Shown: positions 1 to 64,000 of the stretch, one piece after another
Layout: each line of letters starts with the position of its first letter
How positions within the stretch are numbered: the stretch's first letter is position 1
Program-made: the position numbers and the translations under genes
Notes under the pieces: generated by a model
Told to the model about the DNA's origin: nothing
The model's input: the letters and a program-made list of their open reading frames with translations, nothing else
Database searches by the model: none
Assembly: GCA_030737835.1 (NCBI GenBank)
Contig: CM060855.1
Location: 4,768,478-4,832,477 of the forward strand
DNA from: Acorus gramineus
Lineage: Eukaryota > Streptophyta > Magnoliopsida > Acorales > Acoraceae
Length of the DNA: 64,000 nt
Reading direction: 5' to 3'

Positions 1-3000
1 ATATATATAGACATGATAAAAAACTACATGCAATATTGTTACATCCAGTTTGTTTAAATCTCAACGCAATTTATAAAGAATAGTTTCTATAATTGAATAT
101 TCTTTTCTCTTTTTTTTGTGAATATATTTTCTTTTTTAGGAGAATTTGATAATGGGGGATGTGGTTTTTAATGTTTATAATATTCACATTTGCATGCCTT
201 GATAAATTACACTAACTTTTTAGACCATTGTTTGAGAAGGGTAAAATTGGTATAGTGGATGGAATTTTTAAAGGTGTGTGTTTTATATAATGGAATTTTT
301 ATATTAAATAAAGTGTATACTCTAATTAATTATACATTCACTAGTTACATTTTTTTAATGAGATGTATATCTCATATACGTGTATACGAAGTACATGCAA
401 TGCAATTTATAAAGAATAATTTCTATAATTGAATGCTCTTATTTCTAAAAGCATTTAAGGGAATTTACAAGAAGCAAAACTTATAAAACTAGGCAAAATT
501 GAAACCAAAATGAAAGGCTTTTTAGAACATGGTTATAAATGATGTGGTGATACTAATTAAAGGGTTTTGAGAGTTGGTAAAAAAATTAACCAAAAAAAAT
601 TATTTAAAATTTGATTTCAATTAATAAAAAATGATAAACTAATCTTTCCATCCATCCAAAAAATAATACGATGACATGTTTTCTTGTCAAATTTAAAACA
701 TGTTCAAATAAAAATTTAGTTCTCAGTAGCCATAGCACAACAGTTCAAGATTTACATGTGTTCAAGATTTACACTATGTTAAAAATCCTGTTTATTTAGT
801 AAAAGTAAAAAAAAAATCCTCTGTTGACCGTAATGTAGCTCCTCCATCATAAAAACAAAATAAATAAATATATATATAGTCCAAGTTATTGATTCAGGGG
901 CTTCACAACCAAACATTACAAGGGTCATGCAATGTACTTCTCCAAAAAAAAAAAAAAAGGTTCAAGCAATGTATTGGTAATAATTTCCACACCAACATGT
1001 GTTGAATGCCGTGCATGGGATGAGTCAAGTCAAGAACAGAGAATTTGCAAATCAACCTTATCTGGGACAAAAATACATCATCAATATATATATATATATC
1101 AAACCCATTGTCACATCAGTATTATGAAATCGTTTAAACCCTACAACATGCTTTGATATATGGTTGAATTTTGAAAAATGTGGGGACCAATAGGCTTAAC
1201 CTAAAAAAGCAGATTATAAAATGTTATGAAATTCTTTTTTGAAAAACGTTGCACTCACACTTGTTTTATTGCACTCACTCGTGTTTTTATGAAGGAAAAA
1301 ATTGATATAACACCCTGAAAAAAATCAATTTTAATCTATATAAAATTAAAAATTATCATAGGTCTTTATTTTATTAAAAAAATATCATTTTAATCTTCAT
1401 CGTTATCTCAACTAATTAACTAGGTATATGATTAACTTTAAATACACATTAAAATTTATTAAAATGCCTTCATTCCTTATTTTCAAAAAATCGATATAGC
1501 TCACTAAAAACTTATGGAAAATCAAAAAAATTCCCTATAAAATCGATAAATTCCCTCATGTCCTTATTTTATTAGACAATATTTATTTTAATCCCTATGG
1601 TAACCGAAATTAACCAGGTTTTAGTTGATTCTAATCATACATGATAAATTATTTTTATACTCTTTTAAAATTATACATGATAAATTATTGTAATACTCTT
1701 TTAAAATTACTCGATAAATTATTGTAATATAGTAATCAGATTTGTAGTTGACTTTAAGGGGATTTGTTGATTTTATAGGATTTTTTTTTCATAAGTTTCC
1801 AAGGTATTATATCGATTTTTCACTTCTTTTTTTTTATCGTTGTTGAGTAAAGGATAGCAGGATAATTTTCAAGAAAAAGCAGGGTCATTTTTATCTTCAA
1901 AAAGATTAAATTGGATTTTTTATATTTTGTAGGAACTTATTTGAATGTATTTATTGGAGCAAATTTAATTCAATGACTAAATTCGTCAACCATACATATT
2001 CTTGGGGACTTGTGGTCATTTTTCAATTTTATAGAGACTAAAACCGATTTAACTAACTTTTCAAGGAGTTATATCAATTTTTCTATTTCATAAAATAGTA
2101 AACATCAGTTAATAAGATATATATTTTGATGAAAAATGTATATTAATCTATTTTGAATTAAATGAATCTATTTTTAATAAATATAAGAAAATATTTAACA
2201 AGATATATACTTCATCTAAATAAATATATGTTTCATTAGATATTTAAAAATGTATATGGGACTATATGTTGGACTAACACTCCCTTTTTTTTTAATACAA
2301 ATAGATCTATGAGGGAATACAAAGTTTTAAAAACACATATAGGGTTACCCCACTTTTATTAATACATTGCAACTTCAATCATTATAGGCTCACAAACTTA
2401 TCATAGATAAAACCCACAACACAAGACCAGGAAGGCTCTTTTTTTTTTTTTTTAGAAAAAATATTAGATACAATCTCATTTTCAACCCCATATACATATA
2501 CAGTCTCCAAAAAATATAAGATTATTTTCTAATCATCCACAACAATAAGCTGAACGTAGTATACAAGCCAAACATGATGGACTTTTTTTTCTTTAGAGTT
2601 CTGCGTATGCCCTACGCATAATCTGTCTTGGAGAAGTCGCGTAAATAAAATCTCATGTTCTGCATCTCACATACAAACAAAATCTCATGTGTGGCATCAT
2701 ATGAATTTTTCAAGAAAGGGACATGATAAATACAAATCTTACATTGATGGTTGGAATTTATAAGAGATCCATTTCAAATTTTCAATGGCAGTCCAACTTT
2801 CACACTTGGGAAATACTATTTAGATGGAGTTTGTCCCCTCAAATTTTGCCCATTTCAATTGTAGAAATACATAGAAGTCTCCAAATAGCTAAGCTTTGAA
2901 TTTTTTTTTATAGAAATTCATTCACCATCCATTTGTCAATGCAAGGTTTATAATAATACTTTAAATTAAACTAATAAAATAATTAAATAGGTTAAACCAA

Positions 3001-4533
3001 ACAACAACAAATTTTTTTTGTAAACGTAGAAATTCATTTAACATTCATTTGTTATTAAAAAATTTATAAATTATTATCCACTTTATATCTTCTATCAAAA
3101 TAAGAAAAAAAAAATTGAAAAAATATATTATTCAATATTTTATTATGTATAACTATATGTTGAATAAACAGTTCCCAAACAGGGTTTAAAATATATACCA
3201 GTGTTTTTGAGTCGAATCAAAACATCCATGGCAGTAACAAAATTGAAACTGATGACCCACTTTTTGAATTTGAGTGCTGACAAGTATAAAACCCAAATCG
3301 AAAAAGGGTGTTGTGCTCTCAGATCAAATCATGTTTTTGAATTTTGAAGTCGAATCAAATCAATCATGCTCTCATAAGTTGAAAAAGGGTGTCATTGTGA
3401 AGCCTTTTACAACATGAGAAGAATTTTTGGTAGACATTTTACAATGTCAATTCAACCCATGTGAAACACTCTCAAACTAATTCATGGAATGAAAGCAATC
3501 TATAACAATGGGCTTATTCGCACCTGGTATCAAACTTGAAGGGTCGGATGGAGTGCGACATAGACTTATTCACCATTTATTGTTATATTGAAATAAATAA
3601 CAATATATGATGAATGAATAAATTTTTATTTGATATCCTTTTATATTGTTTTCATTGAGAAACATAAAAGTGATTTTTTTGTTGTTTTGTTTACTTTGGA
3701 TAAAGTGATAATAAGTGGTGGATAAAGGATGAGTAAGAGTCTATGACTTGTTAAATGACAACTATATCATTGAATAAGTGTGAGAAATGTGTGATTGATT
3801 TGATATATGTGATCGTTTTTGTAGTGTGTGTGAGACTGTTAGGCGAGATAAATTTTTTAAAATGACAGACAATAGTATTTTTATCCATTGGCATAAATAA
3901 ACATGATAATTAAATTCTAACTTTCCTTATAATAGTTATCAGATCTTATCCTAGCTTATCTAGACATAATTATTAGGATTTATCTAGAGAAAAAAAACAG
4001 CGAATAAGAAGCTCTCATTGTGGTATTCAAATCACCTTTGGCCAATTTGGCTTCATTCTTATTCTGCTTGAACACTAAAACAAAATTTTGTTTCAAATCC
4101 TCTATTTCTTATGTTCATTCTTGGAATTCCGTGTCAAATTTCTCATTCAATTCTCCTTCTAGGTAGAGTTATCAAATTGGCTCTTGTTTTTTTTTTCCTC
4201 CACAAGTTGAGCATTAACTCTTCTGAGTTGTGACACTATCTTTTATAGATTAAGGTATGTTTGGACACCAATATATATACTCTATTCTGGCATAAATAGA
4301 TATTCTGGGATTGATAGATAAATGTAGGTCAGGTTTATGTTTGATTGTATTTTTCTTCCCGGGTCATTTACTCTTATTGTTAGTTATAAATTTGAGTGGA
4401 TTGTATTTTCTTTCCAGGTCATTTACTCTTATTGTTGGTTATAAATTTGAGTGTATGAGACATTAACATGTTAACTAAACCATCCACGTGAAAGTAAAGG
4501 TTTGGATCCAGTGAGTAACTGAGTATTGGATTC
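1..4533. other. AT-rich intergenic region without a recognisable gene
   Basis: No reading frame here looks like a gene; the short open frames are A/T-rich and lack any recognisable motif. It holds poly(A) and poly(T) tracts, (AT)n runs (for example near 875 and 1090), one probable TIR element at 1293-2083 and a copy of the AT-rich interspersed repeat near 2095-2300. I see nothing else between 2300 and the LTR element that starts at 4534. Confidence 0.6.
1293..2083. mobile_element. probable long-TIR DNA element (AGGGAAAA/ATATAAC family)
   Basis: The left end reads GGAAAAAATTGATATAACACC and the reverse complement of the right end reads GAAAAATTGATATAACTCCT, so the termini are imperfect inverted repeats. 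The same ends, with the theme GGGAAAAATnCATATAACTCC, bound the elements at 50614-51113 and 53199-53716. No transposase frame is present. The boundaries are approximate and no clear target duplication was found. Confidence 0.4.
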
Positions 4534-4713
4534 TGTTAAAGAATCATTATTAGGATAATATTATATCTTTATTGTCATTATTGTGATATTATTAGTTTCC
4601 TAGTTTTCCTAGATTCCTTATCTGTATTTTAGGATTTCCTCTATGTATCTATAAATAGAGCCCTTTGGCTCCTCTAATATAATAACAAGAATTCCATTTT
4701 CTTTATTCTAACA
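4534..4713 (+). repeat. 5' LTR of the retroelement
   Basis: A 180-bp direct repeat with TG...CA ends. It contains TATAAATAGAG near 4651, a plausible TATA box for the element's own transcription, followed by a T/A-rich tail. It matches the 3' LTR almost base for base. Confidence 0.92.
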
Positions 4714-4726
4714 TGGTATCAGAGCC
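4714..4726 (+). other. primer-binding site (tRNA-iMet)
   Basis: TGGTATCAGAGCC directly abuts the 5' LTR. This is the standard plant Copia/TRIM primer-binding site complementary to the 3' end of initiator methionyl tRNA. Confidence 0.9.
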
Positions 4727-4849
4727 TCCACCTCAAAAATCCTAGATCCACAAAAGCTTCTCTTTCTCTTCCCCGCTTCGATTGAAGAGTCTTCAATCGG
4801 AGCGGGGGAGGAATTTTGCTGGCGAGATCTAAAAACACCTCTTGGAGGA

Positions 4850-5405
4850 ATTTTGCTCGCGTCGTGCCCTCGCCGTCGTGCCCTTGCCGTCGCCGTCGTG
4901 CCCTTGCCGTCGTGCCCTTGCCGTCGCCGTCGCCGTCGTGCCCTTGCCGTCGTGCCCTTGCGTGCCCTGCCGCGCGGTTGCAACTGTCCGGATTTCCCGG
5001 GATCTGTCGCGCTGATCCTGCCCGGATTTCCCGGGATCTGCTGGGACAGCTCCTGCCAGCCTGTCTCGAGCTGTCCGACCCGGCATCCGACCCGGGCGCT
5101 CCCAGCATCCGACCCGGATCCGCGAACCCGGCCCAGCGACCCGGATCCGCGAACCCGGCCCGCTCCTCCGGCCGCCCTCTGCCGCCTCCGGCCGCCCTGC
5201 CGCCGCCTCCGGCCGCTCTCCGCCTCCGGCTCCTCCGGTCACCTCCGGTCGCCGTCGTGCTCCTCCGGCCGCCCTCTGCCGCCTCCGGCCGCCCTGCCGC
5301 CGCCTCCGGCCGCCCTCTGCCGCCTCGGGCCGCTCTCCGCCTCCGGCTCCTCCGGTCGCCGTCGTGCTCCTCCGGCCGCCCTCTGCCGCCTCCGGCGCCG
5401 CCTTG
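4850..5405. repeat. GC-rich triplet-like low-complexity block inside the LTR element
   Basis: The first part is built from GCCGTCGTGCCCTT units and the second from CCGGCCGCCCTCTGCCGCCT units, repeated imperfectly many times. GC content is far above the rest of the window. Long open frames occur on both strands because stop codons are scarce in such sequence; they encode only Arg/Ala/Pro/Gly-rich strings and are not called as genes. Confidence 0.85.
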
Positions 5406-5548
5406 AGACTTCAAAACCACTAAATCGGTCATAACTTTCTCTCCGGAAGTCCGATTAAGGTGATCCAGGAGTCCATTTTGCTCGATTTTTCGTTCTCTAT
5501 GCATCTGTGTGATTCTTTTCTTCATCCGAGATCTCTACGATCCTCCTC

Positions 5549-5886
5549 GCAGATTTGCACACCTCCGCGCATCTCCTTGCGGCATCGACCGCTCTCGCGC
5601 TCTTCGTGCAATCTCGCTACTTCTCTTGCTCCCTCTACGCATGTCTTCTTCTATGTGCGCTCTTTCTCTTTTTCGCAGTCGGGCTCTTCGTGCATTCTCG
5701 CTACTTAGCTTGCTCCCTCTACGCACGTCTACTTCTATGTGCGCTCTCTCTCTTTTCGCAGATTTGCACACCTCCGCGCATCTCCTTACGGCATCGACCG
5801 CTCTCGCGCTCTTCGTGCAATCTCGCTACTTCTCTTGCTCCCACTACGCATGTCTTCTTCTATGTGCGCTCTTTCTCTTTCGCAGC
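5549..5886. repeat. 209-bp tandem duplication inside the LTR element
   Basis: GCAGATTTGCACACCTCCGC begins at 5549 and again at 5758, and the following sequence (the CTCTTCGTGCAATCTCGC and TCTTCTATGTGCGCTCTTTC blocks) recurs in the same order. A half-size sub-repeat (CTCTTCGTGCATTCTCGC at about 5690) lies inside the first unit. The array is non-coding. Confidence 0.85.
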
Positions 5887-6040
5887 ATTGCGGCCACCAC
5901 ACGCGCCTCTGCAGAGCCCTTACCGTGCCTTTGTTGCACCCATGCCGCGCCTGCACGTGCCCCTGCTGCTCCTGCACGTGCTGTCACCAGCCTTCGCCAC
6001 CTTCTCATTTTTGTCCAAACTCTAAGGGTTCTACCTTTCA

Positions 6041-6055
6041 GAGTTTGGGAGGGGG
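6041..6055 (+). other. polypurine tract
   Basis: GAGTTTGGGAGGGGG ends exactly where the 3' LTR (TGTTAAAG) begins. This is the expected priming site for plus-strand synthesis. Confidence 0.88.
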
Positions 6056-6233
6056 TGTTAAAGAATCATTATTAGGATAATATTATATCTTTATTGTCAT
6101 TATTGTGATATTATTAGTTTCCTAGTTTTCCTAGATTCCTTATCTGTATTTTAGGGTTTTCTCTATGTATCTATAAATAGAGCTCTTTGGCTCCTCTAAT
6201 ATAATAACAATAATTCCCTTTTCTTTATTCTAA
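6056..6233 (+). repeat. 3' LTR of the retroelement
   Basis: A 178-bp direct repeat of 4534-4713. Its terminal CA and the first base of the target duplication appear lost: TTCTAA is followed directly by ATTC. Confidence 0.9.
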
Positions 6234-6496
6234 ATTCATTAGGGTTGGTCAATTCCCAAGGAACCACCACCTCACTTGAATAAAGATAACTCTTGAATGT
6301 TCAATTCGATTTATGAATTCTTCTGTTCAATACATGTAAGGAGCTCATTTTATTGCAATACCTTTTTAATTTAATGGAAAAATTCAATTCAATTTATCCT
6401 ATAAAAGAACTCATTTCACTTTCATAATATTTAGCTGGATTCATAAATTGTTCAGTTTAATACAAAAATCCTTTTTATTTATTAAGGACTGGTAAA

Positions 6497-6540
6497 CTCT
6501 CTCTCTCTCTCTCCAAGTGCGCGCGCGCACACACACACAC
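6497..6540. repeat. compound microsatellite (CT)n-(GC)n-(AC)n
   Basis: A run of CT dinucleotides is followed by GCGCGCGC and then ACACACACAC within 44 bp. Confidence 0.95.
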
Positions 6541-6558
6541 GAAATGATAAGATATAAT

Positions 6559-6590
6559 GACGCCCACAAAATTCATTTTTTGTGGACGCC
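6559..6590. repeat. palindrome, GACGCCCACAAAA arm
   Basis: GACGCCCACAAA and TTTGTGGACGCC form inverted arms around a short A/T loop. A related palindrome with GCGGACGTC arms lies at 6871-6900. Confidence 0.7.
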
Positions 6591-6870
6591 CTGATATGTG
6601 CATCGATGAGGGACACATATACGATCTTAAAAGAGGTATATGTGTCGATAAAGATAGCATATATTTCATTGAAGATTACATGCCTCATTGAAGGTATTAC
6701 ATGATAAAAAAAAAATCACATAATCAGTGTGCCTAACACACATACACCATTTATATATTATATATATTTTTTATCATGAATACACACTTATGCATATGCT
6801 TCTTTATCAATGTATATATATATACCTCTTTAAGGACATATATACGTCCTTTATCGACGCATATAACGAA

Positions 6871-6900
6871 CATCCGCAAAAACTAAATTTTGCGGACGTC
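6871..6900. repeat. palindrome, CATCCGCAAAA / TTTTGCGGACGTC
   Basis: CATCCGCAAAA and TTTTGCGGACGTC are inverted arms around an A/T spacer. The arms match the hairpin at 6559-6590 apart from CG to CA/TG-type changes, so the two probably share an origin. Confidence 0.7.
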
Positions 6901-7668
6901 ATCTTAAGAGAAATATATATAAGACATAAAAGGATCCTTTTGAAATTCATAAAAGGAGCATTAATTTGATCTTTTCCATTGCTCATGATATCAAGTCTCA
7001 ATGATAAGAGAAGATCATCATTAATACATATCCATTGTACCGGTGGGGATGTGGACGATCTGGCATACTCAAAACGAGATCGTCTTTAGAGGAGCGCAGA
7101 TTTACCTAGAAAACATGCGGGATATGTTTTCGGGGGTTCACTCGGGACTGGGGTTGCTTTATTGTAAAGGCATAGAAAGTCTCCTTCAAAGATAGAATGA
7201 TGAGGATCGCGGGATAAGTGCGGGTGGGACGCTCTCCTTTTGTTAGATGCCTCTTTTAACTGAGAGAATGTCAATGCACGAAGCCCATTTCTTGCTTTTT
7301 TTTCTCTTTGTTTCGTTGTTTTTCACTTTCTAATATCCCTCCTTTCGGAGTTTATAATTCAATTTTAGTAATGGAATTGGATAGCAAACATCTACTTTTT
7401 TTTTAAAAAAAAATACATGTAAAATTGACTATTAACATATAGGACTACAAACCTCACATCAAAATCAGAGAGGTAGAGTTCTCTTGGGTATTTCTAGTAA
7501 TTTTACATTTTCATCAATAATTTTTTGAAAAATAAAAATCATAGTAGGTCACCTTTGAAAAGAAGGTCCATATAATTCAGGACCATCAATATTCAAAGCC
7601 AATGCAAATCTCCTCCCAGTTAACCAAGTTAACATTAGTACATAGCAATACTAGTTTCATTTTTTCCT

Positions 7669-10600
7669 TCATGGAACTGGCTTATCATCATTGTTGTCTT
7701 CGTCGTCGTCAGAGTTGTTATTGCTGGAGGATTCTCCAGAGCCGAAAAGATTGTTGGGGTACTTCTCGTCGAAGAGGTACACGTGTCGCCCGTTTAGAGA
7801 CTGAGTTGGCCTTGAGTTGTTCTTGTAGCCCAACTCAAGTGGTGCCCTAAGCTCTACCAATTGGTCCATTGATAACTCTCTCACCTAGTGTCAAACATCC
7901 AAACATAATTTTTTAAAAAAATTGAAAGTTTTTTTTTTTTTAAAAAAAAATATACATTTGTCTCAAGAAATATATACGATTACTCAAATGAATTAGGTGC
8001 ATTTTTTGTTTTATTTTATTAACATATACCGCCTAATAGATATTGTGAAGGAAAAGTGAGGTTACAAAAGGAACTGTAGGGACTCCATTTTTTTATGTTA
8101 TTCTTAATTTATAGATGCTTTGCATATATATGATATTTAAAATCTATATTACAAATATTTTATATACTTGAATTATTTTAACAGGAAAATTTTGACTGTT
8201 ATTTAATTATATTGTAGTTTTGGATTAATGGGTTTTGATTTAATGGAATTCCAGAGTTTACATGTTTTACATTTTATTGTTTTAAAGAGTGGTTTAGAAA
8301 GTATAGGATTTTTTTTCCTAATTCCCCTTATTTATTTATAAATGGAGGACTGAATTATAGGAAAGTAGTTCACCCCATTAGAAATTCTGTGTTAAATAAA
8401 TCTTTCATGAAAATAAATGAAAATTTTCTCAATTTAAAACGCATGGATTTTTTTGACAAATATTCATTTTTTTATGGGTAAACATTAATTAATGTTTTAT
8501 GGGAAACATTAATTTTTTCATAGTCAACTTATACATTTTCTTAATTAAATTTTTTTTTTAAAATATATTTGTCTAATAAAATACAATTTTTTTTAAAAAA
8601 AATGTACGTACTAAAGTAGATCGAATGCATACATGTTTTACATTTTTCATAATTGTACAGTTTATACTCTCTCATATTTTCTTATTTGTGTTAGGTGACG
8701 CGACATCTGTAAGAATAAGAACAAAATTGTTTGAGTGTATCATGTGCATGGAAAGATATACCTTGCCAAGGATGCTCCAGATGACCTTCTCTGTACAAGG
8801 CGGGGTTGTAAGCGAACCCATATATCTGAAGTACTTGCGTGTGTTGCGTTTGATCGACTTCGTTTCGACCAACCCTACTGGAACATGTGCCTCCTCGTCC
8901 CCTGAGCAGACTTCCTTTGTAAGTTCTTTGAACGGGTTCTTAAGCTGTCAAGTTCAAATTAGGTCTTTTAGAAGTGCGGTGAGGAAGATAAGATTTTGAA
9001 AATCTAGTCAGCTTTTCAAAAACATTAATGTTGATTTTCAAACACAACTTTTGGAAGAAAAAAAAAAACTGTTTAGATCCATATTTTGTGTTTAAACCAC
9101 ATAATCCGCTCAAACACTGATCGTTAATGCAATTTTAAATAAAATAATTGTTCATGTCTCTCTTTCACCTGGTCAAGGAACGGGTCGGGGTCGCCTAAAT
9201 TGTAAAGTATGGCGACCACCGCGATGTCGTTGTCTTCGCTCCTATGGACTAAATGAAGCTCCACCGGATACCTAATAATAAACCATAACAAAAAAAAAAA
9301 ATTCACTTGTTAACATAAATTACAGTGTTACATTATCATGGCATTAATACACGCGGTCATTTTTGTAATTCTAACGGAGTATATGAAAATTTCAACCTAG
9401 TATAGACTCTGTTAGGCGAGTGTATATCTTAATTAATTCAAGTATATATTTTATAATTTTTCGTGAAAGAATGACACTTTATTAGATGAGTATATGCTTT
9501 CTAAAAAATTTAAATAAGTTGGGACCGGCAAAGGTGACGGTGAGAATGACTGTTTCTCAAATTAATTAGACACTTGAGCCGCCTCACCGGATTCCGTCGA
9601 TGGTGTGCTCCGAAGGCGTGTGCCAATGCATCTGTTTGAGAGTGTAGTTCTTTCCCTCGATGATCAGCCCTCCCACGCTATCATCGTATCGGAGCTGCGA
9701 CAAAAAATCGATCAAAATTTGTAGTTCTCGTTACTGACGAGATATCTCACCTCTTTGCTGAGAAGTCCTAGGTTGAATATTTTTCTGTTGATTGGAAAAT
9801 ATTCAATGCCAATTTAGTGACTCTAGTTCAAAATGTGAATTTTTTTCATTGGGAATTCACGTCTAGTAGATTCTGAAGGAAAGAATGAAAGAAAATTTAT
9901 CTAGAATTTTAAAAAATAACCATAGGAAAATGAACACCAAACTGACCCTTAATCAGAAAAAAAAAAAAACATTTACCTGGATGTTGAAGCCACTGTCGAC
10001 CAGGGTTCCATTAGCGGAGTTGTAGTATCGCGTTAGGGGTTCCAGTTTTGGATTCCACATCGCGTTGTCCTTGATGATGTTGATCGGGGATTGGAGCTTC
10101 CCGCTCGAGCATGCATAGTAGTCCGGGCTAAGAGACCCCCAGTGGTCAGGCCCCATCGCACCGGTGTATCCGAAACTTATAAACTCTGCGTTGAATGAGT
10201 AATTAGGGTTGGATTTACATAATTAAATATTAATGAGTGTTGAATATACTATTTCACTGATCAAGATATTTGTTAATGTTTTGAAGTTTTTAAGACCAAT
10301 ACATTATCAAAAAAATAATCATAATTTCAATTGGGTAATTAAAGTTGCATTAGTATTACATTGAATGAGAAATTAAAAATAATTTCCTTTTTGTGTCACT
10401 TAGCATTTTTTGTAATAAAAACATCATAAATGGTTTATTGGTGATAACATTGAATAAATATATTCATTGGGGTAAAAAATACAAAATATGTTTTTTCAAT
10501 TAGGAAATGAAACTGAATATCATATTCCCAGTTTCTAAAACAAATAAAAGCCTCATTTTTTCATATGTGCACAATAAGGTAGAACATAAAATATTGCAGA

Positions 10601-11046
10601 TTAAATATATAAAAAAACTACCAAACTTTATTTTCCCCCAAAAAATGAAATAAAATTCTTCCATATCCCCACAAATTATTTCCACTCCATGAAAAAAAAA
10701 AAAAAACATCCCAAATGCTCTAAAAATCAAAAGACAATAAAAACTGTGATTTTACAAAAACAAAAACAAACATCATATAATTTGATGACCCATAAACCAC
10801 ATAAAGACTTCAACAAGATACCTTTTATGTAGTTGTGATTCAAAAAAAAAAAAAAACAGAGAAACAAAAGAACAATGCACCACCAAGAAAAACACACACT
10901 GGACTGAAAAAAACACACTAATATCATCACAAAAAATAAAAATCAAAATAAAAAACAAAAAACTTTCTCTTACGATGTGCATTAACATTAACAAAAACCA
11001 TAAACCAAACTCCGATCGCCGCCGCCGTCGCAGCTTGGGAAGCCAT
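7669..11046 (-). CDS. alpha-type carbonic anhydrase, secretory
   Basis: Reversible hydration of CO2 to bicarbonate by a zinc enzyme. Six exons on the minus strand: 11046-10974, 10185-9977, 9694-9588, 9271-9169, 8944-8762 and 7884-7669. All junctions are GT-AG, phases close, and the total is 891 nt or 296 aa, normal for plant alpha-CAs. Residues 1-23 look like a signal peptide ([20 protein letters not shown]), so secretion or entry to the ER/plastid route is likely. Seen motifs: [11 protein letters not shown] (about 31-41), QSPINI, the zinc ligands H117, H119 (QMHWH) and H136 (VELHLVH), and SLTTPPCT with T210. C50 and C214 are at the usual disulfide positions. The C-terminus is unusual: a Ser/Asn/Asp-rich acidic tail (about 275-296). 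Intron 5 carries repeat sequence. All active-site residues are present, so it should be catalytic. Confidence 0.93.
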
Positions 11047-11050
11047 TGCC

Positions 11051-11070
11051 CTCTCTCTCTCTCTCTCTCT
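11051..11070. repeat. (CT)n microsatellite in the carbonic anhydrase 5' UTR
   Basis: A CT run immediately upstream of the ATG, which is GA-rich in the transcript. Such tracts are common in plant 5' UTRs. Confidence 0.85.
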
Positions 11071-11116
11071 ACAGAGAAGAAGCTCTATCAAAAAATAGTT
11101 ATCATGGTTTGTTCTC

Positions 11117-11124
11117 TATTTATA
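11117..11124 (-). promoter_or_regulatory. TATA box of the carbonic anhydrase gene
   Basis: The minus strand reads TATAAATAG here, about 70 bp upstream of the ATG at 11046. It would place transcription start near 11090 and give a short 5' UTR. Confidence 0.65.
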
Positions 11125-14100
11125 AGAGAAAAAAAAAGGGTTGGCATTTGCATGGTTCAATTCAATCCTTTTTAAGCTCCTAAATATAGAGGAGCTTAGT
11201 AACCCCTTTTTTAAAAAGTTGGTTATAAAAAGGTCTTTCAACTAAACCAATTATTTGCTCTTAGGATTTCCCTTTCTTTGTGTGGTCAAAATCAGACAGG
11301 CTCACAAGAGATTCCCAGACAAGTTTTTTATGTATTCATTTATTTATTTATTTATTTTAAAGAAAATGTAGATATTTGCTACCCAATTTTATTAACTAAA
11401 TTTTGAATTACAAACTCCCAAATGAAGGAGAGTGGAAACATAAAACAAAATAAGAAAACTAGTTAAGAGCAAAAAAAGCATTGAGGACGGCTCACTACAC
11501 CCTTCCTTCGGGTTAAAAGAGTCATCTAATCGGCTCACTATTTATTTCTTTTGTTAAAAAGGATAAAAACAAAGTTAACAGAATTAATAACTGCCCTTGG
11601 CTGTAAAGATAAGTGCACTTTTTTTTTAATGTTTGTTATTAACTCTGTTAATAGCTAATATATAACATTAAGTAGTATAGACACTGTTGAAGAATTGTCC
11701 AAGAGTAAATAATCATTTTTTATTTTTATTTTATTTTCAAGACACCACTTAACAATGAAAAAAAAAATTGTCCATTCTATGTGAGACTATTTTGCAAAGG
11801 AGATTCTCTCCCTTTTTATCACAATCTTTTATATTTTATTTTATGGGGTCAACATAAACCTTAAAAACAGCATATATTTATTCTATTGCATTTTGTGCTA
11901 CATCTAATCAATATGCTTCAATTCTGCACAGGTAAACACCCTAGTTGAGTTGGTAGATGTATATATTTAATGCAGAGTGATGTCTCTAATATATCAATTT
12001 ATTAAGCATTGGAAAACCATCATTCATTGAAATGAGAGGGATAAAAGGATTTATCCTCATCTGCTTATTATCTCGTCATTTATTTATCTATGGATGATTA
12101 ATCCAATTCTGCTTGCAGTCCACAAAAGTTTTGATTGTTTTTCTGAATTAAATATTTAACTAATGAAGCATATTCTCATATAAATAAAAAATGAATTACA
12201 TATTTTTATGAATGAATATATTGTTATTTTTTATAATATAATATATACATGAGATCTAGCAAAATATATACTGCATTAAGTGATTTCATACGTGACTGCA
12301 AATAAGATTGCACAACGGCTTAAGTATATTAATACCACTTTGTAAGGTATATATCATGTCTTTTATATTTGAAATAAACTTAGGGTTACCTTTAAGAGAG
12401 TTACATGGACTGGTGAATTTATGTAGATGATTTTATATATGAAGATTCAGGTGTTTGTCTCACAGTAAGGTACAGAAAGGTAAGGGACAAGAGGGAAATT
12501 CCAGACTCCATTCTGTAATAATTGAAGAGAACCTCAGCATTTCTGTTCAAAGACAAACTGCAACATCCAAAATATGTAACACTGACTGGGATGTGACAGC
12601 CACATTGTTTTTTTGGATAATATCATAGATAATCTCAGTCCTATATGTATTGTTTTGGCATTCTTTGAATATTTTTTTGGAAGTGTAATACTTTATGTTG
12701 AATAAAATATAAATTTTAATGAATTGTATGAATTTACAGAAACAAAAAAAAAAATTACATATTTAATGTATGCCTCATTGAAAATATGAAACTACATGCA
12801 CTAATGTGACAATGTCAGATCAATTGTCAATATAGACAACCTGCCATCCAATAATCTTAAACTATGTAATTCTTTTTTTCTTTTTCCCCTATTTTTCTTT
12901 TTTTCCTTTCACCAGGTAAGGCCTCAAATATTCAAATTTGACCTATAAGAAGTAAACTATGTCCAAAATTTGTAAGTTTTTTTTTTTTTTGGAAAGTCAA
13001 GGCCCCATGCATGAGGCATGTATTAAATTTTCACTTCATTGATCATTTTCATATCACCCATAAACCATATAAACCTGAATGAAGGTAAATGAAATTCATA
13101 TAAACATCTTGGATCTAGGTACAATTACCCTACAATTTATTTTTATCCTGAATGAGGATGCTTATTACTCCTGTTGATAACAAGCAAAAAAAGCAATCTA
13201 AAAATACCTACATGTACAGTTCTAATCCTTCAAATTATGTCTGGAAGTAAATGTTAATAAGGTCAACTTGCTTTGGGCCACATCACCACTGAATGGAATA
13301 AAATCATTCCCCATGGATACAACCTGCACAAAATAGCAACACTAGAATAAGTATCCAAAAGTCAGTACACTCAATCATTTGATAAAGTGGGGGTTATCTG
13401 TCTTTACAAAAGCTAAATGTTGAACTAATTGTTCCACTATGTGTGGGCATGTCTAAAGATGGCCTACAAACTTTTCTCTTGGCATGCTTCAATTCCAGGA
13501 TGGAGATATTCACCTGATATAGTGGTGTGGCACATCATCAGCTTGAGAAAATATTCCACTCCCCACAATGTGAGGACCATATTAGAATTGAACTTCCTGT
13601 GCCTTTTGACATCTTCACATATTCATGGATGCTTCAAATCATGATATGACTCTGGTCGTACGACGACGAGAAAAACCTGGAAGGAACGAGTGATGGATCA
13701 ATCTCAATCTAAAGACCAAATATAAAGCCTTCTTCAAGTTGAGAATCTTTGGACCCAGCTTGGAAACTCTGGTCTAGAAAGAGAATACCTCCTTCCTTAG
13801 TAATCCAGTTTTAATGGTTTCGAGGAACCAAGAGAATTTAGCATGGATCGTCCATAAATGGCTACAAGAATGAAGGATTTCAAACTCTATTTACGGAGAC
13901 AGAAAATGATTACAAAACTGGCTCTTACTTATATGATTCTAACGAACTCTATCACAATGGAAGATGATCAGTTTGTTGTAGTCCTCTCACAATTGCCACA
14001 CGATTGTCACATGTTGAGATGTACAATCCTGATTGGATGTAGAAGCCACAAGAGCGATAGACTTTTTACCATCTAGGTTGAAGGGCTATGATGGAATCCC

Positions 14101-15101
14101 ATATACTCAAAACACTTGGACATGCATTTCACACTTCATATTTTGCACCTACTCTTTTGAGGGATTTCAAGCTCCTCTTATAACAGTTTCCCTAACTATA
14201 ATGAGACGAATACATTTGTGCATTCGCATAATGTCCCATGGTGAATGCATACTAACAAAGTGAAACTGATTATAATCATATGCATTTATAATACAAGAAT
14301 GCATACAAAATCACAGAAATAATTTTAATGCTTCATGCAAAATAATTGTGCTACTCATCCGCATTCATGTGATGCATGATGAAAACCACACATTAATACA
14401 AATTGAACTGGTCTACTTAATGAAAAAACTCTAATCCATGCATCAGTTAGCATGGACAGATGCTCGTGCCGAAGCAACAGTGAGAATTATGACATCCCCA
14501 TCAAGAAGTAGCTTTCATTGGAATATACCATGACAAAGAAACATAATTTATGTCTGAATAAAAAGTGGTATGAAGAAGGCCATCAAAAAGCAAAATGGAA
14601 TATAGAGAATTATTAGATTTCGGGGTCGGTGGATATACCTATATGCTACAACACGCACAGAATAAAATCTTTGCCTAAACTTAAAAAAAGTTAAAGGTCA
14701 GCAATTGTTGGTTACGATTCAAAGTGAGAAGATTTCCCACTAGCACATGGTATGTGGTCTAATGTGGACCTCATGCTCATGGGGCATCACATCCAAGTCT
14801 AGTCAGTCTCTCCAACAAGAGACTGATTTGAGACAAAATTGTTACAATCTTATTTGCTAAGCACGTGAGGTTGTCATAAGTTAGTCTTATATTGGAGACT
14901 CAACAGACTTCATGGGATCCAATCACATCATATTCTCTAACTCATTCTCTGAATAGTCTGACCGAACCAATTTAGCAAATTAGATGTGTCTGCTCATCAG
15001 TAGTTCAGCTTCGAGATCCTTCATCCAACCAAAATCTAGTTAACTTTATTGGGTGCATCTTTTCAACTACTTTTTCACATGATCCAGTAGTTATCTGTTA
15101 T

Positions 15102-15240
15102 CTTTGGGGTGTTGATGAGGGTCATCCACCACGTTCTTGTATTTTCTTTGCTTTCTTCTTCTTCTTTTCCTGTAACCCCATTCGGACATTGTCTGGTTAG
15201 ATCTTTTGAAATAGATATGCCCACATTTCTCCAAAAAAAA
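15102..15240 (+). mobile_element. 5'-truncated LINE-like 3' end with poly(A)
   Basis: The body ends in CTCC plus a nine-base A run. It is flanked by AGTTATCTGTTAT (15089-15101) and AGTTATCAGTTAT (15241-15253), a 13-bp target duplication with one mismatch. A 3' untranslated-like T/C-rich tail and the poly(A) point to target-primed reverse transcription. No coding part remains. Confidence 0.6.
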
Positions 15241-15354
15241 AGTTATCAGTTATTCAAGTGCCTCTAAAGTTAGATCACCTTATCATATTCAAATTTGCTT
15301 TCTTGAAAAGTGGAGAAGTTTGAGTTACAAATATGAAATATTCGCTAAAATTGA

Positions 15355-15715
15355 CATGTCAGAACTCAAAAGGCGTATAAAAACAAATGGTGGATAGTTC
15401 TACATAATCATGACTTCATGAACTGCATTGTATATGTACCACAGTACATAAGCTACTACAGAATTGCCAATTCCATGGGAAACAGCATTGGAAGAACAAC
15501 CTCAGAAACTAGAGCCACATGCAAATGGATGAGTATGCATGTGACAGAAGGATTTTCAATGTGATTATAATTGCAACTTGCATAAGAACATATGTTTTTC
15601 TCAAATGAAACACATATATACAGTGACATATCAGGATTCAAAAAGCATGTAAAGAAATGGTGGACAGTTCTAATTAATCTTGACTTGGTGAACTGCATTG
15701 GACATGCTCATAAGC
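15355..15715. repeat. diverged direct duplication downstream of the GST-N/Trx-like gene
   Basis: About 110 bp at 15352-15465 (GACATGTCAGAACTCAAAAG... GAACTGCATTG) recurs at 15600-15712 (GACATATCAGGATTCAAAAA... GAACTGCATTG). Identity is roughly three quarters by eye and the copies are about 245 bp apart. Confidence 0.65.
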
Positions 15716-15790
15716 ATATAATCTAATACATATTTCCAAATATTGATGTATAAGTATACGAGAGTAAGAAAACCTTCAATGATTCTATGA

Positions 15791-18700
15791 TTATGATAGC
15801 ATGTATGTTGTTCTCAGATAGTCAATTATTTCTGCGCTTTCAAACATTTTGACTCCAGTGTTGGGATCTTCTAAGTAGGGTACCTGTTCATTAATCGCAA
15901 TAAAAAAAAAAACATACATATATGTTAGATACCAGAATTGACGAAAAAGGGAAGGAAGAAGAAGTGGAGGGTATTCATTGGAGAAATGCCTGAAAGTGCC
16001 TCGTTTTCTCATACAGATCCTGACGTTTTGGACTGCCCCGAGCAACGCTGAAATAGAATAACAATTAATATAAACTATGAGATGGTTAAACCTACAGGGC
16101 AAGAAACCTCTCAATATAACAAATTCAGAAAATTTTGATCAATGATACATTTTTAAGTTGTAGATATAGCAACTATGCCATTCAAATGCGACTCAAAAAA
16201 CTAATTATTTTGTGTTCAAGCTTCAATTTTTTTTTGATTTTATATACTTGTACAACTATCGGTATAGCATTTATAGCAACTATTCAAATGCCACAAACAA
16301 ACTAATCTTGTGTTCAACCTTCAATTTTACATGGGGCTTCATTGTGGCTGAATGTGACAGCAACCTGATAAAGTTATAATTAATTAAACATCTTGTCATT
16401 TGATCCACTTGAAATATTTACCAGCTCCATGTCAACCTTCATAAATTTTACAGACCTAAGTAGTTTTAGTAGATATGATTTGTCTATACTGCAGTACTGC
16501 TGAGTTTGTGGAGTCAAAATCTTCTTCTGTTTACAACCATACATAAGTAAAATTTATGCTGACCCCTCAAAATTTAATTCTTTCAGTAAAATCTATTAGG
16601 TATAAAAAAAATTCTCAAACCTATCCACGGAGGAGAAAAAAATATATGTCAGTGTTAAACTAAAAAAAATTGTTTATCTTCTGCTGAGTTTCTTCAACCT
16701 AGCATGTCGTAAATTTGGATGTTATGGTGCCACATTACATGGAAATTATTTCTGAGAACAGACAAACAAACTAATATGCATGTGCTTGGCTAGAAATCAT
16801 GAGCGCCATTATCTTACAAGATTTCAACCAATAAGATAAAAAAAGATCATCACATAATCATACCTTCACATCATCAACATCAAAAAGAATGTTCAGAAGA
16901 AGAAAAAAGTTGGTTGGCTTTGTGATTTCAAAAAAAAGAAAAGAAAAAAAGGTACCTGTGAACTAGGTGTGGCAACTCTAATTCAGCCAAAACTTCTTTA
17001 ACAAGTATGCAAAACGGGGAACCCTGGAATCCAAAATAGTATGGTAGCACAAAAAAGTCGTACATTCCTATTTAAGTTTATAGGCCAACAAAAGAACCAG
17101 AAACTGCATTTCACAATGATCTGACATTCTGACCTCATATGCCCATAATTCAAGCGGTACAGGTGGGAACATTGAAGGTGTATATGAGGAGCCCTGCAAG
17201 GAAGATTAGGCAGCATTAACTAGAAAAGAAATCTGCACATGCATACAAAAATATGGCAGTTTAATATCTTGTTTTGCTATAAATGCAAGTAGTGAACATG
17301 AAATGAAGAACAACTCTGAAATGAACTATATCCACTGATTATTAGCATGTCTTGCCTTTCCCATTCGACACATCAATGCGAGTTCAGCAGTTAGAGTCTG
17401 CAAAATGGCATGTTTACTTCTCCATAAACATAACAAACTCAACTAAAAAGACCGCAGTAGGGTTAATGGAGTCATCCAAGTGCTTACAGTGAGAAGCCCA
17501 AGCGACAACATTGTAGGGATAGTTCCTGTGCCTACAGAAGAAAAGAATTATTGAAAAATAGACTTGACAAGAAATATGTGACTCATAAATACCTACAAAA
17601 TAATGCATTAAGTAGGCAAAAGTTGTTCATTTTTCTAGCAAATTTGGATTGCAATTCTTCAAAAAAAAATCCTAGTGAAACTGGCAAGGTAAAAAACACA
17701 ACCAAGAGAAACATAAACATTCAACCATCACACCAAGAATCACTCGGAGGGGCAGGCATAGAGGAGCAGAGAGTATGCATATTTAGTACACATGAAAAGG
17801 AATATTTGTTTGCATAACAAAAAGAAAGAAAGTAAAAGAATAACAGAAACCAATAAGTGTAATGTACCATATTTCTCAACCAAATACTTGATTATGTCGT
17901 CCGATTCATACATCGCAATTCCTGTGTTTGGATCTACCTGTCAATCAATCAAAAACTTTTGAAGATCAGCTCAGTGTTAACTACTGCCATCCCAAAAGAA
18001 GCATATATCTGTATGCATAAAAAAGAACACATGAAAAAGTTTTGAGAATATAAATGGAGTTCCTGAATCACTTTTGACATATGATGTTTTTTAGCATAAA
18101 ATAATTACATCCAAGTTCTTCGATTCATAGAGCATAAAACCCTGGGAAATCTGAATTTACTTATTTGAATAGTCTGCCAAAACCAGTGAATCACAAATAA
18201 TGAAACTGTGACGAACCATATAAGGAAATTGCTGCTTTCCACCCAACTGAGAAACCTTGGGACGAAAATTAGGACCATTTCTTGGGCAAGGATAAAACAG
18301 AACATCAAGATCCAAAATGCTCACTATCTCCCTAACCTGGAAAGGACTCTCCAATTAGTCCATGACATATAGTGAAAGCAATAATTTGATGCACTTGGGA
18401 AATGGCACTACCTTTCGACAAAATGGACAACTGAGGTTTACACGTGAACAAGAACCGTCCCACATATAAGAGAGCAAAACAGAAGAATACAAGCGAAATT
18501 AAAATGAAAGATGTATACGTTAAAAAGAAAGTATTGTAAAATCAGTTAGTGCACATCATGTATTATGGAAAAATTGAATGCAGTACCTCTGGAATTCATA
18601 GATTATAATAGGTTTCTCTGGTCGAGGGCCCAACTTTGAGGTCTCTTTTAACCTTCTGCCTATTAAGCATAGAAACATTGAGAAGTCAAATGATCTTTCG

Positions 18701-21652
18701 TTTTGAATCTTTTGATTAATGTCTCATATTACAAATGAAGAAACATATCCTATACAATGTTATAAGCAAATTGATTTCCTCTGTTGTTGAACCTCATAAA
18801 ATTTATCAGGGGAAGAAGCTAATATTAAAATATTGATTATGGGGAAACTGTGACCCCTGATGCCAAACAGAAATCACTTGGAATGCATCGTGATAGTTTG
18901 AATGCTATGTGAATGATATACTTGGAATATAAACATTTTGGGAATCTTGATGCAAATGTCAAACTTCACCTCCGACTTTCAGTGCATACTGGCCTGGTGG
19001 GATCTCATCATCAGAAACATAAGCGGACGAATATCTGCAATGGTCAAACCAGACAACAGGAACCTTAGGAATTACATGATACAAAAGATGTCAAATATCT
19101 GCAATGATAAAACCAGACAACAGGAAACTTAGTAAGTACATGATCACTAAAATCCATGTCCAATAGAAGAGGAAGCATTTAATTATCAAAACTGTACTTT
19201 AACATAAAACTAGTGCATTGGAGTTTACATCATATAACTACCACGTTTAGATAAAGACCTACTTCAGTCAAAATTAAGCAAATGTTATGGGTAGACTATT
19301 CAAAAGGCAATGCAGCTGAAAATTATAGAAAGAGAGAGACACGATGAATAAAGTGGAGTCGTGTTATATATCTGAATAATTAGAGAATCTACATTGTGAT
19401 ATGCAATTCTCATCAACTTGAGATGATCCCCCCAATTGGAAAACTATGGTGCAATAATCACAGCTCATATTTCTATTCAAGGCATGTCATGACTTTTTCT
19501 GAACCATACATGAAAACCAAAAAAATAACCATTTCTACAAGTTTTGAGGATCAAAGTGAGTGTAAAACAGGCCATTGTATTTTGGTTTTTAGTCATTTAC
19601 GACATTTAAATTAAAACTATATTGGTACAAAAACACTTGCCAAATTGTCAAACTATCCCAATGCTAGAATAACATATATCACCTCCCTCATTTTGATAGA
19701 TGTGAATAAAAACAAAATCTACAGATCTTTTTATCCTCTAAAATTAGGATAATTTATCCTTAAAAACTTATTCACTTGCCAAACTGGCTAGTTGTGTTTA
19801 CGTATAAATACATATTGTCATCTCACGAGAAACTAAATCATGGTATGAACACCCACTTTAGCATCAAAACAAACACATTTGTTGAACTCTTTGCTCACAG
19901 GCCACATGTTCCCGTACGGTCACATTCAATTCACCGGTAATGTGTGGCAAACAAGCCAATTTGCCACATAGCACATGATATCAATTGTAAATCCAAGATT
20001 TACACGATGGATATTTAAACATAACTCTTACACGCTAAACATGTTTTAACATCGTGAATTGGCAGATGCCAAAAATGTATTTTTTTTTCTAAAACTGCAG
20101 TGTATGCCTGATTTCAAATTATAACTGTATTTTTATTTTTTTCCCAAAAAATATGTCATGAACAATCATTCATGCCATTACTTTAACAATCTCAACATGC
20201 TTTGATTTTACGAACCGAGTTTTAGTTAAGTCAGCAAGCACCTCCCATTTTTATGAAAGAGGTCAAAAGATCAAATCCTAGGGAGCACCATTTCTTAAAA
20301 AAAAAACACATGTTTTGATTTTTTTTAAATGTATATACGTGTCTCATGAAGTAAATGAAGTATATATTCAATGAATCTAATGCATACTTTCTTGCATTTT
20401 TCTTCATTGAGTGTACATATTCATACACTCGCTTGGAACTGCATGGATGATTGAGGTGATACACTCAATCTGTTTTTTAGTCCCAGTCTCCTACATGCAG
20501 TCCTCATGTCAATAATGTAGTATTTGCGCCTAATGAGATATATATAATTCACTATGTCAGTATACACTATTTACAAAAAACATAAAAATATGCGCATTCC
20601 ATTTATGTGAGCATTTCAATTTTTTTAATAAAATATATACTTCATTATCCAAGTATATACTTTAGAAGTAAAAAAAAATGTCAAACACAACTCATTTGCC
20701 GGCCCACCTATAATCATCACACGTTCCACTTTAAAAACAAATATTAAAAAGAAGTCAAAATGAAGCCAAAAAAGGGATCGAGAATAACATTTTCCTTTTA
20801 AATCAATCCCAACCCGTGGGCAAAAAAAAAAAAAAAAGGAAAATGTTACACTCAGTCCTTCTTACAGTCCAAAATGCAAACCACACATGTTTTCATTATT
20901 TTAAAAAATAGAAAACATCATCTAATGAGATATATGTTTCGATAAAAAGTATATCGCTCAATTTCGAATTGAATGAATCTATTTTTAGTAAGTGCAAAAA
21001 ATTTAGCAAGGTATATATATACATCGTTTATGTTTCACTGGATTTCTAACGATGCACATAGAATTACATTTTTTTTATTATAAAAAGAAAAAAAATAGTC
21101 TAACCAGACTGGGTTGGGTTTGGGTAACTCAGACCATTTTGGAGCTTTGTAATACTCAGTTCTTTTTTTACAGTTCACCTCGTTAGTCCTTTCCATCCAC
21201 TCAATACCTGAATAAAAAATTTCACATTATAAATATTCTTCATCTTTTATAAAAAAAAAATATAATCATTAGATGAAACATATGATTTTAAAAAACTTAA
21301 AAATACGTGCGGTCTGTCACCCCCACCGCCGATACGAACTAGAACAAACACGGACAAAAAATAAATATCAATAAATTGAGGGGGCAGTATATAAAAACCC
21401 TTCACATAAGAGGCCGCTCCCCAATCGGAAGAACAACGCGAGCGACGCCGTGAAGAAGTCCATCTTCTTGTCCGACCGAACGCGCAGAATCTTCGGCTCC
21501 GGCGCCGTGAAATCCCTCGGAGGAGTCGGCGGCTTCAGCGGAGACGGCGCCTCCGCCGCGGCCATTCCGGAGATCCGCCGCCTTCGGAGCTTGTCCGCCG
21601 CCATCATCGGCAGGAAAACCGTCGGCGTAGCGTAACTGACGGCGAAGGCCAT
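15791..21652 (-). CDS. tandem GST N-terminal/thioredoxin-like protein, probably chloroplast
   Basis: Twelve minus-strand exons: 21652-21399, 19034-18970, 18659-18587, 18430-18412, 18336-18217, 17937-17868, 17531-17488, 17397-17356, 17193-17134, 17023-16956, 16047-15990 and 15883-15791. Phases close at 966 nt, 321 aa. The N-terminus looks like a transit peptide, then FTAPEPK...FFRLGSGL. Two GST-N/glutaredoxin-fold modules follow: SCPFCRKVREIV (C132, C135) with VDPNTGIAMYESDDIIKYL, and GSPFCILVKEVL (C254 only) with VPYLEDPNTGVKMFESAEII. From memory this order matches a conserved plant family (Arabidopsis At5g03880 type) of unknown biochemical role, annotated as electron carrier or thioredoxin family. 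Oddities: the first CPFC is encoded by a 19-nt microexon, and introns 8 and 11 appear to be GC-AG (AAAG|GCAAG and TTTCAG|GCATTT). Intron 1 is 2.36 kb. An in-frame ATG at 21742 would add 30 residues; 21652 is preferred because the protein then starts MAFAVSYATP. Confidence 0.88.
19030..19145. repeat. 64-bp tandem duplication across a splice acceptor
   Basis: AATATCTGCAATGGTCAAAC at 19030 recurs as AATATCTGCAATGATAAAAC at 19094, with the following ACAACAGGAA and TACATGAT blocks also repeated. The first copy spans the 3' splice site of exon 2 of the GST-N/Trx-like gene, so a second ATTGCAG|ATATT lies 64 bp upstream in the intron. Confidence 0.8.
20840..21110. repeat. AT-rich interspersed repeat (ACACTCAGTC-ended family)
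   Basis: Starts near TGTTACACTCAGTCCTT and contains CATCTAATGAGATATATGTTTC and GAATGAATCTATTTTTAGTAAG. The same ordered blocks occur near 2095-2300 and, reversed, at 25130-25390 and 50405-50590. It is non-coding and lies in intron 1 of the GST-N/Trx-like gene. A related piece may lie at 20465-20690. Confidence 0.5.
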
Positions 21653-21887
21653 CTTTGTTGATCGGACCACCAAATGATAGAGAGCCGTTTTAACGAGGCG
21701 GGGAAGGGAAGGGTCGATCGGTTGCTCCGCCTTTCGCTTCAATCGCTCTCCTCCGCTGAGTCAGGTGAAACCTGGAGTCCACGAAATCAACGGCTGACTC
21801 GAAGAGGTTATACATGTGACATGAAAAAATCTCTTGAAAAAATCAAAATGTCTAAATAAACCCTTTTTTTTTTTTTTTTGGTAAAAT

Positions 21888-22320
21888 GCATTTGGACCCC
21901 TGAAGTTAAACTTATAAAAGCACCTCCTATAGTTTAAAAATATGTAATTACACCCTCTGCAATTTGATTTTCTATGAAGATGAGATAAAAGTACGATTTT
22001 ATTCTTTTAATTAAATATTATCATGTTTTCACTTTTTTTTGTGAGTTGTTTTTATCTTGTAATTAATTATTATGTGACTTAATTCTCCAAATGTATTTGA
22101 AGAATTAATTATTGTATAAGTTAATATTCATAAAGAATATCTAGAATTATTTAATTGATTTTTTTCTATGGATATTTAGATAGTTAATAGTAAAACAGTA
22201 ATTTTAAATTACTTTTGTCACATCTTAATGAAAAAATATGATGGCAGGGGTGTAAGTGCATATTTTTAAACTTTAGAGGGTGTTTCTGTAGGTTTCAAAA
22301 ACTTCAAGGAGTCCAAATGC
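21888..22320. mobile_element. long-TIR non-autonomous DNA element
   Basis: The left end GCATTTGGACCCCTGAAGTT and the reverse complement of the right end GCATTTGGACTCCTTGAAGT are inverted repeats. Similarity extends about 70 bp inward (ACACCCTCT and TTTAAAAATATG blocks). The interior is A/T-rich with no coding. A long TIR of this type suggests a Mutator-like MITE; no target duplication was confirmed. Confidence 0.65.
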
Positions 22321-24217
22321 TTCGTTGGTGTTATATACTCACATCAATGAGATAAATGTTTCATGATATATTTTCTATAAATACATCTATAAAGTATATG
22401 TTTCATTTCTTTATGAAAACATGTAACTTCAAACCATTAAGGAATATTATTTTTAAAAAAATCAAAATATGTGTGGACTGAAATTAGGTCTGAACAAAAA
22501 AAAAAAAAAAGACTATACGTAAACCTTCACCGTTGTATTACCAAAAATCACTTAATTACCGTATTTGATGTAATTGTTAGTCTTTCTAAATTAATATTTA
22601 AGATCTTTCTCAAATCAAATTTTATATTATTAATATTAAATGAAATAATAAGTTTTTTTTTTTGTTAATTATATTAGACAATGGTAGTTAGATCATTGTG
22701 ACACACACACACATGCACGACGTGATCGTATCTTCATTGTAAGTATTTCTTTTATCTTCTTTGATATTATGATTATTTAGGGTTTTTTTATTTCATTCGC
22801 GATGTTGTTTGATTAGCTAGGATTTGTAAATCTGTGATTTTTTTTTTGTTTGTAAAACTGTAAGTTCTAAGGGCTTTTTTTTTTTGCTTCTTTTTCATAG
22901 AAAGAAATTATGTTTATGTATCTATATACGTGAATCTTTTAAATCTTTTAAGTCCATGTTTGGATAGTGGAACAGATGGAAAATAATTCAAAAATATGTT
23001 TGTTTGCAAATAATAAATATGTATAGCCATGTTAGAATAGATGACAATAAGCTGGTTTGGTAAATATGTATAATTATGTTATTCTATCAAATCTATCTTA
23101 CTGATTTAAAAAGAGTTCACATTTCATAATTAGATTTTTATGTAATTAGATCCTTAATATATTTCATACCTCTCAACTTTATTACAATATTTCACCCTCT
23201 TAATTTTGTTAATATATTTCACATATTCTCATGTAGAATTTTTTTTGTGATATATGTGCAATATAATTTGAGTTTTTTTATGATGAACTCCATTAAGTGT
23301 TGATGCTTCTTTAAAAAAATGGATATACACTAATAACACCATTAAACTATGTGAATAGCCAAGTAAAAAAAATGTGCATAAGCATTTAGAATATTAAAAT
23401 ATCATCTCCTGCATTAGGGTGCAACACAGATTTAAATTACATATTATGATTATATAAAATGAAAAATAATAAACAACATCATGTAAAATATATATATATA
23501 AGAAACACACAATATGATATATAATAGCATAACCTCTAAGAAGTCATATAAAGATAAATTGTTGTTTTGTAAAAAATATATGTTTTTGGTGTGGAATAAC
23601 CTAATAAGGGTTAGAGTGATGTTAAGGATTAAATTACATAAGGGTAGATTAGTCTTTTATGTTTTCAAAATTATAAAATGAGACTTTTTTAAGTATAATT
23701 TAAAAAAAATGATTGATTTAAGTATTTCTAACTTTTTATAGATTTTTGTGATCATTTTTTCTTTAAAAAAAATTCAAATAATTTACTCCAAATGGTATAA
23801 ACACGTTTTTTTTTTATATTTAACGCTGCATTTTTTAAACGTGGCCCTTGTACCCGCTTTTGGTCGTCACTTGATGGGATCCTCCACGGTGAGGTTAACA
23901 TTTCGTGTATCCGCCGTATCGTGACCGTCCGTTTTTTGATAAGGACAATTCAATTCAATCGCGTGAACCCCAATTTTTTAAGCGTTTATCACACACGCAG
24001 AAAAGAAGGCTCGTGTCGTCCGTCGCGCGTGTTAGAATAATCAACGGCGGAGAAGCTTCCACGTCGTCGCGCCACCGCTATGTCGGTTACGCGGTTCCTT
24101 AGACGAGCCATATTAGACTAGAGAGGGTCGTTTTGTCATGTACCCCTTCAACAATTCATTATTTACAAATACACTCCTCTAAAAATCATCCTGTTCTCAT
24201 ATGCACCCCTAAACTTT

Positions 24218-24239
24218 TATTATTATTATTATTATTATG
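24218..24239. repeat. (TTA)n microsatellite
   Basis: Seven uninterrupted TTA units next to the MITE at 24260. Confidence 0.9.
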
Positions 24240-24259
24240 AAGTTTTGCAATTATACTTA

Positions 24260-24470
24260 TGGGGCATTTGGATGTGTGTTTGGAAAGAAAATAATTTTTC
24301 AAACCTATTTTCAAATAAAAAAAAAAGTTGTAGTTTAATTAAAAGTTACAGACATATTTTTATAAATAAGTGTCTAAAAGATAGTTTTTTTTTATAATAC
24401 GTCTAGACAACTTTCTGTAAACTCAGTTTTTTATGAAAGCTAATTCTAAAACCTACATCCAAACGCCTCA
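24260..24470. mobile_element. Tourist-like MITE with TTA target duplication
   Basis: A 211-bp element with inverted ends TGGGGCATTTGGATGT and TGAGGCGTTTGGATGT, flanked on both sides by TTA (24257-24259 and 24471-24473). A 3-bp TTA duplication is typical of PIF/Harbinger-derived MITEs. Confidence 0.75.
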
Positions 24471-25129
24471 TTAGTCATTCCTTGTTATTCTAGCTGAATA
24501 TATGAATATCTAAACAGATGTGTGCTCGATTAATTCATTCGAATACATTGTTTTTTGAATGAAAATAGGTAATTTATTAAACAATTATGTAGTTTGAAAA
24601 AAAATCAAATATTTTGGAACTGTTACAGTGACTACATGAATGATAATTCCCTAACATATTTCTTACTTGTAACTATTGTTTTATGGTTTAGAATGATAAT
24701 GATACAATATTATATGAACAAAATTATGAAAGTTCTTATTCACATTGGCGAAGACATCATTGTAGGTGTATTAAAATTCACCTTAAAGTGGTGTCATCAC
24801 CTGATGACAATGGCAAGGATTAAAGTTGATGTGATACAATCAACTATCAGATTTAAAAATTAAAGAACACATCTTATATTCTTATTAATCTTGGAAACAA
24901 AGATATTGCATCTAAAGATGACAACCTAGATGGGAAAAAAAATAATTAAGATTTTTATTGATTTGATTGATACTCCCTTACATCATAGTATCCATTAACT
25001 GTGAGTCATGTTCTTCGATTGATTCAGAAGAATAATTGATTCATCAGAAAAACCAAAATAAACATCACAATTATACATACTTAAAGAAGAAGAAAATATA
25101 ATATAATGAGTTCACCTCTCATGATGTCA

Positions 25130-25390
25130 ATCATGATGTATTCAATTTTATTTACAGTTCTACATATGTCTTAAAAATTCAATAAAACATATATCTCATT
25201 AGATGATGTTTATATCTCGTTAAATTTTTTATTACACTTACTAAAAATAAGTTATTCAACTCAAAATATATCGATATACATTTTTTTTTATTAAAGTATA
25301 TACTTCAATAGATGATGTTACTATTTAAAAAAAAATAAAAACATGCATGATCTGAGTTTTAGTTAGTAAAAATGACTGAGTCTAATTTTT
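25130..25390. repeat. AT-rich interspersed repeat, reverse orientation
   Basis: Contains ATATATCTCATTAGATGATG, CTTACTAAAAATAAGTTATTC and, at the end, AAAATGACTGAGTC, the reverse of the terminal ACTCAGTC block seen at 20840. Confidence 0.5.
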
Positions 25391-25919
25391 TTTTCATCAA
25401 AGCATATAGACGAGATTTAATATTTTTAAAAAAATTAAAACATGTGCAACTGCATTTGGGTTTGCACCTAACATTCCTTTAAAAAAAATAATAGCCCCCC
25501 CCCTTCCAAAATCCGAACCTAGCTTTTGACAGCATTTGATTGCATGATTGAACAGCTTTTGTGTTTACAGGAAGCTATTTATGTAATCATTTAACCAAAC
25601 AGAAAAATTGGGACAACTTTCTGCAGACAGATTTTAAGTAAATAGTGCCTTAAAACTGCGTTTTTTAAAAGCTAGGGGTAATTTTCTGTAGAATCAGTTT
25701 TAAACCAGCATTTATAAAAATTAGTTTTGTAATTCCACTACCAAACGGTGCCTTAAAAGGAAATACAATTATCCCAGAGGAGTCCAAACACTAATTTACA
25801 AGGACACACGCACAAATAACTATTTTCAAAGGGCAGAAACACAAAAAATAGAAAGAAAAAAAAAAACATAAGACGACCGATTTTTTCAACCGCCATTAAA
25901 AAAAAAAAATTCGTTCCCC

Positions 25920-25927
25920 TATAAAAA
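25920..25927 (+). promoter_or_regulatory. TATA box of the penta-EF-hand gene
   Basis: TATAAAAA, 81 bp upstream of the ATG at 26001; transcription start would be near 25950-25955. Confidence 0.75.
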
Positions 25928-26000
25928 CCCAAATCCTTGAAAACTCTCCCTCTCAGAGAAAACAAAAGAGCTCCTTTTTTGCCAATTTAGTCCAACAAAA

Positions 26001-28447
26001 ATGTCATCTTTCAACGACTACCCCTCTCGAAACCACTACACCCCCTCCGCCCCTCCCTTTCCCGATCCCCTCTCCTTTCCGCCTCGGCCCGCCCAGCCCG
26101 CCTTCCCCCCCTCCTACTACCTCGGCCAGCCCGCGCAGTTCCCGCCAGGAACCCATCCCGAGATCATCCGAAGCTTCTCGGCCGTCGATCGTGACGGGAG
26201 CGGGTCCATCGACGAGGGGGAGCTTCAGGTGGCCCTCTCGAGAGGGTACCAGAGGTTTCCCCTCCGGACGGTCCGGTTGCTCATGTTTCTCTTCAAGAGG
26301 GGGTCCTCTTCCAAGATCGGTAGGAATTTTGGGTTTCTATGCAAAAAAATTTTGGGGGGTTTGGTGAAAAATTGGGTTTTTTTGTGTGTTTTTAGGGCCG
26401 AGTGAGTTTGCGGCGTTGTGGAGCTGTCTCGGACAATGGCGGGTGAGTTTGATTGATGATTTTTTAGTTTAATTTTGTGATATTATAATAATAATACTTC
26501 TATTTGTTTCAAAGTATAATAGTTTCAAAAGATTCTGAACTTTTTCGGATTATGTATTTATATGTAGAACATACTTCTATTTGTTGAACTATGTACGTGT
26601 CTTTAATACATTTAGAGTATGTATATTTGATAGATTTAAATGCGACCGCACGTGGTATTTTTGAGGCCAGCGCATATGATCTGGTTTGTGCAGTTTGAAC
26701 AATTGACCGTTCAAACGGCCTGATATCCATTCGAATGGTAGAACTGTTGTTCGAATGGGGTTCGAACAGTAGTTCAAAATGTTCAAAAAAATGAATGTTT
26801 TGAGAACGAATTATGTTTGAACTTCATTTGAACAACATTTTAAAAAAATAATAACGACCGTTCGAACGAACGTATGAGTCCGTTCAAATAGTCAATGTGC
26901 GACCGCATATGACGACCACACATCCTGATCTCATGTTACTTTGAAACATTGGTGTATTCATTTAATTTTGATGATTTATCACAGTTTTTAGAATCTAAAA
27001 ACTAATCTTAATTGTCATTTTGGAATTCTCATCCATCACGGAATTTTTTTAAATTTGGATGTATTTGTCATACTAATAATGAAATATATTTAGAAAATAG
27101 TTTAATTATCTTTGAACTTTTACTATGCTTATCCCGTATGATCTACAAATGAATTTTGAGACTATTACTATGGTTTCATGGATGCAATCTGTTGAGGATT
27201 TGGAGATGTTTGGTTTTGTGGGTGGGATTGTGATTGTTATGAATTGGAATCTGATGAGTTTGACATGTGTGCTGAGCTTGGGATCTGCAATTGTGGATAT
27301 GAATATGGGATGATTGATTGAATAAATGATGGTGAAAAATTGGAGAATGTTTTGTTGACTTTCATTGGGACAATCAAATATACTTTGTTAGATGAAGCAT
27401 GTAATATTTATTTTGAAATATATATATTTCATTTTTATGAACTTATAAATATTTCTTCATTACATGTAGTATGTACCAGAGAAAAAAAAATCAAACCATG
27501 TGGAACAGTATGCGGAAGTGTCTTTTAACATTATTCAATAGATTATAATTGAAGAAGATAACATTGATGGTAGCATAACTTGTTATACTGGTTGATGTTA
27601 CCATTTAGATTCTTCAAGATGGTTACACTGATGCTAATCAATTTGTGAAACAAAATTTCTCAACTTCGAATGCAGGCCATCTTTGAAAGGTTTGATAGAG
27701 ATCGCAGTGGAGAAATTGACTCATCGGAATTGAGAGATGCGCTGCTCAGTCTCGGATATGCGGTTCCACCTTCAGTTCTACAGCTTTTAATCTCCAAATA
27801 CGATGAAGGAGGTCGTCGTAGAGCTGCATTGAATTTCGACAGCTTCGTCGAGTAAGTCCTTTATCTTTTCAGTGAGATCTCAATCAATACTTTAAACACT
27901 GAGTAGCGTTACTGTATTTGACATCTTTGTTTTTTTTTTTTAATGCACAGGTGTGGAATGATTGTGAAGGTGAGTCTCCAATTTCTTACTGTTGTTGGAG
28001 TCCTTTGAAAGAAAAACTCTCATGGTTGAAAGACATTTGCAATTGAATACAAATATTGGATTGCTAGATGAGTGCTGAAAATCTAAAAGAATAACAAATT
28101 AGTAAGGAACAATTTAGAACTCCTCCTTCCCAATAATCCAATTCTTGCATGCTCAGTGGAAGAGAGGAATGTAGGAAAATTTTGTTTAGGATGCCCAAGA
28201 ATGACCACAGGAATAGAGGACTCTCAATGAGAATAAACTGATAATAATTTCAACCATGGTTCCTACACAATGGAAAGAACATTTGATTGTCTATGCATCT
28301 TATGTCTACTAAAAACCTGTCTCTTTTTTTTTTTCACTGCAGGGGTTAACTGAAAAGTTCAAGGAGAAGGACACGCGATACACGGGCTCCGCAACGCTCA
28401 CTTACGATGCGTTCCTGCTGATTATCATACCATTTCTGGTAGCTTAG
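26001..28447 (+). CDS. penta-EF-hand calcium-binding protein (CML48/49/50-like)
   Basis: A calcium sensor of the ALG-2/sorcin type. Five exons: 26001-26319, 26396-26442, 27676-27851, 27951-27969 and 28343-28447. Phases close at 666 nt, 221 aa, with GT-AG introns. Residues 1-52 are Pro/Tyr/Ser/Phe-rich, the disordered N-terminus typical of PEF proteins. The first EF loop is D63-RDGSGSIDEG-E74 and the second canonical loop D129-RDRSGEIDSS-E140; both have all chelating positions. The later hands (SKYDEGGRRRAALNFDSFVE and the C-terminal TYDAFLLIIIPFLVA) are degenerate, as is usual where the last hands serve dimerisation. Exon 4 is a 19-nt microexon (ECGMIVK). From the family, the protein probably shuttles to membranes when Ca2+ rises. 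The target is unknown. Confidence 0.93.
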
Positions 28448-28798
28448 GTTCCTGTTAGTATTTTCATGTTCATATTATTGGTGGGTGTATATAATTTCAT
28501 GTTCTCTCAGTGGCTTTTTCTATGCTTCAGATTTTTCCATTATCTGAGAATGTAAAGAGTAGTTTGTAGCTTTTAAAGTTATCGTTTATTCATATCGTCC
28601 CCTCATTTTATCGAATATCCATCTAACCCCCTACATTGTGATCTGGTTAAGCATTTAGTCTCTTTAGTTAATTGTCTATAAAAAAAAATAGAGGAATATG
28701 TATAGAATATTCTGTTTGTTTCCTCACCCAATACCATCCGGTTCCATCTTCTTCTTCCACAACAATCACATGTCTAATCATTGCAATTGTTCATGATT

Positions 28799-29074
28799 TT
28801 TTTTTTTTTTTTAGGAAATGATAGACTATATAACTCAAATATAGGTTACAAGTATAAATCTTGCATCAAAGTAAGGAGAGGGGATGAAAATAAATATTTA
28901 GAGGATGAGAGAAAAAAAAAAGGGAGGAAAGATTGCTCTCACAAGATGTGAACAACCGACCCTTCCAACAAAATACAAAACAAAAGAACTTAAAAAAACT
29001 TAAACCAAACGTCTCCCAAGCATCTCCCGAGCCTCAAATTCTACGCTCTATTTGTAACTTTCCACGCGCAATAC
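28799..29074 (-). mobile_element. 5'-truncated LINE-like insertion
   Basis: On the minus strand the body ends in a run of A (plus-strand T run about 28798-28814). It is flanked by GCAATTGTTCATGATT (28783-28798) and GCAATGGTTCATGATT (29075-29090), a 16-bp target duplication with one mismatch. No coding sequence remains, so assignment to a LINE rather than a SINE rests on the poly(A) and duplication length. Confidence 0.72.
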
Positions 29075-29365
29075 GCAATGGTTCATGATTTAAACCTCAT
29101 TCAACTCTTCTTTCTTCTTCTTACCCTTGTTTCAACACATCACCATTTCTTCTTCTTACCTTCATCCCCTTGTATTGAAAACAAATTTTATATTTTTTCC
29201 TTCTTTGGGAGGGGTGATGGTGGAGAGAATAGTGAAAGAGACAGAAGGGTCAAGTGAAATAGAGGTGGAGAGAGATGGAGAGAGATACAGGCTCTTTGTT
29301 TGGGAGAGGTGACTGCGGTTTTATTTTTTGGGTTTGGGAGAGATGGAACACATTTTAGCCTCTTA

Positions 29366-29818
29366 GCCCTCGTTTAGAACGGGAATAAACCCCCGGATAA
29401 CCTGGTATTGACTGGAATAGGGGTTTTAACCCGTTTGTTTGCCTAATATATCCTGGAATATCTTATGCAGAATAAACTGGTATAAAGTGGTATATGAATT
29501 CCAACCAACCTCAGGAATTAAAGTTATCCTAGGTTATTCCACCCAAAGAATATGTAGACCCACTGTCAAATCAACTGTCATCACCTCTTATAAATCACAT
29601 GTCAAATTAACTATCATTATTTTTTCGCCTTTTATAAATCCTTATACATACTTTATTCACATTTTACTCAAACAACAAAACATTTATTCTAACGTTTATC
29701 AACGAGAATAATTCAAAACACAACCAAACACAAAATCACTTTATCTTTATTTATACTTACTTATACCGGAATAAATGCATACCCAAGAATAAATCATATT
29801 CCTGTTCCAAACAGAAGC
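29366..29818 (+). mobile_element. Tourist-like MITE, copy 1 (453 bp)
   Basis: Flanked by TTA on both sides. Inverted ends are GCCCTCGTTTAGAACGGGAA and GCTTCTGTTTGGAACAGGAA. Copies of the same family lie at 54993-55434 (inverted), 60323-60732 and, in part, at 55798 and 45449. The TTA duplication suggests PIF/Harbinger mobilisation. Confidence 0.85.
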
Positions 29819-30456
29819 TTAGGTTTAGAGAGGGTATCGGGGGTACTTCGATCTTTTTCACAAGTCAAGTTAAGTTAACCATTGCCATGGTTTGACAAAG
29901 TAATGATAGAGGGTTATATGCATTTAATGCAATAAATGCGGGGTTATATGGATATTCCATAAAATGAGGGGGGCAATATAAATATTTGGTAACTTTTGGG
30001 GGAGAGGCAGGTAGAATTGCTTATAATTAAATAAATCTTTTCATGTCATTCTAAAAAATTATCTCATCTAATAATCTTACACATTTCAAAACATGTCATA
30101 TCTTTCACACAATTCTCAGACACAAACAGCTAGTAGATTTATCAATATCTTCTTTGTAGCATATCTTTAATTTATGATCCAAAAAAAAAAAGACTTTAAT
30201 TCGCAAACAGACAACAAATAAGAAAATCATTTATTCCATATAGATAGTTTATTTATCATAGTATTACTATCAAGAGCAGATAATTCAAATGAGGTTTTAG
30301 GTGTGTATGTAGGTTGGGGGTGGGTGGGTGAGAGGTTGGGTCTAAGGTTTTAGTTTGTTTTAGTTTTGGATCTTAGGTAACTGAAAAATGCCTTTGCTTT
30401 TGTGCTCTTTGAGCAGGTTGATGAAAACAATATGAAAATGTCTAGTGTGGTCTTCC

Positions 30457-30480
30457 TCTCACTCACAAAAAAAAAAAAAA
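30457..30480 (+). mobile_element. 24-nt poly(A) retroinsertion with perfect 14-bp target duplication
   Basis: TAGTGTGGTCTTCC occurs at 30443-30456 and again at 30481-30494. Between the two copies lie only TCTCACTCAC and 14 A residues. This is the signature of target-primed reverse transcription that copied almost nothing but the poly(A) tail. Confidence 0.7.
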
Positions 30481-30901
30481 TAGTGTGGTCTTCCAATGTG
30501 CTAAGGTAGGTCAATCACTAACAACCCAATAACAACAATATAAGAAGGTTCTCTTTGTCTTCCAACTTACAATCCACTACAAAGAATGGAGTTTGGTTGT
30601 CAACCCCACATTTGAAATGTGGTTGAAGATTCCAGTGGAGGCTTTTGTTGTGACAGAAATATCCAATGATTTGTTTACTCTTGTCACAGTGTTTTGATGG
30701 GCAACCCAATTACCTATGGTGGCATGATTTTTCAACTTTAAAATTCCCCCAAAAAAAGAGTAAATAAATCATGTCCCAAAAAATATTAGATTATGTAATG
30801 AATCACTATGTCTATAAAGCTGACTCATAAAACTATTCTTGAATGAATGATTTTGTTTAATCACAGCTTTAGGGATCAGGGTCCTGGATTCAAGTATTTG
30901 A

Positions 30902-31020
30902 TAATATTTCTATAAATGAGGTTTAACTAGTGCTATGAAGGCAATCTTCAACAAGTGTTTAATTAATATTTCAATAAATGAGGTTTAACTAGTGCCATGA
31001 AGGCAACCTTCAACAAAACC
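30902..31020. repeat. 63-bp tandem repeat, two copies
   Basis: TAATATTTCTATAAATGAGG followed by TTTAACTAGTGCTATGAAGG is repeated 63 bp later with few changes (CAATAAATGAGG..., GTGCCATGAAGG). Confidence 0.85.
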
Positions 31021-31780
31021 CATATATAATATAGCATAATATTATTCACAATGAACCTAGTATCCGAATCTATCAGATGTAAAATATGATATCCAAATCT
31101 GTATTCCAAAATTCAAATATGGAAATACGGTTTACGAAATTTTTAAGGTATATTTTAAAAAAAAATACATATATTCACAAAAAATAAAGTTCCAACATAA
31201 ATGAACTAACTATAAATGCAAGGATAATGTTATGTACAGCCCAATTTTCAACTCCAATTCGAATCCATGTGTTTTGAATTTTTAAAAAATAATATATATG
31301 TTTTTATAAAAAATGAAATATATACTCCAATAAATTGTATGAATGCATTTATAGAAAATGTAAAAAATTTCTATCGAAACATATGCCTCGTTAATGTTAG
31401 TATATGCTCTGTTAATTTTCTATTGACGTATATGAGACTGGAATTGAGGCTGCAAAAAAAAAATTGTGTAACAACACTCTGAATGCAAACACTTTTACAT
31501 TTCAAACCTAGTATATACAAGATTACGCAAAACAAAATAAAACAAAATTATACATGTAACCCTGCATGCAGCCCCATCTACGGACCCAACTGTTATAATT
31601 TGTTTTTCTTAAAGTATATATTCATCTAATGAATTACAAACTACCATGAAGGTGAATTATAAACCTAGATAAATCAATACACATTTTTCCTTGAAAAAAA
31701 TGAACAATATTTGATTTTTCATACTAGTGGAGTGTATAGGCAGCTAGGGGATTATCTCCGGGTTGAGTATATCAGCGCCG

Positions 31781-31940
31781 TAGGACTACAATCAAACTGA
31801 AAAGCTTGATTGCTACAATCAAACTGAAAAGCTTTTTTTTTTTTGCTTGGTGAATGGACTTTAAAGGGGGGAAAATATTCTAAAGTTAGGACTACAATCA
31901 AACTGAAAAGCTTGATCACTACAATCAAACTGAAAAGCTG
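31781..31940. repeat. fourfold CTACAATCAAACTGAAAAGC repeat
   Basis: The 20-mer occurs four times, starting near 31786, 31813, 31891 and 31919. The copies form two pairs spaced about 105 bp apart (TAGGACTACAATC... then CTACAATC...). The block ends about 140 bp before a TATA box. Confidence 0.9.
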
Positions 31941-32081
31941 GATTACTAACCCATTCAATTTAATTGGAGCATTGGTGCCTTGGTGGTGGAGGCAGGACCT
32001 ATCAGGTGGGGGGGGACCAAGGGGAGATTTTTTTTTCTTACGGTACTTCTTTCAAATTTCTAAGAAATAGGGGGGTTCATC

Positions 32082-32089
32082 TATAAAAA
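32082..32089 (+). promoter_or_regulatory. TATA box of the MGNC-type gene
   Basis: TATAAAAA, 88 bp upstream of the ATG at 32170. Confidence 0.75.
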
Positions 32090-32169
32090 TCCTTCCTCTT
32101 TTAAATACAAACCATCCCCTCCTCTTTTCTACCCTCCAAAGCAATTGTAGAAAGCACAGATTCATTTCA

Positions 32170-32532
32170 ATGGGGAATTGCTTTTCCATGCAAAAGAAGT
32201 TCATTAAGCCTACAAAGAGGGATGAAAAAGTCACTAACCTTTCGATCTCTGGTGCAATCTCAGACCCTCGTCTTTCACAACCTCAGACACAGTCACACAG
32301 TGACCGAATCTATTATCTCTTCCAGACGAAATTGGCTGCAGCTGAGGCCAGTCAGGGGAGCAGTGGAGCTATTAGAATTAAAATTGTGATCACAAAACAG
32401 GAGCTGAAGGAGGTGCTCTCTCACCTTTCAGAAGAACAAGTGAAAGTCAACAATGATGGAGACAATGCACGCAGAGGGAAGGCGTGGAGACCTGTATTGG
32501 AAAGCATACCTGAAATGTGGAGTCTTCAGTAG
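32170..32532 (+). CDS. small MGNC-type plant protein, probably N-myristoylated
   Basis: A single exon of 120 aa. The N-terminus is MGNCFSMQKK: Gly2 with Ser6 fits an N-myristoylation signal and Cys4 could be palmitoylated, so plasma-membrane or endomembrane anchoring is likely. Residues 1-20 are basic (KKFIKPTKRDEK), which would help membrane contact. The middle is Ser/Gln-rich and probably disordered. The C-terminal half has IRIKIVITKQELKEVLSHLS and then RGKAWRPVLESIPE, two blocks I recall from a family of uncharacterised short plant proteins; no enzyme motif is present. A TATA box lies at 32082 and the ATG is the first in the likely transcript. The function is unknown. The fourfold repeat at 31781-31940 lies in its promoter. 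Confidence 0.8.
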   Translation: MGNCFSMQKKFIKPTKRDEKVTNLSISGAISDPRLSQPQTQSHSDRIYYLFQTKLAAAEASQGSSGAIRIKIVITKQELKEVLSHLSEEQVKVNNDGDNARRGKAWRPVLESIPEMWSLQ

Positions 32533-34192
32533 GACCTCTGATTTTCAGGGGTGGTTGAAGTAAGTACTGCTTCTGCACAATTTTGAAAGAGCTCATGGAG
32601 GGTATAGTGAATGATCTCAGTTTACATTTGCAATCAAATATTTGATATTTTTGAACATATGGTGGGGGATATAGTGATCAGTGTTATCATAATACAAATA
32701 TGAAATGGTATTTCAAGATCATTTGACAACAAAGATATTGCAGGATGTCTCTGTTATTATAATATCATTTTTGATCTTCAAACATAAATTTAAATAGAGC
32801 TTGGACTCATAGCTCAGGTGGTTGACAATTAAATCTGCAACCATAAGGTCTTGAGTTTAAATCCCACCGCATACCATAAGATCTCGAGTTCACCCTTATT
32901 AATAAAAATAGGCACACCTCTTGCTCTATCTCGTCTCTTTTATTATACCACACATTTTACTTGAAGGTAAAAGTGGTATTTAGAAAAAGATTACAAATCA
33001 TATCAAAGACCAGTTCAAATATAATATGATTTATATGACAAGATTAACTTATTAAGTTTCCAAAAATAATAAAAGGGTTAAAGTCATACTTATTATAACA
33101 TTGTATTATACTTAGCCAAGAATATCTTAACCTGCTGCTAAAGGGGGGTGAACAGAAAACCTTTATCTGCAAGTTACAAATACCAGATCGAAAAAAAAAA
33201 AGAGTAAGTCCAATATTGCTGAAAATCACTGCAATTTCTATTCTTAAAGGAGGAGTCATTTCATGATCCAAAATCAAGGTTTTGATCTCATAAAGTACAT
33301 GAGCACTCAGTGGCTATAATCATTATATGCTGTGAATTTCTTTGGTCAATGCTATTGGTTTGTAGGTCCCATAATCCATATCTAAATTCTGAAAACACCA
33401 GTTCCCATTCACTCAGATCTCATAATCCTTTTTTTTTACTTATAATGATAATATAACATTTTTTTAATTTAGATGCCAGAGTCCAAATGTCATGATAAGG
33501 AACTAAAGAATGAACATAAAGAGAAAACAGATGTCATTTTCTAATAGCATATGCTATTAGGGATGACCTACATCATAGCTTGTATAACATCCACTATGTA
33601 ACAATATAAAAGAATACTAGAAAACAAAAGAATCACAGAAAAGAATCAAACCACTGAGCAATCCATTGATTGTTAGATCTAACCATCACAGAAAATAATA
33701 ACATCCACTGGGCATCTACCCATCAAAGAACCAAAGAATGATAAAAATTATTGGAGACAAACATTCATTGTTCCCTTTTTCTGTTTGTTGAATCATAATT
33801 GATTGATGCAATCACAGAAAAAAATCTTGAACAGTGAACATAGCGAGGAATATGATGCAAAAGCTATGCATCAGCTTCCCAAACTTTATAAACTTGTGAA
33901 AATCATTCAATATGAAGTATATGCATAAGACAAGAAACAAGATATCTAGAAGAACCATTCAACTAGCCACCACTGAATATCAGAATGAAATTATATTGCC
34001 GTTGTACAAATATATACACCTTGTATTGTAGCATGGTTACAGAATTCCGGTATGCTATTTTACAAAGTAATTATATGGTGAATCCCACATAATCTATAAA
34101 TTACTTATATTAATGTATAGCTATATCAAAAAGGATTCTATAATTACTTCACCTATACAAGTGTTTTGACGGATGAAATATATCATCAAGCC
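32533..34192. other. intergenic region between convergent genes
   Basis: It lies between the 3' ends of the MGNC-type and SOUL genes. It contains a tRNA-derived SINE-like sequence (about 32797-32945); otherwise it is AT-rich with no supported gene. Confidence 0.6.
32797..32945 (+). mobile_element. tRNA-derived SINE-like sequence
   Basis: GCTTGGACTCATAGCTCAGG has a pol III A-box-like block (TAGCTCAGGTGG). About 35 bp later GGTCTTGAGTTTAAATCCC resembles a B box. The spacing fits a tRNA-related head. No intact cloverleaf forms, so it is not a tRNA gene. A similar block lies on the minus strand at about 36005-36095. Confidence 0.55.
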
Positions 34193-37041
34193 CTACCCAT
34201 TTTTCTTCCTTTCAACTTCAAGAGCTACTTCATTTCTACGTGTGAATGGAAGAGTAAATGGGGGATTGAACTGCAACAACAAGAAACAAGTAATGAGAAT
34301 TTGAACTGCAAAAACAAAAAAAAATAGGAAAAAAATTCAATCCAGTCTTACCTGTGCTACTTCAACCAGTGCATTTTCTATTACTTGAAACTCTGGATCA
34401 CTCCTCAAAGCATCCCGAAGTTTTGATTCTCTGCGTTTAACTTCTTCATCTGAAACATATCCTGAGGCCAGAGTTGGAAAAGGGATATTTAGATTACTAA
34501 TGAAATCATCCCCAAAAAATCAAGTGCATGACTTTCCAACAGAAACATGCTGAGAATGGAAGCCATATGATATCATCAACAGAAAACAATTATAAATAAT
34601 GCTTCTAAATGCTTATTCAAAATAACAGATTCTTGAGAACTAAGCATAAACAAGATTTAGACCCTATTACCCACATCAATATTCCTAGGAGTCTGATCAT
34701 ATTGTATGTCGGGTGGATGCATACCTGAAAAAGCACTCACTGCAACGATTTTCCCAGGCACCTGTTTGATCTTCACAGAGGGATCTTTTGGTGATGGCAG
34801 CTTATCACCATACTTGGAGGGCATGACAAATGACATCTTCCATTTACCCTGTTCTCCTGACTGGATCACAACATAATCAAGATCGTGTTGTGTCTAGAAA
34901 CAAAAATCAGTATATGCAGATCTTTCTGAGACCACAAGTGCTGTACCCTCTTCGTTATCACAGGGGTTGTCATCTCCATTTTCTCTCCATCTGATTGAGC
35001 TTTCCGTGTAAAAACAGGAGTCGTCATCTCCATCTGTTCATTCATGGTATTCTAGAAATGATGACAAGGCAAATATCAGCTAACCAATATATATACCTAA
35101 GATCTGAATCCAGCCGTTTTCTCCTTCAAAATGAAAAACAATCATATACCTTACCAAACAAGTACGCAGCCAATACATTGAATCCCTGAGACGAGCCATT
35201 GAAATCAAATCCACTATTCCCTGGCATCGTTGTTTCAGCTACATAGTAGGGCTGTTTGAATTATAATGTCCATTAGATGAATGAAATTTAAGATGATAAG
35301 TCCTGTCATAAAATACAACCGCAAATCAAAGTAGAGAAGAAGGAACAAACAAACACAGAGTCATACGAGACGAGATTTACGTGGTTCGACAAGAGATTTT
35401 CTGCGTCCTCAAGAGAGGGAAGAAACAACAAGCACACAAGACAGCATTTACATGATTCGGCAAAAGACTCACTACGTCCACAGAAAAGGAATAGAAATTT
35501 TTTCTTTATTTTTTGGATTAAATGATTTGTGGAGGGTACAAACTCTCCCTCTCAAAACCCCAGGACCAATGGCAAAAGAAACCTTTACTAAGAAAAGAGT
35601 ATATATAGCCCAGATAAATTACCATAATCCCTCCAACATAATACAAAAATTACAGAATTGTAATTACACATGCACAAGAAAATTCCAACTGGAATAAATG
35701 GAATTAACCAATCAAATCTCAGTTGTTTAATATTTTCCATGGTTCATATAAGAGCAGTTCAATTAACATCATAATACATGTTGTTGAGTATTATTGATTA
35801 ATACCCTTATCTATTTCCATGATCATTCTAACACTAGTCTCCCAAGGGAAATTTCTATGTTCTTCTCATGCCAATAATATATGCTCAAATTTTCCATCAT
35901 ATATCTCTCACTTAATTGTAATCCTGATTAATGGAATTGAGTTTAGAACTCAACCAAGATAATAACACATAGAAAGGAGAAACAACAACAGTGAAAGACC
36001 ATCATTTTTTTAGGTAAGCAGTAGAACTTGAACTCAAGATCTCATATTTGCAAATGCCATTGTCAACCATTAAGCGGTGTGTCCAAGCACCATACAACCT
36101 TACGTGTGCATAGCGCAATGACATGGACGACCCTAAGGGAGAGAACATATTCGAGTCTCAAAAGCACTAATTGGTGTGACAAATTAGGTTAAATGGGAAG
36201 CTATGCATAAAAAATTGAAACAAGTCATGGTCAATGCCTTAATTTCCTGCATTGCCAATGAAAAACATCCTTGAAAACAATGATCTAGAAATTATTTCTA
36301 AGCAAAATTCCTTCAAGCCTACTTGAACTTCTACCAAGCATTGATATTTATAGCACAAGCCCAATCATCAAACCTCTTCAATTTCCAAACTTTTTTTTAA
36401 TTAAGCTGAATTTATTGAATTTCAATGAAAGTTTTGTATCTACTAGATAAAATCTCGATCAATTTACATAGCCGCTCAACAGAATTAAAAAAAACAAAAA
36501 AAAAACAATAATCATCAAAACAAAACCAAACAAACCATACCTCAACCTCTCGAATCTCGTACATGTCCGTGCGCTTCAAAACCCGAAATTCCACCGATTC
36601 AAGATCCGGAACTTTAAATAACAACCAAAACACAATCAGATCAAAAAATTTGAACCAACTCAAAATCCACCAAAAAAAAAAATCCAAAGTGATTACACAC
36701 CGGACATCAAAGCTTCCTCCAAGTTCCGACTCTCGAACCTCCTCCGCGGGAAGGCGTACTTCACCGTCTCCGCCGCCAAATCCCCCAAAACTGCAATTTT
36801 TATCACGAATTGAACCCCAAAGTTCCCCCTTTTTTTCTCGAAATCTCATCGGAATCGAAAACTTACCACGTTGAGAGAGACTGAAAGCCTGCGAAGCCAA
36901 GGCGGCGACGAGCGAGACCCGGATCTCGAGACCCGATGGGTTCCCCCTCGCGGAAGCCATGACAGGAGAAGAAACCCTTTTGAAGTTAGGGTTAGGGTTT
37001 CGGAGGGGTTTGAAAATCGCGGGAGATCTGCAGAGAAGCAT
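34193..37041 (-). CDS. SOUL haem-binding family protein, plastid-targeted
   Basis: Eight minus-strand exons: 37041-36867, 36790-36701, 36611-36541, 35251-35150, 35051-34947, 34893-34725, 34461-34352 and 34270-34193. All are GT-AG and phases close at 900 nt, 299 aa. Diagnostic SOUL blocks, in order: [48 protein letters not shown], the tandem EMTTPVFT and [34 protein letters not shown] and [20 protein letters not shown]. The first about 45 residues ([20 protein letters not shown]...) are Ser/Arg/Pro-rich and fit a transit peptide. The next ATG at 36960 would remove 27 of them, so 37041 is preferred. Family members bind haem or tetrapyrroles; plant ones have been found in plastids and plastoglobules. 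The exact ligand and role here are inferred. Intron 3 (1289 bp) carries repeats. Confidence 0.93.
36005..36095 (-). mobile_element. SINE-like tRNA-related fragment in SOUL intron 3
   Basis: The minus strand reads CTTGGACACACCGCTTAATG and, 30 bp on, GATCTTGAGTTCAAGTTC, the same arrangement of A-box-like and B-box-like blocks as at 32797. The boundaries are uncertain. Confidence 0.4.
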
Positions 37042-38578
37042 TTCTTCTTTTTTTTTTCTTTTGTTTGGTTTGCTTTCGTTTGAGTTTTGGTTTTCTTTTT
37101 TATTCTTCTCAATTTTTGAGATTATTTTATTTTTGTAAAAAAATAAAAAAATATATTTTATTATTATATTGTCCAAATTATTTTTATTTATAATTTTAGA
37201 ACACCAAAATAAATTTTCATAATTGCTGATCTTTAATTTATTTTTTCTTTTATTGTTATCCTTTTTAAAAATTGTCTTTGATTGTGATTCTGATTACTTT
37301 TTATTGAATTTTTTGTCCAAATTTTTTTATTATGATTTTAAGAATAGCCCAACCAAAAATTTTAATGGGTTTATTCTTAAAATTTCTCTTTTTTTTTTGT
37401 TTTTCATTTTTTTTATTTTTGTCTTCTTTAAAATATGCATTTGCTTGTCTTTATATGAGTTTCTGTTGGGTTATTGGATTTTTATTTTGTCTTAACTTTT
37501 TGTTTTGTATCAGTGATTTTGAAAACACACCTATTAAAAATTCTTAATAAGATTTTTTTAAAAAAAAATTGCTGATGGTTGTTTTTCCTTGTCCTTTTTT
37601 TAGTTTTTTTATTTTTACTTTTAGCCCATTTAAGTACTTTGATTTATTTTCATGTAATTGGATTTTTTTTCTTCCAAAGTTTTCTCTAACTCAGTTAAAA
37701 ATTCTTAATGGGGTTTACTGTTTTTTTTTTTTCTTGTCCTCTTTTAACTTCATCTATTCACTGAATTTTTTGTATATGAACTTTCTTTTGATTAGAAAAA
37801 ATTTGGGATGATAATTATAGTGAAGGTTGTTTTTATTTGATATTTTTTTATTTTTTTTTATGGGTGGGGGATGCTCTATTAATGTATATTTGTTGAAATA
37901 TTGCATTTCTAATATCTTATGTATATGTGATTCCCATATTTTTTATGTACACAGAAATGGCTATGAACCAATGACAAAATAAATTATAATCAATTTAGGG
38001 ATCTAGATCAATCATAATAACACACATCATTCTATCACTTTTTAATAAGAGTATTATCATGTTTGGGATCGATCACATTAGTTTGGGTAATCAATTTGTT
38101 TGACATTTTTCTTTATTACATCAAAATTCCTACTGAAATTGGTTGTCCATGCATTGTCTACATCACTGGGTTGCTATTTTATGATTACATGTCATACACT
38201 CATCAACCATGTTTCATTTTCTAAAGCCACAAGTTTCATGCAATTTGTCCTGTGAAAAAAAAAAAAATTAAAAGATCAAACAATGGTTCATGAATCATGA
38301 TAGAATTAAAAATGTATTTCATTCATTAGAATATATATTTCATATTTTTTATTTACACGCAATCTTCATAAGCAATCCGTGTTTATTACATAACTGCATA
38401 TAAGACTGTCTCCAACTTTATCCAAGTACTGCAAATAAGATTGTCTCTAACTTTATCCAAGTAGCTGCATTGACACACAATATTTCACAAACCTTTAGCA
38501 TCAGGGAAACATGCATCATGTTCAGAAAGAATCAATGGTGAGGACAGTTTATTTTCAGTCTGTTGAACATGTTTTGGT

Positions 38579-39074
38579 TGAGCCTGTTAATTATCCGAAA
38601 AAAGTTTGAATCCGATTTGAATCCATATCCGAAAAATCAGAAATATCCGATATTCGAAGATCCAGAGTGCTCAGTCTATCCGATCCAAAAAAATGTGCGG
38701 ATATGGATATCAGTCTATCCGATCCAAAAAATATTCGTATTCGACATATATTATAAAAAAATTATTATTATTATATATTGCAATATTGTTATCTTGTATG
38801 ATTAATCACAATGATAATATATTATAATGCTATTAAATTTTTAATATATGATATCTAAAATAGATAATAAACTTTAAAATCTCAATTTTAATTTTAATGT
38901 TTTCTCTAAAATAACACTTAATTATCCAAATTAATGTTAATATTCAACCATGTTAATTATCCGATCTGTATCCGAAGGGATCTGAATTCAAAAATTGATA
39001 TCCGTATCCGAATCTGAAAGTTAGGATATGAATATTAGCATATCTGATCCGTATCCGTCTGATTGACCGGCTTA
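38579..39074. mobile_element. hAT-like MITE with perfect 8-bp target duplication
   Basis: GTTTTGGT lies at 38571-38578 and again at 39075-39082. The ends are TGAGCCTGTTAATTATCCGA and, reverse-complemented, TAAGCCGGTCAATCAGACGG. The subterminal regions are filled with ATCCGA/TATCCG hexamers, as in hAT-type MITEs where such motifs bind transposase. The left 100 bp align with the right 100 bp of the element inside the PPR gene (42694-43549). No coding capacity. Confidence 0.88.
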
Positions 39075-39446
39075 GTTTTGGTCACTGCTGATGCCGGATG
39101 GTGAATTTTGTTCTGTTGATCATGTTATGGAAGCAATCATGCAAGTTTTTTGTGTTCAAACTTCACATGTAAATAATACTAATAATGTCAGAGCATCCCA
39201 TCTCCCTCCAAAAAGCAATGGTTGATTTCATTAAGATTGAACTGTCTTTTAGATTATTAATTTACATCCACTGCGATAAATCAATCTTCCGCTGCAATAA
39301 GGTTCTTCAGAATCAGGTATATAAAAATCTTCAGATACTCTATGTGGATGAATATGGATATACCCACATAGATTCTTAATTCATCTGAATGTAGGTATTC
39401 TACAATGTATCAAGTTTCATCAGTGCTACACGTTACTCGGCAGCTC

Positions 39447-39655
39447 ATTTTTTTGAATAACAAAATTTCTTTATCAAAGCAAATGCAAGTATCCGAGGAA
39501 GGACAACAAGCTCACCAGGCAACAGAAGCCCCTCCTCATTGTGGCCTCCCCAGCCTTTCCTCCTGAGGCACCGCTGGTTGCACCAAAAGGCGAACCCAGT
39601 CGCTCTTATCACCTCATCGTCCTCTGTGTTTCCATCAGCCTCATATGTTGGAACA
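39447..39655 (-). mobile_element. decayed LINE-like 3' end
   Basis: On the minus strand a short open stretch (EDDEVIRATGFAFWCNQRC..., CLRRKGWGGHNEEGLLLPGE) runs into TTTGATAAAGAAATTTTGTT and an A run, which resembles plant LINE 3' ends. No target duplication was found and the assignment is weak. Confidence 0.3.
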
Positions 39656-41845
39656 TCAGTATTTCAAGGATTTAAAGCTGCTTCATTCATCAAGTGAGAG
39701 ATATGAATGCTGTATAACTGAAGGTGGAACCGCATATCTAAGACTGAGCAGTGGCATCACTTGATTCTGATTAGTCCATTTTTCCACTCTGGTGTCTATC
39801 AAATCTTTCAAAGATAGCCTGCAATCAGAACATGGTTCGTTTCATGAAAGCATTAGCACCAGTGGGGATATCTTGAAGGAGCGATAGAATAGATAATATC
39901 TGAATCAAACAACAGAAAAGTTACACCGCTGGAGATCAATTTTTGCTAGGTCTTCGTAACCAACATGCACAAGAGCTCTGTACAAGTGAAATTCTTCATA
40001 ATTTGCTATATGTGGTAGTATATGGATGAAAGTGTATTTGGTTCTATATTCCAAGCTTAGGTAGCAAAAAACAACTTTTTATAGTAAAAAAGGGACTTTT
40101 CAGAGTCTATGAAAACCACGCTTTCTTGAAAGCTAGTTTCAATGGCTGCTTTAAGTGTAAAGCTATTTTGCAGTCTCGTTACCAAACATTATTTTAGAGA
40201 TGAACCCATTGCAAATCCTCAGAATCTTATCCAGCAACATAAATATTGAATACCATGATGAACATACTAGGAGACCCTGGATATCTTGAGTTATCACAAA
40301 ATACTTCATTCCTGGTCATCCATACACATCCTGCATTGTAAGCTTGCATTAAAGAAAGTTATTATAACTGTTGTTATGTGAGGTAATCTTGTGGCGGTTT
40401 GTAAATATCATTTTCAGCAAATCTCTTTTTGTTATGTCTCCAAACAATTATCTAAGATACATACATGTACTTTTTAGCTTGACATAAAAATAGTTATGAG
40501 CTTGACGTAACAAATCTCTATGGGGGACCCCTTGGCAAAAGGTTAATAATTTCTATAAGCATGCCATAATGTTGAGTATTGTAACAGCCATAAACTTAGC
40601 CCGCTTTTTATTTAGAAACTTAAATAAGCTAATCTCGTTATATAAACCACTTTTATCTTTGACTGGCCCTTTGTATAATATGTGCATCTTCTTTTAACTA
40701 CCAACTCTACTCCTAAGTGAAATGTGTAATAATATAAAAAGAGAAGAGGGGTGGTGATTAATGTACCTATTTTTATTAATGATTTATGTAAGGATATTTA
40801 CTTTATTTATATCAGTGAGTGGAAAAAAAAGAGGCTAGACTCCTAATCCAAACTCTAAGGTTACCTAGATAAACCACTAGTTGAGGATGAAAATTAATAT
40901 ATTTTAATAATATAAATTAGATATAATCCCAGCATTTTTGTTACCAAAAAATATTTCAACTTTATAACATGATTATACCAATCACCACTGGCATAGGGGG
41001 CCTGAAATAACAAAATTTGAAACAAGAAAATAACTTCTCACAACTAATCTAAGGGTGCAATGCCTACTCCAGTATTTAATATCTTATGACAGGGAGGATT
41101 GAGCCACCCAAACTGGGACAAGAAATAAGAATTTATTTCTGAAATGATATGAAAAAAGTTGGCACCCAGGTCACCAAAATTTTCAGGAAATGTTGAATTG
41201 TAAGAAAAAAGAAAGTCTATAAAAACTAAACATATATAGAGCTATGACACATCCATAGCTCAAATGCTATTGTATGCGGTTGATCTTTTATTGACCTAGA
41301 TTATGAGACATACAAGCATAACCTTTCACAATCTTTGATGTACTATTTAATGCCTATAAATCATGTGCAAAGTTCTACATTTTATCTAATCAAGTACCCA
41401 CGATACCAATACTGATCTGTCACAAAAGCAAGCCATTCCAAACTTCAAATGCAGATCTTCATACTCGATACATATAAATCCACCATCAATTTTTTTCATA
41501 ATCATCAGAATTCAATGTATAATAACTTAATTTCGAAATGTGAAAACAAGCATTCATACATGATGTCAAAGATCTCAAAATGTTCAATGAATTGAATGCA
41601 CAAAACTAACCAAAAAAAACAAAGCTAATAAATATTCAAAAGAGAAAAGTATGAAAAACCTTCCCATACTGCCTTGTTTGATGTAACAGTTGATCTTCAA
41701 AGCTTCAAATTATGCAAATGCGAACGTTTAATTACTCCGAGAAAAATCATCACATTGTCTTGAAAGTTATTAGTCATCTTCAAGCTTCAGAGCTCAAGAA
41801 GTTCATTTGCACCTCACAATGATCTCTTCATCATCTGATACACTA

Positions 41846-44122
41846 TCATGACTTTCTCCTCCTACAAAGCATACCCATCAAAGCATTATACGTCGCAATG
41901 TCATATATAAACCCTGCGTCCAACATTTCTTCAACAACCCCCTCCCCTTCCCTCCTTTTCCCCTCCCTCGCAAACCCCGCCACCAACACCTCATAAGTCG
42001 TGCCGTCCGGGCAGAACCCCTTTTTGGAAGCCAAGACCCTCAACGCGTTGGCCTCCACCGACCTCCCCATCTCGCACATCCTCTCCAAGAGACCGTTGAA
42101 TGTCACCACGTCCACGATGATCCCTTCCCCAACCGCCCTCTCTGCCAACGCACGCGCACCCTCCACATCCCCCGAAAGGTTCAAACCCTCCACCAGCGCC
42201 GCACATGCGACCGCACTCGGCTTGCACCCTCCCACCCAGAGTGCCCGCACGACCTCCAATGCTGACCGCACCTCCCCCATCCCGCACAGAGCCTCAACAA
42301 GGCGGAGGCAATCAAACCCATCAGGTACTGCCCCCCGCCCTGCGAACTCAATCACCAAGTCATGACCCTCCGTGACCCGTCTGGCCCGACAGAGCCCATC
42401 GACAAGTATCTCACACGTGGCGACTGAGAACTCAAAACCCATGTCTAGCATCTCACGTGCGACGCCCACCCCCGCCTCGAACTTCCCCTCCCGGAAGAAC
42501 CCGCAAATCAGCGAATTGAAGCTGACGACGTCGGGCTCGCATCCCTTCAACTTCATTTCCCTGAACAGACCCACCGCTGCATCAAACCTTAAATTGCGCA
42601 CACAACACGCGATCAACGCGTTGAACGTGCACGAGTCGGGGCAGACCCGATCAACGCGGACCATCCGATCATACACCGCAAACACCCTGTCACTAAAGCC
42701 TGTCAGCTGATCGTATATGCATCACATAACTTATTGTATGTATTCCATCATTTCCTAAATCATTCTGATACTTATATTAATATTGAAATTCAAATCTTTT
42801 CTAATCCACAACGAGCATGGATATTTTTCAATAGTTTGGGATCAAGCAACAATTAAATCAAGAATTCAGGACTTATCGTCTTCTTGATAATCATACAAAA
42901 AGAATGCAATAACTATTTAAATGTTGCAAATCAATCATGCAACATAATTGAATTCATACAATATAAATATAAACATATTTAAGATATTTTCTTAAAGCAT
43001 ATACATTGATATCCGTATCCACCCTCCAGATATTAAAATATTGGATAAAGTCTCATTTTACAAAAACAGATTCAGAGCGAATACAGATATTTTTTTTAAT
43101 ATCATCATTACTATAATTGAATTTCCACAATATCAAATACAACCACATATAAGATATCCGTATCCACACTCCAGATATTCAAATACTTTTTTCAAATGCA
43201 GATTCAGAGCGAAAACATATACTTTTCAGGCTTACCTATCACGATCGTGACCCCTCGCTAGGCCGCCGATCAACACATTGTACGTGGAGATGCTCAGGCA
43301 CCCATCTATCGCACGATGCATATTGTCGAACAGTTATTTTCTTAGAGAGTATGCATACAAATATAATGCAATAACTATTCAAATTTTTTAATATCATCAT
43401 TACTATAATTGAATTTCAACAATATCAAATACAAACACACATAAGACGTCCGCATTCGCACTCCAGATATTCAAATATCAGATAATTTCAAACTCTTCAA
43501 ATACAATTCAAAGCAAATACAGATATTTTTCAGATAATCAACAGGCTTACCTATCACAATCACGCCCCCTCGCAAGGCCGCCGATCAACACATTGTACGA
43601 GGAGACGCACGGGCGCCCATCAATCGCGCGACGCATATCATCGAACAACTCCTCCGCGTCATCGAAGCGGGAGGCGCGACAGAGTGCGTCGACGGCGCGG
43701 CGAAAGATGGGCTCGATTTCGGGGCAGGAGAAGATGGAGGCCTTGTCGGAGCAGGGGCAGGGGTGGTGGGAGAGCATGGAGCGGAGGAGGGAGGGGATGG
43801 GGTCGAGGCGGGAGGAGACGATGAGGGAGCGGAGGAGGTGGGAGTAGAGGGTGTGGTCGTGGCGATAGGAGTCGACGCGGGAGGAGGCCCAGGTGAAGAC
43901 GTGGAGGTCGAGGTGGGAGAGGGAGGGGTGGTGATGGAGTTTTTTGGAGAGGAAGTGGAGGAGGTCTTGTGGGGTGAAGGAGGGTTTGAGGTGGGTTTGG
44001 ATGAAGTGGGTCAGAAGGTGGTGGGTTTGGAGGGTGGTGGTGGTGGTGGGTGGTGGTGGGAGGTGGTGGTGGTGTGTGGGTTTGGGAAGGTGGGGTTTGG
44101 AGAGGAGTCTCTTGGTGGCCAT
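41846..44122 (-). CDS. P-class pentatricopeptide repeat protein, interrupted by a spliceable transposon
   Basis: Likely an organelle RNA-binding PPR protein. Two coding blocks on the minus strand, 44122-43551 and 42692-41846, give 472 aa when joined at AG|GTAAGCC ... CTTTAG|TGAC. The N-terminus is Pro/His/Thr-rich (MATKRLLSKPHLPKPTHH), possibly a targeting peptide. PPR repeats follow with near-perfect 35-residue spacing (TFNALIACCVRNLRFDAAVG, VSFNSLICGFFREGKFEAGV, TYEVLVAGFAREGKRREGEG, ATYNALMGMLC). There is no E or DYW domain. The 856 bp between the blocks is a hAT-like element flanked by an 8-bp duplication, inserted inside the repeat beginning SYNVLIGGLARGRDCDR. Without the element that repeat has 36 residues; with splicing it has 38 (extra Ser-Asp). 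Both blocks are fully open, which argues against an old pseudogene, but loss of function cannot be excluded without transcripts. Confidence 0.8.
42694..43549. mobile_element. hAT-like element inside the PPR coding sequence
   Basis: Flanked by CCTGTCAC (42686-42693) and CCTATCAC (43550-43557), an 8-bp target duplication with one transition. The ends are TAAAGCCTGTCAGCTGATC and, reverse-complemented, TAAGCCTGTTGATTATCTGA. The latter aligns over about 100 bp with the hAT-like MITE at 38579. Read in the sense of the PPR gene, the duplication's last G plus TAAG makes a GTAAG donor, and the far end TTTA plus the duplication's first G makes a TTTAG acceptor. The 856 bp include an internal tandem duplication, so the original insert was shorter. 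Confidence 0.85.
43235..43332 (-). repeat. duplicated PPR exon end with splice donor inside the intron
   Basis: This 98-bp stretch is a diverged copy of the end of the first PPR coding block (43550-43647), including TACAATGTGTTGATCGGCGG and the AG|GTAAGCC junction. The two copies are 315 bp apart. It also carries the same transposon end and one side of the target duplication. Confidence 0.88.
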
Positions 44123-44291
44123 TTTTGGGGGTTCTTTACTCTGTTTATGTGGGACTTCCCCTGTTTGGATGGGGAACAGGAGAGGAATAGAAAGAAAATA
44201 AAATCAAATATTTGAATAGAGGAGTATAACTATGTCAAAATACATGAAAATAAGGATCGTTTTATTAGAGCATCTTTAAAAGACTCTTTAT

Positions 44292-45242
44292 TAGGCCTGT
44301 CAATAAGTCAGGTCCAGATCCATATCAAGTCTCGGGTCAGGTCAACAAACTAACTGGCTTAGGTCAGATCAGGAGAGACTTGAGAGGTCGAGGAACTTTT
44401 TGAGGGCGTCTTCATTTGTTTTTCTTTTTATTTCTCTTGCCCTATTTTTTTAAGAAGAAAATAAAGGGTTTGAAAAAGGAGAGGGAGAGGAGAAGAAAAA
44501 TGTGAGGAGGGTTTTGATTTATGGTGCATTTGGTAACACGGTTTAGGGGTGATTCTGCTTTTTAATTAAGCAGAAAGCTAAAACGTGTTATCAAATGCGT
44601 TTCATGAAGCGTACTTAATTAAAAAGTTATCTTCAACTTTTTAGTGTAAAATTATTGTTTTTTAAGAAGTACAGAAAATGCACTTTCTAGAAAATCAAGT
44701 CTATTTAAACCATTTTATTCAAAATTATTTTTCAAACATGTTTCTAACGCTACCTTAGTGAAAGAGCATTGCACATTAAAATGGTGGAGACCACACTTTC
44801 CTGGGTTGAATTTTTTTCATTTCAATTTTTATATGATGAGTTTGAATAAACAGAGTCCAATGTATTATAAATAGTTTTTTCACTGTTTTTTATTTTTTAA
44901 TGTTAATGAGAGAATATTTGAAATACAGTTTAGATTATTCTGCTTTTACGTGAAATCAAAAAGTTATAAAAATATTTCAAATGCTTTAAATTATAAATGA
45001 TTATTCAGTATTTGGTTATAAAGGTTGGGCTGGATCATAGGTGTTGGATTGGATCATAAATAAAAAAAACCATATAGTATTTGAATTGGGTCGAATCGGG
45101 TCTCGGGTTTATAGGATCAGGTCAGGGTGGACCCAGATTTGACCCTTTTGATTGTCGGATCTTTCAGGTAAGGTATTTACATCTTTTATCAAGTCAGGTT
45201 TTGATCAGGTCTAGGTACACTTGGGACTCTTTAACAAGCCTA
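44292..45242. mobile_element. hAT-like element with GGGTCGGG-type subterminal repeats
   Basis: Flanked by CTCTTTAT (44284-44291) and CTCCTTAT (45243-45250), 8 bp with one mismatch. The ends are TAGGCCTGTCAATAAGTC and, reverse-complemented, TAGGCTTGTTAAAGAGTC. The subterminal parts are rich in GGTCAGGT and CGGGTC motifs. The ends resemble those of the hAT-like MITE at 38579 (TAAGCCGGTCAATCAG). No transposase frame. Confidence 0.75.
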
Positions 45243-45284
45243 CTCCTTATTGGATTTATTCGGGGGTTAGAATATTGAAAAACA

Positions 45285-45378
45285 TAGTCCAAAAAACTCC
45301 CTCAGTGATTCTCTTCAATAAAATTTCTTTATAGTCCAAAAAACTCCCTCAGTGATTCTCTTCAATAAAATTTCTTTA
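45285..45378. repeat. 47-bp perfect tandem duplication
   Basis: TAGTCCAAAAAACTCCCTCA at 45285 is repeated exactly at 45332, and the following GTGATTCTCTTCAATAAAAT block is also identical. The identity implies a very recent event. Confidence 0.9.
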
Positions 45379-45448
45379 TAAGGCTCCATATATGTGGGGA
45401 GTCTCATAGAGAAACTGTACATTCCTTACATTAAAAAAACAAAAATTT

Positions 45449-45582
45449 TATTATTACGCATCTCAACAAAAATAATTAAAAACACAACCAACAAAAAATC
45501 ACTTATTTTACTATTATAATTATCTATTCCTAAAATGGTCATAAACTCTAAAATAGCTTATATCTCTATTCAAACAACACTA
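45449..45582 (+). mobile_element. partial Tourist-like MITE copy
   Basis: ATTATTACG, AAAACACAACCAACAAAAAA, ATCACTTATTTTACTATTAT and CTCTATTCAAAC follow the same order as the right half of the full copy at 60323-60732. The end is degraded. Confidence 0.5.
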
Positions 45583-46209
45583 TATAAAAATGGAAAATGA
45601 ATAGAATTTTTAATTAAAAAAGAAACGATTATGATACTGAAAAAATCACATTATAGATAACAAGAAAGATTACCAAACTTACTCTAGAAAGAGCCCAGAT
45701 CCAGTTAGGCTTAAATTTGATCAATACCATCAGCATCGAACTGCGCAGCCTATGAATCGAACTACACAGTCTATGAATCGAAAAACTACATAGTGTGACA
45801 TCTATACCCAACAATTATCAGTGCAAAATAATCATATTGATGGTACTGATAAAACTCAAACCTAATTGGATCTGGAATTCCTCTATATATAACTGTCAAA
45901 ATTTTGTTTCTTCAGATGGACAACAAAACACAACATTCGCAGCCCTCATGTGGTTGCATATATTTTTTTTAAAACCCTGATATTTCCAAATGTATTACAG
46001 CACACCAATCATATAAACTCCAAAACAACAGAACCACATGAATCCAATAAACAGAGACCACAAAATGCTAGATTATATAACCCAATTGAATCCCATAAAG
46101 ATCGACCTGAAAAACCAAAAAATCCCAGATTTCATTTTCTTCAAGTCTCAGCCCCACATTTTCAAACCCAGTGACACCCCCACAAACACACACATACAAC
46201 CCACCCTCA

Positions 46210-46674
46210 TCAATAGAGCTCAGACTCTTTGTGGGTGTGGATGACGCAGTCTGCAGTGGGGTACGCGACGCAGGTGAGCACGTACCCCTCCTCCACCTGA
46301 TTGTCGTCCAGGAACGACCCGTCCGACTGGTCCACGGACCCCTTCACCATCTTCCCCGCGCACGTCGAGCACGCCCCGGCCCGGCATGAATAGGGGAGCT
46401 CCACCCCAGCGGACTCCGCAGAGTCCAGGATGTAGGAGTCATCAGGCGCCTCGAACTCGTACTCCACCCCCTCCGGATCGATCAACTTCACCTTGTAGAC
46501 AGCCATCGCAGACGTGCGGAATCCGGATGAGCACCTCAACCCAAAAGCGCCTGACACATTTTTTGAGGAACTCAGGGACCTGGAGGTCAGGGGAGTGGCG
46601 GAGGTACGGTTACTCCGTAATGCAGTGGTGGTGTGGCTGAATGTGCATACAGTGGGGAGCCTCACGGTCGACAT
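46210..46674 (-). CDS. [2Fe-2S] plant-type ferredoxin, plastid
   Basis: A soluble electron carrier of the stroma, passing electrons from photosystem I (or from NADPH via FNR in non-green plastids) to FNR, nitrite reductase, thioredoxin reductase and others. It is 154 aa in one coding exon. Residues 1-57 are a Ser/Thr/Arg-rich transit peptide; the mature protein starts near [20 protein letters not shown]. Cluster cysteines C97, C102, C105 and C135 lie in [14 protein letters not shown] and YVLTCVAYP. The C-terminus [10 protein letters not shown] is typical; the family's usual IETHKEEEL has one change. The ATG at 46674 is 12 nt inside the exon (acceptor CCAG at 46687-46690). The 5' leader is interrupted by a 2.15-kb intron and continues at 48839. 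Leaf or root isoform cannot be decided from sequence alone. Confidence 0.95.
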
Positions 46675-46686
46675 GGTGGAGTTCAC

Positions 46687-48838
46687 CTGGAAATCAAATA
46701 CTGGGTTAATAAAAAGCAGGTTTGTGCATCAACTTTATAAGCCACATCAAAATGCATGCATGATCACCCAAAATCACATTAAATCTACCCATCATTGTTA
46801 TAGAGAGAAGTAAAATAAGAATAACCATCTCTTGAACATTGAAGGGCAATGATTTATATCTGGAGCTATATGAGAAAGGCATGCTGAATTGCTACTGCAT
46901 TTCACTCGAAGCTCCATCAGGCAAGTAAAGGTTGTTAAGGAGTCCCAGCCACACACAGCATTAAGAAGAGTATGAAAGAATATATAATGAATCAAATAAT
47001 AAAGGACCTTCAAAAAGTCATATCATGAATATATATGTATGCATGCATGTATAGATCAAGCAGTCAAAACTCATAAGCATTAAGCATCATCAGTCAGCAT
47101 GCATCTATGGGATGAATCTCGACCGCCTTTAAACAAAAACCATGCAGCAAACCAATCAACAAAACATTTAATAATATATACATATATTAAACACAGATAA
47201 ACATGGCCTATATGAAGTCACTAAACTAGATATTAAATAGCCTTATTACACCACATACAAATTCAAAGCTGGAGAGTCCAAACCCGCCTACCATGCAGAA
47301 ATGCACGTATGATACTAACATACAGGAAGAGTTACAGTACAAGCAGAAATCTATTTGGATGCACAGTCCAAATTAACATCATATTACCCCGTGTGAACAA
47401 AATGTTGCAAATGAACACATGTGAAGCACATACAAATGTTAATTCAAACTTCAAAGCATGAGAAAGTGGATGCTGTGACGATAAGACAGATGATCACAAA
47501 CATTTTAATAGAAAAGAATTGCATGAAAAAAAAAAATTATCTGGAATTCTCATGCCAGATTTTATTGATTACTTGAGTGTTTGTTGCTCAATATGGATCC
47601 ATATACTAACATTGTCCTCATGCACACACCATGTAGATTAGTATTCTACTTGCATAAATTAGGCTGCCTCATCATTATTTTATTTTATTCGTTTGTCTTG
47701 TAAAATTTTTAGGATGATGTAAACCCAAGTTCAGATACATACAATTAAAAGGATGCAAGAGGCTGGTAATCTGAGAAAATACTCCATCAAACATATATGG
47801 TGAATCATAAAAGCGCTTGATCCGAAGTTATAACACAGATAAATCATTACCCTCATACACCACGACCAATTGATAAAAAAAAGTCCAGAACAAAATATAG
47901 TTATAGATGAGCGCGCACACAGGATGAGCAATTACTTGAATTTAAAGTCCAGAACATTTGTCCAAACCAAAAACTAATGATAGGCGCGCACAGATGAGCA
48001 ATTAAAATTGAGAAATGTGTCATATCAAGTTTTACTTGAATTTAAAGTAAGAAACAACAGGATTTGTTCTACACTGTACGCATACATCAATAAAAGAAAA
48101 ACATAACATAGAGCGGACCAGAAATATCAAATAACATAGAAGTTTAATTTTACAGGAAGAAATCGAACAGATGAACAATCTCACACAAAACAGATCATTT
48201 TGTTGTATGCCTCAGAAACAAAAGCAAGTCTCCATCCATATCAAATATAACCCACAATTGACTTCACAAACTAGACCATTTACAAACATCACAACCACCC
48301 AAAACAAAATCCACAGGTATATACAATAACAGGCATCTGAAAAACTAAGAGGCACCAGAATCGGATGAAAAAAAACTTAACACATACACCAAATCAAAAT
48401 CAAACGGACCCAATTAAACTGAAAACCAATACTACTTCACAAAGACGTTTCATTTTCCAATTCAGAGATGACCCATCTTCGATTTCTCAAACAATCATTT
48501 ACAAAACGTCACAACCACCCAAATATACAATAAAAAAAACAAAACATACGCATCGAACTAATCTAAAGATACACCGTAATATGATGGGGAAAAAAATCAC
48601 GTCAATCCAATCAAAATCAAACGAAACCCAATCAAACGTTTCATGATCTGAATCAAAGGTGTAAAGATCCGACCTTTCCGACCCCAACCCCCCCAAAAAA
48701 AAAAACAAAATGTAAAAAACCCAGACTTCAAAAACCACCGCTGAAGAAGAACAATTGAGAACAGTCGATTCAATATGTAAAAAAAAAAAAAAAAAGGATC
48801 AGATCAAGAAAGGCAAAGTGAGACATTAAAATCCTCAC
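46687..48838 (-). other. 5'-UTR intron of the ferredoxin gene (2152 bp)
   Basis: Donor CTTTCAG|GTGAGG at 48839/48838 and acceptor GATTTCCAG|GTGAAC at 46687/46686. A reading frame is not kept open through it, and the exon upstream has no ATG in frame with the ferredoxin. It contains a partial tandem repeat (GATGAGCGCGCACACAGGAT at about 47907 and GATAGGCGCGCACAGATGAG at about 47979). Confidence 0.65.
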
Positions 48839-48885
48839 CTGAAAGTGAAGAAGGACCTCAAACAGAGAGAGGAGAGAAGAGTCTG
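48839..48885 (-). other. putative 5'-UTR exon of the ferredoxin gene
   Basis: A C/T-rich leader (GACTCTTCTCTCCTCTCTCT) ending in the donor CTTTCAG|GTGAGG. The start position is inferred from the TATA-like box at 48911-48918. Confidence 0.55.
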
Positions 48886-48910
48886 ACCTAAATAAGGAGG
48901 CTTTGAGGGG

Positions 48911-48918
48911 TATTTAAA
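48911..48918 (-). promoter_or_regulatory. TATA-like box of the ferredoxin gene
   Basis: The minus strand reads TTTAAATA, about 30 bp upstream of the inferred transcript start. Confidence 0.5.
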
Positions 48919-48927
48919 GTGAGGGTT

Positions 48928-48954
48928 TGAGAGAGAGAGAGAGAGAGAGAGAGA
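48928..48954. repeat. (GA)n tract in the ferredoxin promoter
   Basis: A continuous GA run just upstream of the TATA-like box. GA/CT tracts are known binding sites for plant GAGA-binding (BBR/BPC) proteins, though no function is shown here. Confidence 0.85.
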
Positions 48955-50404
48955 CGTCTTTTGGTTTATGTTTACAGGCAACCAAAAAAAAAAAAAAAAA
49001 AACAAGAGTTAGTGATGCTTCATGACACTCTAGCACCAACACTAATTAAAATTGTTTTTGATTTCATAGGGTTTAAATTACCATATTGCCCCTGCCCTTT
49101 ATATAATTTTGACTTACACGTGTTATATTATTGCAATCCGTCTGAATCAGTATCATCAGTATCGAATTAGACAGTTAATTATTAGATACAGGTTCTACTG
49201 ACCTATTGGATTCCCTAGGGATTTGGTCAGTACCATTAGTATCAAATAAGAGAGTGACACGTATATCTAACAATTGATGCAATTCAATTCATAGACTGTG
49301 TAGTTCGATTCATATATTTTAAAATTCGACACTTATGAAACTGACCAAACTCAGGTCGGACTGAATCGGATTGACTTTTCATTATGATTCCCAGGATTAT
49401 TTGGATTTCATAAATAATGCTGAGAGTTATCAAAATTTTTGTATTTTGTGAGGGGTTATATGAATTTTTTTTCAATAATGAATGAGGGAGACGTTTTAAA
49501 ATGAATTTGGATAATATTTGGAGATTTTCTTTTCATGAATTATATTTATATCTCATTTGGATATAAGGATATGTTTCTATAAAAAGTTGTTTTTAGAAAG
49601 TATTATAATTGGAAAACTTATTTTAAAAACTTTGTTTCTGTTTGAATTTGCATTTAGATGAATTTTAGGAACTAGGATTTAATTGATAAAATGCGGATCA
49701 AACAGTTTTTAACAGGCACCACATTTTTTGTGTTTTTGGTGTTTTCTTATTAAATTCTCATAGCATTTTGAAAAAACATAGTGACTTTTTAAAGGCCGAG
49801 ATTAAACCGTACATTCAAAAGGATCATAACCAAAGTTTAAAGCTGCATTTATAAACGCGTTGAAAAAATATGATTTTGAATAAACGAGTTTAATAAAACT
49901 CAATTCTTAAAAAAATTTGTTGAAAAAACATATTTTTATTTATACTTAGGATGTGTTTGGATGTGAGGTTGAAACGCTAAAATTCTTAAAATCTTATGTT
50001 TCAAACTCAGTTTTTAAAAAGCATTGTTTCATTAGTTTTTTAATTGTAAGAATTTTTTTTTTTATCTAAAAATGGAAGATGGTGGTTTGAAAAGTCACTC
50101 ACTACCCTTAAAATTATAACAAATTTTCTAATTAAATTTATTTTTCTAAAACATGCTTTTAAAAAAATAATAATAATAATCTTGTTCAAACAAAACTATC
50201 TAATAAATCTTTCATTCAAATGGGAAAAAGGGCCTTCCAGTAATTTAACCCCCCCCCCCGTCCTTTCACGAGAAGCTCGAGCCAAACAGAAGGCCCTATA
50301 AAAAACACATTACACGTGCGATGCGATGAGTGACGTCATCTACATTAACTAGATGTGGACCGTCGCTCAGATGCCCCTTACAACATTTTTATTTTCTGAG
50401 TGGT

Positions 50405-50590
50405 CCTCCACTCAGTTTTTCTTACACTTATTAAAAATATGTTCATTCAACTCAAAATGGAGCAATATTTATTTTTTATCAAAATATATACCTCATTCAA
50501 TGATTTTTATTATTTAAAAAAAAAATAAAAACATGTGAGGTTTGAGTTTTGATCGGTGAATATGACTGAGTGTATCATGTTCTTTATTTT
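50405..50590. repeat. AT-rich interspersed repeat copy
   Basis: Begins CCACTCAGTTTTTCTTACAC and ends GAATATGACTGAGTGTATCA, so ACTCAGT is an inverted terminal block. The interior matches the copies at 25130 and 20840 (CTTATTAAAAATATGTTCATTC, ATATACCTCATTCAATGATT). Confidence 0.6.
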
Positions 50591-50613
50591 TTTTTAGTTA
50601 TATTTTTTTTTAT

Positions 50614-51113
50614 AGGGAAAATGCATATAACTCTTTGTAAAGTTGTCTGTATTTATATTAGTTCATGTGTTTTTACAAAATCCAAATAACTCCTTACAAA
50701 GTTAATGTAAATTCATAAAACTCCTTGGGTTGAAATTCAGTTAACAGAATTGGAATATTCTATGTGTATCTCATCTAGTTAACCTCATATTAATAGCAAA
50801 TATGCAAATATATCCCTTGAAACAATTTAACATCACATAGGTTTCTGCCAATTACAATTCCCCCCCCCCATTGCAATCTAACCGTTGCTACAATAGAGGA
50901 ACCTTTCATTTGTATTTGCATTATAGAGTTTAACGGGAATACGGGAATTGATCAAGTGTGGTTAAATTTAACCAACCATTGGGTTTCTTAAACTGACATA
51001 AGGACCATAATGGATTTACATTAATTTTATAGGGAGTTATTTGGATTTCATAAAAATACATAGACTAATATGGATATAGGCAACTTTACAGGGAGTTACA
51101 TGCATTTTTCCCT
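50614..51113. mobile_element. long-TIR DNA element (AGGGAAAA family)
   Basis: The left end AGGGAAAATGCATATAACTC and the reverse complement of the right end AAGGGAAAAATGCATGTAAC are inverted repeats. Similarity extends about 110 bp (GTAAAGTTG, CAAATCCAAATAACTCC and TTAATGTAAAT blocks in order). No coding. Related to 53199-53716. Confidence 0.78.
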
Positions 51114-51644
51114 TGCAATTTTTTTTTGGGCAAATCTAGACCCACTACCCGAATAGCTGATCCCACCATCTAACTTAACTCACCAACTCAAGTTTTTTGT
51201 TACTTCTTAACCCACAATCATATATATTCATCACACATCTAACCCTAAACTCATCGCAATCATTTTCACAAATCTCTCTCTTTCCTCCTGTCCATTCAAA
51301 ATCACACTCGCTGTCGTCTCAGTTGCCGACCTCCCTTCGACAAGCTGTGGTGAACGTCTCCACTCTTCGTTGCTAACCCTCCTTTCACGACATGCCTGAT
51401 GAGCGTCTCCACAGTCCACACTCTCGCTGACTTCCCTTCTCTCCCTCTTTTTCACGGTTGTTCAGTGTGTGTGTGTGTGTTTTGGTGAGATGGCCTTATT
51501 CAGACATGGGAGGTGAGAAGGTTAGCTATTTGACGGTCTCAGAGGAGTTCAATGTGTTGAACAATCGTATTGTGAATGTATTATTTGTTGTGTTCGAAGC
51601 AAGTTCTTTAAAAAAAAAAAAAGGCCGACTAAAGATCCAAAGTT

Positions 51645-51905
51645 CCAATTCGACAACCTTTGTGTGGTAAATATTTGTCCAATTCAACAGAAAGTTCATC
51701 GATTGGATTAGAATCAAGATCATTTTTTGACTTACTAATTCGACAGGGTTAATGTCGACATCGCACTTACCAGTTCGACAAGACGTCTGTCGAGAGTCTC
51801 TGTACCGTTCGACGACAGAGCGTTGGTCGACCTGGGAGTTCCTTCTCGACACAGTGTCTGTCGAATTAGATAGGATAGGATGACTTTGTCTCTGTCGACC
51901 TGTGA
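51645..51905. repeat. TCGAC-motif-rich block
   Basis: At least ten TTCGAC, GTCGAC or GTCGA motifs occur in about 260 bp (for example near 51645, 51681, 51738, 51754, 51773, 51807, 51827, 51846, 51894). They lie on both strands because TCGA is palindromic. This looks like a subterminal repeat region of a DNA transposon. Confidence 0.55.
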
Positions 51906-53198
51906 TTTCCACTACAAGATAAAAGAGATCAATACACATTTACTCAACCACAAAAAATATCATTTGTTGAACCATTAAGTACAAAATCATTATAAATAGC
52001 ATTTACACTGTGTTTACACATTGACAAGGTCACGAGGAAGTTACTTGACCAGAGCATCAATTATTGTCGCGGAGGGTCACTGTGAGGCGGCTGTAATGTT
52101 GTCGAGGGGGGTTGTCGGAAGGTGTACCGGAGTTTGGTCAGGCTGCCGAGGGTGGCCGTCGCAGGTGACGACTGACGAGGGAGGAAGTTTGCGTGGAGAG
52201 GGACAGTGTGTGTGTGTTTTTTTTTTATTGTATGGTGGGGTTAATGTTTCCAAAACAAAATAGGATTTAGGTTTTTTTCTTTTTTGGGTTGGGGTCTCAG
52301 CATATTAATGAGTGGGGATAGATGTACCCTTTTTTTTTTTTGCTACTAATTTTTCATAATACCTAAATTATCCCTTATAGACAGAGTTCTAGAAATATAA
52401 AAATATAATATGATACATACATAAATTATACTTATAGTTTCAGATATTTAATAATTACCTACAGAGAACATTCAAAGCACACAAAGATGGTTAAACACAA
52501 AATGATTATAGTTACAGTTCCAAAATGTCAATACAATGGATTCATGAACTGTAAGTCTTATCATTATTATCTGTAAATGTATTCAATGTACACAAAATGA
52601 TTATCAATACATTCCCAAAGTGTCATTAATGGTTTCATCTTTGCACTTATGTATGTAGCGAGACATGAAAACTAGTCAATCATCCCTCTGATCTGTATGG
52701 ATAGGCGTTGAAAAAACAAGTTCACTCATAAAAAATATAGAAACTAGTTGAAAATATTATGTAACTTCACATAATGTTTATGTAAATTAAAAAAATAAGG
52801 TGGAAATAGTTTAGGTATTAAAGTATGATACGACAAAAAAAGACTAGAGTACAGAAGAAAAAAAAATTTAGAGACAGAAAAAAAGCAGTGGACTTAACTA
52901 TATTCGTGGTTCAGCCGGTTTTTTCTATCAACCGTTCGATGAGGATCTAACGGTCTCTATAGAATCCCGTTTTGTACGTTTTCGATGGGCGAGTAAAACG
53001 TTTTGCTGTCACATTTCATCCCCTGAGCATCGTTACACGCATCCAGTCCATGTAACTATGATGCTCTGTTATATTTGTTAAACATAAATCCAATATACAT
53101 TTTTAATCAAGTACTATTTATCATTTTAAAAAAATTAAAATATACAAACTATCATGTCTATATGATTGTATCTGCGAGCATAGTTTTTTTTTAATTAA

Positions 53199-53716
53199 AG
53201 AAAAATTCAAATAACCCTTTTTTTAACTGCCTGAAATTCATCTAACTTTAGATTTTTCTTAAAATTCATATAACCTCTTGAAAGCATCTATGTAAATTTA
53301 AATAGCCCATTGAGATAAACTTTGTGAGGAATATCATGCGAATATTCTGTTTGATAACCTTGATTGAAAATATTATATACCAAAACCCTCTAGAATGTGT
53401 TAAAAATACTGAAAACTTTATATAAATGATGATATTAATATTCTGAATAAAATATAAAATCCTATCCCGAAAGGATAAAATAATTATTTATAAAATATTT
53501 TTCGCATTTTTAACGCAATGTAAGGTTTTTTGGTATAATGTGTTTTCAGTTAAGGTAAACCAAACATGATATTCATCATCCATAATAAAAAATTTCACTC
53601 AAGTGGTTATTTGGATTTACATATGTGTTTTCAAGGGGTTATATGAACTTAAAAAAAAATTAGAGAGTTATATAGATTTTGAAAAGTTTACAGGGGGGTT
53701 ATATGGATTGTTCCCT
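53199..53716. mobile_element. long-TIR DNA element flanked by TTAATTAA
   Basis: The left end AGAAAAATTCAAATAACCCT and the reverse complement of the right end AGGGAACAATCCATATAACC are inverted repeats of the same family as 50614-51113. TTAATTAA lies at 53191-53198 and 53717-53724, a possible 8-bp target duplication. Confidence 0.65.
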
Positions 53717-53724
53717 TTAATTAA

Positions 53725-53993
53725 GGGTTTTTTATTTTTAAGTCCCTACAAACCATCAGTGATAGATCCCTCACTTCTTCATATTTAGGTTTTAGTCTCC
53801 AGATTTAAATGATAATTTCTTTTTAGTCCCTGGAAGGGACCTATCCATAAATTATTTATTTTTCTTTTTAGTCCCTAATAGGGACTAGAAAGAAATTATT
53901 CTTTAAATCTGGAGACTAAAATCTAAATATGAAGAAGTTTGATATTTATCACTAAATATGATAGTTTGTGGGGACTTAAAAATAAAAAATCTT
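53725..53993. mobile_element. fold-back MITE, nearly complete inverted repeat
   Basis: About 120 bp on each side are inverted copies: TTTTTTATTTTTAAGTCCCT / GGGACTTAAAAATAAAAAAT at the ends, then CTTCTTCATATTTAG and TTTTAGTCTCCAGATTTAAA with their complements. The whole element could fold into one hairpin. TTAATTAA lies on both sides (53717-53724 and 53994-54001) as an 8-bp duplication. Confidence 0.85.
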
Positions 53994-54992
53994 TTAATTA
54001 ATAATGGCACGTGAATTGCGCCACTTGGAAGTCGTTCTCTTGTAACAGAAGTCTACCTGAATATAATTCAGGTGGTCGTGGTCCAGTGACCCAGTCCATG
54101 GTCACATAATAATAGTTATTATGCTACAATAGCTAGACATGATAAATACGTTTATATTTTATTTTAAAATCCATATGATTTTGATACTTGAAGATGCCAT
54201 GATACATGATATGGATTATAGAATCTATTCATTCATTTTTATTTATTAAAATCTTTCATTAGCCAAAGAATTGTGTGTTTTTTATTTATTTATCATTGAG
54301 TGGGATTTTCTAATAACCATTCCTAAAAAATGATTTTGAAATAGCAGTTTGAAGTTAATAGTCAGTTTGGAAAAACTCGTATGAAAAATAAGATTTTAAA
54401 TAAAGTGGTTTAAATAAACTTGATTTATGGAAAATATTTTTTTTTTGTTTTTTAAAAATCAATATTTTTGTATTAAAAGCTGAAAGTAACTTTTTAATTA
54501 AACCAGCTTTTTAGAATGCGTTTGACAACATTTTTTAGCTTTTTTCTTAATTAAAAGCAGAATCGCTTTAATCAAACGGGACCAACACGGCTACTTTATG
54601 AATAAAATGCAACCACTTTTGGTAACCCCTTTGAACGGGTTTTTATTTTTGCATGATTGAAAAATGCAAACATGTTTTTAATTAGTTATGAAAAAATATA
54701 TTTAATTAAAATACGTATTTTATTTTTAATACAAAAATATTTTTTTAAATAAATAGAAATGAGTTTTTTTTATAATTGAGTTCTATTAAATTACTTTTTT
54801 TACATAATCATACCTTGCAAACTTTGAAGGTATGTCCCTAATATATTTTTCATCTATATCAATCCCAAATTTAGCAAATAATATATTTCGTGTGACAAGA
54901 GGTCTAAAATGTATCATCTTATTTGTTAAAGCCAGTGAGTTCTAATTTTATATTTTATTATTATTTTTACCCTCCTAAACAAGGAATTATAG

Positions 54993-55434
54993 GCCCCGTT
55001 TGGAATGGGAATATGATTTATTCTTGGGTATATATTTATTCTGGCATAAGTGAGGATAAATTGATTTTGTGTTTGGTTGTGTTTTGAATTATTCTCGTTG
55101 GTAAACGTAAGAATAAATGTTTTGTTGTTTGGGTAAAATGTGAATAAAGTATGGATAAAGATTTATAAAATGTGAAAAAATAATTATAATTGATTTGACA
55201 TGTGATTTATAAGAGGTGATGATAGTTGATTTGATAGTGGGTCCATATATTCTTTGGGTGGAATAACCTAAGTTAACTTTAATTCCAGGAATTAGTTTGA
55301 ATCCATTTACCACTTTATACTAGTTTATTTTAGCATACTTTATCCCTGATTAATCTGTGTTTCCAAACACCCAAAAACAATTATTCCCCTTTATACCAGG
55401 TTATTCAAGGGTTATTTCTGTTCCAAACGGGAGC
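54993..55434 (-). mobile_element. Tourist-like MITE, copy 2 (inverted)
   Basis: Ends GGCCCCGTTTGGAATGGGAA and, reverse-complemented, GCTCCCGTTTGGAACAGAAA. The whole length aligns with copy 1 (29366-29818) in opposite orientation. The flanking TTA duplication is not preserved. Confidence 0.78.
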
Positions 55435-55797
55435 TGATGGTTTATATATGGTACATGGCTATAAATCGAGAGACCAAAGCCCAAACCAACCTAAAAATTT
55501 ATGTGACCTAACTAGAAACACAAAAGAGATGTGTAAAATAAAACAATTGATGCAATTAAAGACACACCAAAAATAGAGTTCAACTTATTCAGGGGGGGGG
55601 TTGGGTGGTGAAAGATAGAGTCCACCCTTCTCCGACCCCCCTCCTTGATCTCTTTCTTCTGTCTCTTTTCCTCTCTCCATCCTCCCAACGCCTTCCTCCG
55701 CCCGTCATCACCTCCTCTACCCACTACTGTCTTATCCATCCATCCATCGTGTCACTCTCTCCGAATCATCCCCTCTCTCTCCTCCACTCTCTTTTAA

Positions 55798-56115
55798 GCT
55801 CCTGTTCGATTCGAGAATAGGACCCAGAACAAGTGAAAATTAGTCGAAATGATATAAAAATTAATGTTTGGAAGACTAAAATAAATGAAAATCTTTATGT
55901 CAGAATTAACTGATATAAAATAATATATGGATTCCAACCAACCCTTAAAATTAAGTTATTTCATATTATTCAACTCAAAAGAAATAAATGGGTTCACTGT
56001 AAATCAACTACCATCTCATTTTTTTTTTATCTTTTATAAATTTTTATCTACACCTTATTCACATTTTATTTAAATAATTTTTTTATCCTTTTTCATAAAC
56101 TTCAGAATAATTAAC
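55798..56115 (+). mobile_element. partial Tourist-like MITE copy
   Basis: Starts GCTCCTGTTCGATTCGAGAA after TAA, and keeps the family blocks AATTAGTCGAAAT, GGATTCCAACCAACCC and TATTCACATTTTATTTAAA. The right end is missing or too diverged to place. Confidence 0.55.
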
Positions 56116-56481
56116 TGTATTGTCACCCAAAACTGAAATTATATTTGTGAGTGGGATGACAGGTGAATGGTGGGATAACTCCACTTGTCCTCGCGAACGG
56201 TGTTGCTAGCCGTCGGATGAAACTCAGACAGATTCAACGGTCACAAAACAAAAAGTGGATCTCATTAATCTGGTATTCCGGATTAAAAAACAAAAACAAA
56301 AAAACCCCCAAAAAATCGAAACAACTTTTCATCCCGAAAAAATTTCAATCCTTTCACAGAAAAGTTCGGATCCCCCCAACAATTCTTGAACTGGGTCCCC
56401 CCCCCCCACCAAATTCGAATTTATGTTCAAAATCACTGCTTGAGTTGGTCTTTCTTTGATTCCACCTTCGAAGATCCTTTA

Positions 56482-59400
56482 ATGGCGGCAGGTTTCAACA
56501 GATGGGAATCGGACCCGTTGTTCTCCGCTGCAGAAGTCGTGCAAGATTCGGCGGACAGGTTGGGCCTCCATTTTCCCCCTTCAAAGTTTGAATATTTGGT
56601 TCTTTTTTGGGTTTTTGTTGCACCATGTGACTTAGATTGATTAAGAAGTCCTTTTTTTGATGTATAGTTTTGTGGCCCATGTTTGTTTTCCGATTTGGCT
56701 GTTCTCTGTCTGAAGTGGGTATTTGAAGGTTTGTGTATTTTGTGAAAAATGAATGCTCTTACAGATTTGGGTGGATTTTAGTTGAAATCATGGAAGACCT
56801 ATATTTCTTATTTGTAAGGATAGTTTTAGATGAAATTATGGACGACCTATAAAATCAATCTGTAAATTTGAAGTTTCTAATTATGTAATGAACAAACAAA
56901 ATTTTCAACCATGTTTTATTGGTGAATTTCAAGGTATCTATTAAAAAATGTAAGGAACAATTGTTTTTTTTTTTCTTTCATAGATCTAACATGGAATCAG
57001 GTATATATTTTTTGAAGGACAATGTGTACATATATTGATTGGATGTTGAAAATGGTTGGTGGAAAGTGATTTTTCTCGGTGATTATAGAATATAATATTG
57101 GCTTCTAAGAATTTTGTGCTTTTGAATTTTACTAGGATGGAGTCGCTTTTACGGATTGTGTTGCATCAGCAGAGTCTTGTTAATGGAGATGTTCTGGACC
57201 CTAAGCTTTACCATTCAATAGAATGTCACAAGCGCGACCTTGTGACTGCTCTTGAAACTACCAAATGGCAGGTACATGCATTAGCATTTTGTTACAATTG
57301 TTGTTGGCATTATTATTATTTTTTGAAAAAGATAGAAATCCTACCAGCAAATCTGTTTGATATATTGGAATACTCGGCGAAGAGAAAATCTTATACTTAG
57401 TCATTCCTGCTGTCACCTTTGCAGATTGTACGCAGTTTGAATTTTTTTTGAAGTATATAATTGTTTAATGAAGTATATATCTTTAGGAAAATATTGAAGT
57501 ACATACTCGAATGAATTGAATGTGTACATTTATAATTTTTTCATAATAGAGTATATACAGACAATTAGACATAGTAGAGTATATACAGCGTTTGGTGATT
57601 TCATATATTGTGTTAGGTGACGTGGCGTTTGTAAGAATGAATGCAGAAGTTCCAATTGTACAACACCCACGAAGAAAATAACCAAGGAAGAAGTGAGAAG
57701 AAATGAAACACAAGCCTGTTTTTTATTACTACCCCAATCGTTAATCTCTAATGATCAATTGCCCACCACTAAACCCACACACTTTGCCACCCAGTCCTTG
57801 ATAAACATGACAATATTTCCTTGGTAGTCTCCAAATAGGGACTGATACTCTTGGAAGCCGTGTCATTCCTCATCAACGAATTACCAGCAGCAAACTGCAA
57901 TAAGGATTTGGGACATCTTTGCCTTGGTGCTTCTGTCCGCTTTTCCTTCAATCTCTTCCCCACATATCAAAGCATCCAATCCTTTGAATTTCGTGGGCAA
58001 TTTTGCATCACAGATGTTTAGCGAAAATTCATGAACAAAACAGATGTTCAACTGTTTCATTATCAGTACTGCATAGATCACAAGTGATTTGACTTTTCTG
58101 TGGCCCATTTCGATCTATACATATTGGTCATTAATCTCAATTGATAGGCCAGGCACATAACTCCTGCACTCTTAAGGGAATTTTTCATCCCTTAAATCTC
58201 CTTGTATTTTGGTGCTATAATCAGGTGAACCAGGCACTGTTGCTATGTCATTGAAATGTAATTTGACAGTGATACTCGACTCAAGAAGAGCAAAAAAATT
58301 AAAAAAATTGAAGATTCTGTGGATTATTTCTTCAAGTATATCTGGGAGAAAAAATAAATTAGATGTCAGCACTTTGTTAATGCAAGTTGAAATCTTGCAA
58401 TTGCTTAATACCACCCTTTTTTTTTCTCTGAAAAGTGTATGATATCACTAATGTATCACTTAATGTATTAAATACCAAATATATGAAAAAAATTGCATCA
58501 TAAACTGGGCTTATTATGGATCAATTAGGCTACAAAAACAAACACAGACACACGTAATAAGCTCCAAATCTTCTTTTTAAATGTATGGTAACTAAAGGCT
58601 GTTTTTTAAAACCCAACCAACAGGTTATTTTTTTCCCTTTTTGGAGTAGATCACATTTGTTTGTCAATTTCGTAAGTTCATTACTCAATTAAAAAAAAAT
58701 TCAATGAGTCGCACTGTTACTCACAAAACCCTGCTTCTGATTCACTGTACAATCTAGGTTTCTGTGACAAATCAGCATCAAATTCATTAATATTATCTTT
58801 TATATGTTAGTTAGAGGACTTCGAAAGGGCGCTTTACGTTTCTCCATCATCCAATAAATCACATATGAAGAGGGATGTAAGTTCCAGACATAGTCAGTTT
58901 GTGAGAGCTATAAGGGAACAAATAGCTGGGGTGGAGCAAAGCTTAGAGGACTCACCAACTAAAGATATAACAGGAAATCAGAATTGGGTGAATTTGAATA
59001 AGCATGACAGAGATGGTCTGGCATTATTTCTTTCTGGAGGTGAATCCATGGACAACCAAGTACGCTATGGTGTTGAAAACGGTATTCTGAGAAGTTTCCT
59101 TGACCCAAACTCAAATGGAGATGAAATAGTGGAACTGAAAACCGAAGAACTTGAAGGCTTGGAGGTGAATGATGCGAAGAACTCAGAAGAAAAGAACAAA
59201 TCACGGAACGTGGAGTCTCATTATCCAAAGCAGTTCTCCTCAGAACAACCACCTGAAGTTTCTGATGGAGATAGAAATTGTGAAGTATGGGCTGATTCGA
59301 GGGAATTGGATTTGGAACTTGGCAATTCTGGGGAGAAGTTCTCTTCCTCTGATAACAGAGTTAAAAGATTTGTGGGTTACTTGAGCAGTTTTTCATTGCC

Positions 59401-62400
59401 CATTGTGAACAAGATGAATCGGAGTTTTACAAAGAAGAGGAAAGATGGAGAGGTGTTAGATGACTATGCTGCAAATGTTGAAGGAAGAACACTATCTAGC
59501 TGTCATGATATGTCCCAAGTTGAACAGGTAATTGGGGTGAGATGAATTTCTTTATTTACAAGGATTCATTCTTCTCATTTGTACTTTTTGAATAATAATT
59601 ATCTTGCATGATTGTTGTTTTCCATTTGAATTTGCTTAACCCTATTCTTTCATGTGATGCATCTCTGCTGAATCATCCTTTACATTAGTGGAACAAATAA
59701 GTAGTTACACCAATTTTTAACATCTTGGCCACATGCCAGGCCCTTTGTTGCTTTATCATCTGATCCATATGGCACTTTCTTTGTCGCTTAACTAGTGTAG
59801 TGATGATCAATGTGATGCATTCAAAATGTCAAAAGAAGTTTGGAGAAGAAATTGGATTACCTATGTTCCATTTGCTATAGAAAACCTAGCCTCCACTTGC
59901 AAATGCCATTTTAGTATCATTTATGGGTTTCTGGTTGTCACACACATTGAGCATGTTTGCTAAAAACTTTGATATTGAGGAGTTGAGCATGTTCAATAAA
60001 CTACTCTTGGAGAATGACGTATTCCAATAATGCTACACTACCCTGAAAGTGCTCAGAGTGCTTGTCAAGTTGAAGTTTCTCCTTTGATTTGTAAACAGAA
60101 GCTGGTGGCATGTGCGATGAATGTTGCTGATTAGAGAGGAGTGAGAATATGATTTGTAAATCAGTGATGTACTGGTGTTGACTTTTAAAACTCAAGATCC
60201 AAGATCCCACTCTCTTCTTTTCCCCCTGCAATTTTCTATTATGTGAGCAATTGTGTTATGGGTTAATATAAAAATAAAAAATAGTAATGAGTGGCTATGG
60301 ATTTTAAATATAAAAACACTTAGCCCCCGTTTGGTTGGAGAATAGGGCCCGAAATAAGTGGGAATTAGTCGAAATAGTCTTAAAATGGGTGTTTGGAAGG
60401 CTGTAATAAATGAGAACTTGTATGTCAAAATTAATTGTTATAAAGTACCCATGAAATTAAGTTATTCCAGATTATTCAACCCAAAAGAATATATGAGCCT
60501 ACTGTCAAATTAACTGTCATCACCTCTTATAAGTCAATTGTTATCATGTTTTCATATTTTATAAATCCTTATCCACACCTTACTCACATTTTATCTAAAC
60601 AATAAAACTTTATTATTACGTTTTCCAACGAGAAAAATTCAAAACACAATTAAACAAAAATCACTTTATCCTCATTTATACTACAATAGTCATAAACCTC
60701 ATAATAGTTTAATTCTCTATTCAAACGGGAGCTTAGTGGCTAACATATCCTGCTGTTTTTTTTAACACTTGATTAGTTTATTTCACATAACAGACGTTGC
60801 TCTGACAATACATTAGATAATTTATTAATATAGACCCAATTCATGAGCATGTTTGAATTTTGATTCTTGATGTAGATCCTTCATTTTGATGAACACGAAT
60901 GCATTTGTTGATGCTTGAATATGGAATATTGAACCATTGATTTTCTCTCTGGTTTTGTTCACAGAGAAATTATAACTGTATTCCATTGGGCTCTAGTTTT
61001 AGAGATGCTATGCAATTGGAAAACTGGATCGGTCCACTGAGGAGGAGAATGCAGAGGTCACAATATTTAATCAGATATAATCGGTTGCCTGTACGGTCGG
61101 CATCTGCAGTGTTGGTTACAGTTATTGTTTTTGGTAAGCATCCTTCTTTTTAGATTTCTGTCCAGAAAATAGAATTATTCTTTGGATATGGCCCTACGGG
61201 TGCAACTTGGACAAGTTGGAGAAAGAAAGTCAACCCAAACCCAACAAACCCGACCCTCTTTGAAAAGCCTAAGCCTAACCCAATCCGTTGGGTTTGGGTT
61301 GGGTTTGGTTGGATTCAATTTGGGTTGGGTTGGGTTCAGGTTGGGTTTGGGTCGGGTTCAGGGTTGACTTTTAAAATGTATCATTCTAAACAATTAAAAC
61401 TTTTTATAAGTCAATGTTCCACATGAAAAAAAGAAGAAAGATGAAATTAAGGAACATTTTTATTAAAAATATAGGAATTAAACTATATAATTGATAGATT
61501 ATAGGTAAAAAATAAATTGAACAATTCAAATTTTATTTCATAATAAATTGAAAAATTAAAATATAACTTAGAATATTTAACTTTATCATCCCTACTTTGG
61601 GTTCGGGTTGGGTTCTGGTTTCCAATCCCTCAACCCAAACCCAACTTGAATTAGGTTCGGGTTGCTCGGGTTCGAGTTAAACCCGTACGTTAAAACCCTA
61701 ATCCAAACCCGTCCAAATGTCGGGTTAGATCGGGTTGGATCGGGTTCAACCCGTCCAAGTTGTACCCCTAGATATGGGTTTATGATAAGTACTTCTTTGA
61801 AGAAAATCAATATCTTTCATGATGTATATTGGAACATGATCTTGACTTTTTGATGTGACCCATATTCACGTTTAAATTGATATCTCAACTGCTGAACCAT
61901 AAGGGCATTTATACACTCGGACCATTTTGCAGCTCCATTGCAATCGTCAAGTCACTAATGCAGTATATGAATATGATTGTATATACTCTATTATGAAAAA
62001 TGTAAAAATATATGAATACAATTTATATGATTACATATTTTATGTAAAAATATATGAACACAATTTATATGATTATATATTTTATTTTTTATAGAAGAAT
62101 GCACTACATTAGCCAAGTATGTACTTGAAAAAAAAAATCAAAACTCCTGTGGGCTGCAAAAAGGACTAAATGCAAAATATTCCAACCCTAAAGTCTGCAT
62201 TGTGGATGCAATATAAAAAATTCTTAAATTGGGTGAGAGGACAAATCTAGCTTAGCAAAATGAGATTGCCCCTCAATCCTAGAAACCTCAAACCTTTTAT
62301 ATAAAAGGTTCTCATGTTGCATTAAGTATGGGGTTGGTTTTAATTGTAAGTTGCACAATAAAAAAAACCCATTGAAGTTAGTCAGTAAATGTCCATATAT

Positions 62401-62633
62401 ATCTATGTTATGTCTTAATATTTTTCCTTAGAAGGTTCTCCCTACAGCCAGATCTCTTCACTATATTTAGATGTTGAGAAGTTCAATTAAAATTAAACTA
62501 TAATAGAAGCAGTTTTTTGGCTTGCTGTTTTGCTCATCTTCTCAGTTTACCGCAGATGCATGTTTTAATATCATGATATTGACTGATGCATTCTTGATGC
62601 CTTGTAGGTCTATTCGTGCTCCGTGGAGTTTAA
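56482..62633 (+). CDS. tail-anchored protein with syntaxin-6-type N-terminal domain
   Basis: Five exons: 56482-56558, 57136-57271, 58811-59527, 60965-61133 and 62608-62633. Phases close at 1125 nt, 374 aa. The first about 105 residues (FNRWESDPLFSAAEVVQDSA, DRMESLLRIVLHQQSL, KRDLVTALETTKWQLEDFER) match the helical SYP6/syntaxin-6 N-terminal bundle that binds trafficking partners. The long third exon is charged and probably disordered. The end (ASAVLVTVIVFGLFVLRGV, about 356-374) is one hydrophobic segment, so a tail anchor with the bulk of the protein in the cytosol is likely. I see no SNARE heptad region before the anchor. It therefore belongs with the plant 'syntaxin/t-SNARE family' proteins that keep the N-domain but not the SNARE motif (from memory, At4g30240 type). 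A regulatory role at the trans-Golgi network is inference. Introns 3 and 4 each hold a MITE, and intron 2 holds a decayed coding-like fragment. Confidence 0.88.
57769..58110 (-). pseudogene. decayed coding-like fragment in intron 2 of the syntaxin-6-domain gene
   Basis: On the minus strand two overlapping frames read like one broken protein end: LPTKFKGLDALICGEEIEGK in one frame, then PKSLLQFAAGNSLMRNDTAS and SISPYLETTKEILSCLSRTG in the next, ending at a stop at 57769. A single frameshift around 57900-57930 would separate them. I do not recognise the family. It may be a captured gene fragment or a retrocopy piece. Confidence 0.35.
60323..60732 (+). mobile_element. Tourist-like MITE, copy 3 (intron 3)
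   Basis: 410 bp flanked by TTA at 60320-60322 and 60733-60735. Ends GCCCCCGTTTGGTTGGAGAA and, reverse-complemented, GCTCCCGTTTGAATAGAGAA. Same family as 29366-29818. Confidence 0.85.
61195..61770. mobile_element. hAT-like MITE with GGGTTNGGGTT subterminal arrays (intron 4)
   Basis: Ends TACGGGTGCAACTTGGAC and, reverse-complemented, TAGGGGTACAACTTGGAC. GATATGG lies on both sides (61185-61191 and 61771-61777), a probable duplication shifted by a few bases on the left. Both subterminal regions are dense arrays of GGGTTGGGTT or its complement; the middle is AT-rich. Confidence 0.75.
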
Positions 62634-64000
62634 AAATTTTGGTACCTCTTATGTTACTTTTCAGATCACAATATCAAGAACTGTTCATTCTCTCTCTAGT
62701 CTGGTCACATGACTGAAAAATTTCCATGCACCACTGTGAAAAGAGAGAGTTTGTATCGATCTCAGTGGAATATGTACAATTGATTCATCATTGATCGTTG
62801 TTGAAAGATCAGACAGCAAACAAGGAAAGATCTACTGAATGGTAGGCGTTGGCTGTGAAGGTGTGATTTATCGAAAATATACTTGCTTCCAAGAATTGAA
62901 GTCATGGATGTCTCTCTATATTGGTGATGCTTTTATGGCTCATGACTCATGTCGAAGTCGAAGGCCATCGATGTCCAACATTTCAATCAATTAAATTGTA
63001 AGTTTGTGTTGTTTGTTGATCTTTACTTTCCAATTCTATTCAGGTTTGTCTGATTAGTGTGTTGTAAAATTAGCATTAACTCACATTTGGATTTTGGGTG
63101 CAATTCAGCTTCATGAGTTATGATCAATGCCCCAGTGAAATTCTTTGACAGAAAACCAGGGGTCATATGAAACTGATAACTGATTCAGAGGGCATTCTTT
63201 ATCTCGGTGTGCGTGTTATTTAAATTCTGTTGGCCCCTGTTTAGGACTTGTCATAGTGTTATTGGCCTCTGATAGCTATACTAAGATAGATAACAAACCA
63301 TGCATAATAAGTGATTTTTTATTTGTTTAGTTACGTTTTGTTATTTTCATTGGAAGCATATGGATGAATTGAATATAAGTGGTGGATAAATTTGTAGTTT
63401 CCAAATAATTTTCCCATTTTATAGTTTTTATGTTTGGGATGTGGGTGAGAGATGTAAGATATATGAAATGTTACATGTCCAATTTAAACATTTTTTAATG
63501 GTATTATTGGAAAGAACAAATCATCAATGACATTTTGCTATAATGTGATTTTAGGGGTATATATATAAAAAAATAAATCATTAAGACTTTGTAAATAAAG
63601 ATGATATTATCTCATTTATATATAGATATAAAAATAATCAATAATTAAATTATTCCTGAAATTTTTTAAAAATTCATAACTTTTCAAATAATTTAGGTAA
63701 TCAATAGCTTCCTTACAAAGAGTTAAGAGTTTTTCCATATATACCTATGACTATTAAATAAGTTTTTTTCAAAAAAGATTATTTCATAGTGAAAAGGGAA
63801 ATCAAACATTGAAACTCGTATTGTCCTTTACCATGATTTTATTATTTTTGAATTCTACACCACACAAACCAAAGCAGAACAATGAAGCACTCAGAAAAAG
63901 TTAATCAAGAATCAAGCTCACTTTCATGTATTCAATCAAGTGATGAGCATGAATTACCATCTCCAAAGTGATTACCTAAAAAGAAAGAAAGAAAGAAATC
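62634..64000. other. 3' flank and AT-rich sequence to the window end
   Basis: It probably includes the 3' UTR of the syntaxin-6-domain gene. The remainder is AT-rich with a GAAA-repeat at the very end. No further gene is supported. Confidence 0.6.

Follow-up and report, generated by a model that had tools for sequence, protein, structure and literature searches.

A probable transposon-derived intron in a PPR gene of Acorus gramineus

Maize Ds insertions were reportedly found by Giroux et al. in 1994 to be spliced as introns, and the same is said to have been described for Ds1 insertions by Dennis et al. in 1988 and by Wessler in 1991. These spliced Ds and Ds1 insertions are mutant alleles. 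In Ds1, the donors in use are set back from the terminus by 12, 22 or 33 bp, according to the available part of PMC5432752. Introners with TIRs and TSDs are also described in algae and other eukaryotes, including families that carry the 5' splice site and co-opt the 3' site (available sections of Gozashti et al. 2022, PMC9860276). In the same sections, the introners of panel 2C have 4-bp TSDs and lack TIRs, most introner families leave the length of the mRNA unchanged, and introners among animals and land plants are recorded for only two groups, both of them animals (PMC9860276). In the transposon-insertion model, as given in the accessible text of Yenerall and Zhou 2012 (PMC3443670), splice sites supplied by the TSD leave the coding sequence unchanged; Table 1 of that paper includes Oryza and Zea among the species with intron gain by transposon insertion. 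Fixed intron gain had not so far been tied to any transposon, according to an excerpt of PMC4256211. Among the matches listed in a search of open-licence PMC papers (titles and beginnings of abstracts), there is no report of a land plant with a fixed intron derived from a transposon, and no case of a new intron was found in the part of the plant MITE review PMC12595863 that was available. The mechanism is already known; it is rarely documented in land plants. The origin of new plant introns is unsettled.

The window analysed here is a stretch of 64 000 nucleotides of A. gramineus DNA. On its minus strand it carries a PPR gene that runs from its start at 44122 to its end at 41846. Exon 1 (43551-44122, 572 nt, ATG at 44122) has the 3' end ...GATTGTGATAG, and exon 2 (41846-42686) has 841 nt including the stop. 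They flank a proposed phase-2 intron of 864 nt (42687-43550, AG|GTAAGCC ... GTGACAG|GG), which is predicted to be spliced. The intron is largely made up of a non-autonomous transposon of 856 bp (42694-43549, minus strand; TIR TAAGCCTGT / TAAAGCCTGT), which in gene sense begins TAAGCCTGT and ends ACAGGCTTTA. Copy 1 of the TSD, GTGATAGG (43550-43557, minus strand), is coding, and the intron begins with the last G of this copy; copy 2, GTGACAGG (42686-42693, minus strand), is the source of the candidate acceptor GTGACAG|G. The two copies are identical at 7/8 positions.

We consider it likely that this is a transposon-derived intron in the orthologue of At2g36240, with an acceptor in the TSD that restores the protein exactly. 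A non-autonomous TIR transposon making 8-bp TSDs would have inserted into the PPR coding sequence at GTGATAGG in the Acorus lineage. The last G of the upstream TSD, joined to TAAGCC of the element, would have made the near-consensus donor AG|GTAAGCC, and the AG of the downstream TSD would have become the acceptor. Removal of the 864-nt intron would then give back the ancestral reading frame, residue for residue. The intron would later have grown when a tandem duplication made further copies of the exon end, of the donor and of the 5' part of the element. The insertion presumably persisted because it is spliced.

Both halves of the gene match PPR repeats. The joined protein of 470 residues is similar over nearly its full length to proteins named At2g36240-like: its best matches are angiosperm PPR proteins, several of them so named, and the first ten have 48-52% identity over 90-99% of the query. 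Its identity to 48 aligned homologues is 41-53%. Judged by these similarities, the split PPR gene is the At2g36240 orthologue, and the expectation that a protein of orthologue length would remain once the element is removed was borne out; the interrupted repeat likewise has the length seen in orthologues. In a midpoint-rooted tree of the query and 26 of the 48 aligned homologues, the query groups beside all seven monocots (support 98/94), on a branch that is long (0.82 vs a median of 0.42). An Acorus orthologue is absent from the 120 listed of the 122 matches to the 470-aa query and from the 13 matches to the exon-2 query; Acorus calamus proteins are present in the searched database (ferredoxin). 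The search with the 470-aa protein scored only the 7995 candidates sharing most words with it, and the length limits of 0.55-1.75x query correspond to roughly 258-822 and 153-488 residues, so that a gene model of exon 1 only (191 residues), or one fused into a long protein, would escape. The lack of an Acorus match may reflect a gene model that is missing or outside the length filter, or a gene that is lost or decayed.

The anatomy of TIR and TSD was rejected as a proof on its own, because 63 pairs of the kind expected by chance in this AT-rich 64-kb window meet a comparably loose test (spacing of 200-1200 bp, 9-bp TIR, 8-bp TSD, at most one mismatch in each). The TIR pair of the intron element contains a 1-nt indel, and both family copies present in the window, the intronic one and one other, fall outside the 63 pairs owing to a TIR indel or to two TIR mismatches. 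With the ends fixed, the chance of a TSD identity of at least 7/8 is about 0.0013, as estimated from random pairs in the window. The longest stop-free run inside the element is 84 codons.

The decisive evidence that the predicted element is real is the second copy of the family, which has a perfect 8-bp TSD. This copy is located about 4 kb from the intron element, on the plus strand (38579-39074, 496 bp, TGAGCCTGTT...GACCGGCTTA), between two copies of GTTTTGGT (38571-38578 and 39075-39082, plus strand). It aligns with the intron element from both termini inward (left-end blastn E 3-5e-8). When the element was compared with the window by blastn, there was one clear relative outside it (38581-38670, E 5e-8), and the remaining matches outside the element region had E values of at least 0.013. 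For the alignments of 100-base ends, left with left and right with right, none of 1000 dinucleotide shuffles was as good in either case. When one end was aligned with the reverse complement of the other, 6/1000 shuffles did as well for left against right and 323/1000 for right against left; because these cross comparisons are weaker, the inverted similarity hardly exceeds the short TIR. A degenerate TIR pattern has seven matches with at most three mismatches in the window, vs 3.5 expected; it is free of mismatches only at both known left ends, and the right end of the second copy has three. The second copy and its alignable ends fix the termini and the 8-bp length of the TSD.

The preliminary description had reported an 856-bp element with inverted ends and an 8-bp duplication in a PPR gene, and its coordinates, lengths and letters were all confirmed. 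It had also called the element hAT-like. The 8-bp TSD agrees with that label, both in the intron element (GTGATAGG/GTGACAGG, 7/8) and in the second copy (GTTTTGGT/GTTTTGGT, 8/8); the TIR start YARNG, which we take to be the consensus of the hAT superfamily, does not, as it fits one of the four ends (TAAGC, TAAAG, TGAGC and TAAGC). The element is therefore called hAT-like only, and the label rests on TSD length.

The donor AG|GTAAGCC is composed of bases of the duplication and of the element end, as had been claimed (last G of the TSD plus TAAG of the element), and removal of the GT-AG segment preserves the frame. The element also supplies a TAA that stops the exon 1 frame at the junction. Ten AGs occur from -114 nt to the exon edge: the frame stays open with the ones at -6 and 0, and the remaining eight lead to stops at residues 191-205. 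The AG at the exon edge, GTGACAG|GG, yields 470 residues without an internal stop. Because donor and acceptor share the same offset in the two TSD copies, this junction would restore the pre-insertion protein exactly, and the predicted mRNA junction is GATTGTGATAG|GGTGTTTGCG (GATAG|GGTGTTT). CTRAY is the branch-point consensus, and its only match in the last 130 nt is CTGAC (42702-42706, minus strand), whose A (42703) lies at -17 from the TSD acceptor, short of the usual range. The GC content of the intron is 30.6%, vs 62.6 and 58.3% in the exons, and its T content is 37.4%, vs 22.4% in the coding sequence; such contrasts are usual for plant introns. As in introners, the predicted splice sites come from the element ends and/or the TSD, as far as the sequence tells. 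The only difference between the TSD copies is a T to C change in the downstream one. The copy of the exon end inside the intron also carries T, so the C is probably derived, and this later change, at acceptor position -3, probably turned an acceptor TAG into CAG.

A tandem duplication inside the element, which the preliminary description had not mentioned, comprises the end of the exon, the donor and the element's 5' part; it was called from blastn and MAFFT, and no array inside the element was found by Tandem Repeats Finder. The intronic copy of the 3' end of exon 1 (43236-43332, minus strand) is 84.5% identical to the exon over 97 nt, with a K2P distance of 0.176 and no gaps. Next to it, at 43235, stands a decoy donor, AG|GTAAGCC, with the context of the first; use of this donor leaves the first TAA in place and gives a premature stop, and it was rejected as a second donor because read-through of the first one meets that TAA immediately. 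Copy B of the 5' part of the element (43092-43235, minus strand) is 86.0% identical to copy A (43384-43550) at 143 aligned sites, with a K2P distance of 0.159 and three runs of gaps. Copy C (42892-43094, minus strand) consists of subterminal element sequence and is more diverged (68.8% over 205 columns). The duplication offset is 315 bases at the start and 292 at the end, from which the original element would have measured roughly 540-560 bp and so have been close in size to the second copy (496 bp).

The halves of this duplication differ at 14-16% of sites, and the insertion is older than this divergence. Converted at plant rates, such a divergence represents between about ten and a few tens of millions of years, and the age of the insertion may be put, as a rough estimate, at that order. 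The intron had been called newly born; taken as recent, the word does not suit an insertion that predates the internal duplication.

The choice of acceptor is the point on which the same transposon intron could be read otherwise. The preliminary description had placed the acceptor at CTTTAG|TGAC, six bases before GTGACAG|GG, which would add Ser-Asp and give the mRNA junction GATAG|TGACAGG. That site does keep an open frame, of 472 residues without an internal stop, and the pyrimidines CTTT lie before it; as the best acceptor it gives way to GTGACAG|GG, because the latter restores 470 residues exactly. The AG within the downstream TSD is, on its sequence, the better candidate, and CAG|G is preferable to CTTTAG|T by the acceptor consensus. 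The A of the sole nearby CTRAY match is 11 nt from the CTTTAG intron end, which is less than branch points usually keep. The homologues speak largely against the added pair as well: in 45 of the 48 the alignment spans the 15 residues around the junction, and the length there is unchanged in 42 of these. Of the other three, one (P0039) misses residues further on from the junction, and two Brassicaceae homologues are longer immediately upstream of it, P0032 by one residue and P0034 by two, so that a gain of two residues at this place is not impossible. Introners of Aureococcus add residues comparably, according to the portion of PMC9860276 available. Use of CTTTAG|TGAC, either alone or with GTGACAG|GG as a tandem pair of acceptors 6 nt apart, seems unlikely to us. 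An old intron, either older than the transposon or formed by a tandem duplication of the exon (the AGGT duplication model), with transposon-like ends as a secondary feature, is extremely improbable. A tandem duplication of the exon end and donor does exist inside the intron, but transposon sequence already follows the donor in both duplicates, and an origin from exon duplication was rejected for this reason. Moreover, the donor straddles the element terminus, and both ends of the element match an independent copy that has its own perfect TSD.

The gene might also be broken, with the element left in its transcripts and translation cut short by the TAA that follows codon 191, as a pseudogene in which decay has not yet reached the frame; we give this somewhat less credit than the alternative acceptor. 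Retention of the element would put a stop right at the junction, the matches listed for the 470-aa and exon-2 queries include no Acorus protein of this PPR family, and the length of the branch would fit, as would an exon 1 that is conserved somewhat poorly; the last two would also fit relaxed constraint. Yet the element predates a duplication with a K2P of about 0.16, and 470 codons have stayed free of stops and frameshifts while the intron copies diverged. The neutral chance of this is 0.16 for the lack of a stop by substitution and, for the lack of an indel, 4e-7 at the observed rate or 0.05 at the lower Poisson bound; the values of 0.16 and 0.05 are not decisive by themselves. Of 95 positions with a conservation of 90% or more among 35 orthologues, the query keeps 87, contrary to what a pseudogene would predict. 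Exon 2 keeps 58/62 of them and exon 1 keeps 29/33, a lower share than in 31 of the 35 orthologues. The exon and its intronic copy differ at 14 codons, five of them synonymously. At the nine amino-acid differences, the exon has the commoner residue of the homologues in seven cases, two of them by a thin margin (3 v 1 and 2 v 1); the copy has it in one (C172S, Ser being common among homologues) and neither has it in one.

Several other features were observed in the window. A candidate TIR element at 44292-45242 (TAGGCCTGTCAA... / ...CAAGCCTA), with a duplication CTCTTTAT / CTCCTTAT identical at 7/8 positions, is located a short way upstream of the PPR start codon, likely in the promoter or 5' UTR; it was rejected as a third family member, as blastn at E 0.01 shows no match to it for the second copy. 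At 45287-45382, a unit of roughly 45-50 bp (AGTCCAAAAAACTCCCTCAGTGATTCTCTTCAATAAAATTTCTTTATA) is present as two adjoining direct copies, read by eye. An uninterrupted frame at 46213-46674 encodes a root-type ferredoxin that is 95% identical to an A. calamus protein; the next complete matches are near 70-73%, a second Acorus ferredoxin being at 73%, and no other listed match exceeds 82%. These identities place the window in Acorus or its very near kin. Other frames match part of a eukaryotic-type carbonic anhydrase (8675-8947), GST (15794-16138) and, under the curated cut-offs, EF-hand (25941-26402) and PADRE (32071-32529). The stretch at 4711-5534 has several long open frames that overlap one another, with both strands represented, and belongs to the 4-kb block of highest GC content in the window (0.425); for one of these frames, no Pfam match was found.

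The protein alignments and the TSD point to intron gain rather than loss, and relatives presumably lack the intron. Homologous proteins mostly cross the junction without extra residues, although proteins do not show introns. The spliceosome would use the junction that restores the protein exactly. Whether a whole family is involved is a separate matter: a land-plant introner family, in which the TIR (G|TRAG, 5' end) gives the donor when the target ends in G and the TSD gives the acceptor, is a slim prospect, slightly fainter than that of a broken gene. If such a family were real, this Acorus transposon would have founded further introns in the genome.

The proposed transposon intron resembles the maize Ds and Ds1 cases, in that a plant DNA transposon with an 8-bp duplication in an exon would be removed by splicing. 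Unlike the maize Ds alleles, the Acorus insertion is old and decayed, and it lies within a frame that has been kept open. The position of the donor also differs, being the terminus itself in the Acorus element and internal in Ds1 (available part of PMC5432752). In the model of Yenerall and Zhou, AGGT itself is duplicated, whereas the T of the Acorus donor comes from the transposon end. Introners are families of many similar introns, and the window holds one intron and one other copy. An old and lasting transposon intron of a plant with legible anatomy would be a rare addition to these systems, and this one, if true, would be a clear natural example of a transposon intron that has lasted through 14-16% of internal divergence.
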